Shown piece by piece: positions 1-64,000 of a stretch of 64,000 nucleotides of DNA. The position numbers were made by a program, and so were the translations under genes. The stretch covers positions 1-64,000 of the forward strand of contig CANCPA010000002.1 in the NCBI GenBank assembly GCA_947379895.1, written 5' to 3'. Source of the stretch: Chitinophagaceae bacterium (GTDB taxonomy: Bacteria > Bacteroidota > Bacteroidia > Chitinophagales > Chitinophagaceae). Under the pieces are notes generated by a model, which worked only from the letters and a program-made list of their open reading frames with translations, searched no databases and was not told the DNA's origin. Every line of letters starts with the position of its first letter. Position 1 is the first letter of the stretch.

Positions 1-1205
1 TCCCAAAACACACCTGGTTTAATGTACCATCCATTGCCCCATTGATATTTAAAACCTGCACCAAAACGCCATAATCCATACTGATAATCACCCGTTTGAG
101 TAGTTTTGATATTTGCTACAGTTACTTTTTGACTCCAAGTGCCATTTCTGCCAATTCCACCACCTTCGATGAAAGCCCTCAATGTTCCCGCATGATTCAA
201 ATTGCCCAATAAAGTTACTAAACCACCATATGCTAAATGATTTCCTGTAACATTTCCAATGTTCATTCCGTAACTAACAAATGGATCGACCTGAAGTGTA
301 ATAGGGGAATTATTGAAGAAGCTAAATTTCAATCCTGCTGTAACTAGAGGATGGCTTGTGGTATTATTGGCAGATAATGCTGTGTCTTTGTCATTAGTAA
401 TGATAGGCAATTGTTCCCATCCTATACCAACATAAGGTGACAAAGTATAGTCTAGACTTGTAACCTTCTTTTTCTCAGGAATAGCTAATAAACTTATCCT
501 TTTTGCAATACTATCATTGTATTTTTTATTTGCTGTTTCAAGTGCTTGTTTGATTGATAGATTTAATGCGTTAATAGAGTCAATCTTTTTATTTAATTTA
601 AATAATGAGTCATTGAATAAAGAATATTTAATAGAATCTGTATTAATTGGTAATTGTTTGGAGACTGAAGTACTTGGCAAAATTAGTTTTGGAATAACTT
701 TAGTTTGCGGAGTTATAACATTTGTTTGTGGTACAGTTGCCGGTGCACCGGATGACTGTACCTGAAAGTCTTTTAAATATACATCTTGTATTCTATTGGT
801 AACAGCTACTTTGGGTGAAATAAAAGTTTTTTTTCCAATGCAATCTGCAACGGTTACAACGCCTGTTTGGCTATTTGTACTATCTGCAAAATTTCCACCC
901 GAAGATTCCTGATTGGGTAACAATATTGTATTGAAATTAGAGGTTACTTCATTACCACAAATAGTCTTTGCCACTACTTTACCACTAACAGTCACAGTGG
1001 CATCACTATAGTTTTTTAGATAAACCGAAAATCCCTGACCATTTGTTAAACTGTAGGAGTGCCTTCCTAACCCACAATAAACACCTGAAATAGTTTGATT
1101 AGAAAGCTTTTTCCATGGACTATTCTTTTGGCTATTTCCAATTAGTGAAGAAAAAATAAGTAATATTAAAAAGCTGAATTTAAACAAGAAACTTTGCCTT
1201 AACAT
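1..1205 (-). CDS. Secreted protein with signal peptide, central coiled-coil-like segment and beta-barrel-like C-terminal region; truncated by the window edge
   Basis: Reverse-strand translation from ATG at 1205 reads MLRQSFLFKFSFLILLIFSSLIGNSQKNSPWKKLSNQTISGVYCGLG... with no stop to base 1; ends ...YQYGLWRFGAGFKYQWGNGWYIKPGVFW. Absent from the ORF track, probably because it has no stop inside the window. Confidence 0.8.
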   Translation of the reverse strand, partial: MLRQSFLFKFSFLILLIFSSLIGNSQKNSPWKKLSNQTISGVYCGLGRHSYSLTNGQGFSVYLKNYSDATVTVSGKVVAKTICGNEVTSNFNTILLPNQESSGGNFADSTNSQTGVVTVADCIGKKTFISPKVAVTNRIQDVYLKDFQVQSSGAPATVPQTNVITPQTKVIPKLILPSTSVSKQLPINTDSIKYSLFNDSLFKLNKKIDSINALNLSIKQALETANKKYNDSIAKRISLLAIPEKKKVTSLDYTLSPYVGIGWEQLPIITNDKDTALSANNTTSHPLVTAGLKFSFFNNSPITLQVDPFVSYGMNIGNVTGNHLAYGGLVTLLGNLNHAGTLRAFIEGGGIGRNGTWSQKVTVANIKTTQTGDYQYGLWRFGAGFKYQWGNGWYIKPGVFW

Positions 1206-1383
1206 GATAAGTAATTAAATTAATAAATAAGGGTTAGCAAAACTAATAGTTTCTACAACTAGTAAATAAAATTAGTATAAAAAACACACAATTATAATGC
1301 TTTTAATTCATTTGAAAAATATACAATTTATATATCGACTAATTGTGAATTGAAATACAAACCGTTTTCTAGTAATTTTTAGA

Positions 1384-2181
1384 TTATAACTCATTAAAAA
1401 GACTTCCTGAATTCTCGCCAATAAACCATTTAAATTGTTCATGTAGCTTAATTACATTTCCCACAATTACCAAACTAGGCGAACTAAATTGTTGTTCTTT
1501 AAAATCTATCGAGCACTGCTTTAGAGTGGTAATATTAACTTTTTGTTGTGGGGTAGTGGCTTGTTCAATAACTGCCAAAGGAGTTTCCTTGTCCTGAATA
1601 TAATTCAACAACAACTCTGAAAGGTGAATTACATTTTTAGATGCCATATAAAATACAAGGGTATCATTAGCAGCCGTGATATACTTCCATTTATCGGCAG
1701 TAAAATCGGCACTAGGATTGAACGTAATCCACTGAACTCCTTGAGAATAACCTCGGGCTGTCAATGGAATCCCTGTGTATGCCGAAGCGCCTGCAGCAGC
1801 AGTAATACCCGGTATAATTTCGAATGGAATATTATGTTCTTTTAAACTTATTAGTTCATCGAGAACATTGCTAAAAAATGCTACATCCCCACCTTTTAAA
1901 CGCAAAACGGTATGCCCTTCTAAGGCATGAGTAACAATCAGTTGATTGATCTGTTCCTGCGATATTGATGCATTATTATAACCCTGCTTTCCTGCATTTA
2001 TAACTAAAACATCTTTTCGGGCATATAAATGAATTATCTCATGATTTACTAGCCTGTCACAGATAATGACATCGGCATCTCCCAATCTTTTTTGCAATTT
2101 GATAGTAATTAATTCTGCATCACCAGGCCCTGCACCTGCGATAATTACGCTTCCTTTTGTGGTTGTTTTCTTCTCTTCCAT
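1384..2181 (-). CDS. cobA: Uroporphyrinogen-III C-methyltransferase
   Basis: GSVIIAGAGPGDAELITIKLQKRLGDADVIICDRLVN and LRLKGGDVAFFSN motifs of SUMT/CobA; adjacent to cysteine biosynthesis genes. Confidence 0.88.
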   Translation of the reverse strand: MEEKKTTTKGSVIIAGAGPGDAELITIKLQKRLGDADVIICDRLVNHEIIHLYARKDVLVINAGKQGYNNASISQEQINQLIVTHALEGHTVLRLKGGDVAFFSNVLDELISLKEHNIPFEIIPGITAAAGASAYTGIPLTARGYSQGVQWITFNPSADFTADKWKYITAANDTLVFYMASKNVIHLSELLLNYIQDKETPLAVIEQATTPQQKVNITTLKQCSIDFKEQQFSSPSLVIVGNVIKLHEQFKWFIGENSGSLFNEL

Positions 2182-2195
2182 TTATATAAAATAAG

Positions 2196-2235
2196 AAGCC
2201 TGTCAGGAAATAAAATATTATTTCCTGACAGGCTT
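2196..2235. terminator. Strong hairpin between cysK-like and cobA-like genes
   Basis: AAGCCTGTCAGGAAATAA (2196-2213) is the exact reverse complement of TTATTTCCTGACAGGCTT (2218-2235). Confidence 0.6.
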
Positions 2236-2255
2236 AAAGTAAAAATGCTATTTAA

Positions 2256-3167
2256 TTAAAATAATCCTTCAATAGACAAATAACGTTCGCCAGTATCATA
2301 ATTAAAGGTAAGAACTGTTGCCCCTGCAGGTATTTCAGCTAGTTTTTGTGCCACTGCTGCTAATGATGCACCTGTAGAAACGCCGACAAATATACCTTCT
2401 TCTTTTGCAATTCGTTGTGCATAAGTGAAAGCTGCGTCTTTACTTACTTTAATTACGCCATCCAAGATACCAACATTTAATATTGAAGGAACAAATCCTG
2501 CTCCAATTCCTTGTAAAGGGTGAGGACCGGGAGCACCTCCACTTAATACAGGAGACAATTCAGGTTCTACTGCAAAAACTTTCAAATTAGGGAACTTAGC
2601 CTTCAATATTTCACCTACACCTGTTATATGACCACCTGTTCCAACACCTGTAATTAGATAATCGATACCATTTGGAAAATCATTTAAGATTTCTTGAGCA
2701 GTTGTCTTACGATGAATTTCTGTATTTGCCTGATTATTAAATTGCTGCGGCATCCAAGCATTTGGAGTAGTTTCGCTCAATTCTGTTGCTTTTTCTATTG
2801 CACCCTTCATTCCTTTTTCACGAGGAGTAAGCACAAATTCAGCACCATACAATGCCATGAGTCTTCTACGTTCAATACTCATGCTTTCTGGCATTACTAA
2901 AATGATTTTGTAGCCTTTAACAGCCGCTACCAATGCTAAACCAATACCGGTATTTCCAGAAGTTGGTTCAATGATGATGCTGTCTTTATTCAAAAGACCT
3001 TTTTCTTCTGCATCTTCAATCATTGCCAAGGCAATACGATCTTTGATGCTAGATCCTGGATTTGTCTTTTCAAGTTTGATATAAACTTTATGGTCATTAC
3101 CAAAAAGTCTGTTGATTAACACATGCGGTGTATTACCGATTGTTCCGAGAATGTTGTTTGCTACCAT
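2256..3167 (-). CDS. cysK: Cysteine synthase (O-acetylserine sulfhydrylase, PLP-dependent)
   Basis: [56 protein letters not shown] motifs. Confidence 0.9.
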
Positions 3168-3181
3168 TATTTATTTTTTAA

Positions 3182-4015
3182 TTATATGACAAAATTTAAA
3201 ACATCTGAAAAATTGTATTTCTCCCTGACTTTTATCTTACTTTCATGATATACAATCGAGTAAGACTCCACGCTATTTGTCAGCCATACATTACCACCAA
3301 TGATGCTATCATGACCAATGATCGTTCTTCCTCCCAAAATTGTGGCTCCACTATAAATTACAACATTATCTTCAATTGTGGGATGACGTTTACTAGAAGC
3401 ATGTGCCTTATCTACATTCAAAGCCCCGAGGGTTACGCCCTGATAAAGTTTTACGTTGTTACCAATTGATGCAGTTTCTCCCACTACTATTCCCGTACCA
3501 TGATCAATCGTGAAAGCTGTTCCAATTGTAGCACCCGGATGAATATCTATGCCAGTTTTACTATGTGCATATTCTGATAAGAGTCTAGGAAGAGTTTGAA
3601 TTTGTTGTTTATGTAATTGATGTGCAATTCGATATACTGCGGTTGCATAAAATCCGGGGTAGGCAATAAGTACTTCTTCTATTGATTTAGCAGCAGGATC
3701 AAACTCCAAGGTAGCAGTTGCATCTTTCAATAATTCCTGATAAATAATGGGAAGAGATTCGAAAAATATTGCAGTATTCTCTTTCACTAAAGTCTCGTCC
3801 TTTATTAATTCGAATATTATAGTCGCAAAAGTATTTTTTAAATTTGCATAATGCGAAGTTAATGCTGCTTCTGTTTGAAATTTTTCCTGATAAGATGCGA
3901 AGAGGAAATTGAACAAGCTATCTACAAATGTTTCCGCTAATTCTTTGTCGGGAAAATTACCAAAACATTTTCTGTTCCGTTTAAATAATTCTGTAATAAA
4001 TGTTGCTTCGCTCAT
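3182..4015 (-). CDS. cysE: Serine O-acetyltransferase (left-handed beta-helix)
   Basis: GIDIHPGATIGTAFTIDHGTGIVVGETASIGNNVKLYQGVTLGA; directly upstream of cysK. Confidence 0.88.
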   Translation of the reverse strand: MSEATFITELFKRNRKCFGNFPDKELAETFVDSLFNFLFASYQEKFQTEAALTSHYANLKNTFATIIFELIKDETLVKENTAIFFESLPIIYQELLKDATATLEFDPAAKSIEEVLIAYPGFYATAVYRIAHQLHKQQIQTLPRLLSEYAHSKTGIDIHPGATIGTAFTIDHGTGIVVGETASIGNNVKLYQGVTLGALNVDKAHASSKRHPTIEDNVVIYSGATILGGRTIIGHDSIIGGNVWLTNSVESYSIVYHESKIKVREKYNFSDVLNFVI

Positions 4016-4412
4016 ATTTTATTTTGTATCCAAATATATTAAATGGGAAATAGAAAATCAAAAGTAAGCGTTTTTTTAATTACTCCATAGAAAAACTAGA
4101 CTATTGAATCTTTTTTTATAATTCTAATAACATTATTAATCAATTTGATAAACGTTTTGTGTGATTATAGGAATTGTTTTTTCGTTATTATAACGTCTTT
4201 ACCCAATCGGATTTTTTCTGTTAGTATTAATTGTATTGATTAAAAATCTAACATCAGTATCCAAACAATTCGGAAAATGGAATATTGTATTAGAATTGTT
4301 TAGGTGAATTATTGCATAGTTCGCTTTGAAAATGTTATTTAGATAATAATAATGTTCGAATGAAGACCTTAAAAAAAATGCAAGAAGTTAATCCTTACTT
4401 CACTCAAAATAA

Positions 4413-4642
4413 ATGATTAACTCACCTTACGCAATAATTAATAAAGGTTATTAAGTCTAATTTATATTCTTCAACACAAAGACACAAATACTCAAAGTAG
4501 CACAAAAAAAAATGAAGTATTGATACTAATGAAGTGATTTTAAAGAACTTAGAGCCTTTGCGACTTAGTTTCTTTGTGGCAATAGAAATAAAAAAAGACA
4601 AAAAGCATTTGATTCAAACTATTGCGTAAGGTGAATGATTAA
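4413..4642. mobile_element. MITE-like element, about 213 bp (4422-4634), with 15-bp terminal inverted repeats and flanking 8-bp direct repeats
   Basis: TCACCTTACGCAATA at 4422-4436 and its reverse complement TATTGCGTAAGGTGA at 4620-4634; ATGATTAA directly repeated at 4413-4420 and 4635-4642; no ORF inside. Confidence 0.6.
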
Positions 4643-4821
4643 ATAAATTTTTATGCTAAAAGTTTATTTATCAAGATTAATCCTAGAGAAAAAATTGGGT
4701 TTATCCACCCTTGTTAGATTCTATTAACGCTAACTCACTTTTACTTCCTTATTTTTGACTGTTATCTAATTGTTTCACTTCTTGTGAAATTTTTTTTTCG
4801 GAAACGCGCTATTATTACATT

Positions 4822-7800
4822 ATGATTGAATTGAATGAACACCAAAAAGATTCATTAAAAGTATTTATCAAAACTGAAATTTCTAATGCAATTGTTGCAA
4901 GAGGGAAAGGAATCAAGCAAAAAGTGGAATCTATAATATATGGAGAACATAATACCGTTTCTGCTATTGTACAAGGTTCAACCCGTGAAAAATATAAGGT
5001 TGAAATAGATATTCATCCTCGTGCACAAATAGTGAATGCTAGCTGCACTTGTTATTATTTTTTAGATTCTTTTGATAATTGTAAACATATAGCAGCAGTT
5101 GTTTTGAATTGCATTTCAGGAGAGGAAGAATTGAAAAGTAAGATTGCTGGAAATAAAGATCTTTTAATTTCTTTGTTGAGTGAAAAAATGGTACAACCTG
5201 CATCTACTTTATTACCTGATAATGAGGTAAAGACAATGATAGGAATGGAATTTACAATGATGTCTATTCCTGACTATTGGACTATTAGCGCCAATTTAAA
5301 TGTTAATCAAAAAACTAGGACTCTTTACTCTGCAAAGAAAGAATATTCTGTTTTAAAATCTGATGATGGGAAACGCTTTGATATGTATCATAGCAAGAGT
5401 AAACAACATTCGTTTATTCAAAAAGCAATGAAGAAGAATCAATTTGTTGTAGGTTGTAATTGCAAACTATTTGATGCAATACAACCCTGTCATCATATTT
5501 GGGGATTATTGCTCATACTTAGGGATAAATATGACAGATTCTATTTTCAACAATTTGAAGACACTACCGCCGAGAAAGAGGAATTATTAAAACCATACGG
5601 ATTAAGTTTACAAGACGAATTAGCTAAAGAATTCAAATTTGCTATAGATTATTCGGGAAATATTGTTCTTTTAGAAAAGCCGAAGGGCTTACTTCCATTA
5701 TTTTCCGAATCAAATGGAGCTTGGAATGGGATTACTAAGTTATTACCTCTCAAAAAAATAAAAACTACATTTGAGAATCCAATAATAAATTTAGCTACGA
5801 CTATTAAAAAGGCAGAAGAACCCTTTGATACTGCACTACTATTTAACCTAAACTCGAATGCATTTGAAGGATTTAGGATTGAATGCTTTAAGATAACCCA
5901 AAAAGGTACGAAAGTCACCTTCACAAACCACAAACTGAAAACAAAAGATGACTTATCTGTTTTTGATAATGCGCCTGTTGGCATGCAAAATGGTTTATTT
6001 CATTTAATAGAAGATAGTTTGGTTAGACTGTTAAGAGCTGAAACGAGTGCTTATAATATTTCGAGTAGTCAGCCCTTCAGAAACTTAACTGATCAACAAT
6101 TTCAAATAATTAGTCGGGAATACCGAAATGTTTTTACTCAAATGGCGCCTTATTTGAGTGAATGGAAACATATTTACTACTTACCCGATCAAGAGCGATT
6201 TACAAAAAATAATGTTGTACAATGCAAAATTGTGGAAACACCTTTAAGCTATAAGATATTGCTTGAGGAGGATGAAAAAACTGTAGGATTGAGGGTTTAT
6301 TTGATTGATAATGAAACTGGAACTGAAATAAAGGGATATACAAGCCATAAGTTTTTAATTCTTCATAACAAAACCTTTTATTTTTTTCCTGAAGGAATAG
6401 AAAAAATTAAACAGTATATGCCTGATGGGAAATTGTTTGTTCCTATTGCAGCAAAATCGCAATTCATAAATCAGATTGTATTACCACTTTCTACTCAATT
6501 TGATATTGACTTTGGAGAGGTTATTAAGACAGGGAAAATGGTTGCTGAGCCAGAACCTAGGGTGTATTTGAGTGAATTGAATGAGAAGTTCTTAATGATA
6601 TCGCCAAAATGGTTATATGGCGATTACGAAATGGACAATGATCAAGATGAGATTACTACAATGGAAACAATTGATGGGCTTTTGAATATTGAAAGAAAGC
6701 CTATTGAAGAATTGAAATTGGTGGAGAGTTTGAGGAGGTTACATCCTTCGTTTCAGAGCCAGAATAACGGCTATTTCTATCTTCACTTTGACGAAGTGAT
6801 GAAAAAGAACTGGTTTTTGAAGATGTATCAGGAACTACAGGAAATGGATATTCCAATTTTTGGAATGAATACTCTTAAGCGGTTTAAATACAACACGAAT
6901 ACTGCTAAGATGGATTTCAAAACCGGAAGTGGCACCGATTGGTTTGATATTCGTATTCAAGTAAGTTATGGCGATCAGATAGTTCCTTTGGCAACTTTAA
7001 GAAAGGCAATTATTAATAAGCAGCAGTTTGTATTGTTGAGTGACGGCACATTAGGAATGCTCCCCGACGAATGGATTAAGAAGTTTGCCTCATTAATGCG
7101 AATGGGGACGATTAAGGACGATAGTATGCAAGTAAGTAAACTTCATTGGACAGTCATTGATCAATTACACGAACGGGTGGATGAAGAGTCTATTTTGAAG
7201 GAGATCGCTGATAAAAAGAAGCGGTTGAAGGAGATAGATAATGTTAAGAAAATAAAGTTGCCTACTAATATTAAAGCGACACTGAGAGATTATCAAAAAT
7301 CAGGTTTTCAATGGATGAATTTGTTAGATGATATGGGATGGGGAGGTTGTCTTGCTGATGATATGGGATTAGGAAAGACTTTGCAAACACTTGCATTCTT
7401 GAGTGCCATGCAAACGAAACATAAGGGTGAAACGCATTTGATAGTTTGTCCTACATCACTCATTTATAATTGGCAAACTGAGATTGATAAGTTTACTCCT
7501 AACCTTAATTATTTTATTCATTATGGGGCTGATAGAGTTTTAGAGGAACATGATATACTCAATGCCGATGTTGTGATTACTAGCTATGGTATTCTTCGTA
7601 GCGATATTGAACAATTAATACAGTATCGGTTTGGATATATTATTTTAGATGAAAGTCAGGCGATAAAGAACCATTTATCACAAACGGCTAAGGCTGCACA
7701 AGTCATAAATAGTAGAAATAGACTGATTTTAAGTGGTACGCCAGTACAGAACAATACATTCGATTTGTATTCACAGTTCAACTTTATTAATCCGGGGCTA

Positions 7801-8670
7801 TTGGGAAATATGGATTTTTTCAAGACGGAGTTTGCTAATAAAATTGACAAGGACAATGATAAAGACAAAACGAATGAATTGCGTAAGCTTATCTATCCAT
7901 TTATGCTCCGTCGTACTAAAGAACAAGTAGCAAAGGACCTTCCCGATAAGACCGAAACAATATTATGGTGCGAAATGGAAAGTAAACAACGGACTATTTA
8001 CAATAGCTTCAAAGATGAATATAGAAAGAACATTTTAAAGAAAATTGAAGAGGAAGGATTTGCTAAAGCAGGTATTTATATATTGAGTGGATTAACAAAG
8101 CTCCGTCAAATTTGTGATAGTCCTGCCATTTTGAATGAGGAGGAAGCCTATCCGAATGTTAGTATTAAAATAGACGAATTAATGCGTGAGATTGAGGAAA
8201 ACTCAAGTAATCATAAGGCACTAGTATTTAGTCAGTTTACTACAATGTTGCAACTAATAGGGAAGGAGTTGGACAAAAGGAAAGTAGCCTTTTTTTATTT
8301 GGATGGAAGTACTAAGGCTGCTGACAGACAAAAGGCGGTGGCTGAATTTCAGGAGAATGATGAAGTGAAGATTTTCCTAATTAGTTTAAAGGCAGGAGGA
8401 GTGGGATTGAATTTGACGGCAGCTGATTATGTTTACATGGTAGATCCATGGTGGAATCCTGCAACCGAACAACAGGCAATTGACCGTACACATCGTATTG
8501 GTCAGAAGAAGAGTGTTTTTGCCTATAAACTGATTTGTAAGGATTCAATTGAGGAAAAGATTTTGCAGTTACAACAAAAGAAGAAATCTCTAAGTGCAGA
8601 TTTGATAAGCGACGAAAATGGGTTTGTGAAAAAACTCACGAAGGAAGATGTGACGTATCTGTTTAGTTAG
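4822..8670 (+). CDS. SNF2/Rad54-family DEAD-like helicase with N-terminal SWIM zinc finger
   Basis: SWIM CTCYYFLDSFDNCKH; helicase motifs ADDMGLGKTLQTLAFL, DESQAIKN, LSGTPVQNN, SLKAGGVGLNLTAADYV, QAIDRTHRIGQ. Confidence 0.93.
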   Translation: MIELNEHQKDSLKVFIKTEISNAIVARGKGIKQKVESIIYGEHNTVSAIVQGSTREKYKVEIDIHPRAQIVNASCTCYYFLDSFDNCKHIAAVVLNCISGEEELKSKIAGNKDLLISLLSEKMVQPASTLLPDNEVKTMIGMEFTMMSIPDYWTISANLNVNQKTRTLYSAKKEYSVLKSDDGKRFDMYHSKSKQHSFIQKAMKKNQFVVGCNCKLFDAIQPCHHIWGLLLILRDKYDRFYFQQFEDTTAEKEELLKPYGLSLQDELAKEFKFAIDYSGNIVLLEKPKGLLPLFSESNGAWNGITKLLPLKKIKTTFENPIINLATTIKKAEEPFDTALLFNLNSNAFEGFRIECFKITQKGTKVTFTNHKLKTKDDLSVFDNAPVGMQNGLFHLIEDSLVRLLRAETSAYNISSSQPFRNLTDQQFQIISREYRNVFTQMAPYLSEWKHIYYLPDQERFTKNNVVQCKIVETPLSYKILLEEDEKTVGLRVYLIDNETGTEIKGYTSHKFLILHNKTFYFFPEGIEKIKQYMPDGKLFVPIAAKSQFINQIVLPLSTQFDIDFGEVIKTGKMVAEPEPRVYLSELNEKFLMISPKWLYGDYEMDNDQDEITTMETIDGLLNIERKPIEELKLVESLRRLHPSFQSQNNGYFYLHFDEVMKKNWFLKMYQELQEMDIPIFGMNTLKRFKYNTNTAKMDFKTGSGTDWFDIRIQVSYGDQIVPLATLRKAIINKQQFVLLSDGTLGMLPDEWIKKFASLMRMGTIKDDSMQVSKLHWTVIDQLHERVDEESILKEIADKKKRLKEIDNVKKIKLPTNIKATLRDYQKSGFQWMNLLDDMGWGGCLADDMGLGKTLQTLAFLSAMQTKHKGETHLIVCPTSLIYNWQTEIDKFTPNLNYFIHYGADRVLEEHDILNADVVITSYGILRSDIEQLIQYRFGYIILDESQAIKNHLSQTAKAAQVINSRNRLILSGTPVQNNTFDLYSQFNFINPGLLGNMDFFKTEFANKIDKDNDKDKTNELRKLIYPFMLRRTKEQVAKDLPDKTETILWCEMESKQRTIYNSFKDEYRKNILKKIEEEGFAKAGIYILSGLTKLRQICDSPAILNEEEAYPNVSIKIDELMREIEENSSNHKALVFSQFTTMLQLIGKELDKRKVAFFYLDGSTKAADRQKAVAEFQENDEVKIFLISLKAGGVGLNLTAADYVYMVDPWWNPATEQQAIDRTHRIGQKKSVFAYKLICKDSIEEKILQLQQKKKSLSADLISDENGFVKKLTKEDVTYLFS

Positions 8671-8846
8671 ATTCAACTTGCAAGTTACAGGATGCTTGTT
8701 TCAAGTGCTTATACAATCTTTAGCTTGAAGCTAGCAACCTGCAACTAGTAACTAGTAACCAGTTACCGGTAATCTGCGATAACGATAAACTTCAATCTTA
8801 AAAGTCCTAATTTATATTTCATTATCTATCACTCCCTGTCAACCTC

Positions 8847-8854
8847 TATATTTG
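8847..8854 (+). promoter_or_regulatory. Candidate Bacteroidota -7 box TATATTTG immediately upstream of the ABC-F start
   Basis: Matches TAnnTTTG, 6 bp before ATG at 8860. Confidence 0.35.
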
Positions 8855-8859
8855 CAGCT

Positions 8860-10746
8860 ATGCATTATGTAACGGTAGAAGGCTTAACAAAAAGCTACGG
8901 TATAAATCCCCTTTTCAGAAACATCACATTCCATATTAACGAAGGAGAAAAAATAGCCCTTATTGCTAGAAATGGTGTAGGGAAGTCCACTTTGTTGAGA
9001 ATAATTGCTGGTCAAGAAGTTCAGGAGTCAGGTAAAATACATATCAGTAAGGGTGTTACAGTTGCCTTGTTTGAACAAGATCCAAAGTTTGATGAAGAAA
9101 AGACAGTGTTAGAAAATATATTTACTAGCAATCATCCTGTAATGAGCGTGATGCGTAAGTATGAGGCTGCATTAGAAGTTGATGATGCAGAGGCAATTAC
9201 CGAATGTATCAGTCAAATCGAAGAATTAGGTGCGTGGGACTATGAAGCGAAAGTGCATCAGATTTTGAGTAAGTTGAATATTCATCACCTTCAAAATAAA
9301 GTAAGTAATTTAAGTGGTGGACAACGTAAAAGAGCTGCCCTTGCAAAAACGCTGATTGATATTGGATTTGAACATCAACATACCCTATTGATGATGGATG
9401 AACCCACGAATCACCTCGATGTGAACATGATTGAGTGGTTGGAACATTATCTTTCTCAGGAAAGTATTACACTTTTATTAGTAACGCATGATCGCTATTT
9501 TTTAGATGCAGTTTGTACGGAGATATGGGAATTGGAAAGAGAAAATATTTATACTTATGTAGGTGATTATGAGAACTACATGGAGAAGAAAGCGGCTAGG
9601 ATTGAAAGCGAATTAGCGACGATTGATAAGGCTAAAAATCAATATAGAAAGGAGCTTGAATGGATGCGTAAACAGCCGAAAGCAAGAAGTACGAAGAGTA
9701 GAAGTAGACAGGATAACTTTTATGAAGTAGAGGCTAAAGCGAAGCAAAAGATCGAAGACACACAATTGCAATTACAAGTGAAGATGAGTCGAATTGGGGG
9801 GAAGGTGCTTGAAGTGAAGAAAGTGTATAAGAGTTATGGAGATTTGCAAATTTTGAAGGGGTTTGATTATACATTTAGTAAAGGAGAACGAATTGGTGTA
9901 ATTGGAAAAAATGGGGTTGGGAAATCAACATTCTTAAATATCCTGCAGGGATTGGAAAAACCGGATAGTGGTAAAGTGAATGTGGGGGATACCATCATCT
10001 TTGGTAATTTTTCTCAGCAAGGGTTAATTATAAAAGAGAATGTGCGGGTTATTGAATATGTTAGGTCTTTTGCAGAAAACTTTCCTCTTGCAAATGGTGG
10101 TAGTTTGAGTGCAGCACAGTTTTTAGAATTGTTCCTGTTTACTCCTGAAAAGCAATATACATACCTAAATTCGTTAAGTGGGGGGGAGAAGAAACGTTTA
10201 CAATTATTGACCATTTTATTTACAAATCCTAATTTTCTAATTCTAGATGAGCCTACAAATGATTTGGATTTGCCTACTCTTGCAGTTTTAGAGAACTTTT
10301 TAAATGACTATCAAGGTTGTGTTTTGATTGTAAGCCATGATAGATATTTCATGGACCGATTGGTTGATCACTTATTTGTTTTTGATGGAAATGGAGAGGT
10401 TAGAGATTTCCCTGGAAACTATACACAATATCGAATTGAAGAAAGGGAAAAAGAAAAGAGAGGTTCATCTCTCAATTTACCACCTGAACCTGTTATGCCT
10501 GTAGAAGTAGTAAAGCAGATGGAAAAATCGGTCAAGAAGTTATCTTTCAAAGAAAAACAGGAATTCGAGAAAATAGAAAAGGAAATAGCTAGTTTAGAAG
10601 CTGAGAAGGTTACAATTGCTGAATTGATGAGTAGTGGGGATTTGTCTTTTGAAGTGATCAAAAAACATAGTGATAGACTGATTGCAATTGATAATGAACT
10701 AGGGATGAAGGAATTTAGATGGTTAGAGTTGAGCGAAGGTGTTTAA
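8860..10746 (+). CDS. ABC-F family ATP-binding protein (two ABC domains)
   Basis: GRNGVGKSTLL-like Walker A (ARNGVGKSTLLRI, GKNGVGKSTFLNI), LSGGQRKRAALA, LSGGEKKRLQLL, MDEPTNHLD, LDEPTNDLD. Confidence 0.92.
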   Translation: MHYVTVEGLTKSYGINPLFRNITFHINEGEKIALIARNGVGKSTLLRIIAGQEVQESGKIHISKGVTVALFEQDPKFDEEKTVLENIFTSNHPVMSVMRKYEAALEVDDAEAITECISQIEELGAWDYEAKVHQILSKLNIHHLQNKVSNLSGGQRKRAALAKTLIDIGFEHQHTLLMMDEPTNHLDVNMIEWLEHYLSQESITLLLVTHDRYFLDAVCTEIWELERENIYTYVGDYENYMEKKAARIESELATIDKAKNQYRKELEWMRKQPKARSTKSRSRQDNFYEVEAKAKQKIEDTQLQLQVKMSRIGGKVLEVKKVYKSYGDLQILKGFDYTFSKGERIGVIGKNGVGKSTFLNILQGLEKPDSGKVNVGDTIIFGNFSQQGLIIKENVRVIEYVRSFAENFPLANGGSLSAAQFLELFLFTPEKQYTYLNSLSGGEKKRLQLLTILFTNPNFLILDEPTNDLDLPTLAVLENFLNDYQGCVLIVSHDRYFMDRLVDHLFVFDGNGEVRDFPGNYTQYRIEEREKEKRGSSLNLPPEPVMPVEVVKQMEKSVKKLSFKEKQEFEKIEKEIASLEAEKVTIAELMSSGDLSFEVIKKHSDRLIAIDNELGMKEFRWLELSEGV

Positions 10747-10758
10747 GTATTCAAATGA

Positions 10759-10813
10759 TTAGGAACAAAAAAGGGATAGTATTATTTTGATACTATCCCT
10801 TTTTTGTTCCTAA
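10759..10813. terminator. Bidirectional terminator between convergent genes
   Basis: Perfect 23-bp inverted repeat TTAGGAACAAAAAAGGGATAGTA / TACTATCCCTTTTTTGTTCCTAA, 9-nt loop. Confidence 0.85.
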
Positions 10814-10822
10814 TTTCTTAGA

Positions 10823-11413
10823 TTAAAGTAATTTAAATCCAACGCCTAATTCTAGTTGTTGACTCTTCCAATTTTCTGATTTAACTGCATCACTAATATT
10901 ATTCAAACCAAACACATATCGTCCATACACTCTCAATCCAATTAAATGAACTTGTAGGCCAACTACACCTGATAAATCTCCCGAAGTCACAGCACTTACT
11001 GCATTGTCCTTCAAGGTAACACCTTTATTTAGTAAGATTCCATATTGTGGACCGGCATTAAGTGTAAATATTTTTGCAAAATTATACCTCAATAAAATAG
11101 GGACATTTAAATAACTTAATTTGAAAAGTGTATTAGGTTGTAATCCAGAAGTAATTGAACCAACAGTCAAACCAGAAGTTGTTTTTGCAGAAAGTTGGCT
11201 GAAAAGTAATTCGGGTTGAATGCCCCAAGTATTTGTTAAGTCAAGTTCTAGAAATGCACCTCCTTGATAAGAGAGTTTATATCCAGATTCAAAAGATTCG
11301 CCATCAATTTTTGTTCCAATAGAGCCTAGTTTGGCACCGAGTGCAAATCCCTGTGCATTCGCAGAAATAGCAATTACAACAAGTGCAATTGATGATAAAA
11401 GTATTTTCTTCAT
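10823..11413 (-). CDS. PorT-like outer membrane beta-barrel protein
   Basis: Signal peptide MKKILLSSIALVVIAISANAQ; GAKLGSIG...YQGGAFLELDLTNTWGIQPELLFSQ; start moved from 11455 to the signal-peptide Met. Confidence 0.8.
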   Translation of the reverse strand: MKKILLSSIALVVIAISANAQGFALGAKLGSIGTKIDGESFESGYKLSYQGGAFLELDLTNTWGIQPELLFSQLSAKTTSGLTVGSITSGLQPNTLFKLSYLNVPILLRYNFAKIFTLNAGPQYGILLNKGVTLKDNAVSAVTSGDLSGVVGLQVHLIGLRVYGRYVFGLNNISDAVKSENWKSQQLELGVGFKLL

Positions 11414-11950
11414 AATTGTAAATTTTTTCAAAAATAAAGGCAATCTATATGCCATAATTTAATTATTAAATTTTCTTTTTCTTTTTTTTAAAATTTTAGT
11501 CGCAACAAATTAAAGAATACTAAAGAAAAATTGCAAATATTAGGTCTCAAGACCGGAACTTTTGATAAGGGAGATCAAATAAAAATAAGTTGTTCAGAGA
11601 TTTATTTGAATCTGATTAAAGGTATAAAGTAGTAATGCAAGTGTATGCCACGAAGAGTGTCCTCACACATTGAAATACTTTTATACTTTTTTGAAAACTA
11701 TTCTTGTGCTTTTTTTGCTTAAAACCTTGTATTTTTTATTGTAAAAAGGGAGGTGCATCGAAAATTTTAATATTTTTTTCCAAAAAAATATGACATAGCG
11801 CAGCATTTTTTTATTAAATAAACTTAAAATAGTTCATCAAAGGTTGTTTTTTAGTTATAGTTACAGAAAATTTTTAAAATTTCCTTTAATATTTAATTAA
11901 TATTTCTTTTATAACGTTTCCAAATTGTATTTTTACCCCAAATTATAAAT

Positions 11951-12367
11951 ATGAAATTATTTGTGGGTGGACTATCTGCCAATTTAGATGATGTGGATTT
12001 AAAAGAAATGTTTGAACTATATGGCGATGTTCAATCTGCTATGATAGTTAAAGATAAGGCAACAGGTAAAGGAAAGGGCTTTGGCTTTTTAGATATGCCA
12101 AATGCTGCCGAAGCAAAGGAAGCAATGGATTTATTAGATGGTGTTGCTATTTTTGGAAAGAAGATTGCTGTTAAGCCTGCAGAAGAACAACCAAGAAAAA
12201 CATCTAGCGATTATCGGTCAAACGATAGGGATAATAGATTTAATCGTGCTGATTCACGAAATTCAGATTCAAGAGGAGGGTATGATAGGAATTCAGATTC
12301 AAGAGGAGGGTATGATAGGAATTCAAGAAGTTCTGAACCAAGAAATACAGATAGAAGAAGATATTAG
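11951..12367 (+). CDS. RRM-domain RNA-binding protein with RG-rich tail
   Basis: RNP motifs KLFVGGLS and GKGFGFLDM; tail SDSRGGYDRNSDSRGGYDRNS. Confidence 0.92.
   Translation: MKLFVGGLSANLDDVDLKEMFELYGDVQSAMIVKDKATGKGKGFGFLDMPNAAEAKEAMDLLDGVAIFGKKIAVKPAEEQPRKTSSDYRSNDRDNRFNRADSRNSDSRGGYDRNSDSRGGYDRNSRSSEPRNTDRRRY
12260..12319 (+). repeat. 30-bp perfect tandem duplication inside the RRM gene
   Basis: AATTCAGATTCAAGAGGAGGGTATGATAGG at 12260-12289 and 12290-12319. Confidence 0.95.
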
Positions 12368-12606
12368 ACCAATTTTAAATAAATGCAACATCAGCTATTT
12401 TTTGTTGGTGTTGCATTTGCTATTTATAGAAGTTCGTTATTGTATTTTTTGATTGAATTAGCCGTTTATTTTTAAATTTGGGCATTATTTTGTTATTTTA
12501 CTGAAATAATTCCTTCGAAATCAAATAAATCAACAAAAAAAACGTTATATACAATAGTACTTTTATAAACAAATAGTTTACTATCACTATACTTAATTGA
12601 ATTTGA

Positions 12607-13251
12607 ATGAAAAAATTAATCACAGTCTTTTCTTTTTTACTATTAATAACGCTTTTTCAGGCTTGTGCACCCAAAAAGCCTTTATACAGTAATACTCAAC
12701 CTACTGCAGCAAGGGTAATTGAACCTCCTGTTACAAAAGATCCGTATGTTCCATTTACAAGAGAGTTGTTTGATAAGTTGAGTGCCAATAATATTGATGT
12801 AAAGTTGGTTCAATTTTATATCGATCAACAACTTGTACTCACTCGGAATTTGAATAATGATCAAGTATCTGTAAAGAATGGAGTGATTAAATTTAATAAT
12901 GGTAAATATGTGAATGAAATTGTATTTCCTCAGTACACACCTGTTGTTGTGGATGCAATAGAAGGAGATGGACTACGTGTAAGTGCAGAATCGGGTTCAA
13001 ATACTCTTAAATTTTTAAACTCAAAACAATACTCTCCTATAAATTATATTTTTAATCCTGATAAGTGGGGTAAAGATGGAGCTTGTGAAGTGAACTACAA
13101 TAGTAATAAGTACGCAGTATTGTGTCCTACGTGTTCTACTAATTCACCAAACGAAGCTAAATTAGTAGTAAAGCAAAGTGCTTTTGATAACCTTGATAGA
13201 CAAAGTACAATCATAAAAGGAAGGACTGTTACAAGTCCAGGAGGTAATTAA
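12607..13251 (+). CDS. Putative lipoprotein
   Basis: MKKLITVFSFLLLITLFQACAPKK lipobox-like N-terminus. Confidence 0.7.
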   Translation: MKKLITVFSFLLLITLFQACAPKKPLYSNTQPTAARVIEPPVTKDPYVPFTRELFDKLSANNIDVKLVQFYIDQQLVLTRNLNNDQVSVKNGVIKFNNGKYVNEIVFPQYTPVVVDAIEGDGLRVSAESGSNTLKFLNSKQYSPINYIFNPDKWGKDGACEVNYNSNKYAVLCPTCSTNSPNEAKLVVKQSAFDNLDRQSTIIKGRTVTSPGGN

Positions 13252-13254
13252 GTA

Positions 13255-13324
13255 CTAATAAATCCTTGTGATTCTTTGGAAAATCTTTGTGTTCATAGTG
13301 ATAAAACCTCCTAAGTAGTAACCT
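13255..13324. mobile_element. Right-half remnant of MITE-like family 1
   Basis: AATCCTTGTGATTCTTTGgaaAATCTTTGTGTTCATAGTGaTAAAACCTCCTaAGTAGTAACC closely matches the right half of the copy at 15528-15690. Confidence 0.6.
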
Positions 13325-13430
13325 GTTTTTTTGAGTAATTAATGCGCATAAATAGCGCATAATATGCTTGAAAGAAGGCTTTGTTATTCATTAATACTAC
13401 TTAGAGAATTGAATAAATGTTGATTTAATT

Positions 13431-13660
13431 AATACTTCTATCATAATCGACAATAACGCGCGCAGTATTAGTAATATTGCTCTCTAAAATAGAGAAAGTG
13501 CAATCAGTAATATCAATAGTGCGAGTATTATATGTAATACTTATCTCTATTTTGAAAATTTGAGATAAATATTGGCAATACTGCGAGCAGTTTTGGGAAC
13601 TTTGCTCGCAGTTTTGATGATTTTGCGAGTAGTGTTAGTAATACTTCTATCTAATTGATT
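13431..13660. repeat. 21-bp palindromic tandem array A (11 units, one of 20 bp)
   Basis: Units include AATACTGCGAGCAGTTTTGGG / AACTTTGCTCGCAGTTTTGAT / GATTTTGCGAGTAGTGTTAGT / AATACTTCTATCTAATTGATT; core ACTGCnnGCAGT. Confidence 0.85.
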
Positions 13661-13709
13661 ATTTCATAGTTTTTTATTCGGAAGACTGCAAAAGAATGCT
13701 TTTATTAAG

Positions 13710-13891
13710 CCAAACTAGTTTACTACTCAGGATTTTTTACCACTAGGTACACAAAGTTTTTCACAAAGAAACACAAGAATTTATTGTTTATAATCGCTCA
13801 GATTCATCAATTTTATTAGAAAACTTCGTGTTCCTTGTCTTTTTCATTGTTTCCCTTGTGGTAAAATCTCCTGAGTAGTAACCAAACTAGT
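13710..13891. mobile_element. MITE-like family 1 copy (13720-13881) with candidate 10-bp target-site duplication
   Basis: TIR TTACTACTCAGGA (13720-13732) / TCCTGAGTAGTAA (13869-13881); direct repeats CCAAACTAGT at 13710-13719 and 13882-13891. Confidence 0.7.
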
Positions 13892-14024
13892 CAATATATA
13901 ATACATTGCCAAACAGTTTTTTACTTCAATTATACTATTCCTAAGCATTTAAAGGGATAAAGCACTAAAAGGAATTCTGAAAATGACAAATAATTTTTAT
14001 GCACCCTTATAAAAATTATCAGGT

Positions 14025-14032
14025 TACATTTG
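14025..14032 (+). promoter_or_regulatory. Candidate Bacteroidota -7 box TACATTTG
   Basis: Matches TAnnTTTG upstream of the 14059 start. Confidence 0.35.
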
Positions 14033-14058
14033 CCCCTTTGTAATTTAAATATAGCGAT

Positions 14059-14664
14059 ATGTTTTGGTATGAACCTGATGTGAAGGAAGTTGAATTTAGA
14101 AAAGAACAGGTGGTAGATCCTAAAATGTTATTTTATGGAAGCTCTTCAATTAGACTTTGGGATACTTTATATACCGATTTTGAAGCCTTTAAACCATTAA
14201 ATATGGGTTTTGGAGGATCTACTTTAGCATCTTGTATAGTATATTTTGAAAGATTAATGGAGGATTTAAACCCTGATATTATATTGATATATGCGGGAGA
14301 TAATGATTTAGGTGATGGAAGGCATCCTGAAGAAGTTTTTATTTTCTTTAAACAAATGGTTTCAGATGTTCGTAAACGGTTTGGTAATATTCCTTTACTT
14401 TACGTGTCTATAAAGCCAAGCATCAGGCGATTTAATATTATTGAACAGATTAGGTTTACCAATAAAATCATAGCATCTGAAATTGAAAAGATGGATGATA
14501 ATGTTTTTTTTGTTGATGTTTTTAATAAGATGCTCGATTCAAACAGATTCCCTGATAGGTCTTTGTTTCAGCCTGAAGGATTACATTTGAATGAAAAAGG
14601 CTATTTTATTTGGAAAGAAGTAATTACTAATTTTATGCTTGAAAATAATATTACTTTACGTTAA
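14059..14664 (+). CDS. SGNH/GDSL-type hydrolase
   Basis: MLFYGSSSIRLWDTL, LNMGFGGSTL, YAGDNDLGDGR, GLHLNEKGY motifs. Confidence 0.85.
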   Translation: MFWYEPDVKEVEFRKEQVVDPKMLFYGSSSIRLWDTLYTDFEAFKPLNMGFGGSTLASCIVYFERLMEDLNPDIILIYAGDNDLGDGRHPEEVFIFFKQMVSDVRKRFGNIPLLYVSIKPSIRRFNIIEQIRFTNKIIASEIEKMDDNVFFVDVFNKMLDSNRFPDRSLFQPEGLHLNEKGYFIWKEVITNFMLENNITLR

Positions 14665-14678
14665 ATTAATATGGTCAA

Positions 14679-15446
14679 ATGTACAAGGCACTTTCTACTT
14701 CAATAACTTTAGGGGGCTATAAGCGAGCATATTACAAGTGGTTTAGTCATCATTTGCAGCGTGATATGGAATTACTTGTTTTTGGTGAATCTGGAAGACC
14801 TGTTATCTTTTTTCCAACAAGAACTGCAAGGTTTTTTGACTATGAAGATTGGATGGTTGTTGATGCTTTTAAGGACAAGTTGATTGCGGGAGAATTACAA
14901 TTGTTTTGTATAGATAGTGCCGACCAACAAAGTTTTTATAATAAGGCAATCACTCCTATGCAGCGAATACTTAAGCATAATCATTTTGAGCAATATATAC
15001 TTCAAGAATTAATGCCTTTTATACGGCAAAAAAATAGCAATCCAAACCTTATTTCTGCAGGTTGTAGTTTGGGTGGATATCATGCAGTTAATATTGCATT
15101 AAGGTATCCAATTCTCTTTAAAAAAGTTGTCGCAATGAGTGGTAGATACGACTTAACGTTAAGGCTTGCCTATTTTGATGATTTGTTTGAAGGGTATATG
15201 GATGATCAAATTTATAGTCATACGCCTACTAAATTCTTACCCAATATATTTAATCCACATAGTCTTGACTTACTAAGGAAGTTAGATATAACTATTGTGA
15301 TTGGAGAAGATGACGCATTTTTAAATAACAATCATCTTTTACATCAACAACTTACAGATAAGCAAATTGCTCATAAATTTTATGTTTGGAAAGGAGAAGC
15401 ACATAAAGCACAATATTGGATACAAATGGCAAAGCTTTATTTTTAA
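14679..15446 (+). CDS. Esterase family alpha/beta hydrolase
   Basis: SAGCSLGGYHAVNIALRYP nucleophile elbow; late His in WKGEAHKAQYW. Confidence 0.8.
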   Translation: MYKALSTSITLGGYKRAYYKWFSHHLQRDMELLVFGESGRPVIFFPTRTARFFDYEDWMVVDAFKDKLIAGELQLFCIDSADQQSFYNKAITPMQRILKHNHFEQYILQELMPFIRQKNSNPNLISAGCSLGGYHAVNIALRYPILFKKVVAMSGRYDLTLRLAYFDDLFEGYMDDQIYSHTPTKFLPNIFNPHSLDLLRKLDITIVIGEDDAFLNNNHLLHQQLTDKQIAHKFYVWKGEAHKAQYWIQMAKLYF

Positions 15447-15527
15447 TTAATAACCATTTCCTTGATAATATTGGGACTTATCGAAACATAACTAGGTTTT
15501 TTAGTTATCAAACACCAATCTTAATTT

Positions 15528-15690
15528 GTTACACTCAGGAGGTTTTACCACAAAGTAAACAAAGAAAAAACCAAGGAACACTAGGTTTCCTAACAAAATA
15601 GTTGAATCTGATTCATTATAAATAATAAATCCTTGTGATTCTTTGCATAAATCTTTGTGTTCATAGTGGTAAAACCTCCTGAGTAGTAAC
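15528..15690. mobile_element. MITE-like family 1 copy
   Basis: GTTACACTCAGGAGGTTTTACCAC...GTGGTAAAACCTCCTGAGTAGTAAC terminal inverted repeats, about 163 bp, no ORF. Confidence 0.7.
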
Positions 15691-15779
15691 CTTGACTTAA
15701 TTTATATCCTAAGCAAATTTTCAACTAGAAATTAAGCTTAAAAAATATCAATTTGAATAATCAATTAATAATTATTCCA

Positions 15780-18689
15780 TTATAAAAGGTACTTTCCTGT
15801 ATAACTTTTCTTAACTTTTTTGATCCCTTCGGGGATACCACTATAAACTAAATTACCTCCTGCATCACCTGCTTCCGGGCCTAAATCAATCAACCAATCA
15901 GCACATTTAATAACATCTGTATTATGTTCAATCACAATTAGGGAATGTCCCTGTTCTATTAATTTATTAAATGATGCAAGTAGCTTTTTTATATCATGAA
16001 AGTGAAGGCCGGTAGTAGGTTCATCAAATACAAAAAGAATATGCCCTGCACCTTTTCCTTTTCCAAGGAATGAGGCTAATTTTACACGCTGTGCTTCACC
16101 TCCACTTAAAGTATTAGAAGATTGTCCGAGCTTAACATAGCCTAAGCCTACATCTTGCAGTGTTAGAATGGCCTTGACAAGATTCTTTTCATCTGCAAAG
16201 AATTCTATCGATTCGTCAACACTCATTTCTAATACATCGTAAATACTTTTTCCTTTATAAGTAACTTCGATAACTTCTTCCTTAAAGCGTTTTCCACCAC
16301 ATATTTCGCAGGTTAAATGTACATCAGCAAGAAATTGCATTTCTACAATTTGTTCTCCTTCTCCTTTACAGGCATCACACCGTCCTCCATCCACATTGAA
16401 GGAAAAATGCTTGGGTTGAAATCCCCTGATTTTAGATAGAGGTTGTTTGGCATATAAATCTCTTATTTCATCATAAGCTTTAATATAGGTTATGGGATTA
16501 CTACGAGAAGATTTACCGATTGGGTTTTGATCAATCATTTCAATTTGTGAAATATAGTCAATGTCTCCAATTACAGATTTATGAAGGCCAACCTTTTCTG
16601 AGAACTCACCTTTTATTTTTTGTAATGCAGGATACAATATTTGTTTTACTAAGGTAGTTTTTCCGCTTCCGCTTACTCCTGTTATTACCGATAAAATGTC
16701 TAGAGGAAATTCAACTGTAATGTCTTTTAAATTGTTGTGTCTTGCTCCTTCTACTGTAATACTCCTATTCCATTTTCTAACAGCTTTAGGTGCTTCGATT
16801 TTAAGTTCACCTTTTAAATATTTCCCTGTGAGACTTGCAGGGTTATCAATCAATTGCTGATAATTACCTGCTGCCACTACCTCTCCACCTAAATGTGAAG
16901 CTAAAGGACCCATATCTATCACATAATCAGCTTCTCGCATTATCATTTCATCATGTTCAACAACAACGACAGTATTTCCAAGTGATTTTAGTGATTTTAG
17001 AACCCCAATTAATTTCTCTGTATCTCTACTATGCAATCCAATTGATGGTTCATCCAAAATATAAAGGGAGTTGGTAAGGTTGCTGCCTAAACTTCTCGTA
17101 AGTTGTATACGCTGACTCTCTCCACCGCTCAAGCTATTTGCCAATCTATTTAAAGTTAAATAGCCTAATCCAACATCTATTAATGTTTGAAGCCTTTGGT
17201 GTACTTCCAATAGAATTCGTTTGGCCACTTGTTGATCGCTTTCATTCAAGTTGATTTTGTCAAACCAAGATTTGAGATCTTTTACTTGCATCTCGCAAAG
17301 CTCACCAATATGAAGCTGATCAACTTTTACATATAATGCTTCTTTTCGTAGTCTATATCCCTCACAGTCCGGACATTTTGTTTTGCCCCTATACCTGCTC
17401 AACAATACTCTATATTGAACTTTGTACAAATTGGCTTCGACTTCTTTAAAAAAAGCATTAATACCTTCTAAATATTTAGCCCCTGTCCATAAAAGTCTGT
17501 ACTGATCTTTAGTTAGATCCATAATCGGCTTATGAATTGGAAAATTGAAAGCCGAAGCCCCCCTTATAAATCGATCTTTCCATTCGCTCATTTTCTCACC
17601 TCTCCAACAGGCAACTGCACCTTCATAGAGGCTCAATCTTTTATCTGGTATTACAAGGTCTTCATCTACTCCTAAAACTTGACTAAAACCCTCACAAGTT
17701 GGGCATGCACCATAGGGATTATTAAAAGAGAATAAATTAGGTACAGGTTCTTCGAATTGTAATCCATCTAATTCAAATTTATTACTAAAATGAAGGAATT
17801 CTTTTCCATCTAGCTCAAGATACATCTGTCCATCTCCTTCATAAAATGCTATTCCTATTGAATCACTTAATCTGTGTAAGTCATCTTCATCAAACTCTTT
17901 TGTTACAATTCTATCTATTAATACGTAGGCATGTGAAGTAGTACTTTTCTGAATAAGCTTTTGCTTCAAATCAAGATCACTTAATTCTAAGACTTCCTCA
18001 ATTCTAATAGGTTCTAGTGCTCCATTTTTTTCATTATTAGGCAATGCTAATCTACTAAAGCCTTTCGCCATCAAAATGTTCAGTTCTTCCCTGATTTCTC
18101 TGTTAGCATGAAGTTTAAAAGGAACAATGATAACGAGTCTTCTCCCATTTTCAAGTTGGGAAATCGCCTTAATTACATCCTGAACATCATCTTTTTTGAC
18201 TTCTTTGCCACTGATAGGAGAAATTGTTTTACCCACTCTTGCATACAAAAGACGTAAATAGTCATAAATCTCTGTCATGCTACCTACAGTACTACGAGGG
18301 GTTCGAGTAATAACCTTTTGTTCAATAGCAATTGCAGGGCAGAGCCCTTTTATATAATCTACATCAGGTTTCACCATTCTTGCCATGAACTGACGTGCAT
18401 AAGAGCTTAAACTTTCTGCATATCTTCTTTGACCTTCAGCAAACAGAGTATCGATTGTAAGTGATGATTTTCCACTTCCACTAACACCTGTTACTACTAT
18501 AAATTGATTTCTTGGGAATTCTACAGTTATGTTTTTTAGATTGTGCGTTCTTGCACCCTTCACTAATATATTGTTGTTGTGGTTATGAGAAATAGTTGAG
18601 TCTGATTGAACTATTTTTTTTTCCACTCCAGTATTTGATTCCTTTTTCTTTGACTTGACACCCATTTTCTGATCTAAAATTTTCTCCAT
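15780..18689 (-). CDS. uvrA: Excinuclease ABC subunit A
   Basis: ARTHNLKNITVEFPRNQFIVVTGVSGSGKSSLTIDTLFAEGQRRYAESLSSYARQF; LSGGESQRIQL; Cys-rich zinc motifs CPTCEGF, CDACKGEG. Confidence 0.96.
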   Translation of the reverse strand: MEKILDQKMGVKSKKKESNTGVEKKIVQSDSTISHNHNNNILVKGARTHNLKNITVEFPRNQFIVVTGVSGSGKSSLTIDTLFAEGQRRYAESLSSYARQFMARMVKPDVDYIKGLCPAIAIEQKVITRTPRSTVGSMTEIYDYLRLLYARVGKTISPISGKEVKKDDVQDVIKAISQLENGRRLVIIVPFKLHANREIREELNILMAKGFSRLALPNNEKNGALEPIRIEEVLELSDLDLKQKLIQKSTTSHAYVLIDRIVTKEFDEDDLHRLSDSIGIAFYEGDGQMYLELDGKEFLHFSNKFELDGLQFEEPVPNLFSFNNPYGACPTCEGFSQVLGVDEDLVIPDKRLSLYEGAVACWRGEKMSEWKDRFIRGASAFNFPIHKPIMDLTKDQYRLLWTGAKYLEGINAFFKEVEANLYKVQYRVLLSRYRGKTKCPDCEGYRLRKEALYVKVDQLHIGELCEMQVKDLKSWFDKINLNESDQQVAKRILLEVHQRLQTLIDVGLGYLTLNRLANSLSGGESQRIQLTRSLGSNLTNSLYILDEPSIGLHSRDTEKLIGVLKSLKSLGNTVVVVEHDEMIMREADYVIDMGPLASHLGGEVVAAGNYQQLIDNPASLTGKYLKGELKIEAPKAVRKWNRSITVEGARHNNLKDITVEFPLDILSVITGVSGSGKTTLVKQILYPALQKIKGEFSEKVGLHKSVIGDIDYISQIEMIDQNPIGKSSRSNPITYIKAYDEIRDLYAKQPLSKIRGFQPKHFSFNVDGGRCDACKGEGEQIVEMQFLADVHLTCEICGGKRFKEEVIEVTYKGKSIYDVLEMSVDESIEFFADEKNLVKAILTLQDVGLGYVKLGQSSNTLSGGEAQRVKLASFLGKGKGAGHILFVFDEPTTGLHFHDIKKLLASFNKLIEQGHSLIVIEHNTDVIKCADWLIDLGPEAGDAGGNLVYSGIPEGIKKVKKSYTGKYLL

Positions 18690-19718
18690 AACTGAAGCAA
18701 TATAAACACAACTAGTCTAATTAAGTTTAAAATTTTCAAAACAGGAAATAATCATTAGAAATATAGCCTTTTAGTAAATTTAAACTGTTCAAAGTTTTCC
18801 AATTGATTAGTGATCAGAGAAGCTGATTTTTTCAAGTTAGTTTCCATTTAGTCTTGAATAATTTAAGTATTGAAAAATTATTAATAAGTAATGATTTTCA
18901 TTTAAAATAGCGATGTTATTAAATTTTATTAAAAATAATTATTTTCCACAATTAATATTAAATGTTAATTGCCAAGCTGAGTTGTCAGAGATGATATCTT
19001 GTTTTATTCTTCATGATCATGATTGATTTAATGCTAAACGATTGATCGGATTTAATAAGTTCAAATGCTGTGATTGATTGCATTTTTTAGTATGTGTCTA
19101 TTAGAGGCGATTCCTATGTGCATTTTGATTTTTTGTATTCTTAAGTTGTGGCTTTAGGAATTGCGTCTTAATGTGATTTGTTGAGTTGCTAAGAGTGCTA
19201 TTAGTAATTTATTTTTAATTTTAATTATAAAGTTTAATTTATTATAAAACAGATTTTATTTTTTTTAAATAATTTAATTTTAAAACAATAATTTTTGTAG
19301 GAAGTGGTAGATGAAACTGTCAATTTTCATTGATAAAAGTGCTATGATTTTGTTTTTTTTAAATCAACTAGACTGCTTTTTAATATTTATTAATTAAAAA
19401 TGAATGGGTTATAGTTTTTTATTTAGGGGAATAAGTAAAAAGAAGGGGCTGTTTTTCTTTTGGATTGATGTGACTTTAGATGGGTTCATGAATTTAATAA
19501 AGTATTGTAAATCAGTTATTAAGGTTTTTTATTCCTTATTTTTTGGCTGTGAATAACCTGAAAAGGGGGAAATACTTTTTAACAATCTCGTAAATTCAGC
19601 CCTTTTTGTGCTAGAAGTTTCTATTATTACATCCGAATTGTAACATGAACCTAGTTCAAATTATAGTTCATTATCCACCATCCTTGTTTTTTGTACCCAT
19701 TGTATTAAACCTATTATT

Positions 19719-20297
19719 ATGAAGTCGTTTGCAGGCGCAACGGATACGCAATTAATTAGCGTGTTCAGAAAAGGAGATATGGCAGCGTTAGAGACGCTGA
19801 TCAGTCGTCACAAGGATAGTGTTTTTAGCACTATCTCATACATGGTTAAGGATAATCATGTGGCGGATGATATTTTTCAGGAAGTATTTCTTAGAGTTAT
19901 TGACAAGCTACAAAGCAATAACTATAATGAAGAGGGGCGTTTCTCATCGTGGGTGATGAGATGTGCTCATAATGCATGTATTGATTATTTTCGAAAAATT
20001 CAATACACTGTTTCTGTTGGAAGTAATGACAAAGATATTTTTGAGGAAATTGGAGATATGGGCGATGCTGCCGATAATTCGATTGTTCAGAGTGAAACTC
20101 ATGAGAAAATAAGGAGAATGCTTGACTTTCTTCCTGAAGAACAAAGAGAAGTTATTGTTCTTCGCCACTTTGGTGATATGAGTTTCAAAGAAATTGCTGA
20201 CATTACAGGTACGAGTATAAATACAGCTCTTGGGAGAATGCGTTATGCACTTTTAAATCTTAGACGTTTGATGGTAGAAAAGGAAATCGCTTTATAG
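19719..20297 (+). CDS. ECF-type RNA polymerase sigma factor
   Basis: DIFQEVFLRVI (region 2) and LPEEQREVIVLRHFGDMSFKEIADITGTSINTALGRMRYA (region 4). Confidence 0.9.
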   Translation: MKSFAGATDTQLISVFRKGDMAALETLISRHKDSVFSTISYMVKDNHVADDIFQEVFLRVIDKLQSNNYNEEGRFSSWVMRCAHNACIDYFRKIQYTVSVGSNDKDIFEEIGDMGDAADNSIVQSETHEKIRRMLDFLPEEQREVIVLRHFGDMSFKEIADITGTSINTALGRMRYALLNLRRLMVEKEIAL

Positions 20298-20603
20298 TTT
20301 TTAGCTTTGAGAATTTCTATTTTATCTTCTACTTTTTTTACCCTTAATTAACGTATTAATTTGCTCAATATTAGTCTTGCAATATGGATTTACGCCATAT
20401 AAGTCACCCTTTTATTTAATTTTTATCCTTAAGGCATTCGTAATGAATGTTTAATTATAATTTTTCTATCTTTTGATACACAAAATACAGGCGGTAATCC
20501 TTTTAGCAATGGTTTAGTTTTAATTAATCATTTTTTAAAATAATTTCTTCACTTTCCTTAGTATTTAATTAATCCATTTTCATTTTAACTCAACGCTCAC
20601 TCT

Positions 20604-20611
20604 TACATTTG
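20604..20611 (+). promoter_or_regulatory. Candidate -7 box TACATTTG just before uvrB
   Basis: TAnnTTTG match ending 4 bp before ATG at 20616. Confidence 0.35.
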
Positions 20612-20615
20612 CGTT

Positions 20616-22649
20616 ATGGAATTTCAACTGTACGCTCCTTATCAACCCTCAGGCGATCAACCAACTGCTATTAAACAGTTAGTAAATGGCATTGAACAAG
20701 GCGAACATTATCAAACGCTTTTAGGTGTTACTGGTAGTGGTAAGACTTTTACAATGGCAAACATCATTGCCACAACACAACGACCTACACTTGTATTGAC
20801 ACATAATAAGACTTTGGTGGCTCAGCTGTATGGAGAGTTTAAGCAATTTTTTCCAGATAATGCTGTAGGTTATTTTGTTAGTTACTACGACTATTATCAG
20901 CCAGAAGCGTATATGCCAGTTAGCGACACCTACATAGAAAAAGATTTAAGCATCAATGAGGAGTTAGATAAGTTACGGCTACAAGCTACTAGTGAATTGT
21001 TGAGTGGTCGCAGAGATATTGTTGTTGTAGCAAGTGTAAGCTGCATTTATGGTATGGGAAATCCTACTGAATTTGCTAATGGAGTGGTACGGATTCATAA
21101 AGGGCAGATTATTTCTCGGCAGGGATTCCTTCATGCCCTTGTAAATAGTTTGTATCAACGTAGTCAGGGCGAATTTGGTAGGGGAACTTTTCGTGTAAAT
21201 GGGGATACTGTAGATATTAACCTTCCTTATCTAGATATTGCTTATCGGGTTACTTTCTTTGGTGACGAAATTGAAGAGATTGAAAGCTTGGAGAAAGCAA
21301 CAAGCAAAAGGATTGGCTTATTGGATAATGCTGCTATTTTTCCAGCAAATCTTTATCTTGCCCCAAAAGATATTATGGTGCAAGTTATCAATGAGATTCA
21401 GGATGAGATGATGGCACAGGTGGAGTATTTTAAAGCTACAGGTAAGCATGTAGAGGCACAACGAGTGAAAGAACGTGTGGAATATGATTTGGAAATGATT
21501 AGGGAGTTAGGTTATTGTAGTGGCATCGAAAATTATTCTCGTTTCTTTGATAGAAGAGAACCGGGTACAAGACCCTTTTGTTTATTGGACTATTTTCCCA
21601 AAGACTTTCTTTGTTTGATTGATGAAAGTCATCAGACCATTCCACAAATCACAGGTATGTATGGCGGTGATAGAAGTAGAAAGATGGTGTTGGTTGATTA
21701 TGGATTCCGATTGCCGAGTGCAATTGATAATCGTCCACTTAATTTCTCAGAGTTTGAGAATATTATAGGGCAAACCATTTTTGTAAGTGCAACTCCCGGA
21801 GAATATGAATTGCAACAGACGGGAGGTGTGGTTGTAGAACAAGTGGTGAGACCTACCGGATTATTAGAACCTCCTATCGAGGTTCGTCCTTCAGTAAATC
21901 AGATTGATGACTTATTAGATGAGATAGACAAGACAGTAAAAAAAGGGGATAGGGTATTGGTTACTACACTTACCAAACGGATGGCGGAGGAGATGGACAA
22001 ATATTTGGGAAGAATAAATATTAAGTCGAAATATATTCATAGTGATGTGGATACATTGGAACGAATTGAAATATTGCGGCAGTTACGATTAGGTGAGATT
22101 GATGTATTAGTGGGAGTTAACCTTTTAAGAGAAGGACTTGATTTGCCTGAAGTGGCATTAGTAGCAATTTTAGATGCTGACAAAGAGGGATTCTTGCGTA
22201 ACGAACGTTCGTTAACTCAGACTGCAGGTCGTGCGGCAAGAAATGTGGATGGGAAAGTTATATTTTATGCCGATAAGATGACAATGAGTATGCAACGAAC
22301 TATAGACGAAACGACTCGCAGACGTGAAAAACAAATAGCCTACAATATTCAGCACAATATTACACCGACAACGGTGAATAAGAGTATCGACCAAATAATG
22401 ATGCAGACTTCTGTTTTAGATATTAAGGGTTTCGATGCAAATAAGCCTTATGCAATAATTGATGCTGCACAACTGAATGTTGCCGCAGAAGAACAAGTCA
22501 GTTATAAGACTATTCCACAGATGGAAAAGGCGATTACTCAAACTAAGAAGCAAATGGAGAAAGCCGCTCGTGACCTCGATTTCATGGAAGCAGCAAGATT
22601 GAGAGACGAAATGTTTAGATTACAGAAGGAATTGGATGGGATGAAGTGA
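20616..22649 (+). CDS. uvrB: Excinuclease ABC subunit B
   Basis: YQPSGDQPTAIKQLVNGI, LLGVTGSGKTFTMAN, SYYDYYQPEAYMP, QTAGRAARN, C-terminal UVR motif. Confidence 0.97.
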   Translation: MEFQLYAPYQPSGDQPTAIKQLVNGIEQGEHYQTLLGVTGSGKTFTMANIIATTQRPTLVLTHNKTLVAQLYGEFKQFFPDNAVGYFVSYYDYYQPEAYMPVSDTYIEKDLSINEELDKLRLQATSELLSGRRDIVVVASVSCIYGMGNPTEFANGVVRIHKGQIISRQGFLHALVNSLYQRSQGEFGRGTFRVNGDTVDINLPYLDIAYRVTFFGDEIEEIESLEKATSKRIGLLDNAAIFPANLYLAPKDIMVQVINEIQDEMMAQVEYFKATGKHVEAQRVKERVEYDLEMIRELGYCSGIENYSRFFDRREPGTRPFCLLDYFPKDFLCLIDESHQTIPQITGMYGGDRSRKMVLVDYGFRLPSAIDNRPLNFSEFENIIGQTIFVSATPGEYELQQTGGVVVEQVVRPTGLLEPPIEVRPSVNQIDDLLDEIDKTVKKGDRVLVTTLTKRMAEEMDKYLGRINIKSKYIHSDVDTLERIEILRQLRLGEIDVLVGVNLLREGLDLPEVALVAILDADKEGFLRNERSLTQTAGRAARNVDGKVIFYADKMTMSMQRTIDETTRRREKQIAYNIQHNITPTTVNKSIDQIMMQTSVLDIKGFDANKPYAIIDAAQLNVAAEEQVSYKTIPQMEKAITQTKKQMEKAARDLDFMEAARLRDEMFRLQKELDGMK

Positions 22650-23101
22650 ATTGAGAATTGGTTTTTCGATAAAAAAAATAATGCTTAGATTTTGTCTTTG
22701 AAATATAATACTTAAGTGTTAATTACAAAAACTTGCAGATACAACTATAACATAAAAATCAACTTTATAAGCTTGGCAAAAATTGCAAGAGTATAAAAAT
22801 CAATTTTAAAGTCGTCGTCGACATGGTTATTATCAAAACATAAGATTAAAAGCTTTCCATTTTAAAAGAAAAATATATGGGATCTCCCGAACTAGAATCT
22901 ATTTATGACGTTATAACATTAGAAAAATATATTAGCACCAAACTTTTAGTGAAATAATTTCAGTTTTTGGGGTATCAGACTGACAAAATGTATTGTTTCT
23001 AGTAAAAAAAATGTTAATTGGGAATATTTATACGCTGTCGAAAAAACAGGTTCGTTTATTTGTAACTGCAAAGGCATACTATTTGATAAAAAACTAAAAA
23101 A

Positions 23102-24628
23102 ATGAAAGTAAATATGAATGTAAAAAACATCTTAACGATTGTGGGCATTAGTGCCTCTACTGCATTAGCAAGTGTTTTTGGGTACTCCAAGCTAATGCAA
23201 AATTCTTATGGAGATATCCAACAAGCAGGAAGAATACCCGCAAATTATGCAGGCTTCTTTGGGAATTCGGGTAATAATGGGGCAGCTAATGTCGATTTTA
23301 CCAATGCTGCCACAACTGCAACTCCTGCTGTGGTGCATATTAAAACCAAAATAAAGGCTAAGCAAATTACTAACAACAATCATCAAAAGAACCCTTTTGG
23401 TGATATGTTCGGTGGCGACATGTTCGATCAGTTTTTTAATGGTCCTCGTGTTCAAACGATTCCTGAACAAAGGGCAAGTGGTAGTGGTGTATTAATTAGC
23501 GAAGATGGTTTGATTGTTACAAATAACCACGTTGTAGATGGAGCAGATGAAATTGCTATTACTCTTACTAACAAGAAAACTTATAAGGCTACACTTGTAG
23601 GTGCAGATCCTAGTAGTGACTTAGCAGTAGTTAAAATTGAAGCAAAGGGATTGCCTTACTTGATTTATGGTAATAGCGATGAAGCTAAACTTGGACAATG
23701 GGTGTTGGCAATTGGCTATCCTTTAAATTTAGACGTTACCGTAACTGCGGGAATTGTAAGTGCTAAATCGAGAAGTATTAATATAAATGAAAAACAGAGC
23801 TCTACTCCAGTTGAATCATTCATTCAAACTGATGCAGCTGTTAATCCAGGAAACAGTGGTGGTGCATTAATCAATACTACCGGCGAATTGATTGGTATTA
23901 ACTCCGCAATTGCTTCCCCTACAGGCTCTTATGCGGGTTATTCGTATGCTATTCCCGTAAACATTGTAAAGAAAGTAGTTAATGATATCGTTAAGTTTGG
24001 TACAGTTCAAAGAGCGTTTTTAGGAATTTCATATCCTAAAGAAGGCTTAAGTGATGAGGAAAAGGCTAAACAAGGTATAAAGGATCTTGATGGAGTATAT
24101 GTTTTGGAAACTCCTGTAGGTGGAGCGGCAAATGCAGCAGGTATTAAGAAAGGAGATGTAGTGACCAAGATTAATGGTAACAAGGTTACAACAGGACCTG
24201 AAATGGTTGAACAAGTTGCTCGTTACAAACCAGGAGATAAAATTTCTATAACCTATTTGAGAGAAGGAAAAGAAAACACTGTAAATGTCACTTTGAAAAA
24301 TAGAGTAGGAAATACAGATGTAGTTAAAAACCAAGGGGTTTTGGAAAATTTAGGTGCTGACTTAGAAAATGTTGACAAAAAAGTAGCCGCAGCAAATGAA
24401 ATTTCTGGAGGTGTATTGGTTAAAAAGATAAAAGAAGGATTATTGAAGGCTACTAAAATGCAAGATGGCTTCGTGATTACTAGTGTTAATGAACAAGAAG
24501 TGAAAACTGTTGATGAGCTGAAAGAAGCGCTCAAGTTGGCTAAGGGAAGTACTGTGAGATTGATGGGTATTTATCCTGGATTCCAAGGTACTTATGCATA
24601 TCCTTTAAATTTAGGAGGAGGAGAATAA
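23102..24628 (+). CDS. Trypsin-like serine protease with PDZ domains (HtrA/DegP family)
   Basis: GSGVLISEDGLIVTNNHVVDGADEI, PSSDLAVVKIE, QTDAAVNPGNSGGALINTTGELIGIN. Confidence 0.93.
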   Translation: MKVNMNVKNILTIVGISASTALASVFGYSKLMQNSYGDIQQAGRIPANYAGFFGNSGNNGAANVDFTNAATTATPAVVHIKTKIKAKQITNNNHQKNPFGDMFGGDMFDQFFNGPRVQTIPEQRASGSGVLISEDGLIVTNNHVVDGADEIAITLTNKKTYKATLVGADPSSDLAVVKIEAKGLPYLIYGNSDEAKLGQWVLAIGYPLNLDVTVTAGIVSAKSRSININEKQSSTPVESFIQTDAAVNPGNSGGALINTTGELIGINSAIASPTGSYAGYSYAIPVNIVKKVVNDIVKFGTVQRAFLGISYPKEGLSDEEKAKQGIKDLDGVYVLETPVGGAANAAGIKKGDVVTKINGNKVTTGPEMVEQVARYKPGDKISITYLREGKENTVNVTLKNRVGNTDVVKNQGVLENLGADLENVDKKVAAANEISGGVLVKKIKEGLLKATKMQDGFVITSVNEQEVKTVDELKEALKLAKGSTVRLMGIYPGFQGTYAYPLNLGGGE

Positions 24629-24651
24629 GAAAGACGCATTAGTTTTATAGT

Positions 24652-24687
24652 AAAAGAGAGGTTATCGAATGACAACCTCTCTTTTTT
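24652..24687. terminator. Hairpin terminator after HtrA gene
   Basis: AAAAGAGAGGTTATC...GACAACCTCTCTTTTTT. Confidence 0.75.
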
Positions 24688-24852
24688 ATTAAATACCATT
24701 AATTTGAAGGAATTAGGCAAAAATTTTCATTTTTGAAATACTTTTATAATCTTTTTTCATAGGTTTAATCTATTAATCAACAGTAAAATCATGTTGTCGT
24801 TGGATTAAATCCTATATTTTCGCAGACATACTGAATTATAAAATGGTTTTTA

Positions 24853-25545
24853 ATGGATTATAGTCAATACAGTCACATTTCATTCGATCTTTGGTTAACC
24901 TTAATACAATCGAATCCTAATTACAAACAAAAGCGAAACCGATTATTGATAGATTTCTTTGAAATCACTATTGACCCTCAGATTGTTGATGAGAGCTATA
25001 ATAAATTTGACCGTCTTTTTAATGCTATCAACGAAATTACCGGAGGAAACCTTGACTCTTATGAGTTGTGGCTTATTTTTTTAGGTGAATTGAATGTGAA
25101 TGTTAAGGAAGTAAGTCTTGATTTGTTAAAGGAATTTATAGCAAAAACAGAAGTGCTTTTTTTTCAAATGTCGCCTGTATTAATCGACGAAAAAACGCCA
25201 CAATTATTTGAACGTCTTGTTGCTGAAGGACATACACTGAGTTTGCTATGTAATACAGCATTTACAAGAAGTCATTTTTTGCGTAAGTTATTGGAACAAT
25301 TGGGAGTAGCTAAATACCTTTCTTTTCAATTGTATTCAGATGAGATGGGATATTCGAAGCCCAATATTATAGTTTATGAAACTTTATTCAATGAAGTTCA
25401 AAAGATTAAGACAATTGGAAAGAATCAAATTATTCATGTAGGTGACAATCCGATAGCTGATTTTAAGGGAGCCCGCAATTTTGGCATAGAAAGTAGGTTG
25501 TTATTACCTGGAGAGACAGTTTGTACTGTTTTTGAAAAGAATTAA
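24853..25545 (+). CDS. HAD-family hydrolase
   Basis: ISFDLWLTL motif I, LLCNTAFT, GYSKPNIIVY, IIHVGDNPIADFKGARNFG. Confidence 0.85.
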   Translation: MDYSQYSHISFDLWLTLIQSNPNYKQKRNRLLIDFFEITIDPQIVDESYNKFDRLFNAINEITGGNLDSYELWLIFLGELNVNVKEVSLDLLKEFIAKTEVLFFQMSPVLIDEKTPQLFERLVAEGHTLSLLCNTAFTRSHFLRKLLEQLGVAKYLSFQLYSDEMGYSKPNIIVYETLFNEVQKIKTIGKNQIIHVGDNPIADFKGARNFGIESRLLLPGETVCTVFEKN

Positions 25546-25659
25546 ATATTATATACATCAATATAAACTAAAAGAAAAGTAAACTGTTGCTTTAGTTTTC
25601 TGAGCATTGAATTTCTTGGTTTTCATTTACCTAATTTATACAATCAATTTTTTGATTTA

Positions 25660-26442
25660 ATGGATATACAACACCTGATTCGTGACATTATTGAACATCC
25701 GATACCGTCTTTGTTGGTAGTAGGCAATTTAATTATTATTGAAAGTTTATTATCGATTGATAATGCAGCTGTTTTGGCAACAATGGTCATGGATTTGCCA
25801 AAATATCGAAGGAAACGTGCCTTGAAATATGGCATTATTGGAGCCTATCTTTTTCGTGGATTAGCCTTGTTATTTGCTACGTTTTTAGTTCAGTTTTGGT
25901 ATTTGAAACCGATAGGGGGACTTTATCTGCTTTATTTAGTTTGGAATTGGTGGATGGAGAAACTTGCTGAAGAATCAGATAAAAAAGATATAGACAAAAA
26001 TGAGAAATGGCTTTATAAAAAAATTGTTGGTTTTATTGGGAACTTTTGGGCAACAATTATTCTTGTGGAATTGATGGATGCCGCTTTTTCTATTGATAAT
26101 GTTTTTGCTGCAGTTGCATTTTCAGATAATATAGTTTTAATTTGGTCGGGTGTGTTCATTGGTATTCTTGCTATGCGATTTGTTGCTCAATTGTTCATCA
26201 ATCTAATGGAAAAATATCCATTTTTAGAGACTTGTGCGTTTATTGTAATTGGCTGCTTAGGATTAAAATTAGTTCTCTCTGTTGTGAGTCACTATTACCC
26301 GACTTCCTCATTTGGAGAGATGATTGAAAGTAAGGAAGCTGATTATTTGACTTCAGCATTTACTATTGGCATTTTTGTTATTCCTTTCATTGTTCGTGTA
26401 TTATTTTATCATCCTCACAAAGACAAGAAACTCGAACTCTAA
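25660..26442 (+). CDS. TerC family integral membrane protein
   Basis: IIIESLLSIDNAAVLATMV and ELMDAAFSIDNVFAAVAFS paired TerC motifs. Confidence 0.88.
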   Translation: MDIQHLIRDIIEHPIPSLLVVGNLIIIESLLSIDNAAVLATMVMDLPKYRRKRALKYGIIGAYLFRGLALLFATFLVQFWYLKPIGGLYLLYLVWNWWMEKLAEESDKKDIDKNEKWLYKKIVGFIGNFWATIILVELMDAAFSIDNVFAAVAFSDNIVLIWSGVFIGILAMRFVAQLFINLMEKYPFLETCAFIVIGCLGLKLVLSVVSHYYPTSSFGEMIESKEADYLTSAFTIGIFVIPFIVRVLFYHPHKDKKLEL

Positions 26443-26709
26443 GTGTAATCAGTTTTTATTAATTTAGTTATTATTCGGGTATTTTTACTATAGTAGTCAC
26501 TAGGTTTTGTACAAAGAAACATAAGGATAAGAATTTACTTCATTACTTAATGTATCAACTAAAAATAGAATCTTTCTATTCCTTGTTATTATTAGTTCCC
26601 TTCGAGATAACATGTCCTTAATAGTGATTTTATTTAACATTCAAATTAGAATTTAAAAAGCTTAGATCAAATCTGAAACTTACACAATGTCACCCTTTAT
26701 ACAGACAGA

Positions 26710-26742
26710 CTGCCAATTTTTCCCTTTTGTTAATGTTGGCAG
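26710..26742. promoter_or_regulatory. Inverted repeat CTGCCAA-N19-TTGGCAG upstream of grpE; candidate operator
   Basis: CTGCCAA 26710-26716 and TTGGCAG 26736-26742, followed by AAAAATTGACA. Confidence 0.4.
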
Positions 26743-26818
26743 AAAAATTGACAATCTGGTGTCATAATTAATTTTTATAAAACTAGTAGGAAAAATATTA
26801 CATCTAATAAAACAATTT

Positions 26819-27379
26819 ATGACAGAGAAAGACGTACTTGAAACAAATGACATTAGTAATGAAGCAGTGGGAAATACTGATGAAAATGTGGCAGGAACTG
26901 CTACCTTGAACGAACAAGTTGAAGAAGTAAGTGAATTGGACAAGATTAAAGCCGAACTTGACGAACAAAAAGATAAGTATTTAAGGCTGATGGCAGAATT
27001 TGATAACTATCGTAGAAGAACTGCAAAAGAACGTTTGGAATTGATTCAAACTGCAGGAAAGGAGATTGTTGTTAGCTTGTTAGATGTTTTAGATGATTGT
27101 GATCGTGCTGAGGCTCAACTACAAAAGAGTAATGATATTGCACTTCAAAAAGAAGGTATTCAGTTAGTATTTAATAAAATCAGAAATACTTTACACGGAA
27201 AGGGTGTTAAGGCAATGGAGAGTATTCATACAGATTTTGATGTAGAAAAGCATGAAGCAATTACGGAAATTGATGCACCTAATGAGGGTCTTAAAGGAAA
27301 AGTTTTAGATGAGGTGATGAAGGGCTATTATTTGAATGACAAGATTGTTCGATTTGCAAAGGTTGTTGTAGGAAAATAA
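26819..27379 (+). CDS. grpE: Nucleotide exchange factor GrpE
   Basis: KYLRLMAEFDNYRRRTAKERLELIQTAGKEIV; adjacent to dnaJ. Confidence 0.94.
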   Translation: MTEKDVLETNDISNEAVGNTDENVAGTATLNEQVEEVSELDKIKAELDEQKDKYLRLMAEFDNYRRRTAKERLELIQTAGKEIVVSLLDVLDDCDRAEAQLQKSNDIALQKEGIQLVFNKIRNTLHGKGVKAMESIHTDFDVEKHEAITEIDAPNEGLKGKVLDEVMKGYYLNDKIVRFAKVVVGK

Positions 27380-27450
27380 TTGAAATTAAATTGACAATAT
27401 AAAAATAACTCCCTCAGATAAATTTAGAATTGGGGATTAAGACAAACGTA

Positions 27451-28605
27451 ATGAAAAGAGATTACTACGAAATATTGGGCGTATCCAAAAGTTCTTCGGC
27501 AGACGAAATAAAAAAGGCTTATCGTAAAGTTGCTATGCAATTTCATCCTGATAGAAATCCGGGCGATAAAGCTTCAGAGGAGAAATTCAAAGAAGCAGCA
27601 GAAGCTTATGAAGTGTTGAGCGATGCGGATAAAAAGGCAAAATATGATCGCTATGGTCATCAAGCATTTGGTCCTGGAATGGGTGGCGGTGGTCGTCAAG
27701 CATCAAATATGGAGGATATTTTCAGTCAATTTGGAGATGTGTTTGGTGACGATGCTTTCGGTAGTTTCTTTGGAGGTGGTCGTAGTAGAGGTGGCGGAGG
27801 CAGAACTCGTGGACAGCGTGGAAGTAATCTTCGAATCAAAATGAAATTAAATTTTGAGGAGATTGCAAATGGCGTGACAAAAAATGTTAAGGTAAAAAAG
27901 AATGTTGCTTGTAATACCTGTAGTGGGAGTGGAGCAAAGGATAAAAATAGTGTGCAAACTTGTCATACTTGTAATGGTAGTGGTCAGGTAAGGAAAATGG
28001 CAAATACCTTTTTAGGTCAAATGCAAACTGTAACTGCTTGTCCTACATGTCATGGTGAAGGTCAGACTGTAACTGCAAAATGTACTGCATGTCGAGGCGA
28101 GGGTAGGGTTTATGGCGAAGAGACAATTAGCATAGATATACCTGCCGGCGTTCAAGAGGGAATGCAGTTGAGTATGAGTGGTAAAGGAAATGCGGGTGAA
28201 CGAGGGGGGGCTAATGGTGACTTAATCATTCAAATAGAAGAAGAAGCACATCACGAATTACATAGGGATGGCTTGAATGTTTCTTACGATTTATATATTT
28301 CCTTCCCTGATGCGTCTTTTGGTACAAGTGTTGAAGTGCCTACAATAGATGGTAGGGCTAAGATTAAGATTCCCGCAGGTACTCAAAGTGGAAAAATATT
28401 TAGATTGAAGGGAAAAGGATTTCCTGAAGTTCAAGGTTATGGCAGAGGCGATCAATTAGTGTATGTGAATGTTTGGACACCACAGGACTTATCAAGTGAA
28501 GAAAAAAGTTTGCTTGAAAAATTGAATGCAAGTCCTAACTTCAAACCGAAGCCTGATAAGAATAATAAGAGTTTCTTTGAAAGAGTAAAAGAAGCATTTA
28601 ATTAA
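27451..28605 (+). CDS. dnaJ: Chaperone DnaJ
   Basis: [39 protein letters not shown]; four CxxCxGxG-type zinc motifs. Confidence 0.96.
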
Positions 28606-28708
28606 GTGTGAGTTCTTACAAGGCGTTTTAATTTTTTGAGATAAGGAAGTTGAAAAATTATTACCCTTTAAAATAGCCTGATCAATTTTTATAAAATTAT
28701 ATTTACGT

Positions 28709-28744
28709 AACAAAGTCTGATTTAAATCTAAATCAGACTTTGTT
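28709..28744. terminator. Hairpin
   Basis: AACAAAGTCTGATTTA / TAAATCAGACTTTGTT perfect stem followed by GTTTTT. Confidence 0.75.
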
Positions 28745-28838
28745 GTTTTTATTATTTCTCAGTTAATTCATTAACATTCTTATGTAAACTCTCTTTCTCT
28801 TTACCTCTTTCCCCTTACTTTGTGCCAAATTATAAGGT

Positions 28839-29657
28839 ATGTATAAGTCTTTATTTTGTTGGATAGTACTATTTGTATTCGGATTTTCATTTTCATCTTG
28901 TGCTTCAATTGATACAGTTATCATTCATAGCAATAGTATGCACAAGGAAATTAAAGCAGTTGTAATTACACCTAAATTAAATCCTCTTATTAAGGCAAAA
29001 TATCCTGTTGTTTATTTATTACATGGTTACAGTGGCACTTATGCAGATTGGATTAAGAAAGTACCCTCATTGCAAGCCCTTGCTGACGAAAATCAGTTGA
29101 TTATTGTATGCCCCGACGGTGGATTCTCTAGTTGGTATTTAGATAGCCCGATAGACAGTAATTATAGATATGAAACTTTTGTTTCATCAGAAATTCCCAA
29201 TTTTATTGATGATCATTATAATACAATTAAAGACAGAAAAGGGAGGGCGATAACAGGATTAAGTATGGGAGGACATGGAGGATTGTTTATTGGTTATCGT
29301 CATTCGGATGTTTTCGGTGCTTGTGGAAGTATGAGTGGGGGAGTAGACCTAAATTTTAGTGTCCATAAATTTGATGTGGCAAAGAGAATTGGAGATTCTA
29401 GTCACTACCCTGAGAATTGGAAAAAATATTCTGTCGTTAATGTCGTGGACATCAATCCAAAATTTCCCCTTTCCATTATTTTTGATTGTGGTGTGGATGA
29501 TTTTTTCTATGAAAACAATAAGGCATTACACCAAAAGTTAGTGTCAAAGGGAGTCAAGCATGACTACATTGAAAGACCAGGAAAGCACGATTGGAATTAT
29601 TGGAGCAATGCAATAGAGTATCAATTATTGTTTTTTAGGAAATATTTTAATAGATAA
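28839..29657 (+). CDS. Secreted esterase (tributyrin esterase/S-formylglutathione hydrolase-like)
   Basis: VVYLLHGYSGTYADW, ITGLSMGGHGGLFIGYRH; N-terminal signal with SSCAS. Confidence 0.85.
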   Translation: MYKSLFCWIVLFVFGFSFSSCASIDTVIIHSNSMHKEIKAVVITPKLNPLIKAKYPVVYLLHGYSGTYADWIKKVPSLQALADENQLIIVCPDGGFSSWYLDSPIDSNYRYETFVSSEIPNFIDDHYNTIKDRKGRAITGLSMGGHGGLFIGYRHSDVFGACGSMSGGVDLNFSVHKFDVAKRIGDSSHYPENWKKYSVVNVVDINPKFPLSIIFDCGVDDFFYENNKALHQKLVSKGVKHDYIERPGKHDWNYWSNAIEYQLLFFRKYFNR

Positions 29658-29716
29658 TCCTAACTATCTAGTAGGTAAAACTTTTAGTGTAAATAGGGTA
29701 ATTTACAAGGGTGCCG

Positions 29717-29926
29717 TTTAACTGATAGGTTTTGTAATTTAACCCTTCAGTTTTGTCGCTTAACCCTTCAGTTTTGTCGCTTAACCCTTCAGTTTTATCG
29801 TTTAACTTATAGGTTTTGTAATTTAACTCATGAGTTGTATGATTTAACCTATAGGTTTTATAGCTTAACCTACAGGTTAAATCGCTTAACTTATAAGTTG
29901 CGTCGCTTAACTCATGAGTTTTTTTA
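29717..29926. repeat. 21-bp palindromic tandem array B (10 units of exactly 21 bp)
   Basis: Units TTTAACTGATAGGTTTTGTAA, CTTAACCCTTCAGTTTTGTCG, TTTAACTCATGAGTTGTATGA, TTTAACCTATAGGTTTTATAG, CTTAACTTATAAGTTGCGTCG etc.; core AACYYATRRGTT. Confidence 0.93.
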
Positions 29927-30130
29927 TGAAAAGCTTAAGAGATACCTCATTTACATCAAGTCGAAGAATGGCAATATTGGATAGATTAACTTTAAAGATG
30001 CGGAAGAATATGATAGCTTTTTAATGAGTTTATCATAAAGAAATAAATAAAACAGTAATAATTCTATTTAATCTGTCAAAGTAGAATTCGACGTTGATTT
30101 TTTGGGGGTAATGACTCCTGTGTAGTAATT

Positions 30131-30799
30131 TTATTTTACGTCTCCATCCCTAATACGAACTTTTCTTTTGTTTGCTATTTTTCTTTCAAATAATATGACT
30201 TCTTTAGGTTTGCCATTAAGCATTTGAGAGTCATCTAGCCCCCCTTTTCCACCTGTTTCTTGTTCAACTTTTAATTCCTGAAGTTTATCAAACAAATAAG
30301 ATTCTGTTTTAACTAAATTGCCTGTTTGAGAATCGTAGTAACGCCAATTCCCATGTTTAACAGCCGCAGCCTCGACTTTTACAATTTTCATTTCATATTT
30401 ATCGGGATCATTTACGTTAGGAACATATACAGTGTCATAAGGGTAAATAGGATTAATAGCATGCCAAAATTCCTCGTGTTCCAATCCAAACATATCATAA
30501 TATTGGCTTAATCCATCTTTGAAACCATAACGATAGTTTTCAATTGCGATAAAGTCGCCCATTAAATTATACTTTCTCCAAATTCCTTCTCTTTTATCGT
30601 CTTTAAATTCACCTTCTTCTTCAAAGCCTGATTCTCCATGTAAATTATCAACATGAATTATCCATTTACCTTGCTTTTTATCATTCAAGTCGATACAGTT
30701 CAGCGTATCTCCATGAATGCCAATTTTAGATGTTTTGCATTGTCCAATTGATTGAAAATAATATAGAATTGCTAATGAAAATATGATATATCGCAACAT
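30131..30799 (-). CDS. Secreted protein with MORN-like repeats
   Basis: KKQGKWIIHVDN, EGEFKDDKREGIWRKYN, ENYRYGFKDGLSQYYD. Confidence 0.65.
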   Translation of the reverse strand: MLRYIIFSLAILYYFQSIGQCKTSKIGIHGDTLNCIDLNDKKQGKWIIHVDNLHGESGFEEEGEFKDDKREGIWRKYNLMGDFIAIENYRYGFKDGLSQYYDMFGLEHEEFWHAINPIYPYDTVYVPNVNDPDKYEMKIVKVEAAAVKHGNWRYYDSQTGNLVKTESYLFDKLQELKVEQETGGKGGLDDSQMLNGKPKEVILFERKIANKRKVRIRDGDVK

Positions 30800-31143
30800 G
30801 ATGAAATATTTTTAGAAGTCGAAAATAATGATAATTACCTAAGATGAACTAAAACTTGAAAAGATACTTTCACTTTTTCTCGTAATTCACAATTTGAGTA
30901 GATTGGGGTATTACTGCTTAGATAGAGATAATTACGCTTGAGTAGTTTTAAGAGAGTTTTTTTGTTTGTTTAAATAATATTTCACCTCGATATTTATTGG
31001 GTTATTTCGGCAAATAATGGACATTTATCGGCCTAGATAAACTACATCGTTTTTTATAAAATTGCAAAGCAAAACCTTTGTTAAAATACTTGTATAAATT
31101 GTTGTGGCTTCTCTTTATTAGGTTGCTTTGGCCAAAATTTTAT

Positions 31144-31761
31144 ATGGGAAGGAGTGTTATTTTGTTATTGATTGCCATTTTTTCGATTGTTGTAGAATGT
31201 AAATCACAAAAGATAGTTGTTGGAATAAAAGGAGGAATTGATTTTGCAAAAATATCCGGAAAGTCGTTTTTAAGCAACTACTCTCCCTCTTTTGAAGGGG
31301 GTGGATATGTTAGATTTAGATTAAATTCAGTATTGGGATTGCAAACAGAACTTCTGTATAGTCAGCAAATAGAAAAGATCAATATTGATAAATTGAATGT
31401 TGTGTATAATTATAATGGTAGCACAATCAATTCTTTGGTAAACGGCACTGCTACAATTGGTTCTATATCATTACCAATTTTATTGACTTACCGTGTAAAT
31501 AACCTTATTTCTGTAACGGCAGGGCCAGCAGTTTCGTTAAATGCATATACTGATGAAAATATATTTCAAAATGGGACAGTAGCATTTAAGCAAAATGAAA
31601 TTTCCTTTTGCGGAGGCGCGAATTTAAATTTAAACGGATTTAGCTTTTACTTGAGATATAATCATGGTTTAAGCAACATTAATAATTATAATAGTATTGA
31701 TACATGGAAGTCTCGACGCATGAGTTTTGGATTGGAAATTCCCATTAAGAGTTTCAAATAA
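31144..31761 (+). CDS. PorT-like outer membrane beta-barrel protein
   Basis: GIKGGIDFAKISGKSFLSNYSPSFEGGGYVRFRLNSVLGLQTELLYSQQ; ORF-track start at 31078 is TTG, ATG at 31144 begins a better signal peptide. Confidence 0.75.
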   Translation: MGRSVILLLIAIFSIVVECKSQKIVVGIKGGIDFAKISGKSFLSNYSPSFEGGGYVRFRLNSVLGLQTELLYSQQIEKINIDKLNVVYNYNGSTINSLVNGTATIGSISLPILLTYRVNNLISVTAGPAVSLNAYTDENIFQNGTVAFKQNEISFCGGANLNLNGFSFYLRYNHGLSNINNYNSIDTWKSRRMSFGLEIPIKSFK

Positions 31762-31904
31762 AACACTTGTTGCATGAAATTAATTATTACAATTGTTTAA
31801 CTAATGGAAAGAAAGCTAAAAATATTAAACATTTGCTTTTTTTTTATGTCGTAGGGCAGCATTAAGAAATTACTAAGCATCTTAAAATAAAAAAAACACG
31901 AAAT

Positions 31905-34900
31905 ATGAAACGTATAGTTTTACTATTAACAATTGTTACTTGTCTTTTTTCTACAAGTTTTGCTCAAACAGGATCGTTATATTTTATAAACGGTTCTGCT
32001 CAATCAATTACTCTTTGTCAGAATTCAGCAGGAGTTGTACTTGATAATTATTTGATAACTTATGACAAGGCAAATGGGTTAACCCTTACTTATACTTTAT
32101 TAACTACACCTGCACATGGCACAATTCATGGTTTTCCTGGAATTAGTTCATCAAATGGAGGTGTAGCTTCTCCTTCTGGATTTACTTATAATCCTACGAC
32201 AGGGTATAGTGGGTCAGATGTTTTTGAAGTACAAGTGACAGATGGTGTTAATACTGCAAAAAGCACTTTTACGGTTGCAATAAATTCATTACCTACAATT
32301 GCACCTATCACAGGAGGTACTTCTCTTTGTGGTGCTGGAACTAAAACTTTATCAGATAATACAACAGGTGGTATTTGGACAAGTTCCAATACATTTTCTT
32401 CAATCATTGATAGTTTGACTGGTGTGGTAACCGGTGTTTCTGCTGGTCAATCAACAATAGGATATACAGTTACGAGTGCAAATGGTTGTACAAGTACTGT
32501 AACTACTACTTTTACTATTAGTGGTAATCCATTAGTAAGTGGAATAACAGGTACTACGAATGTTTGTGTGGGTTCAACTACAACTTTGGCTGATGTTACT
32601 GCAAATGGTGTTTGGTCGAGTAATAATACGGCAATTGCAACTGTTAGTGGTGGAGTTGTAACAGGGGTAAGTGCAGGAAATGCAACCATACAATATAAAG
32701 TAACAAATATTTACGGCTGTAGTACAACTGCAAGTAGGAATGTAACAGTTAATGCTATTCCTGTAGTCGCACCTATTACTAGTACAACAGGAACAAATAT
32801 TTGTGGTGGTGGAACAATTACTTTAAGGAATGCAACAGCTCGTGGTACATGGTCTAGTACGAACAATAGCATTGCTACTGTAAATGCATTAGGAGTTGTT
32901 ACAGGAGTATCAGGTGGGATTGATACTATAATTTATACTGTTTCTAATGGCGGTTGTTCTGCTTCAAGTTCAATAGCAATAACCGTTGGAGTTACTCCAG
33001 TTATTGGAGCTATAAGTGGAGTAGCTACTATTTGTAACAGGACTACCTACCAATTTTCAGATACCACTAAAGGTGGAAAATGGACAAGTAGCAACCCATT
33101 AGTTGCATCAATCGATTCATCTACTGGTTTAGTAACTGCAATAGCAGCAGGAAATATAACAATAACTTACACCGTTGTTAGTGCAACAGGTTGTTCTGCT
33201 AGTGTTACTGCTGCCTTGAGGGTTGTTAATATTCCGAGTGTAGGTACTATTACTGGTGCAAATTATGTATGTATTGGATCTACTTCTACCTTAGTTGATG
33301 GTACCGCCGGTGGAGTATGGTCAAGTACAAATACTCAACTTGCTACTATTGATAATTCAGGACTTGTAACTGGTTTGGCAACAGGTGTTGATACTATTTA
33401 TTATACTGTTACAAATGCTAGTGGATGTTCAAATTCTGCTAGATTAATAATTACTGTTGGAGCTAGTGTGGCTGTTCCAGGCATCGGGGGGGCCTCAAAT
33501 GTTTGTTTAAATTCTACATTAACTTTAACAAATAAGACAACAGGAGGTTCTTGGAGTAGTAGTGACCCCACAATTGCGTTTGTTGATAATTCGGGTCTTA
33601 TTACACCCATTAATCCTGGTGTTGTTACCATTTCATATACAGTAGGTAATGGGGCTTGTACAGGTAGTGCGATTAAAAATATTATTGTTAGTGATGTGCC
33701 TACTGTAGATAATAATAACTTAACAGCCTTGGCATTATGTACTACAGATTCTGCAATTCTTACAAATACTACTTCTGGAGGACTTTGGACTTCAAATACA
33801 TCTGCAGCCACTGTTACAAATGATGGAATAGTAAAGGGGATTTCTACTGGTAGTGGTACAATCACATATACCGTAACAAATAGTTATGGATGTTTTGCCA
33901 CTTCAACAACTGGCGTAACTGTAAATGCTAAGCCAAATGCATTCACAATAACAGGCTCAAACGCTACTTGTGTAAATAATATTATTAACTTAAAAACTAC
34001 TGGGACTGGTGGATTATGGTCAAGTAGTAACACTAAAGTAGCGACTGTTAACGTTAATGGAACGGTATCAGGTAAAAGTTCTGGTACTGCATCAATTTAT
34101 TATACTATCACAAATGGTAATGGTTGTGCGAGGGTAGATTCAATGGTGGTTACTATCGCAAAATCTCTGACAGTAGCACCAATTGTTGGAAATACTAATC
34201 TTTGTTTAGGTACTGCTACAACATTCACTGACAGTACTATTAATAGTAGTGGAACTCAAGGAACTTGGGCGCTTACTTTAGGAACAGGTTCTGCATCTGT
34301 AAATGCTTCTGGAGTTGTAACTCCTGTTGCATTAGGTACAGCAACATTAAGTTATACTGTAAATAATGGATCTGGTTGTACGGGTTCTGTTTCACAAGAT
34401 ATTGTAATTAATAGTGCTCCGACGGTAGCTGCAATTGCAGGACCTACTAATGTTTGTGCAGGCGCTACTATTACCCTAACCGATGCAACTGTGGGTGGTG
34501 TTTGGTCAACAAATAATGCAACAATTGCTATTATTGACTCAAATGGTGTATTGACTGGTATCACAGGAGCTGCCGGAGGTGGTGGCGGAGGCGCTAATAG
34601 GGTAGTTGTTACCTATGCTTATACAGACAATATTGGATGTAAAGCTAGTAAGACATACAACGTAAATGTACGAACAGGTCCTGGAGCAGGATTTACTACA
34701 GGTGTAACAAATCTTTGTGTTGGAAGTACTTCAACATTTACAAATAATACACAAGGGGGTACTTGGGCTAGTGATAAACCATCTGTTGCAACTGTCGATA
34801 ATGCAGGTTTAGTAACAGGCGTTTCAGCTGGTTCTGTAGTAATACAATATATAGTTAGTAATGGTAATGGATGTCCTAGTGTAGCAAACAGTAAGTTAAC

Positions 34901-37900
34901 TGTAGATGCAGTTCCTGTAGTTGCTAAAACTACTGGTATCGATACGTCTTTGTGTGTGGGTCAGGTTACTCAATTATTCAATGCATCTAGTATCCCAACT
35001 GGTGGAACTGCGGTTTGGAGTAGCAGTAATACTGCGATTGCTAAAGTTAGTGCAACAGGAGTTGTAACTGCAGTTTCTGCAGGTACTGCCAATATAATTT
35101 ATACCGTTACCAATGCTGCAGTGGGTGGCGGAATTACACCTTGTAATAGTGCAACTTCTATTTCAATAACAGTTTCAGCTAATCCTGTAGTTTCATCGGT
35201 TAAAGCTTCGAAGTCGAATGTTTGTGTGGGAAGTAATATTACTGTCACAGACGCTACTGCCGGAGGAACTTGGGGCATTAATGATACAACATTGGCAACA
35301 ATTGATCCTTCAACAGGTGTTGTAACAGGTGTTTCAAGTGGAAGTATTATTGTTACCTATACAGTAGTTAAGAATGGTTGTACTACTACAGTATTTGGCA
35401 ATGGTACCGTAGTTGCTTTGCCTGAAGTTGCTGCAATTGTTGGAAATAGTACCCTATGTCAAGGATTTGCTACGCTATTGACAGATACTACAACCGGAGG
35501 AGTTTGGTCTACTTCTGATGCAAGTGTTGCTAACGTGAGTTCTAATGGAAATGTAACAACAGGTGCTTCAGGATCTGCAGTAATCAGTTATACTGTTACA
35601 AATCCTTATGGTTGTGTTAAGTCTGTTACTGATACAATTACAGTTAATCCGTTACCAATTGTTACGCCGATAATTGGAAATAGTTCACTGTGTATTGGTA
35701 GTACATATACAGTAACTGATTCGACATCTAGCGGGGTATGGTTGATGAGTAATACAGTTAATGCAACCATTAATTCAAATGGTATTGTGACTCCATTAGT
35801 AACAGGAGTAGATACAGTTATTTACAGTGTTACCAATGTGTATGGTTGTAAAACAACAGTGTCCTTGCCTGTTTCAGTCAATCCTACTCCTATAGCTTCA
35901 TTTACAATAAATAAATCATCACAATGTTTAAGTGATAACTACTTTATATTTACGAATACAAGTACTATCAGTTCAGGTTCAATTACTCCTACTTGGTCAT
36001 TAGGTGGTACTGTTTCGAATTCAATTAATCCTACAAATGTGTTTTCAGTTGCGGGTATTGATTCTGTAATTTTAACCGAGACAAGTAATGCGGGTTGTAT
36101 TAGTACTGCTTCACAAGTTGTTACTGTTAATCCACAACCTGTTGTTGCATTTGCTATTAATGATAGTAGTCAATGTTTAACTGGAAACAGTTTTACTTTT
36201 ACAAATAATTCGTCAATTAGTACTGGAACACAAGCATATAGCTGGAATTTTGGTGACGGTTCAAGTTCAGTTACTACAACTAGTCCAACATACGCTTATG
36301 TAAAGGCAGGAACTTATAAAGTTCAATTAACTGCAACAAGTAATAATGGTTGTATTGATAGTCTTTCTCAAACTGTTATGCTAACTGCAAATGTGGTACC
36401 ATCTGTTTCGATAAAGGCTAATACTACATCGATTTGTACAGGTTCGAATGTTGTATTTACAGCAACACCTGTAAATGGAGGGTCTAGTCCATATTATCAA
36501 TGGTATAAAAATGGATTAAGTGTAGGAAGCAATTCAAGTACCTATAATGACAATTTGTTAGTTAATGGTGATGCAATTTCTTGTGTATTAGCTAGTAGTG
36601 TAAAATGTTTAACTGCACCGATTGCAACTAGTAACAGTATCGTAGTTTCAGTTTCACAATATTCTACTCCTTCTGTAACTATATCATCATCTGCTGATAC
36701 TATTTGTGCAGGCACAAGTATAACATTTACTGCAGAACCTGTTAATGGGGGAGGAACTCCTATTTATCAGTGGCAGGTGAATGGAGTAAATGCTGGAACA
36801 AATTCTTCAACATTTACTACAAATACGCTAAATGATAAAAGTGTTGTTACTTGTAACCTTACAAGTAGTGTTACTTGTGTTACATCTCGTACAATTTCAA
36901 GTAATGCAATTACAATTACAGTACATTCATTATCTACATCAACAACAAATGCAAGTATATGTGCAGGAGCATCTTATACATTTAATGGCAATGTATATAC
37001 CACTTCAGGTACTTATATTTCACATCTAACTAATGTTTATGGTTGTGATAGTGCAGCAACTTTAGTCTTGAATGTTAAAGCGACTTCTGCTTCAACTACA
37101 AAAGCATCTATTTGTTTGGGAGGATCATATTTGTTTAATGGTACTACTTACACAACTGCAGGCACTTACACTGCACATTTAACAAATGCTGTAGGTTGTG
37201 ATAGTACTGCTACTTTATTATTAACAGTGAATCAGCCTAGTACCTCAACAACAAATGAAAGTATCTGTAATGGAAGTTCGTACACATTTAATGGTACTGT
37301 TTATACAAAAGCAGGTACTTACACCGCGCATTTAACAAATTCTGTTGGTTGTGACAGTGCCGCTACATTAATTCTTACCGTTAAATCGTTAAGTACAAGT
37401 ACTACATCTGCTAGCATTTGTGCTAATGCTAGTTATCCATTTAATGGAACGGTATACACTACTGCAGGTACCTATACAGCTCATTTGATAAATGCAGTTG
37501 GTTGTGATAGTGCTGCAACTCTAATACTAACTGTTAAGTCATTAAGTACTAGTACAACGGTTGCAAGTATTTGTGCAGGTGGTAATTATACTTTTAATGG
37601 AACTGTTTATACTACAGCGGGTACATACACGGCTCATTTGACAAATGCAGTTGGTTGTGATAGCGCTGCTACCTTAATACTTTCTGTAAAATCATTAAGT
37701 TCAAGTACTACTAATGCGAGTATTTGTGCCGATGGAAGTTATACTTTCAATGGTAATACATATAAAAGTGCTGGAACTTACGTTGCACATCTAACAAATG
37801 CAGTTGGTTGTGATAGTACTGCCACTTTAGTATTAACAATTAAATCGTTGAGTACAAGTACCACAACTGCAAGTATTTGTGCAGGAAATAGCTATACATT

Positions 37901-40727
37901 TAATGGGACTACTTATACGAGTGCAGGCAGCTATACAGCTCATCTTACAAATAGTGTTGGTTGTGATAGTGCTGCTACTTTGATATTAAGTGTTAATCAA
38001 CCTTCAACTTCTATCACAATTGCAAGTATCTGTGCTGGTTCTAGCTTCACCTTTAATGGTCGTACTTATACAAGTGCTGGTAGCTATGATGCACACCTTA
38101 CAAATGCGGTAGGTTGTGATAGTGCAGCTACATTAATTTTGACTGTAAAAGCTACTAGCAGTAGTATTACAAATGTGAGTATCTGTGCAGGTGATAGCTA
38201 CACTTTTAATGGAAGTTCTTATACTAGTTCGGGTAGCTACATTGCACATCTTACAAATTCAGTAGGTTGTGATAGTGCTGCTACTTTGATTTTAACTGTT
38301 AAATCAACAAGCTCAAGCACAACGAATGCAAGTATTTGTTCTGGAGGATATACATTTAATGGCACTACCTATACAACTTCTGGCACTTACACTGCTCATC
38401 TGACAAATAGTGTGGGTTGTGATAGTACAGCAACTTTGGTATTGTCAGTGAAATACTTGAGTACAAGTATCACAAAAGCAAGTATTTGTGAAGGAACTAG
38501 CTATAAGTTTAATGGAATTAAATATACAAGTGCAGGTAGTTATATCGCACACCTTACAAATAGTGTAGGTTGTGATAGTGCTGCAACTTTGATATTAACT
38601 GTAAATCAACCTTCAACTTCTACCACAAATGCAAGCATCTGTGCTGGTTCAAGCTACACCTTTAATGGAAGTGTCTATACAGGTGCAGGTAGCTATGTTG
38701 CTCATTTAACAAATGCAGTAGGTTGTGATAGTGCTGCAACTTTAATATTGACTGTAAAAGCTACAAGTACAAGTATTACAAATGCGAGTATCTGTGCTGG
38801 TTCTAGCTACAGCTTTAACGGAAGTACTTACACAAGTACAGGTAGTTACGTAGCGCACCTTACAAATAGTTTAGGTTGTGATAGTGCTGCAACATTAAAT
38901 TTAACTGTAAAAGAATTGAGTTCTAGTATTACAAATGCTAGTATTTGTTCTGGAAGTTCTTACTCATTTAATGGAAATGTTTATACAACTTCAGGAACTT
39001 ATGTTTCACATTTAACTAATTCCGTAGGATGTGATAGTTCGGCTACTTTAAATTTAACTGTAAAGTCAACTAGTACGAGTACAACAAATGCAAATATTTG
39101 TTCTGGCGTTGCTTATGACTTTAATGGTACTTCCTATACAAAAGCGGGTACTTATGTTGCGCATTTAACGAATAGTGTGGGTTGTGATAGTGCTGCAACT
39201 TTAATATTGACAGTCACTTTACCTGTTACTCCAACCTTAACACTTTCTGCGACTGCAACTACGATTACTGTTGGAACTAGTGTAACATTTACAGCTAGAC
39301 CTACAAATAGTGGTGGTGCTGCTATTTATCAATGGTATAAGAATGGTGCTTTAGTTACTGGTTTTTGGAATACATACACTACATCTAGTTTGAATAACAA
39401 CGATACTATTAGCTGTGTACTCACAAGCAGTATGAGTTGTGTAACTAATGTAACTGCAAAATCAAATGCCATTGTAATGACAGTTAATTACTTGTATACT
39501 ATTAATGGTACAATTAAAAGTCCTTTAGGTACAGTAATTCCTACTGTTACTGTTGGTTTAAATGGTAATCAATCAATTATTACCGATTTAAATGGTAACT
39601 ATAGTTTCACTGTTTCTGCTGACAGTAGTTTTATTGTAATGCCGACAAAATCAAATGATGTTGTAGTGGCAAATGGAGTAAATGGTACAGATATTAGTTT
39701 AGTACAAAGTCATATATTGAAGAAAGTAATTTTGAATTCTCCTTATAAGTTGATTGCAGCAGATGTAAACAATGATGGTGTCGTAAATGGTACAGACATT
39801 GCCTTGATTAAGTCTTTGATTTTAAAACGTATCAATAAATTTAGCGGTAACCGTTTGTGGGCATTTGTGGATAGTAGTTATTCTTTCCCTACACCTACTA
39901 AGCCATTCCCATATAATGATAGTATTAGTGTTGCAAATATCAGGGCTAATCAAGTAAGTCAAAATTTTGTTGGTGTCAAATTAGGTGATGTAAATTATGA
40001 TTGGAATTCATCAATTTTAGGTGCAAATCTTGCAAGTTCACCAATTGAGTTGTTCAATGATAAGATTGCAGTAAGTCCTTCAGCTTCAGAAGTTCGTGTT
40101 CCTGTTAAGGTTAAGAATTTCAAGAACATCATGGGCATGCAGTACACGTTGAACTACAATAGTGCTGCGCTAGAGTTGAAATCTATTGATAAAAATAGCA
40201 TGGGTATTGATTATAATACTGATTTTGCTACAGAAGGAAAGCTACCATTCCTTTGGGTAGATGTAACAAATAATGCTAAAACTTTGGAGGATGGCACAAC
40301 TTTGTTCGAGTTAGTATTTAACAAGAAGGGAAATTTAGCAAATGAAGACATTAGTCTCACTTCTGACATTACTTCTGCTAGTGCATTTGATGGAAACTAT
40401 GGCGCTGTATGTATTGTGAAGTCAGGCGGAACTATCAGTGATGCTGCTACAATTGTAAGTGCTGATAATTGGAATATACTTCCTAATCCTACAAAGGACG
40501 GCTTAGTAAAAGTAACTTTGTCACTTGCAAAAAGCAAGAAAGTACAATTTGAATTGACTTCATTAGATGGTAAATTATTATTACAACAGTCGAATGATTT
40601 TCCAATAGGAAATAGTTCAATTGTTCTAGACTTGCAAAGGCAAGTAAGACTTGCACCTGGAACCTACTACTTAAAAGCAGAAGGAGTGGATGGTGTTAAT
40701 ACTAAACAGGTATTGTTTATTAAATAG
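31905..40727 (+). CDS. Giant secreted multi-domain protein: Big2-like Ig repeats, PKD-like domain, 15 x about 51-aa Cys-containing repeats, dockerin-like segment, cohesin-like domain, T9SS-type C-terminus
   Basis: Signal peptide MKRIVLLLTIVTCLFSTSFAQ; repeated GGVWSSNNTAIATV..GVVTGVSAG; repeated SICAGxSYTFNGTxYTxAGxYxAHLTNxVGCDSAATLILTV; DVNNDGVVNGTDIALIKSLIL; C-term WNILPNPTKDGLVKVTLSL...VLFIK. Confidence 0.9.
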   Translation: MKRIVLLLTIVTCLFSTSFAQTGSLYFINGSAQSITLCQNSAGVVLDNYLITYDKANGLTLTYTLLTTPAHGTIHGFPGISSSNGGVASPSGFTYNPTTGYSGSDVFEVQVTDGVNTAKSTFTVAINSLPTIAPITGGTSLCGAGTKTLSDNTTGGIWTSSNTFSSIIDSLTGVVTGVSAGQSTIGYTVTSANGCTSTVTTTFTISGNPLVSGITGTTNVCVGSTTTLADVTANGVWSSNNTAIATVSGGVVTGVSAGNATIQYKVTNIYGCSTTASRNVTVNAIPVVAPITSTTGTNICGGGTITLRNATARGTWSSTNNSIATVNALGVVTGVSGGIDTIIYTVSNGGCSASSSIAITVGVTPVIGAISGVATICNRTTYQFSDTTKGGKWTSSNPLVASIDSSTGLVTAIAAGNITITYTVVSATGCSASVTAALRVVNIPSVGTITGANYVCIGSTSTLVDGTAGGVWSSTNTQLATIDNSGLVTGLATGVDTIYYTVTNASGCSNSARLIITVGASVAVPGIGGASNVCLNSTLTLTNKTTGGSWSSSDPTIAFVDNSGLITPINPGVVTISYTVGNGACTGSAIKNIIVSDVPTVDNNNLTALALCTTDSAILTNTTSGGLWTSNTSAATVTNDGIVKGISTGSGTITYTVTNSYGCFATSTTGVTVNAKPNAFTITGSNATCVNNIINLKTTGTGGLWSSSNTKVATVNVNGTVSGKSSGTASIYYTITNGNGCARVDSMVVTIAKSLTVAPIVGNTNLCLGTATTFTDSTINSSGTQGTWALTLGTGSASVNASGVVTPVALGTATLSYTVNNGSGCTGSVSQDIVINSAPTVAAIAGPTNVCAGATITLTDATVGGVWSTNNATIAIIDSNGVLTGITGAAGGGGGGANRVVVTYAYTDNIGCKASKTYNVNVRTGPGAGFTTGVTNLCVGSTSTFTNNTQGGTWASDKPSVATVDNAGLVTGVSAGSVVIQYIVSNGNGCPSVANSKLTVDAVPVVAKTTGIDTSLCVGQVTQLFNASSIPTGGTAVWSSSNTAIAKVSATGVVTAVSAGTANIIYTVTNAAVGGGITPCNSATSISITVSANPVVSSVKASKSNVCVGSNITVTDATAGGTWGINDTTLATIDPSTGVVTGVSSGSIIVTYTVVKNGCTTTVFGNGTVVALPEVAAIVGNSTLCQGFATLLTDTTTGGVWSTSDASVANVSSNGNVTTGASGSAVISYTVTNPYGCVKSVTDTITVNPLPIVTPIIGNSSLCIGSTYTVTDSTSSGVWLMSNTVNATINSNGIVTPLVTGVDTVIYSVTNVYGCKTTVSLPVSVNPTPIASFTINKSSQCLSDNYFIFTNTSTISSGSITPTWSLGGTVSNSINPTNVFSVAGIDSVILTETSNAGCISTASQVVTVNPQPVVAFAINDSSQCLTGNSFTFTNNSSISTGTQAYSWNFGDGSSSVTTTSPTYAYVKAGTYKVQLTATSNNGCIDSLSQTVMLTANVVPSVSIKANTTSICTGSNVVFTATPVNGGSSPYYQWYKNGLSVGSNSSTYNDNLLVNGDAISCVLASSVKCLTAPIATSNSIVVSVSQYSTPSVTISSSADTICAGTSITFTAEPVNGGGTPIYQWQVNGVNAGTNSSTFTTNTLNDKSVVTCNLTSSVTCVTSRTISSNAITITVHSLSTSTTNASICAGASYTFNGNVYTTSGTYISHLTNVYGCDSAATLVLNVKATSASTTKASICLGGSYLFNGTTYTTAGTYTAHLTNAVGCDSTATLLLTVNQPSTSTTNESICNGSSYTFNGTVYTKAGTYTAHLTNSVGCDSAATLILTVKSLSTSTTSASICANASYPFNGTVYTTAGTYTAHLINAVGCDSAATLILTVKSLSTSTTVASICAGGNYTFNGTVYTTAGTYTAHLTNAVGCDSAATLILSVKSLSSSTTNASICADGSYTFNGNTYKSAGTYVAHLTNAVGCDSTATLVLTIKSLSTSTTTASICAGNSYTFNGTTYTSAGSYTAHLTNSVGCDSAATLILSVNQPSTSITIASICAGSSFTFNGRTYTSAGSYDAHLTNAVGCDSAATLILTVKATSSSITNVSICAGDSYTFNGSSYTSSGSYIAHLTNSVGCDSAATLILTVKSTSSSTTNASICSGGYTFNGTTYTTSGTYTAHLTNSVGCDSTATLVLSVKYLSTSITKASICEGTSYKFNGIKYTSAGSYIAHLTNSVGCDSAATLILTVNQPSTSTTNASICAGSSYTFNGSVYTGAGSYVAHLTNAVGCDSAATLILTVKATSTSITNASICAGSSYSFNGSTYTSTGSYVAHLTNSLGCDSAATLNLTVKELSSSITNASICSGSSYSFNGNVYTTSGTYVSHLTNSVGCDSSATLNLTVKSTSTSTTNANICSGVAYDFNGTSYTKAGTYVAHLTNSVGCDSAATLILTVTLPVTPTLTLSATATTITVGTSVTFTARPTNSGGAAIYQWYKNGALVTGFWNTYTTSSLNNNDTISCVLTSSMSCVTNVTAKSNAIVMTVNYLYTINGTIKSPLGTVIPTVTVGLNGNQSIITDLNGNYSFTVSADSSFIVMPTKSNDVVVANGVNGTDISLVQSHILKKVILNSPYKLIAADVNNDGVVNGTDIALIKSLILKRINKFSGNRLWAFVDSSYSFPTPTKPFPYNDSISVANIRANQVSQNFVGVKLGDVNYDWNSSILGANLASSPIELFNDKIAVSPSASEVRVPVKVKNFKNIMGMQYTLNYNSAALELKSIDKNSMGIDYNTDFATEGKLPFLWVDVTNNAKTLEDGTTLFELVFNKKGNLANEDISLTSDITSASAFDGNYGAVCIVKSGGTISDAATIVSADNWNILPNPTKDGLVKVTLSLAKSKKVQFELTSLDGKLLLQQSNDFPIGNSSIVLDLQRQVRLAPGTYYLKAEGVDGVNTKQVLFIK
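36925..39220 (+). repeat. 15 tandem about 153-bp coding repeats within the giant gene
   Basis: 15 occurrences of the GCDSxATL motif, about 51 residues apart. Confidence 0.9.
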
Positions 40728-40737
40728 AATAATATTC

Positions 40738-40794
40738 AGAAAATTGGCAGCGTAATTTATATGCTGCTGATTTTCTGAATTATTTATCGTACAA
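40738..40794. terminator. Imperfect long hairpin between the giant gene and its neighbour
   Basis: AATAATATTCAGAAAATTGGCAGC ... GCTGCTGATTTTCTGAATTATT. Confidence 0.6.
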
Positions 40795-40830
40795 TTGCTA
40801 AAAATTTTAAAACAAATAAAAATAAGCATC

Positions 40831-42087
40831 ATGAAAAGACAGTTTACACAGTTATGTATTGCCTTAGCAATATTATTAGGTATTAGTACCACTTCAAAAG
40901 CACAATACACAATGTATTTAGACAGTATTAACAATATTTGTACAGTAGGAACTACAGTTGATATTTCTATGCGTACAAAGAATTTTAATACGATTGGAAT
41001 TTTAAGTTATCAAGGTACCGTTAGGTGGGACAATGCTGTATTGCACTTAGATACTGTTATATATAGTGGTAAAACAATCGCGTTGAATGAGAACTCTGTT
41101 TTAATGGATACTGCAAATGCTCAGTTTGGTTTCTTGTGGAGTGATCCAAGTGTAACTCAATTAGGCCAAAAAGCTGTAGATGCAAGTCCACTTGCAACAT
41201 TACGTTTTAAAGTATTAAAAGTATTAACTGCGGGAAGTACTCCTGTTGAATTTGATACTACGGTAAATGCAGACATTTCAACAAGTATTGCTATTTATGA
41301 TGCTGTACAAGGAGCTTTAACTGCTTCAAATACTGCTCATATAGGTGGTATTGTTGGATTTGTAACAACACCGACAGTTAGTAAAACAGGTACATTATTG
41401 ACTGCTAAACCTAGTGGCACTCCTTCAAGTTATCAATGGAATTTGAATGGTAATGCAATTTCAGGAGCTACAAGCATCAGTTATGATTATGGTAATGTTG
41501 CAGGTAGTTATTCTGTAACTGTTAATTATTCAAACGGTTGTACTGCAACCTCTGCACCATTATTGCCTTTAGCAGTTACTTCATTTAATGGTTTCTACAA
41601 GTCAGGTGCTTCTCAATTAACTTGGGCTACAGTTAATTCAAATGCTGTTTATTTTAATGTTCAACGTAGTGTTAATGGTAAAGACTTTGTTACATTAAAG
41701 CAAGTTTCTTATTCAGGAAATTCTTATTCATTCAGTGATGTAACTTCTGCAGCTGGAAAAGTAAGTTACAGATTGCAAATAGTTGATAAGGATGGAAGTA
41801 TCAGTTATAGTAATGTTGTTTCATTAACATTAAGTAGTGCAACAAGTTTTGCTATCTTCCCTAATCCTGTAAGAAACATACTTTCTTTACAAGTTCAAAA
41901 TAGCAAATCTGAGAGTGTAACTGTTCAAGTAGTTGATTTATTGGGTAAAGTATTGCGTCAAGAGCAAGCTCAGTTAACAGCTGGTCTAAATAATGTTTCT
42001 TTAAATGTAACAACATTGGCAAAAGGAAATTATGTAGTAGTTGTAAGAGGTGAAGGCGTTCAACAACAACAATTTATCAAGTATTAA
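40831..42087 (+). CDS. Secreted cohesin-like domain protein with T9SS type A sorting domain
   Basis: MYLDSINNICTVGTTVDISMRTKNFNTIGILSYQGTVRWDNAVLHLD (cohesin-like); FAIFPNPVRNILSLQVQN...GNYVVVVRGEGVQQQQFIKY. Confidence 0.78.
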   Translation: MKRQFTQLCIALAILLGISTTSKAQYTMYLDSINNICTVGTTVDISMRTKNFNTIGILSYQGTVRWDNAVLHLDTVIYSGKTIALNENSVLMDTANAQFGFLWSDPSVTQLGQKAVDASPLATLRFKVLKVLTAGSTPVEFDTTVNADISTSIAIYDAVQGALTASNTAHIGGIVGFVTTPTVSKTGTLLTAKPSGTPSSYQWNLNGNAISGATSISYDYGNVAGSYSVTVNYSNGCTATSAPLLPLAVTSFNGFYKSGASQLTWATVNSNAVYFNVQRSVNGKDFVTLKQVSYSGNSYSFSDVTSAAGKVSYRLQIVDKDGSISYSNVVSLTLSSATSFAIFPNPVRNILSLQVQNSKSESVTVQVVDLLGKVLRQEQAQLTAGLNNVSLNVTTLAKGNYVVVVRGEGVQQQQFIKY

Positions 42088-42111
42088 TTGATAGAAAAAT
42101 AAGTTCAAAGG

Positions 42112-42137
42112 AAAGGGCTGTCTCGAAGAGGCAGCTC
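42112..42137 (+). terminator. Hairpin terminator
   Basis: AAAGGGCTGTCTC gaa GAGGCAGCTCTTTTTTT. Confidence 0.75.
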
Positions 42138-42288
42138 TTTTTTTATTCGTTTATTTATATAGTTAGGATAGATCAGCAGTAAAACTATAATTCCAATTAA
42201 GATTGCTGATTTTCGGTCTGAGTAATTTGCTGTTCAATAGGCAGCTAAAGATATCTTTTGAAATGTCAGGTACTCATCTAAAATCAAC

Positions 42289-42439
42289 CTGTCAGACTGA
42301 GGCTCCCTAAGTAGGATTGAAATGTTAAAATTGTTTGAACTTCGATAAACTCATTGCAACAGCTTAGCTAATTTTCGGAGTGTACACAATGTCATTCCAA
42401 AAAACTTGAGAAAATATCATTACTGCCTCAGTGTGACAG
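42289..42439. repeat. 15-bp near-perfect inverted repeat flanking about 121 bp
   Basis: CTGTCAGACTGAGGC (42289-42303) vs GCCTCAGTGTGACAG (42425-42439), 14/15 complementary. Confidence 0.55.
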
Positions 42440-42660
42440 TTTTGCTGATTTTTGATACCAACTACAATGGCTTCCATGTAAAATAAGGAGTGACTTGATG
42501 ACTGTCATCACTTATTTTAATGTGTTTATTAAATGACATGTAATGATTATAAGATAGGAATAAAGTATTCATGCCACTTGTATCCTATATCAAGAAATCT
42601 GTAACTTGCAACCTACAAAATAATACATGTAAACTAAAACCAGTAACTAGAAACTATTCC

Positions 42661-43866
42661 TCATCTTCCATGATGTCTAAATACTAATAAGTAAAATGAA
42701 ATTGCAATAGAAAGAGCAATAAACCCTTCTAAGAGGATGGTATTAGGTGAGCCTATAAAATGAGATACCGTTCCGATGAGTAATCCTCCAAGAGGTTGCA
42801 TTCCAAAAAAAGCCATTGCATAATAGCTAATGACTCGTCCTCTCATTTCGGGTGATGCTGTAATTTGAACAATGGTATTTGTTATTGTAATTTGCGACAT
42901 CATTCCAATTCCGGTAATAACTGCAAATAACATGGATAGTGGTAAATAATGAGTATGTGAAAATAAAATCAAACCTGTTCCAAAGACCAAGGTATTGATG
43001 AATAATATTTTTCGAAGATTAACTTTCGGTTTTAAGGACGCAAGAAATATAGTGCCAAAAATGGCTCCTAAACCGAAGCAACTATTTATGAATCCAAAAG
43101 TTGATGCAGATCCTTTAAAAATTTCTTTGGCATACACAGGCAATAAAGTGGTAAATGGTAAAGCAAATAAACTCATCAGCGCCAATGAAAGTATTACATA
43201 GCCTAATTCAGGTGTCTTTTTTAGATAGTTGATTCCTTCCTTGAGTTCAACAATGACATTCTTTGAAGTGAGTGATGGTTCAAACTTAGGTAAGCGCATC
43301 ATTAATAATGAAATGAGTACTGCTGCAAAGCTTGCTGCATTTATTGCAAAGCATATTCCTGCCCCGAATCTTTCTAAAACAATGCCCGCCAAACCCGGAC
43401 CAAGCAAGCGTGCGAGATTGACCATTGAAGAGTTCAAAGCAATGGCATTTGATAGATGTTCTTTATTATCTACCATTTCATAGACCATTGCTTGCCTAGC
43501 AGGCACATCAAAGGCATTAATAATACCCAACAATGTACTCAGCACTAATATTTCCCATATTTCATAGTGATTGAAAAGCACTAAAATGGCCAACAATGTT
43601 GCCTGTATCATTGATGAAATTTGAGTTGTCATTAGTACTTTGAAACGATGATAACGATCCGAAACGACTCCCCCCAATAAAGAAAAGAGAAAAGAAGGGA
43701 ATTGCCCTGCAAATACGGCAACTCCAAGCATGAATGTAGAATGGGTTTGAATATAGATTATCCAATAAATGGCAGTTCGTTGCATCCAGGTGCCAACCAA
43801 TGAAATTGATTGTCCAGCGAAGTACAATCTGAAATTTCTGCTACCAAATGCATTGAAAGTCTCCAT
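42661..43866 (-). CDS. MFS transporter (enterobactin-exporter/MFS_3-like)
   Basis: FRLYFAGQSISLVGTWMQRTAIYWIIY, GGVVSDRYHRFKVLM, 12-TM-like hydrophobicity. Confidence 0.85.
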   Translation of the reverse strand: METFNAFGSRNFRLYFAGQSISLVGTWMQRTAIYWIIYIQTHSTFMLGVAVFAGQFPSFLFSLLGGVVSDRYHRFKVLMTTQISSMIQATLLAILVLFNHYEIWEILVLSTLLGIINAFDVPARQAMVYEMVDNKEHLSNAIALNSSMVNLARLLGPGLAGIVLERFGAGICFAINAASFAAVLISLLMMRLPKFEPSLTSKNVIVELKEGINYLKKTPELGYVILSLALMSLFALPFTTLLPVYAKEIFKGSASTFGFINSCFGLGAIFGTIFLASLKPKVNLRKILFINTLVFGTGLILFSHTHYLPLSMLFAVITGIGMMSQITITNTIVQITASPEMRGRVISYYAMAFFGMQPLGGLLIGTVSHFIGSPNTILLEGFIALSIAISFYLLVFRHHGR

Positions 43867-44000
43867 CTATTATAAATATCAATGGTAAATTTTGAATAGT
43901 TAATGAAAGTTGAAGAATGAAAAAATGGATAATTATAAGTATTGCAACTTACAATTATCCATTTAATAATAAAAATTAGCCATTAACAATTAACCATTAC

Positions 44001-45068
44001 TTATGCGTTTCTGTTAATGCAATTCAAATCTTCGAATGCAACTTCTAAACGTTTGCTGAAGCTTTCTTCACCCTTACGAAGCCAATTACGAGGATCATAA
44101 TGTTTTTTGTTTGGCTTATCGTCTCCTTCAGGATTGCCTAATTGTCCTTGTAAATAACCTTCATATTTCTTATAGTTATTCAAGATTCCTTCCCAGAAAG
44201 CCCATTGTAAATCGGTATCAATATTCATTTTGATAGCTCCATAACTAATGGCTTCTCTAATTTGATGTTGAGGACTACCGCTACCACCATGAAAAACAAA
44301 GTAAACAGGCTTAACTCCTGTACCCAACTCTTTTTGGATATAGTCCTGACTATTCTTTAAGATTACAGGACGCAATTCAACGTTTCCTGGTTTGTAAACA
44401 CCATGAACGTTACCAAAAGCTGCTGCAATGGTAAATAAGTTGCCTACTTTGCTTAATTCTGTGTAAGAGTAAGCCACGTGTTGAGGTTGTGTGTATAATT
44501 TGTCATTTTCAACATCACTGTTATCAACTCCATCTTCTTCACCACCTGTTACACCTAATTCTATTTCGATTGCCATTCCCAAAGGTTTCATTCTCTTATA
44601 GAATTCAACTGAGGTTTGAATGTTTTCTTCTAATGTTTCTTCACTCAAATCAAGCATGTGAGAACTAAACAACGGTTGTCCTTTTTCCTTATAAAATTGT
44701 TCGCCTGCATCAATCAAACCGCTAATCCAAGGTAACCATTTTTTAGAAGCATGGTCAGTATGTAATACTACAGGTACACCATAATACTTTGCAACATTAT
44801 GAATATGTAAAGCCCCTGAAACACCACCCGCAATATTTGCTTCGTAATTTCCGTTTGGCATTCCTTTTCCTGCTATAAACTGTGCACCACCGTTAGAAAA
44901 CTGAATGATTACAGGTGAATTTACTTTAGCTGCAGTTTCTAATACCGCATTAATTGTATTTGTGCCAATTGTATTGACAGCAGGCAATGCAAATTCATTT
45001 TGCTTTGCATCTTGTAATAGTGCTTCTAACTCTTCTCCAAATAGAACCCCCGGTTTGTACTTTTTCAT
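44001..45068 (-). CDS. fbaA: Class II fructose-bisphosphate aldolase
   Basis: VPVVLHTDHASKKWLPWISGLID, FHGGSGSPQHQIREAISYGAIKMNIDTDLQWAFW. Confidence 0.93.
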   Translation of the reverse strand: MKKYKPGVLFGEELEALLQDAKQNEFALPAVNTIGTNTINAVLETAAKVNSPVIIQFSNGGAQFIAGKGMPNGNYEANIAGGVSGALHIHNVAKYYGVPVVLHTDHASKKWLPWISGLIDAGEQFYKEKGQPLFSSHMLDLSEETLEENIQTSVEFYKRMKPLGMAIEIELGVTGGEEDGVDNSDVENDKLYTQPQHVAYSYTELSKVGNLFTIAAAFGNVHGVYKPGNVELRPVILKNSQDYIQKELGTGVKPVYFVFHGGSGSPQHQIREAISYGAIKMNIDTDLQWAFWEGILNNYKKYEGYLQGQLGNPEGDDKPNKKHYDPRNWLRKGEESFSKRLEVAFEDLNCINRNA

Positions 45069-45272
45069 GTTAATTTATGTATTGATTAGATAAAAATTGT
45101 GAAGCCGCAAGATAAGGGTTCTTTAAATTAGTTCGCTAATGATTAATATCAATGAATATTATAAATTTCCACCATTAGGTAACATTTGTCAACTTTTATT
45201 AAAATAACTCAATAATTGCTAGTACAAATTAACAAAAATGACATATTTTAGCTGCCTAAAAATTATAATTAC

Positions 45273-45770
45273 ATGAAAAAGGTTTTATTGATTCTCTTAG
45301 GTGGTGTATTGATTTCATCTGCATCACAAGCTCAATCTTTAATAGATCAAGCTAAATCTTCCGCAAAAGGAGTCGCTAATTCAGCTTCAACACAAGCAAA
45401 AGCAACGGTAGATGGTGCAAAGCAGGCGGCAGCTGGTCAGGTACAAAATGCTGCTTCTGCTGCAACTAACATCAAAACTGATGCTACTAACAAAGCGAAA
45501 GCAACTGTAACAGGTGCAAAGGACAAAGTGACAGGAAGTGATGCTACTGCAAAACAAGCTACTACCACTACAACTTCTGCTGCAACTTCAACTGCTGCAA
45601 CTGCGGCAACTGCAAAAACAGCTGTTAAAGCTAAGGTAGATCCGACAGTAAAGAAATTAAAGAAAGATGGTACGCCTGATAAGCGTTTCAAGGCTAATGC
45701 ACCTGCCGCAAAAAAATTAAAGAAAGATGGCACGCCTGATATGCGTTTTAAAGAAAATAAGACAAAATAG
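45273..45770 (+). CDS. Secreted Ala-rich, LEA-like protein with duplicated LKKDGTPDxRFK motif
   Basis: MKKVLLILLGGVLISSASQAQ; VKKLKKDGTPDKRFKANAPAAKKLKKDGTPDMRFKENK. Confidence 0.75.
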   Translation: MKKVLLILLGGVLISSASQAQSLIDQAKSSAKGVANSASTQAKATVDGAKQAAAGQVQNAASAATNIKTDATNKAKATVTGAKDKVTGSDATAKQATTTTTSAATSTAATAATAKTAVKAKVDPTVKKLKKDGTPDKRFKANAPAAKKLKKDGTPDMRFKENKTK

Positions 45771-45790
45771 GAGGTAGGCTTTTTAAAAAG

Positions 45791-45824
45791 ACAAAGGAGA
45801 ATACTTTATTGTGTTCTCCTTTGT
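45791..45824. terminator. Hairpin terminator
   Basis: ACAAAGGAGAATAC / GTGTTCTCCTTTGT. Confidence 0.7.
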
Positions 45825-45903
45825 TGTTATAGGGTACTGCGGGTGCATACAAGTTTTCCGCTGACAGCGGAAGTCTTTACAAATTGCAAATTCGGAACTT
45901 TAA

Positions 45904-45934
45904 GATTTGTCAACTTTTTAAAAGTTGACAAATC
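45904..45934. repeat. 31-bp perfect palindrome
   Basis: GATTTGTCAACTTTT-T-AAAAGTTGACAAATC. Confidence 0.85.
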
Positions 45935-46008
45935 GTTGTCCTCTTACGTCATTATGAATATCTCATCTGGCAAGTTAAAATGCCAAACAGCAATTGCAAA
46001 TACTTCGT

Positions 46009-46238
46009 CAAGCTGATGCGGCAGCCGTTCCCGTACGTGCTGCAACCACGCAAGTACGTGCTGCAATTGCTCAAGTACTTCCTTTTACCACTCCCGCACG
46101 TGCGGCAGCCACTTCCGTAAGTACGGCAACGACAAAAGCACTTGCTGCAACCGTACAAAGATTCTTTTTGTGACTCAAGCACTTGCTTTAGTCACTCCCG
46201 TACGTGCGGCAGTCTCTCAAGCACGTGCTTTAGTGGCT
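46009..46238. repeat. 21-bp palindromic tandem array C (11 units, one of 20 bp), GC-rich
   Basis: Units CCCGTACGTGCTGCAACCACG, CAAGTACGTGCTGCAATTGCT, CCCGCACGTGCGGCAGCCACT, CAAGCACGTGCTTTAGTGGCT etc.; core NNGYACGTRCNN. Confidence 0.93.
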
Positions 46239-46533
46239 AAAAATTAACGTTTTGTCAGATTAAAAGAGCTTTATTCGCTTCAAATAAGTCCGCTATTGAT
46301 GCCATTTAGGCAATAAGTAGCGATATATAACCCAAGAGAAATAAAAAGTGATACTTACATGAATCAATGGAAGAATCTCTTTTTTCTGAAAAGGCAAACG
46401 TATTAGGAGATGATGAAGGCTATGTGACATAATCTTACTCTAAGTGTTCCTTTTTGGAGCTTTTACCATAAGGGACATGATGACATACACATGGATTTAG
46501 GTATTTACAATTGCAAAAGTTGGGTTCAAATAT

Positions 46534-47241
46534 TCATTTCCCGTTCCAATTCCAAATAGTCTGTCCATTATTGTTTTCTGGTAAATACTTGCCGTCAATC
46601 TTGGTCTGCTTGACAAATTTTGTTAGGAAATCGACTTTGCCATTTCGTTCTACCCTATAAATGACACCCTCTACTTCATCAACTGCTCCGTGCCCCGATA
46701 CTTCTATTTTTTTCAATGCCTTCTCAATTGATAGTGGTTGCCCAATATGCAAAAGGTTTGGCACCACAAATCCAAGCGGTAACACTCTAAGTAAAAAGTT
46801 ATGGTAAGTAGTTCTTTCATTGACGGTTATCAAATCAAAAACGACGAATGGTTCATGGTGAAGTTGATAAATAGTTCCGTGTGCCTGTGCCAACCATTCT
46901 CCACATATCCGCTCATTTTCATGTAGCAATTTTTCAAATCTTTCCTCATTAGTTTTGACCCATTTGCTAAATAACTGATGTTGTTCATAAGGAGATGATT
47001 CCGCCAAATAACCACTCCTTCCTAAGGCAACTATTTGACCATTTACTTTGGCCACCGAACAATTTGAACCGTCCAATTTCTCTTGAACGATGATTAAATC
47101 GTTTTTATCTCGTGTTTGCTTAGTTGCTATGAGTGCTTGTCCTTCACCAATATGATGGTCGCCAAATCCTAAGCGACTATAGGGCAAATGTGGAATAGAA
47201 CCATAAGCTTTTTGACCAAGCGGTTTTAAATTGTCATTCAT
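46534..47241 (-). CDS. RNA ligase family protein
   Basis: Nucleotidyltransferase motif I VQEKLDGSNCSV, CGEWLAQAHG, VDEVEGVIYRV. Confidence 0.82.
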   Translation of the reverse strand: MNDNLKPLGQKAYGSIPHLPYSRLGFGDHHIGEGQALIATKQTRDKNDLIIVQEKLDGSNCSVAKVNGQIVALGRSGYLAESSPYEQHQLFSKWVKTNEERFEKLLHENERICGEWLAQAHGTIYQLHHEPFVVFDLITVNERTTYHNFLLRVLPLGFVVPNLLHIGQPLSIEKALKKIEVSGHGAVDEVEGVIYRVERNGKVDFLTKFVKQTKIDGKYLPENNNGQTIWNWNGK

Positions 47242-47339
47242 ACAGCAAACTTAAGTAATTCCCTTTCTATTATCTCCCGCTTTAAAAACTCATGTTTCTT
47301 TACAGCACTTAAAATTTAAAATTCAAAACAAATAACTCA

Positions 47340-49451
47340 TCACTTATTACCTTTCTTTGGCTTCACCTCCCCTTTTTCATTGGAAGTAATAAAGGTAATT
47401 GCAGAAGAGTAAGCCTTTGTAGCAGCTTGTTTTTGACCTAAAGGGCTCTTGCTCGTAGCCACAAAAGCAATATTGAAAGTTTGATTTGCAGACAAAAAGC
47501 TTAACTGTACATATACACTCGTATCGGTCACATTATCGGGAATCAATACAGGTTTCATCTTGACGCCTGTAATTGGTTTGTCCAATATTAATTGTACAGA
47601 AAGTGAAAAACCAGGTTGTCTGTTAATAGAAATATCTATACGTACTGAATCATTACGTTTTACAAGAATAGGCGTGTCCGCATTCGTTTTGATGGAGATA
47701 GAAAAGGGAAGTTTTTGCGAAACATTTGCCAAAAAGCTGCTAGTCGTCAACAAATGAGTGTAAAAGAATGCCTGCATTGCCTCTTCAGAGGGTTCAGCCT
47801 CTACTAGTTTTTCAATTCCTTTTTGACTAGTCTTTCCTATAATCTTCAAGGGGATTGCGCCCGAATCGGCTTGTTCAGGAGCAGTCAAACTGACCCTAAT
47901 ACGCTCTGTCCCCCGTGGTATCTTACTGATGCTATGTTTGAAATTGGGTGGTAATCCCTCCAAAGAAAGGTTGATGCTATCGTTGAAATTATTCTTTCTA
48001 ATCGCAATTACAGTAAATAATTCTGTGCCTCCTTTAGGTATCATGATGTTTGAGGGCTCAATCCGGAGAGAGAAATCAGGTAATGGCTGAGAAATCGTCA
48101 ACCGATACGTGTAGCTACTATCCCCTTTTTGCTGCACATCCCTGATGCGTACATAATATAAGCCATCTTTTGGAACACGAAATATCAGTTCGGGATCTGA
48201 ATGTCGGGTAATAATGGGCTCCGAACGGTCGGGCTTATCATCATTCTGTGCCAATTTATTTTTCTTTTCATCATAAACAGTGATGTCTGCATCAAGAGGC
48301 GAACCTAAATTATGTGCTAATAATTTCAACAGGATATCATTCCCTTTTGTTGCGTTGAAAGCATACCAATCTTCAACTCCTGCATGATAAATTCGGCTAT
48401 TAACTGTACTACCAATCGCTAATAATTGTGCTGATTTATCTAAGTTCAAATGGGAATCATGAATAGACTCATCAAAAAATCCGCTTGATAATAGGATAGG
48501 ATTAGAAAGCAATCTGTTTTTGCCTTCAATATTTGTCATGTATTTTTCCGACCCGTCATTGGGTATTTTAAGCTTGACTGTTTTATGTTTTAGATTTACG
48601 CCTTCTAGAGTAATTTTTGTCTTTTCGCCTATTTTACCTCCTAGTGGAAAGTAATATTTTACATAAGGTATCTCTCCAATGTCAATACGATAAATAAAAT
48701 CCTCTCTTCCCCGATAAATAGCATCTTTTATTTCAAGTGTATAAGTGCCTGTTTTGGGAACTTTATAAAATAAAACCGGGTCAGGTTGCAATTTGTAGTC
48801 ATCTGAGTATGCCACTTCCTTCCCATTTTCATCAAATAAGGCAATCACACTTTGAAACCAACCGGGCACCGCATCCGCAATATAAGGCGTAAGCGTTCTA
48901 GCCTTTACATAGCAAACCAAATCCTGTCCTTTTGTTGCCTGAAAGCTAAATCTGTCTCTGTCTCCGGGCATTATCTGTCCATTTAAACAGGCTGGAAGTT
49001 TGTCAACCTTAGTTGCATTACTCTCTTTCTCATTTGGTTCTTTCTCTATCTTATCTGCGAATTGTCCTACTTCAAAAAACACCCTATTAGAATATCCATT
49101 CGGAGTAATTAATCGAAAATCTCGAATGCCAGGTTTAGCATTAGCTGCAATAGTGATGGTAAAAGTTACTTTATCGGCCAATTGATCATTATCTTGGTCA
49201 GTTAGTTTTTGTGTCTTTGCCCTTGCCTTACTCTTCAACCCAATTATCGGTTTGCCCTTGATAACACCCGTTACACCTTCTCCACTAACTATAATTCCGT
49301 TTACATTAAAAAAGCCTTGTCCGCCTGCAATAATCTCAAAAGTTGTTCCCTTTTGCCCTCCATTTGGAAAAATATACCCCACTTGGAGTTTTTGTGCCTG
49401 TACTAATACAACACAAAACAGAAATAAAGCAAATGACATTAAACGTTTCAT
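47340..49451 (-). CDS. Secreted protein with PPC (pre-peptidase C-terminal)-like domains
   Basis: Signal peptide; LPACLNGQIMPGDRDRFSFQATKGQDLVCYV and GVEDWYAFNATKGNDILLKLLAHNLGSPLDADITVYD. Confidence 0.75.
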   Translation of the reverse strand: MKRLMSFALFLFCVVLVQAQKLQVGYIFPNGGQKGTTFEIIAGGQGFFNVNGIIVSGEGVTGVIKGKPIIGLKSKARAKTQKLTDQDNDQLADKVTFTITIAANAKPGIRDFRLITPNGYSNRVFFEVGQFADKIEKEPNEKESNATKVDKLPACLNGQIMPGDRDRFSFQATKGQDLVCYVKARTLTPYIADAVPGWFQSVIALFDENGKEVAYSDDYKLQPDPVLFYKVPKTGTYTLEIKDAIYRGREDFIYRIDIGEIPYVKYYFPLGGKIGEKTKITLEGVNLKHKTVKLKIPNDGSEKYMTNIEGKNRLLSNPILLSSGFFDESIHDSHLNLDKSAQLLAIGSTVNSRIYHAGVEDWYAFNATKGNDILLKLLAHNLGSPLDADITVYDEKKNKLAQNDDKPDRSEPIITRHSDPELIFRVPKDGLYYVRIRDVQQKGDSSYTYRLTISQPLPDFSLRIEPSNIMIPKGGTELFTVIAIRKNNFNDSINLSLEGLPPNFKHSISKIPRGTERIRVSLTAPEQADSGAIPLKIIGKTSQKGIEKLVEAEPSEEAMQAFFYTHLLTTSSFLANVSQKLPFSISIKTNADTPILVKRNDSVRIDISINRQPGFSLSVQLILDKPITGVKMKPVLIPDNVTDTSVYVQLSFLSANQTFNIAFVATSKSPLGQKQAATKAYSSAITFITSNEKGEVKPKKGNK

Positions 49452-49587
49452 AAATAATAAGTTGTAAGTTATTGGTATTAAGTTGTAAGTATTTTAGGTA
49501 TTACAATTTGTCTTTCATACTTAAATTAAAACCCAAAGCGTAATACAAAGCCATCATTTAAAATTCAAAACTTAAATTCAAAATAAC

Positions 49588-50931
49588 TTAAGCAATGATT
49601 TCATTCAATACTCCCATTCCTTTCTTTCCCCATTCCGGCAATATCCTTGCAGTGCCAAGATAAGGGTGTGGTAATGATGCCGTAAAGTCGATACCTAATA
49701 GTTGATAGATAGTAGCAATCAATTCTGATGGATGAACAGGTCTTTCTGTGACAGTTTCGCCCCTGAAATCAGTAGCCCCTAAAACTTTTCCACCCGTAAA
49801 TCCTCCTCCTGCAACTAAATAGCTGAACGCTGTACCAAAGTGATTTCTTCCGCCATTCCAAGGTGGTTCGTAAAGAATTTTTGGTGTGCGTCCAAATTCC
49901 CCTCCACAAATAACAATTGTATTCTTCAATAAGCCTCTTTCTGATAAGTCAGAAATGAGTGCAGATAATGCTTTATCTAATTCAGGTAGCTTTTCATCCA
50001 TTCTTTCAAAATGTTGTTTGTGCGTATCCCATCCTCCCGAACGAACCGTAATTACAGGTACTCCCTGTTCTACCAAACGTCTAGCCAATAAGCAGGACTG
50101 TCCTAATCTGTTTTTGCCATATCGTTCCCTAGTCTTATCACTTTCTTTATTTAGATTGAATGCATCTTTTGAATTACCCAAAATTAAAGACCATGCTTTT
50201 TGTGTAAACAAATCCATTCTTGAGAGTATTTCCTGACTTTGAAATGCCTTTGAAAAACTATCAATTGATTCTAGCAGTGATTTTCGTTGTGTGATATGTT
50301 CTACGGTTATTGAACCTGTGCCGATTCCATCTGCAACGAAGTTTGGACTTTCGGGAGAACCACCCGTTGCAAAGGCCGTATAGTCGGGACCGAGAAATCC
50401 TGCTTCATTAAATCGTGATGCAGAATTTGGAATAGTTATAAAAGGAGGACAACTGCCTTTGTAATTCGATTCTTTCATATAGGCAATCGTAGCACCAAAA
50501 GAGGGATAGGCAATTGCACTTCCTAATGCCGCACCTGTTTGAGTAACATATTGTGCTGTTTCATGTCCAAATATCCCATGACTCATACTTCGAATCAACG
50601 TGTATTTATCTGCAATTGTAGCAAGTAAAGGAAGTTTTTCGCACAATTGAATTCCATCAACATTGCTGTTAACAGGTGTTTTATACGGTCCTGTATAATC
50701 GATAGGTGCCTTTGGTTTAGGGTCGAAAGTATCCAAATGACATGGACCACCATCTAAGGAGATATAAATGACCGATTGTGCTTTTGAAATAATATGAGGA
50801 GTAGCAGCACGAAGACTCATAAACTGACCAAGCGAAAGACCTCCGAGTGTCAGACCTCCAATTCTTAGAAAGTTCCGACGGTCTAAATGATGACCATCTT
50901 CTATAGGTGTGTTGTCGTTTAATTGTAACAT
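49588..50931 (-). CDS. DUF1501 family protein with Tat-like signal
   Basis: LDRRNFLRIGGLTLGGLSLGQF; VIYISLDGGPCHLDTFDPKP; GGWDTHKQHFERM; GGEFGRTPKI. Confidence 0.88.
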   Translation of the reverse strand: MLQLNDNTPIEDGHHLDRRNFLRIGGLTLGGLSLGQFMSLRAATPHIISKAQSVIYISLDGGPCHLDTFDPKPKAPIDYTGPYKTPVNSNVDGIQLCEKLPLLATIADKYTLIRSMSHGIFGHETAQYVTQTGAALGSAIAYPSFGATIAYMKESNYKGSCPPFITIPNSASRFNEAGFLGPDYTAFATGGSPESPNFVADGIGTGSITVEHITQRKSLLESIDSFSKAFQSQEILSRMDLFTQKAWSLILGNSKDAFNLNKESDKTRERYGKNRLGQSCLLARRLVEQGVPVITVRSGGWDTHKQHFERMDEKLPELDKALSALISDLSERGLLKNTIVICGGEFGRTPKILYEPPWNGGRNHFGTAFSYLVAGGGFTGGKVLGATDFRGETVTERPVHPSELIATIYQLLGIDFTASLPHPYLGTARILPEWGKKGMGVLNEIIA

Positions 50932-50933
50932 AA

Positions 50934-52475
50934 CTAATGATTTAAGATAAATTCACGTGTATTTAATAATGACCATACAAGGTCATTACTGAGTTGATTT
51001 TTATTTAGTTTATTATTCGTAACGTACTCATTTAAAATTTGCGACTCATTTTTTGTAGGGTATCTACTTAGAATCAACAAATACATATTGTCAATTAAAT
51101 TATTCACATCCGTTGCATTGTCGGTGATTCCCTTCAATGTTTTGCTGTTCTTAATTTTATCATTTATTTGAGGTGAGTTCAGTAAAAAAAGTGCTTGCTT
51201 CGTTGAAGGGGCATTATTTCTATCCGACTCAAAAGATACATCCCTAGAGGCCCTACCATACATTTCCAAAGAAGTTGAAGAAATAGAACCATCACCAATA
51301 TTTATGGCACCACTCTCGGCTGGAAGGTACGTGAAGGGTTCAGGAACTCGACTCATATAGGTGTCGTTAATGCCTGAAATAGTTCCAATAGCATCAATTA
51401 TTTCTTCAGCAGTCAATCGTTGAAGTGGATAATGAGAGAAATATTTGTTATCTCTAATGTTATTTGCATTTGTTTCGGAACTCCTTTGATAAGTATTTGA
51501 GTTTAATATCAATCGAAAAATGTATTGTAAGTCAAATTGATGTGTGACCAATTCATTGGCTAAATATTTTAATAGTTTGGGGTTCGAAGGGATATTTGAT
51601 GCCCTGAAATCATCGGGTTGCTGAACTATTCCAGTTCCCATCAGCCAATACCATATACGATTGACCATCACTTCTGCAAATTGAGTATTAGTAGGGGAAG
51701 TAAGCCAATTGACAAACGGGACTCGGAAATCATTATTTCTAGGTAATTCAATCGTAGTTCCATCGGGCATCACAACTTCATGTATTTGAGATGTTATGTC
51801 ATTTTCGTTATATACTATTTCCTCCTTCCATTCCTCGGTAGGTTTATATTTTATTTGAGAGAAGAATACAGATAAGGCAGAATCTGAATTTCTAGTGCCT
51901 AAAAATAATAGGGAAACATTTGCGGCGATGTTTTTTGCAGTCTTGCTTTGAAATGCCCGATAGAAATTGACTTCAGGGGAACGGAAGTTACTACCTGAAG
52001 AAAGCAGCAGTTCTCTCACAAATTGGTTATAGGGTTTATTTTCCCTGATTGATACCCGAACCCATCTATTATAGGCTTGAACTGCATTCGGCCAAAGATT
52101 AGAAGGAAATTCTGATTTAATTCTCAATAAGTCACCCCATTTCAATGCCTGAAAATCTATATATTCATTAGATGCTAATAGTTTATTGATAAGTTTTGAA
52201 CGTTTGTTTGTATCGTTATCTTTCAAATAGTTTTTGACCTCTTGAATAGAAGGGACTTTTCCTGTAGTGACCAAATAAGTACGGCGGATAAAGGATTCGT
52301 CCGAACATTTACCCGAAGGCGAAATGCCCTTTTCTTGTAAAACCTCATTCACATAGGTATCAATTTCATTCGCTTTAATTGTCTTGCAAGGCAATAGCAT
52401 GATTAATAAAACAAAATGCAGCCATCTCATATAAAAACTTTTTTTGAATAAACTTCTACCACTTAAAACGTACAA
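50934..52475 (-). CDS. DUF1549/DUF1553 domain protein
   Basis: FADVMVNRIW-like motif FAEVMVNRIWYWLMGTGIVQQPDDFRASNIPSNPKLLKYLANELV; YPLQRLTAEEIIDAIG. Confidence 0.85.
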   Translation of the reverse strand: MYVLSGRSLFKKSFYMRWLHFVLLIMLLPCKTIKANEIDTYVNEVLQEKGISPSGKCSDESFIRRTYLVTTGKVPSIQEVKNYLKDNDTNKRSKLINKLLASNEYIDFQALKWGDLLRIKSEFPSNLWPNAVQAYNRWVRVSIRENKPYNQFVRELLLSSGSNFRSPEVNFYRAFQSKTAKNIAANVSLLFLGTRNSDSALSVFFSQIKYKPTEEWKEEIVYNENDITSQIHEVVMPDGTTIELPRNNDFRVPFVNWLTSPTNTQFAEVMVNRIWYWLMGTGIVQQPDDFRASNIPSNPKLLKYLANELVTHQFDLQYIFRLILNSNTYQRSSETNANNIRDNKYFSHYPLQRLTAEEIIDAIGTISGINDTYMSRVPEPFTYLPAESGAINIGDGSISSTSLEMYGRASRDVSFESDRNNAPSTKQALFLLNSPQINDKIKNSKTLKGITDNATDVNNLIDNMYLLILSRYPTKNESQILNEYVTNNKLNKNQLSNDLVWSLLNTREFILNH

Positions 52476-52493
52476 CTTACTGCGTAAAACTCA

Positions 52494-53663
52494 TCACTCA
52501 TAACTCATAACTCCTTCCACTTCCACCAACAAATTCTCCCTACATATATCCGCCTCAACTATAATAGTAGGAACATTGCCAAAATGAGTTTTACAAATTG
52601 ATTCAACAATATCTATATCCTTCCTATTCCTTACATAAACTCTATAATTCAATATCCGTTGATTACTATTATCGCTCATTTTTAGGCTGCTGATAGTAGG
52701 GTTTTCTTTTGAAAGTAATGCATCAATCGCCCTGCAAACAAGTAGAGTCTGTTCCGAAATATTGTTTTCAAATACTGTTTTTTCATTCAGTATTGAGGCT
52801 GTTCCAGAAACATAGATAAGCCCCTCTTTATAATTATGGATACATTTTGCTCGTTCAAACTTCGGAGTGGTTTTATTTATTACAGTTGAGGTGGCACTAT
52901 CAGCAAGCATTTCTTTCGAATAGGCATGAGCATTAGTTTGAATAGGATTTGTAATTGGCAAAATGCAGGAGTTACTATTGTTTTTTAAGGCAATCAACTC
53001 TATGGTATAACCACCATTACGGGTGCCGATACCTGTGGCCGCTGGAAATCCATTCTTAAAATGAACCTTTGAATAATAGGAACTTCTGTAATCATTAAAT
53101 ATTTGATAGTTCTGAATCGCCTTACCATTTTTAGGGGTAATGGTAAAAATATCTTCTATATAATTCCATTGTCTAATGATATCGGAAAACTCAAATCCTT
53201 CTTTGATAAGCAATTCATTTACCACTTCAAAAACTAGGGATGTATTTTTTTCAAATGAAAGTTCAGAGAAACTATTGGCAGAAAGAATCAAATACTTGTC
53301 TAAAGAATCAATTAGCAGACCATAATTGATGCCTTTATAGTGATGAGTAGAATAGGAGTTGTTATTTGAGTCATTCAAAGACCAAACTTCAATGACTAAT
53401 GATTGTTCATTTTTAGGCGCCTGACTTATTAAACTAAAGGGAATAGTAATATTAGATGTTTCTAGTAAAGAAGTTAGTTTACCGTATTTGCTTTCATAAT
53501 CTACGATGGAACTGCATTTGTTGAAGACAGTTATTTTAAGGATTGTATGATTTGGGTCGTTGTTTATTAGTGTCAACTCTTCCAAGCACTTTCTCAAATC
53601 TGTGTCAAACGATTCACCTGATGTGTATTCAATATAGCTAATCTCTAAATTGTGTTGGTACAT
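52494..53663 (-). CDS. Rid/FkbO-Hyg5 chorismatase-like protein
   Basis: RQWNYIEDIF, YQIFNDYRSSYY, FPAATGIGTRNGGYTIELIA, FERAKCI, GLIYVSGTASILNEKT. Confidence 0.6.
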   Translation of the reverse strand: MYQHNLEISYIEYTSGESFDTDLRKCLEELTLINNDPNHTILKITVFNKCSSIVDYESKYGKLTSLLETSNITIPFSLISQAPKNEQSLVIEVWSLNDSNNNSYSTHHYKGINYGLLIDSLDKYLILSANSFSELSFEKNTSLVFEVVNELLIKEGFEFSDIIRQWNYIEDIFTITPKNGKAIQNYQIFNDYRSSYYSKVHFKNGFPAATGIGTRNGGYTIELIALKNNSNSCILPITNPIQTNAHAYSKEMLADSATSTVINKTTPKFERAKCIHNYKEGLIYVSGTASILNEKTVFENNISEQTLLVCRAIDALLSKENPTISSLKMSDNSNQRILNYRVYVRNRKDIDIVESICKTHFGNVPTIIVEADICRENLLVEVEGVMSYE

Positions 53664-54003
53664 ATCCCCACATTTTTTAGTGGGATTGAATAATTTGATA
53701 AACGTTTAATTTCGGATCTGTTATTTATAGAATTTTTGTGAATACATTTAAATTACTACAAAATAAATTTATAATTTCCTTCTATTGTTGATGCTGAATA
53801 TTGTTAATGAAAGTTGATTTTCGAAAGCTTTTTTTGATTGTAAGTAACTAGCTCAAATTGCTTTGACAAGTTACCATTCAATGATTCATATTTGATCTAT
53901 TTTAAACAAAAATAGACTGTCATTTACCGATTTGTAAGCAATTTAACAATACACAAGAAAACGTTGCCGCATATTTGCATATCTGATTATAAAAATAAAA
54001 ATT

Positions 54004-54705
54004 ATGAAGCGTACATTATCAGGTTATTTTTCGATGTTGATATTAGTAACAACAATACTATCTTGTCATAAGAATGCTGTTGTTGTAAACAATAATAACT
54101 ATACAGTTAATAATAATACAGATTCAAGTTTAATGCCATTAAAGGCAGGTAATCAGTGGATATACCTAGATTCTACTTTTAAAAGTACGAACGTTGTAGA
54201 TACAGTTGTTACAGATACTGCCTATACTACAAGTCAGGTATATTCAACCAATCAATTACCTGGATATACATTTGTAGGTTATTGGGATCCAGGTTGGTTT
54301 AATCAATTCCTTTATATGGGAAATGCAGTTGACCAAAATGGATATCAGTATGTTTTGACAGTTGATAGTTCATCTGCACCTTACTATTACTATACTTTTG
54401 AAACTGTTCCTTATGATAATTATTCTCTAGGACATTCTATTGATTCTGTTTCCAACCGAACTTGTGCAACAAACATTAATTATTATGGCTATTCAACTCG
54501 AACAAACATCAACGGTTATTCTTGTTTGAAAAATAAAGTTGTTTATACGAATTGTAGTAATACTGTTACTGAAGTTGTTAATACTTATTTCTATCCAAAA
54601 GTTGGTTTTGTTCGTATGGAAGATTATTTACAAGATACTACTCAAGTAGGAAAGCCACTTTTCCTGCAGTATTCACACACTTTAAAACAGTTTATTCCTA
54701 AATAA
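54004..54705 (+). CDS. Putative lipoprotein
   Basis: MKRTLSGYFSMLILVTTILSCHKNA lipobox. Confidence 0.7.
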   Translation: MKRTLSGYFSMLILVTTILSCHKNAVVVNNNNYTVNNNTDSSLMPLKAGNQWIYLDSTFKSTNVVDTVVTDTAYTTSQVYSTNQLPGYTFVGYWDPGWFNQFLYMGNAVDQNGYQYVLTVDSSSAPYYYYTFETVPYDNYSLGHSIDSVSNRTCATNINYYGYSTRTNINGYSCLKNKVVYTNCSNTVTEVVNTYFYPKVGFVRMEDYLQDTTQVGKPLFLQYSHTLKQFIPK

Positions 54706-54721
54706 TTATTCATTGTAACAT

Positions 54722-54758
54722 AAAAAAGGTCTCCACTTAATGTGTGAGACCTTTTTTT
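54722..54758. terminator. Hairpin terminator
   Basis: AAAAAAGGTCTCcAC...GTGTGAGACCTTTTTTT. Confidence 0.78.
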
Positions 54759-55081
54759 ATTCATTGCAATATGATAAGTCATTTTACAGATTCTAAAATT
54801 AAAATTGTGATTTATTAATTCTATTTCGTTTACGTAAACGGATTCCTAAACACCATGATAATAAAGTAACTTTTAACTATAAAAAGAAAGACATTAAATA
54901 GTTGTTTACCTGATAATAGTCATTATACTTCTAGTCAGAATGTCTCACATTTGCACTTTCAAATTTGTTGATGAGGTTAATTTCAAATTTAAGTGAAGTA
55001 AATTGAGTAAATACTATAATTTATGAGCTCTGTTTTGTGAAATGAACTTTATATAACAAATTTTAATATAAAATTATCTAT

Positions 55082-57169
55082 ATGAGTAATGCAATTTATA
55101 TCGCAACAAATCAGCCCTATAGTGGGAAATCGGTATTAGCCTTAGGACTATTGAACATGCTTTCGGGTAAAACAAGGAAAGTCGCTTATTTTAAACCTAT
55201 TATTTATCGACCAAATGAGCATGTAGAGGATTATCATATTAAAATGATTTCCTCTCATTTTAAATTCAACATACCCTACGAATCCATGTATGCCTTTACC
55301 CGTGAAGAAGTATTACAGCATAGAGCAGCGGGAAATGATGCATTTGTAATTGATACTATCATCGAAAAGTTTAAAATTTTAGAAGAACAGAGTGATTTCG
55401 TAGTGGTAGAAGGAACAGATTTTTTGAAGGACGGCGTTTCCTTTGATTTTGATGCCAATATAGCTATTGCTAAAAACTTAGGAATTCCTGTTATTTTATT
55501 GGTTAGTGGTGAAGATTCTACATTAGAGGAGACTTCAAATAATTTACTCGCAGCATCCAAGGGTTTTAGTGATAAGGAAATTCAAGTTTTAGCCGCAGTT
55601 GTTAATAAAGCGAATCCAGCTTTAATTGATTCTCTTAAATATACCCTTGATAATTTGTTACCTAAAGACATCTTATTAAGTATAATTCCTAGCGATAAGA
55701 ATCTCGATAATCCAACAATGAAAGAGATAACTGAATCCATTAATGGAGTTGTATTATTAGGAAAAGAAAAGCTTTCGAATCAAGTAGATAAATCAATTGT
55801 GGGTGCCATGCAATTGAATAATCTGTTATTGAGACTAGTTGAAAATACATTGATTGTTACTCCTGGAGATAGGGGCGATATTATTTTGGCAGCGATGCAA
55901 GCTAATTTGTCTTCAAATTACCCAAAAGTTGCAGGACTGATTCTTACAGGGGGTCTTGAACCAGAACCTCCAATACTAAGGTTGATTGCAGGCCTAGAGA
56001 CTGTAGTACCTGTTATTCAAGTTCAAACAGGAACTTTTGAGACGGTTGCCAATATTAGTAATACACAATCTAGAATTAGTATTGATAATGTAAGGAAAAT
56101 AGAATTAGCCATTCACACTTTTGATAAATATATTAATGTAGGCGGATTGGAAGAAAAGATTAAGACTTTCCATTCAACGGGTATCACTCCGCACATGTTC
56201 CAATATCAAATGGTTAAAAGGGCTAAGAGTCAGAAAAAGCATATTGTTTTAGCTGAGGGAAATGATGATCGAGTATTGATTGCTGCTGCGAGATTATTAC
56301 AGCAAGATGTAGTATCCTTAACAATCTTAGGGGATAATGAAGAAATAGAAGCTTCATTTAAACGATTGAATCTTTCTTTCTCAAGAGAAAATGTATCAAT
56401 CATAAATCCTTTGAAGTCCCCTGACTTTGAAAGATATTCTGAAACACTATATGAACTACGGAAATCCAAAAATGTTACCCTAGAAATGGCAAGGGATATG
56501 ATTTCGGATGTATCGTATTATGGAACTATGATGGTTTATTTAGGTGATGCTGATGGAATGGTATCAGGTGCTGTACATACTACACAGCATACAATTCGTC
56601 CAGCCTTGCAGTTTGTAAAAACCAAACCCGGAATTCAAACAGTATCTTCTGTCTTCTTTATGTGTTTGGAGGATAGAGTTTGTGTATTTGGAGATTGTGC
56701 GGTGAATCCTAATCCTACTGCCGAGCAATTGGCAGAAATAGCCATCTCTGCTGCAGAAAGTAGTATATCATTTGGCATTGAACCATTAATTGCTATGTTA
56801 TCCTATTCTTCAGGAACATCAGGAGTAGGAGAGGACGTTGAAAAGGTGAGAAGGGCAACTGAAATTGTAAAAGAAAAGAGACCCGACTTGAAAGTGGAAG
56901 GTCCTATTCAATATGATGCAGCTGTTGACCCTGTAGTAGGTAAACAAAAAATGCCTAATTCACCTGTAGCAGGTCAGGCAAGTGTGTTGATTTTCCCTGA
57001 TTTAAATACAGGAAATAATACATATAAGGCTGTACAAAGAGAAACTGGTGCTTTGGCAATTGGTCCAATGTTGCAAGGGCTTAATAAGCCTGTGAATGAT
57101 TTAAGTAGGGGATGTACTATGGAAGACATCTTCAATACTGTAGTCATTACAGCAATTCAAGCGCAATAA
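55082..57169 (+). CDS. pta: Phosphate acetyltransferase (long form with DRTGG-like domain)
   Basis: IYIATNQPYSGKSVLALGLLN N-terminal P-loop-like domain; AEGNDDRVLIAAARLLQ; C-term DGMVSGAVHTTQHTIRPALQFVKTKPG; followed by ackA. Confidence 0.93.
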   Translation: MSNAIYIATNQPYSGKSVLALGLLNMLSGKTRKVAYFKPIIYRPNEHVEDYHIKMISSHFKFNIPYESMYAFTREEVLQHRAAGNDAFVIDTIIEKFKILEEQSDFVVVEGTDFLKDGVSFDFDANIAIAKNLGIPVILLVSGEDSTLEETSNNLLAASKGFSDKEIQVLAAVVNKANPALIDSLKYTLDNLLPKDILLSIIPSDKNLDNPTMKEITESINGVVLLGKEKLSNQVDKSIVGAMQLNNLLLRLVENTLIVTPGDRGDIILAAMQANLSSNYPKVAGLILTGGLEPEPPILRLIAGLETVVPVIQVQTGTFETVANISNTQSRISIDNVRKIELAIHTFDKYINVGGLEEKIKTFHSTGITPHMFQYQMVKRAKSQKKHIVLAEGNDDRVLIAAARLLQQDVVSLTILGDNEEIEASFKRLNLSFSRENVSIINPLKSPDFERYSETLYELRKSKNVTLEMARDMISDVSYYGTMMVYLGDADGMVSGAVHTTQHTIRPALQFVKTKPGIQTVSSVFFMCLEDRVCVFGDCAVNPNPTAEQLAEIAISAAESSISFGIEPLIAMLSYSSGTSGVGEDVEKVRRATEIVKEKRPDLKVEGPIQYDAAVDPVVGKQKMPNSPVAGQASVLIFPDLNTGNNTYKAVQRETGALAIGPMLQGLNKPVNDLSRGCTMEDIFNTVVITAIQAQ

Positions 57170-57274
57170 AGTGAAGCGTTGTGAGTTATGATTGATGAGC
57201 TTTTCAGAAGTAACTTATCACTCATTGCTCATATTTCATCACTAACAATTATAACTCATAACTAAATTTTAAAT

Positions 57275-58477
57275 ATGCAAATTTTCGTAGTCAACTGTGG
57301 TAGTAGTTCTATTAAATATCGATTATTGTCAATGCCTGAAGCAACACTAGTTTGTAGTGGTTTGGTAGAAAGAATAGGTCTCGAGGGTACCATTCTTATT
57401 CATAAAGTTTATAAGGGTGAAGAGGAAATTGTTATTAAAAAAGAAACTGGAGATAAGAATCATGCAGAAGCACTCGCTTCGGTAGTAAGCGTGATGATGG
57501 ATAAAGAATCAGGGGTTATCAGTTCGCCTGATGAAATTGCACTTGTAGGTCATCGGGTTCTTCACGGTGGGGATGTATTTACTAAAACAATCATTGTAGA
57601 TGAGGCAGTAAAAGCACAAATCAAGAAATTATTTCCGCTTGGACCATTACATCTTCCTGCAAATCTGACTGGAATAGAAGTGTCAGAAAAGTTGTTTGTT
57701 AAGGCAAAACAAATAGCAGTTTTCGATACGGCTTTCCATCAAACCTTGCCTGATTATGCTTATCGTTATGCAATTAGTCCTGAATATTACAAGAATTATG
57801 GTGTGAGGGTGTATGGTTTTCATGGAACAAGTCATAAGTATGTATCTGAAAAAGCTGCTGCTTACCTAGGCAATTCGAATGCTAAAATCATCACTATTCA
57901 TTTAGGTAATGGTTGCAGCATGGATGCTGTGAATGGTGGTAGATGTGTAGATACCTCTATGGGATTAGGCCCTTTGAGTGGCTTGATTATGGGTACAAGA
58001 TGTGGCGATATTGATCCTTCTGTAGTCTTTCATTTAATTGAACAGACAGGATTAACTGCAGTTCAGATCCAAGACATACTTAATAAAAAGAGTGGTATGT
58101 TAGGCTTATGTGGAAATAGCGATATGCGTGATATAAAAGCCGCTATAAAAAATGGAGACGAAGCGTCAACACTAGCCTATAAGATGTATGCGTATCGAAT
58201 TAAAAAATATGTGGGATCCTATCTTGCTGTTTTAAATGGAGCAGATGCCATTGTATTTACAGGTGGTATAGGTGAAAATGACGGTGCTATCAGACAATTA
58301 TGTATGGAAGGATTGGAATATGCGGGTATCAGTTATTCGGAAGAGGCGACTAAAAAGTCGGAGGATGGAATTAAGGAATATCAAACTGCTCAATCAAAGG
58401 TTAAAATATTAGTAGTACCTACTAATGAAGAATTAGAGATTGCACATCAATGTCATGAACTCGCAATTAGTGGATAG
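57275..58477 (+). CDS. ackA: Acetate kinase
   Basis: VVNCGSSSIKYRLL, VFDTAFHQTLPDYAYRYA, YGFHGTSHKYV, TIHLGNGCSMDAV. Confidence 0.96.
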   Translation: MQIFVVNCGSSSIKYRLLSMPEATLVCSGLVERIGLEGTILIHKVYKGEEEIVIKKETGDKNHAEALASVVSVMMDKESGVISSPDEIALVGHRVLHGGDVFTKTIIVDEAVKAQIKKLFPLGPLHLPANLTGIEVSEKLFVKAKQIAVFDTAFHQTLPDYAYRYAISPEYYKNYGVRVYGFHGTSHKYVSEKAAAYLGNSNAKIITIHLGNGCSMDAVNGGRCVDTSMGLGPLSGLIMGTRCGDIDPSVVFHLIEQTGLTAVQIQDILNKKSGMLGLCGNSDMRDIKAAIKNGDEASTLAYKMYAYRIKKYVGSYLAVLNGADAIVFTGGIGENDGAIRQLCMEGLEYAGISYSEEATKKSEDGIKEYQTAQSKVKILVVPTNEELEIAHQCHELAISG

Positions 58478-58526
58478 ATATTAGTTTTTAGTATTGCTTT
58501 CAGCTGAGTTATAAATCAGATACAAG

Positions 58527-58568
58527 ATAAAGGTGCGATTATTATTAAAATAATTATCGCACCTTTAT
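58527..58568. terminator. Hairpin terminator between convergent genes
   Basis: ATAAAGGTGCGATTATTA / TAATTATCGCACCTTTAT. Confidence 0.75.
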
Positions 58569-58596
58569 TATTTAGTTGTTTTCTAATCACTAACCA

Positions 58597-59061
58597 CTAA
58601 TTACTAGCTATAAGCTTACTTAAACTTCTGTAAGTATAAGTAAAACAAATATGCCTTCTTGCATATCTTGCTTGTGCAGGTGCATTTACCATATTTACAT
58701 AAGTATTTTTTGGCACACCATGATATTCGTAACTATTACCGTCTGAAAACTCTATCTTTAGGATTTCATCCTTGTAATGAAAATCATCAATACCTGCATG
58801 ATTAATCGTTTCTTTATATTGATCTAAAGACTCGGCTATCGTTTCGGGCGCAATACTTACTAGGAAATGGTATGCCTCAATGATTTTCTTACTTTTTTCT
58901 TCTGCGTGACGTTTCCCGTCTTCAGTGTTTTGTTCAGGGTCTTCCTGTAATTTATCGGGATGATATTCCTTCATTAAATTTCTATAGGCAGATTTTAATT
59001 CCCTTAAATCTGATTTTTTCTCAACACCTAATAACCTTCTGTAATAGTCAATTTTTTTCAT
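58597..59061 (-). CDS. J-domain protein with C-terminal KTSC domain
   Basis: YYRRLLGVEKKSDLRELKSAYRNLMKEYHPDKL; EFSDGNSYEYHGVPKNTYVNMVNAPAQARYARRHI; start reassigned to 59061. Confidence 0.78.
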   Translation of the reverse strand: MKKIDYYRRLLGVEKKSDLRELKSAYRNLMKEYHPDKLQEDPEQNTEDGKRHAEEKSKKIIEAYHFLVSIAPETIAESLDQYKETINHAGIDDFHYKDEILKIEFSDGNSYEYHGVPKNTYVNMVNAPAQARYARRHICFTYTYRSLSKLIASN

Positions 59062-59155
59062 AAAGGTGGCGAAGATAGGGGTTTGAAAACATCTTGGGAT
59101 AAAGGAAATATTGTTGTATATAGTTTTCCCAATTTGACAAATTATTAAAAACAAC

Positions 59156-59314
59156 GTTACTAATCAAGTATTTTACCACAAGGTTCACAGGGTTTTGAAC
59201 AAAGCAACATAAGAAAAATTATTCTTTTTGGGTACTTACCTGCCATTATTTAATAAGAACTCCTTGTGTTCCTAGTTTTCTTCCTTGACTTTGTGCTAAA
59301 ACCTACTAGGTAAC
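59156..59314. mobile_element. Diverged MITE-like family 1 copy
   Basis: GTTACTAATCAAGTATTTTACCACAAGG...CTTTGTGCTAAAACCTACTAGGTAAC. Confidence 0.5.
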
Positions 59315-59323
59315 AAATCAATC

Positions 59324-59674
59324 TTAAAAGTACACATCCTCAATGAAAAATATCTCTTCTCCTTTGTTAGTCATCATAATAGCTATCACATCAAATTGTA
59401 GTAACTCCCATTCTTTATGTAGAGTAATATAAGCGGAGGCCGCAACTTTTAAATGGTTCATTTTAGCTTGAGAAATACTTTCTTCGGGAAGGCCATATTT
59501 TAGGTTAGTCCTTGTTTTGACTTCTACAAAATGTATTTTTTTATCCAAACTAGCAATGATATCTACTTCAAGATGCTTGTGTCTCCAGTTTCTTTCAATA
59601 ATGTTAAATCCTTTTGATTCCAAAAAAAATGTAGCAATATCTTCTCCTTTTTCTCCAACTTCTTTTTTCTTCAT
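59324..59674 (-). CDS. YraN family (UPF0102) endonuclease-like protein
   Basis: GEKGEDIATFFLESKGFNIIERNWRHKHLEVDIIASLDKKIHFVEVKTR. Confidence 0.88.
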   Translation of the reverse strand: MKKKEVGEKGEDIATFFLESKGFNIIERNWRHKHLEVDIIASLDKKIHFVEVKTRTNLKYGLPEESISQAKMNHLKVAASAYITLHKEWELLQFDVIAIMMTNKGEEIFFIEDVYF

Positions 59675-59701
59675 GTATATTCGACTTTTTAAATAATTTT
59701 T

Positions 59702-60910
59702 ATGACTCTTTCAGGAAAAACATTCCATCTTAAAGGTAAAGTACAACATTATGCATGGGGTGGTACCAATTATATACCACAATTACTTGGAATAGACAAT
59801 AAGGACCATAAACCTTGTGCAGAATATTGGATGGGTGCTCATCCTTCGGCTTCATCAGTAATTTCCGATGGTGAAAATTCTATCTCACTTAACGAATATA
59901 TTGTAAATAATCCCTCCGAAACCATTACTGACAAAGTATTCAATCGGTTTGGTGAATTACCTTATCTTTTTAAGATTTTAGATGTAAAAGAAATGTTGTC
60001 TATTCAAGTACATCCTACCAAAATTGAGGCAGAAAAAGGATTCGACGCTGAAGAAGCGGCAGGTATTCCTATAAATGCACCTCATAGAAACTATAAGGAT
60101 AGAAATCATAAGCCTGAAGTCATGATTGCACTGAGTGATTTTTGGCTATTGCATGGCTTTAAATCGTTTTTAAAAATAGAACAGACACTTTTAGATGTCA
60201 AGGAGTTTAATGTATTGATTGCCCTCTTCAGAGCGGATGGATTGAAAGGGCTTTATAAGTTTGTGATGGAAATGGAACAATTTGATATTGATTCATTATT
60301 TACTTCTTTAGTGGAACGAGAAGTTAGGAGAAAAAATAATAACGAATTAACTAAGGCTGAACCGGGATGGTGGGTCGCTAAATTGTTTGAAGATGGACAG
60401 CCTATTAAAAATATTGATAGAGGCATATTCTCTATTTACTTTTTTAATATTGTTAATGCAAAGCCTGGTCAAGCCGTGTTTCAGGGTGCAGGTGTTCCAC
60501 ATGCCTATTTAGAGGGACAAAACGTAGAGTTAATGGCTAATAGCGATAATGTATTACGTGGGGGATTGACACCTAAGCATATAGATGTGCCTGAATTGAT
60601 GAAGCATACTTCCTTTGAACCTGTAATACCCAATGTAATGCAAGGAGATGACTTAGGCAATTGCGAAAAATTATATCCTTGCCCTGTACCTGATTTTGGT
60701 ATTAAGAAAATTAGTTTACATAATAACAGTCATGAATCAGTGGCAAATTCTTTAGAAATAATTATTGCTATAGAAGGAGGGGCTGTGGTAAATAGTAGTA
60801 GAAATACAGTCATTAAACAAGGAGAAGCAATTGTGTTTTTACCGGGAGAGGAATATAAAATTGAATCATCTGGTAATGCAGTTTTATATAAGGCGTTTGT
60901 GCCTGTGTAG
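59702..60910 (+). CDS. manA: Mannose-6-phosphate isomerase, class I
   Basis: LKGKVQHYAWGGTNYIPQLLG, AEYWMGAHPSA, LSIQVHPTK, GVPHAYLEGQNVELMANSDNVLRGGLTPKHID. Confidence 0.94.
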   Translation: MTLSGKTFHLKGKVQHYAWGGTNYIPQLLGIDNKDHKPCAEYWMGAHPSASSVISDGENSISLNEYIVNNPSETITDKVFNRFGELPYLFKILDVKEMLSIQVHPTKIEAEKGFDAEEAAGIPINAPHRNYKDRNHKPEVMIALSDFWLLHGFKSFLKIEQTLLDVKEFNVLIALFRADGLKGLYKFVMEMEQFDIDSLFTSLVEREVRRKNNNELTKAEPGWWVAKLFEDGQPIKNIDRGIFSIYFFNIVNAKPGQAVFQGAGVPHAYLEGQNVELMANSDNVLRGGLTPKHIDVPELMKHTSFEPVIPNVMQGDDLGNCEKLYPCPVPDFGIKKISLHNNSHESVANSLEIIIAIEGGAVVNSSRNTVIKQGEAIVFLPGEEYKIESSGNAVLYKAFVPV

Positions 60911-61193
60911 GTTGCAAATTCAGGTTACGGTATTTAGGTAGCAGGTTACTATTAAATCGGTAAAGATTTCAGGTAATTTATTAGTATTCATTTAATAATT
61001 TGATTTGTGAGTTGAAATAAAGTTGGATAATTGTGAGCCAAGTAATTAGTAACCTGTAACTATTAGCTTGAATCCTGCATTTAGTTACTTAATTTAATTA
61101 GGGGATATCATACAATATGTTTACTTCTCAAGTTTTTATTAGAAGTTTTTGTTTAGTTATTTTGAGAATAAATAGAGGAATATAGTATTTCAT

Positions 61194-61403
61194 CAAAAGT
61201 CTAGTACTTTGGCCAAACTTTATAGAGTTTTGACCCAAAAGTCTAGTACTTTGGCCCAACTTTATAGAGTTTTGAGCCAAAAGTCTAGTACTTTAGCCCA
61301 AAAGTCTAGAGTTTTGACCCAAAAGACTAGAACTTTGGCTCAAAAGACTAGAGTTTTGGCCTAAAACTCTAGAACTTTGACTCAAAAGACTAGAACTTTG
61401 AAC
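61194..61403. repeat. 21-bp palindromic tandem array D (10 units of exactly 21 bp)
   Basis: Units CAAAAGTCTAGTACTTTGGCC, AAACTTTATAGAGTTTTGACC, CAACTTTATAGAGTTTTGAGC, CAAAAGACTAGAACTTTGGCT etc. Confidence 0.93.
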
Positions 61404-61796
61404 TTACTTCTAATACAGTTGGCTTTAAGTCATATAGTTTTGAATAAATACCAAGTGAATTTAAGAGATGACTATATTTTGCCGAACTATTCATATATAC
61501 ATTAACAGAAATAGTCATATTGCCGCTATTTAATCCTCAAACTTATTATTGACTTAATGAAGTTTATAAATTTCAAGTGTTTGTTGGTTTATCAACAAAT
61601 TTTTATTTAGCATCTTTATAAGTACAAATTTATTTCTTATTTAAAAATGAAAATCATTGAATAATTAACAAGAAAAGCTAATTAGTAGTTTCAAAATAGT
61701 TTGGATTTCATTCATTTATCCCCATCATTTAATTATCTGAACAAAAAACTTTTTTCTAAAATAGATTTACTCCTATTTTTGTTTCAAATATTAAAA

Positions 61797-62366
61797 ATGA
61801 AGTTGAACTACAAGCTGTTATTATTCTCTGTTCTGTTGGTTTTAGTCAGTACCCTTTCTAAACTGTTCTTTGCCTCTAAATTAGAATGGTCAGGATTTTC
61901 TCCAATAGTGGCAATTGCACTTTTTGCAGGAATGATGATAAAGGATAAATCTACCTCTTTTTTATTGCCTCTTATTTCATTATTCTTCAGTGATATCATC
62001 ATTGAAGTATTATTCCGATTCAAATTGTTCCCATTTGAAGGTTTATATTCCTACCAACTTCTAAATTACTTATTATTACTGTGTACTACGTTAATAGGTT
62101 GGATTTTAAAGGGAAAGCAAATCAATAGAATATTGACAGCTTCATTTGTTGCTCCGACTCTATTTTTTCTTTTATCAAATATTAGTGTTTGGGCTTTTTC
62201 AACTCCACTAATGTATCCACAGACAAGTGCAGGTTTACTTGAATGTTTGATTGCAGGCATTCCCTTTTATGGTCACTCATTGATGGCGACATTTATTTTT
62301 GTTCCTATTTTATTGGTTTCATATAACTATATCACCAATAAATCTAACAGTTTATTGATGTCCTAA
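61797..62366 (+). CDS. DUF6580-like integral membrane protein
   Basis: SGFSPIVAIALFAGMMIKDKSTSFLLPLISLFFSDIIIEVLF; likely start MKLNYKLLL at 61797. Confidence 0.65.
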   Translation: MKLNYKLLLFSVLLVLVSTLSKLFFASKLEWSGFSPIVAIALFAGMMIKDKSTSFLLPLISLFFSDIIIEVLFRFKLFPFEGLYSYQLLNYLLLLCTTLIGWILKGKQINRILTASFVAPTLFFLLSNISVWAFSTPLMYPQTSAGLLECLIAGIPFYGHSLMATFIFVPILLVSYNYITNKSNSLLMS

Positions 62367-62388
62367 AATATTTGTTAATACATTTAAT

Positions 62389-62421
62389 AAACGGGATTCC
62401 ATGTTTTTTGGGAACCCGTTT
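62389..62421. terminator. Hairpin terminator
   Basis: AAACGGGATTCC...GGGAACCCGTTT followed by TTAATTT. Confidence 0.65.
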
Positions 62422-63237
62422 TTAATTTAGCACAATCTTCTATAATTTACTTGTCATCGTTGATACATTAAACTTGAAAACGTTTGTAAGTTATAATAGG
62501 ACTTGTATCTTATACAAATGCTTATTATTTAATATTTAGTTCTAGTAAATGTTTTCTAATTGAAACACTTTTTATCAGATTGATTATAAAATTGAAAAAG
62601 CAAGGAATATACTTACGTTAGTGATTTAATCATTGTTTTATAACTACTTTTCATTCAGTCTACAGAAAATTCTTTCTTATTTTGTTTTTACAACCATTTG
62701 CAAGAAGCCCTTACAAATGGATTATAATTATCAAATAAAGGGAAGTGTGCAATTGATTGCTTCTGTATAGAAGCAGGATATAAATCACAAGTTAACACAT
62801 AAAGTAGTATTTTATTTGAATTAGGATTTTTAGAAATTGTACTTATTTTTTAACTTGATAGGTTCGAATAAGAGAAAGTTGAGAACGTAAAAGCAAAATA
62901 TTAATTGAATGAGAGAGTTTGATTACCGTCAGATACTTATTTGGGAATAAGTAGACCAATTTGAGATCATTGACTTTTGTCAATAATATAAAAAATGTAC
63001 AGCGATGAATGAGTATAGCGAATCTTCTAATTTTATAAACTCAATTAATTGTGTGTGTATCATGATTTATTCCATGTAAGTGTGTACAAACTTTAATTTA
63101 AGTTCAAATTATATCCATTCTTTTTTGTTTTTCTTAAAATTGATTCATTTATTTGCACAATTGAAATCAGGAAGTATGATGAAGACTCAAGTATCTATCT
63201 TTTTTTTTAATATTCAAATTATCTAAATTATCATTCA

Positions 63238-63819
63238 ATGGTTAAAAAGAATTGCTTCTTATTATTTGCTTTCAGTTGTTTTAGTTCTGTTTTATTCGCT
63301 CAAAATTTTATGCATAGTGTAGGTGCCACAATTTCTGCCATTGTAGGTGATGTGAAAACGAATAATGGTTCTGAAAGTTTTGGGTTGAGTCAAACAAATT
63401 TTACTTATTTCCCTAGATACAATTTTATAGAGAATCAAAATTCCTCTTTAAGTGTAGGTGCACCATTAGGTATTGGTATTGCAATTGTTAGAAGTACTAT
63501 AGGCGATGATGCCGGTATTTCTTTTGCCTATGATATCCCTGTAGTAGTAGATTTCAATATCGGATGCAAATCTACGCCAGATAATGAAAATAGCTTTGGG
63601 GGTTATTTAGGTGCGGGATTTGGTTATTATAAAATAAATATTTCAAATAGTTCTTATTTAAATTATAGTGGCGCGACATATGGACCATTGCTAAGAGGTG
63701 GCTTTCGTTTTAGGTTGCCAAGTGATAGTCATCCAATATCTATAGGAATGTATTATAAATCGGGGATGGAAAGCGATAAGCTAAAGACTTTTGGGTTTAA
63801 TGTTTTATATGATTTTTAG
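63238..63819 (+). CDS. Outer membrane beta-barrel protein
   Basis: Signal peptide MVKKNCFLLFAFSCFSSVLFAQ; alternating beta-strand pattern ending FGFNVLYDF. Confidence 0.72.
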   Translation: MVKKNCFLLFAFSCFSSVLFAQNFMHSVGATISAIVGDVKTNNGSESFGLSQTNFTYFPRYNFIENQNSSLSVGAPLGIGIAIVRSTIGDDAGISFAYDIPVVVDFNIGCKSTPDNENSFGGYLGAGFGYYKINISNSSYLNYSGATYGPLLRGGFRFRLPSDSHPISIGMYYKSGMESDKLKTFGFNVLYDF

Positions 63820-63870
63820 GCTATGAATTGATGATAATTAAATTGCTATTCATATAAATGTAGTTCTGAA

Positions 63871-63924
63871 TAATTAAAAAGAATCCAGTTCAATAAGTCT
63901 ATTGAACTGGATTCTTTTTAATTA
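63871..63924. terminator. Strong bidirectional-type hairpin
   Basis: TAATTAAAAAGAATCCAGTTCAAT / ATTGAACTGGATTCTTTTTAATTA perfect 24-bp stem, 6-nt loop. Confidence 0.85.
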
Positions 63925-64000
63925 GCAAATGCAAATAGTCTAAATTAAACTAATGACGTTCCGTCTTTTATGGCAACCACATAAGTCTTCAATTCTTTAT

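Follow-up and report, generated by a model that had tools for sequence, protein, structure and literature searches.

Tandem repeats are usually read either as replication accidents or as sequence-specific sites. The window, which is the whole 64,000-nucleotide stretch of DNA analysed here, comes from an uncultured Chitinophagaceae genus and carries a short, degenerate tandem array (array A) together with two other arrays of its class. The locus raises the question of what such arrays are, and of what in them is kept over time. The three arrays are the following.

13431 to 13660, no strand assigned: array A, period 21, eleven phased units, with aligned homologues
29718 to 29922, no strand assigned: array B, same class, with a AACYYATRRGTT-type dyad unit; near-identical units at 8.9 kb of contig C1 and similar ones at 3.6 kb of contig C30
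61194 to 61401, no strand assigned: array C, same class, CAAAAGTCTAGAACTTTGGCC; a sister array lies on contig C281

Array A is a genuine periodic array

In array A eleven units follow one another head to tail; one of them (13557-13576) has 20 bp and the other ten have 21 bp, for a total of 230 bp. This is the structure that an earlier note on this DNA had proposed, and the units read as listed there. Identity at lag 21 over 13431-13660 is 0.488, compared with a mean of 0.283 (sd 0.030, z = 6.8) and a maximum of 0.388 in 2,000 dinucleotide shuffles. The highest value over any lag from 10 to 60 in 500 shuffles was 0.419, and the harmonics of the array are also raised (0.44 at lag 42 and 0.44 at lag 63). 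The autocorrelation that the earlier note had called for therefore upholds the periodicity, and array A is confirmed as a periodic array beyond chance. Its genome is a 401-contig assembly, probably derived from a metagenome, as might be expected of an assembly artefact, but the shuffles never attain the observed value, an independent homologue exists in another genome, and block-shuffling of the 761 kb sampled from this genome leaves only six periodic regions, one of them at period 21. Artefact or chance is thereby refuted, its remaining probability being practically nil.

The units are nevertheless too degenerate for Tandem Repeats Finder, which missed the array at score 40. Their best common frame is AATACTGC-GA-GCAGTATT plus 3 bp, and the ACTGCnnGCAGT core that had been suggested fits some units and not others. 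The total of 230 bp had also been ascribed to array C, which in fact measures about 208-216 bp. No reading frame is open from end to end, so that array A is non-coding, and no Rfam family matches it. A CRISPR array was rejected, since the units stand head to tail with no spacers.

Array A is the orphaned upstream region of a dispersed cassette

On one side array A is flanked by a 214-aa ORF that has no match in Pfam and that, judging from its start, looks like a lipoprotein. On the other side lies a GDSL hydrolase gene with orthologues at 72-80% identity in Chitinophagaceae MAGs. A comparison with orthologous loci had been proposed, and in the oriented loci of relatives array A is not found upstream of the GDSL gene. 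Around the array the following features were recognised.

13284 to 13323, no strand assigned: remnant resembling one end of a MITE (80% over 40 bp)
13329 to 13430, forward strand: left part of a dispersed element of ~335 bp, 60-65% identical to the copies on contig C191 and in genome G009, with no small ORF
13715 to 13890, no strand assigned: MITE-like element with TIRs TTACTACTCAGGA...TCCTGAGTAGTAA and the direct repeat CCAAACTAGT at its flanks

The relatives of array A lie elsewhere in the same genome. A search with the 230-bp query recovered relatives over its full length, at 72-73%, on contigs C6, C83 and C100, and a partial one on C191. Array A belongs to the ~335-bp element listed above, which has five copies in its own genome (G000) and one more in G009, another species of the same genus. 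Four of the copies match one another at 94-96% over 335 bp, and the copy in the window is about 69% alike. In its intact form (C191 and G009) the element is part of a cassette in which a ~50-aa ORF ending ...SHLISLSKGTVYPVQSSFKPPV is followed by the array, then by ~80 bp, and then by a 230-aa ORF of a family here called F230, with 83% identity between C191 and G009. The 230-aa gene is broken behind a MITE on C83 and C6, and only the small ORF and the array are present on C100. Near the array in the window, a translated search found neither the small ORF nor the 230-aa gene. Array A is thus shown to be the orphaned upstream region of a cassette of ~50-aa ORF, phased array and 230-aa gene, and we hold it very probable that it is an orphaned copy of the F230 family. 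Several contigs of this genome (C6, C83, C47 and C371) end near these cassettes; the assembly was probably interrupted by the arrays or by the repeated genes, so that the copy numbers are lower bounds.

The MITE-like neighbour that the earlier note had described is real, with its TIRs and a direct repeat of 10 bp. About 20 matches to its family occur in roughly 0.83 Mb sampled from this genome, and a further member lies in the window at 15525-15692. The site occupied at 13715-13890, which in C191 is vacant and lies directly ahead of the ATG, is filled by a MITE in C6 and C83 as well. Because the MITE in the window is only 76-77% like those of C6 and C83, which are 95% alike, it may be an independent insertion.

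The earlier note had further read array A as an older, decaying member of its class. Its age and its kinship with arrays B and C stand, but its degeneracy is not a sign of local decay. Lag-21 identity is similarly low in all six copies (0.488, 0.510, 0.500, 0.505, 0.543 and 0.457, at near-equal lengths), including the C191 copy that still precedes an intact gene, and units are closer to their counterparts in other copies (0.70) than to the adjacent units of their own array (0.52). The degeneracy is thus ancestral and common to all the copies. Array A is accordingly a fixed-length element whose units diverged prior to dispersal, and what has decayed at its locus is the cassette, through loss of its small ORF and of the 230-aa gene. 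The arrays of the window, C191 and G009 differ pairwise at 66-74 of ~229 positions with only one or two gap events. Gap events are rarer in the array than in its flanks, in small counts from pairs that are not independent, and a length constraint on array A is only suggestive. Array and flanks are about equally diverged, at 0.68-0.71 and 0.57-0.73, respectively.

A class of arrays that shares spacing and not sequence

The host genus abounds in non-coding arrays with a period of 21, and also of 42, 63, 41 and 20, as seen in a census of sampled stretches of metagenome-type assemblies. The 761 kb from the genome itself hold 53 non-coding periodic regions, a density slightly inflated because the first sample was partly picked for array relatives (the second was picked regardless of arrays). 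Twenty-six of them have period 21, more have periods 42, 63 or 41, and 12 have period 14 and are of a heptamer type. Other species of the genus, sampled over 400 kb on contigs known from earlier protein matches, gave 37 periodic regions, 20 at period 21. Only eight were found in 760 kb of other genera, none of the 21-class at a score of at least 0.55. Array A belongs to this class in being non-coding with a period of 20-21 bp well above shuffles. It does not lie just upstream of an F230 gene or of a gene of a second family, F319, a position that holds for many class arrays and not for all.

Of the 115 good steps between units in the 21-bp arrays, 114 measure exactly 21 bp. Across different arrays the best unit match averages 10.17 of 21 positions, against 10.16 for shuffled units, and the array sequences are therefore unrelated, with few family exceptions such as array B and the array on C1. 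Arrays change faster than their genes yet stay uniform within; for one pair, identity is 0.88 for the gene, 0.72 between the arrays and 0.83-0.89 within them. Unit sequence is thus shown to change freely, and in concert in regular arrays, while spacing is kept. What the class has in common is a spacing of 20-21 bp or its multiples, near two helical turns, rather than a sequence, an RNA fold or a reading frame, which suggests that spacing itself is what is kept.

Several accounts of the period were rejected. Coding repeats do not explain it, as array A has no frame open throughout and open frames occur in 20 of 46 arrays where 20.0 are expected. An origin from three heptamers is not borne out by lag 7, which at 0.282 +/- 0.014 is not clearly above a baseline of about 0.265, and no half-period of 10-11 bp was found. 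Dyad symmetry of the consensus unit is enriched over chance, with 21 of 46 arrays at p < 0.05, so that palindromes are not universal. Positional conservation was dismissed because the AsnRS and GDSL orthologues lack arrays. The former concerns a B-type array (L049:8866-9145) lying 56-84 bp upstream of an asparaginyl-tRNA synthetase gene, present only in this genome's species and not in the seven genus orthologues checked.

Arrays of TTTAAGG-type heptamers (period 7/14) occur at L061:12330-12490 and 15010-15105 and at L176:6112-6371; they are a separate kind from the 21-bp class and are found in another genus too. Within the window, a GC-richer stretch with a 21-bp period (46016-46157) beside the ORF at 45273-45770 is stop-free in at least one frame and may be a former coding repeat. 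Imperfect 153-bp repeats lie at 37134-39206 within a 2940-aa ORF.

Arrays precede nearly all members of two unrelated gene families

Within the genus, as many as ten matches to F230 occur in a single genome. An array of the 21-class, with its own unit each time, lies within 500 bp upstream of 21 of the 27 members that have enough upstream DNA. For the 319-aa family F319 the count is 24/24, mostly with 42- or 41-bp units. Control ORFs have an upstream array in 53 of 692 cases (8%; Fisher p = 2e-17 for F230 and 2e-25 for F319), and in the other genera sampled the upstream DNA is periodic for 1/455 ORFs. No relation between F230 and F319 was detected by hhalign. A class array is thus shown to precede nearly every member of two unrelated families.

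The association was tested out of sample with profiles of both families against 120 genomes from 103 genera of Chitinophagaceae. Homologues were found in four further genera, and an array with its own units lies upstream in 20 of the 21 testable cases, one of the 20 (L262) being marginal at a score of 0.50. On C281, the sister of array C is followed 293 bp downstream by a distant F230 relative.

Neither family could be assigned: F230 has no convincing match in Pfam, NCBIfam or PHROG, and F319 has none in Pfam. A phage origin was rejected, as no relative of either family was found in viral contigs by a search that picks up close relatives only. In seven members of the genus, F319 (L060:7738-8697 and relatives L197-L226) has 6-15 matches per genome, and every testable locus of this set has a 41/42-bp array in front, often with TTTGCT...AGCAAA units around a variable inverted-repeat centre. 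At many F230 loci (L047:4906-5058 and relatives) a conserved ~50-aa ORF ending GTVYPAQSSFHPPV has its stop just before the array; it was not seen at F319 loci. A cobalamin riboswitch (Rfam RF00174, 84.8 bits) lies at L060:605-832.

What the arrays may do

We favour, tentatively and with somewhat less than even confidence, the reading that the arrays act as duplex DNA, as a side-by-side protein-binding platform that sets the expression of the adjacent gene. An array would then be double-stranded DNA with about ten to fourteen adjoining sites of roughly two helical turns each. One putative protein, each copy covering some two helical turns, would fill them side by side, and the resulting short nucleoprotein filament would set expression of the gene next to it. 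If spacing and occupancy outweigh the exact letters, arrays could expand, homogenise and diverge freely. The copy in the window is probably a relic released from that selection, with no such gene behind it. The counts for F230, for F319 and out of sample support this reading, as does the keeping of spacing over letters. Counting against it are the equal divergence of array A and its flanks and the fact that a Bacteroidota-type promoter was not reliably found around arrays; arrays of 20 and 41 bp, which drift off phase, speak against strict helical phase.

The layout of repeat array and then gene also suits an array that is transcribed and acts as RNA, either as a multi-hairpin leader or as a repeat RNA that binds the downstream protein in the style of type III toxin-antitoxin systems. 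Compared with shuffled sequence, array A folds more stably on either strand (z -3.2 and -3.9) and the C191 copy strongly so (z -7.0), and F319 arrays often carry the inverted repeat TTTGCT...AGCAAA in a 42-nt unit. Across the arrays, though, folding exceeds that of shuffles only slightly, to the same degree on either strand, and in many not at all, so that universal hairpins were rejected; in most arrays the arms do not co-vary beyond composition, the RNAalifold covariation term for family A is unfavourable (+5.62 kcal/mol), and no toxin, defence or Rfam family was matched. The lack of strand preference in folding, the covariation term and open frames at chance favour DNA over RNA. As a general account an RNA role is distinctly unlikely, and for some families, notably F319 with its inverted repeats in 42-nt units, it is possible.

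Intrinsic curvature was considered as well, 21 bp being two turns, such that small bends in each unit would add up to a planar curve aiding or hindering a promoter. In a wedge model with provisional parameters, the ratio of end-to-end to contour length is 0.75 for arrays, 0.81 after unit shuffling and 0.90 after full shuffling, and arrays B and L119 are strongly curved. Relative to their unit shuffles, however, arrays reach a mean percentile of only 0.37, the model makes several of them straight, and 41-bp arrays would weaken the curve. Universal curvature is thus weak in the model, and curvature as the function of the arrays is very improbable.

A promoter role cannot hold for every array, because arrays outside F230 and F319 sit in gaps of every orientation, convergent included, as other gaps do (p = 0.36). 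That distribution suits arrays that are by-products of a lineage-specific expansion, by slippage or by a repair or recombination enzyme copying about two helical turns, which would be neutral or selfish and would be found beside F230 and F319 genes on account of those loci being mobile and gene-poor. Arrays do come and go, as those near the AsnRS and GDSL genes illustrate, their units are unique to each array, and their sequence changes faster than the gene. Expansion does not predict upstream presence in 24/24 and 20/21 cases for two unrelated families in five genera. It likewise fails to predict that array A kept its 229-230 bp almost free of gaps through some 30% divergence, or that dyad symmetry is over-represented. 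We judge it rather unlikely overall; where arrays lie outside the two families, it is the rival that carries most weight.

A more far-reaching reading, itself doubtful, is that of a new kind of two-part locus, made up of a gene and an upstream array that it hardly ever lacks. Of such an array only the spacing, some two helical turns for each site, would be conserved, while the site sequence could change in concert. Its reader would be a protein or chromosome-structuring machinery that senses spacing or occupancy rather than letters, used by two unrelated families in at least five Chitinophagaceae genera. Here a bacterial clade has very many arrays of unrelated sequence and single spacing before two gene families, and the pattern held as predicted in 20 of 21 additional cases from other genera. 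These arrays open the way to asking outright whether DNA spacing, apart from sequence, can be selected for by a cell, and what roles F230 and F319 play.

Comparison with known systems

No description of this array class was found in the open-access literature, and the arrays belong to none of the Borg repeats, satellites, iterons or type III toxin-antitoxin systems. Iteron arrays of plasmid origins are direct repeats of about two helical turns that lie next to a gene, have a replicon-specific sequence and are bound side by side. The present arrays resemble them in geometry, as direct repeats of about two helical turns beside a gene; unlike iteron origins, they have no recognised Rep initiator (F230 and F319 being without a Pfam family), and the loci are multi-copy in one genome. 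Type III toxin-antitoxin loci (ToxIN, CptIN and TenpIN) likewise have a repeat array directly upstream of a gene, with repeats that differ by locus. Here the unit period and number differ, toxin homology and RNA covariation are missing, and the downstream genes have no match to ToxN/TenpN/CptN-type endoribonucleases in Pfam, PHROGs or PADLOC. A repeat RNA with a conserved fold was not found, given the covariation term of family A and a folding excess that is not general.

REP and BIME elements are likewise intergenic and partly palindromic (PMC3733652). REPs share their sequence genome-wide (PMC3733652), whereas the present arrays share spacing only, and instead of one dispersed palindrome, units taken from separate arrays match no better than shuffled ones do. 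A survey of prokaryotic satellites found few in most genomes and dispersed non-coding families to be rare (PMC6749651). The present arrays resemble such satellites and VNTRs as short tandem arrays in intergenic DNA (PMC6749651) and differ from them in occurring at tens per Mb with one prevailing period.

The tandem repeats of archaeal Borg elements have perfect, A-rich units, about half of them in ORFs with lengths divisible by three, and one intergenic example of 20/21 nt has been described (PMC9879509). Perfect units of unrestricted intergenic length are not what is seen here, as array A has a lag-21 identity of 0.49 and periods cluster at 21 and its multiples. Like Borg repeats, the arrays are many per genome, have units unique to each locus, are rare in close relatives and evolve fast (PMC9879509); unlike them, they are imperfect and non-coding, lie near 21 bp or its multiples, and are tied to two gene families.

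Follow-up and report, generated by a model that had tools for sequence, protein, structure and literature searches.

Array D, a run of dyadic 21-bp units in the 64,000-nucleotide stretch of freshwater Chitinophagaceae DNA analysed here (the window), belongs to a genus-wide class of intergenic arrays that place a dyad of about 12–18 bp every 21 bp with hardly any indels; the architecture of this class may be selected as a platform for a dimeric protein, a reading to which we assign a probability of roughly 0.4. Across the class we observed a common period, dyads, intergenic placement without preference for gene orientation, turnover of sequence and two-sided changes at one orthologous locus, which suggests that the layout of the arrays rather than their letters is being maintained. 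We place just short of an even chance the broader statement that the genus carries an element class, of the order of 100–200 per genome, that is defined by architecture: each locus would have its own palindrome, keep its symmetry by paired changes and homogenise it across the array, and the whole would work as a structural element or as a platform for phased binding.

Table 1 Repeat arrays of the window and the genes around array D
Feature	Position in the window	Strand	Remarks
Array B	29715..29920	.	21-bp units, dyad AACY-N4-RGTT, GTCGC/GCGAC spacer
Further 21-bp array, probably array C of the sequence-only reading	46022..46234	.	GTACGTGC/GCACGTGC dyads
Type I phosphomannose isomerase gene, upstream of array D	59702..60910	+	Pfam PF20511, E 2.9e-34; linkage conserved
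Lineage-specific spacer of ~0.8 kb containing array D	60911..61700	.	gene pair nearly touching in relatives
Array D	61194..61403	.	ten 21-bp units, head-to-tail, contiguous
DUF6580 protein gene, downstream of array D	61701..62366	+	Pfam PF20221, E 6.2e-36

An earlier sequence-only reading had described array D as ten exact 21-bp units. The ten units stand, and they are free of indels, but the exactness does not stand: units match at 67% at a lag of 21 bp and at 87% at a lag of 42 bp, making them imperfect copies, and the final three bases of unit 10 diverge. TRF reported the array at 61194-61400/61401, with 9.9 copies at period 21 (score 183) and 5.0 copies at period 42 (87% matches, 0% indels, score 234). 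The match is higher at the longer lag because two types, CAAAAGTCTAGTACTTTGGCC and (C/A)AACTTTATAGAGTTTTGA(C/G)C, take turns over the first four units, which gives a 42-bp period and confirms the alternation described from sequence. The unit consists of an 18-bp dyad core, CAAA-N3-CTAG-N3-TTTG, and a 3-bp spacer (GCC/ACC-like). The CTAG/TATAG-centred dyads that had also been proposed withstood comparison with column-permuted controls (z 4.4, 0/300; z 3.8 in a second run), with 4–8 of 9 pairs per unit, and when array D is aligned to its reverse complement, 70% of positions match over 176 bp. The symmetries AAAGT-N5-ACTTT and AACT-N6-AGTT are likewise both present, but their axes lie 1.5 bp apart in the unit and the axis common to the units is the CTAG/TATAG centre. 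The layout is not CRISPR-like, the units being contiguous, the spacer only 3 bp and unique spacers lacking; head-to-tail imperfect units of 10–100 bp are a feature that array D shares with intergenic minisatellites or VNTRs.

The genes on either side of array D are same-strand neighbours across ~80 Chitinophagaceae and related genomes, and the DUF6580 gene is present in 33 of 41 genomes. The extrapolated gap between the two genes in the ~80 genomes is nearly always −62 to +136 bp (one is 423 bp), and a gap of 797 bp occurs only in the genome that carries array D. Both flanks of the array within this extra DNA are single-copy in their own genome, and we detected no real matches to them in 12 genus genomes. 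The repeat family has one further array in its own genome (C281:4839-5052) and is unmatched in the 298 other Chitinophagaceae genomes searched; none of the related genomes compared has an array at the D locus. Because the wide gap is found only here, the flanks are single-copy and the family is without match in the 298 genomes, array D is a recent lineage-specific gain, an element that splits an otherwise tight gene pair. The insertion in which it sits is species-specific, with boundaries that are not sharply defined.

MITE-like mobile elements carrying a minisatellite, like BrickBuilt in Porphyromonas gingivalis, are a very improbable source of the arrays. One family does resemble such an element in its flanks: the AGCAAAT...TTTGCT family, MITE-like with a 42-bp unit, lies at L033:13851-14161, L076:6853-7298, L069:17763-17982 and L047:7424-7726, where its arrays share leader and tail flanks, and it occurs at several more places in the same genome and at two in G009. 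Most sampled arrays, however, share no flanks, unit sequences vary between loci and, for array D, the single-copy flanks led us to reject a MITE with common flanks. A search for REP-associated transposases showed that the genome has five Y1_Tnp genes or gene fragments, and gave no link between these and the arrays.

Within the window, a scan of periods 15–30 singled out 21 as the one strong period, present at arrays B and D and more weakly at array C. Arrays B and D are alike in design, as had been pointed out from sequence, array B having 9–10 units of a different sequence. Its family also occurs on contigs C1 and C30 of the same genome and in congeneric species, and the array probably corresponding to C is of the same family as L052:5538-5786 in its own genome. 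As separate observations, a 2940-aa ORF at 31905-40727 contains ~13.6 imperfect 153-bp (51-residue) repeats at 37134-39206, with a similar 153-bp period at L072:15705-20000, and a perfect 30-bp repeat (2.2 copies, 12260-12325) lies within the ORF at 11951-12367.

The genome-wide periodicity scan that the sequence-only reading had proposed was strongly positive for 21 bp. With heptamer arrays separated out, a scan of periods 12–60 bp over 1.30 Mb of the genome's long contigs found 23 arrays at P=21 and 25 at P=42, and almost none at other non-heptamer periods. A laxer threshold gave ~39 period-21/42 arrays in this 1.3 Mb, which extrapolates to an estimated ~150 arrays per genome; as a whole-genome rate drawn from such a sample this may be an underestimate, given that some of the arrays are close to the ends of contigs. 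TRF applied to the genus sample (3+ copies) returned 33 arrays at 21, 18 at 42 and 5 at 63, periods of 84 and 126 also being present, four arrays at 41 and a remainder made up mostly of heptamers and protein repeats; 55 of 73 period-21/42 TRF arrays had 0% indels. A 41-bp instead of a 42-bp period was seen in a minority (L043:4229-4502, L050:9563-9713, L072:730-934, L106:12415-12673 and L107:12318-12536). Periods 21 and 42 also dominate in genomes G006, G004, G007, G011 and G010, and so in most sampled species of the genus, periods in G012 being mainly heptamers; other genera hold few 21-bp arrays (148 kb of four genomes and more distant PMI loci). The heptamer arrays (GTTTAAG/GTTTAGG-like) are a separate repeat type, seen at L029:12292-12495 and 14970-15139, at several PMI loci and also in other Chitinophagaceae. 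We found no description of the 21-bp array class in the open literature searched.

Dyad symmetry is widespread in the class. Of 77 pure 21/42 arrays, 51 had a dyad at z>2 against column permutation, and the remaining third had no significant dyad. Mean pairing in the 51 dyadic arrays was 0.55–0.77 at 1–7 bp off the axis and 0.29–0.38 beyond, the central pair being the least symmetric inner position (0.47). Inter-unit identity, which played no part in choosing the axis since this was chosen for symmetry, peaked in the arms at 0.71–0.79 (1–6 bp off the axis), and the spacer had the lowest values (0.57–0.65). Where 42-bp units contain two different dyads, these are 21 bp apart. The orientation of flanking genes (tan/div/conv 34/17/7, with approximate gene calls and labels) was like that found when every intergenic gap of 250+ bp was counted (154/73/31), and on the same approximate calls we set aside promoters and terminators, the latter being unlikely. 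Seven-residue coding repeats come to mind, as 21 is a multiple of three and many arrays can be read through in an open frame, but we consider them hardly credible: codon periodicity of variation was detected in 1 of 77 arrays, stop-free frames were near expectation (109 versus 97), and no ATG, GTG or TTG start lies ahead of array D in its open frame.

Many arrays, array D among them, do not keep their position, and orthologous loci show how the sequences turn over. Between genes for a Por_Secre_tail protein and a sulfatase, a 21-bp array with a GCGAC-type spacer is in register in four species, with the palindromes AACCGATGGGTT and AACTGATAAGTT in G000, CCGAGACCTCGG in G006, CCAAGGTCTTGG in G001 and a CCGAGGCCTCGG-like palindrome in G004. 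The 29 distinct units at this locus have two-sided changes in all seven pairs, with a covariation score of 0.507 against 0.202 when shuffled (0/500) and 0.01–0.19 with partners slid; because the units of one array are related, this score does not count independent events. Conservation is higher in the GCGACAA spacer than in the dyad, and the number of units differs among species (about 6, 8 and 9). Upstream of purL, G004 and G006 have unrelated arrays although their PurL proteins are 97% identical; on the one side compared, homology between the two reaches as far as the edge of the array in G004, whereas in G006 it stops 78 bp before the array. Elsewhere these species do have an array in common, at 88% identity. 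Loss of the period or dyads in relatives had been named as grounds for doubting the repeat. Taken alone, the D locus gives this outcome in that the array is absent there, but at other orthologous loci the period and dyads persist despite sequence change.

The covarying stem and kept spacer at the four-species locus are also what transcribed arrays might show, the units serving as tandem RNA stem-loops in mRNA processing, stability or attenuation; in the superfamily of array B these would have a G-CGA-C loop and covarying stems. The GCGAC motif of this superfamily points with transcription at 6/6 informative loci between co-directional genes (two orthologous loci each entered once; L095 mixed). 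Sense-strand GU mismatches outnumber AC mismatches in arrays between co-directional genes (68 versus 35; divergent control, 21 versus 27), but per array this excess was not significant (Wilcoxon p 0.066) and came largely from within one superfamily. Moreover, folding energy is equal for sense and antisense after composition correction (p 0.55), arrays are equally frequent between divergent genes, the window has no Rfam match at the gathering score and many stems would measure only 4–6 bp. We therefore regard RNA stem-loops as an unlikely explanation of the arrays at large, with an RNA role for the B superfamily being possible. Two of these observations also bear on the selected protein platform: a sequence-specific dimer site would be expected to keep the dyad better than the spacer, opposite to what is seen, and the sense-pointing GCGAC motif hints at strand-specific action, which speaks against a platform at the DNA level. 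The third of arrays without a significant dyad and the often unconserved positions likewise count against it.

Under the preferred reading, selection acts on the architecture of the arrays. A step of 21 bp is two turns of B-DNA, which would put the dyads on one face of the helix, where they could form a multi-site platform for a putative dimeric DNA-binding protein, nucleoid-associated or insulator-like, with a loose or locus-tuned sequence preference. Tandem duplication would spread and homogenise units within an array, so that a new palindrome could take over the whole of it. A mutational process could, however, give the same picture. Minisatellites without function may generate themselves, slippage expanding the 21-bp units and template switching during replication copying arm onto arm such that palindromes arise and persist, and we tentatively grant this a substantial chance. 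It better explains the fast turnover, namely the absence of array D from all relatives, the unrelated purL arrays in two species and the varying unit number; the indifference of the arrays to gene orientation agrees with it, as does the poor symmetry of the central pair, which a looped hairpin template would leave. It leaves unexplained the single period of 21 bp with its multiples, the rarity of indels and the persistence of an array at one locus in four species, for which a selected platform is the better explanation. The two readings explain the data almost equally well, and the function of the arrays is putative.

Repeat classes are mostly recognised by shared sequence, and arrays that differ at every locus would be missed in this way. 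If their architecture is selected, nature has run the same experiment on phase, symmetry and number, apart from sequence, dozens of times independently in these genomes; if they are mutational, they reveal that replication can prefer a step of 21 bp and copy palindromes. Strain comparison would test selection against mutation directly.

Several known systems resemble the 21-bp arrays in part. Bacterial VNTRs and minisatellites share tandem imperfect units whose number varies between species, but in general lack the one dominating period, the rare indels, the dyad symmetry and the compensatory change at an orthologous locus. Plasmid iteron and centromere arrays consist of tandem protein-binding sites about two helical turns apart, with one array per replicon and a single cognate protein. 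Their spacing is similar, whereas the present class comprises >100 chromosomal arrays of different sequences, with a putative cognate protein. Direct repeats of the TAACTGA heptamer, known from Beggiatoaceae, Cyanobacteria and some Bacteroidetes, usually lie close upstream of starts (PMC4679880). They too are abundant, short and intergenic and form long arrays in some Bacteroidetes, but are built of one 7-bp sequence and have no dyads. REP/BIME elements, GTAG- and CGTC-tagged, are 20–40 bp long and form one family per genome in many copies (PMC3733652). They are likewise short intergenic palindromes in many copies, but lack the strict head-to-tail 21-bp arrays and the locus-specific palindromes of the present class, and the family of array D, at two places in its own genome, is not dispersed as they are. 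The nearest published relative is BrickBuilt of P. gingivalis, a minisatellite/MITE with intergenic 23-nt units arranged head-to-tail at many genomic places, up to 22.8 units, and a single sequence family with leader, tail and terminal inverted repeats; 22- and 41-nt repeats are also reported from this species (PMC4596501). BrickBuilt and the 21-bp arrays have in common their occurrence in Bacteroidota and their intergenic head-to-tail units of ~20 bp at many places per genome, and they differ in that the 21-bp arrays have a unit that changes by locus, a period of 21/42 and dyadic units, with array D having no repeated flanks.
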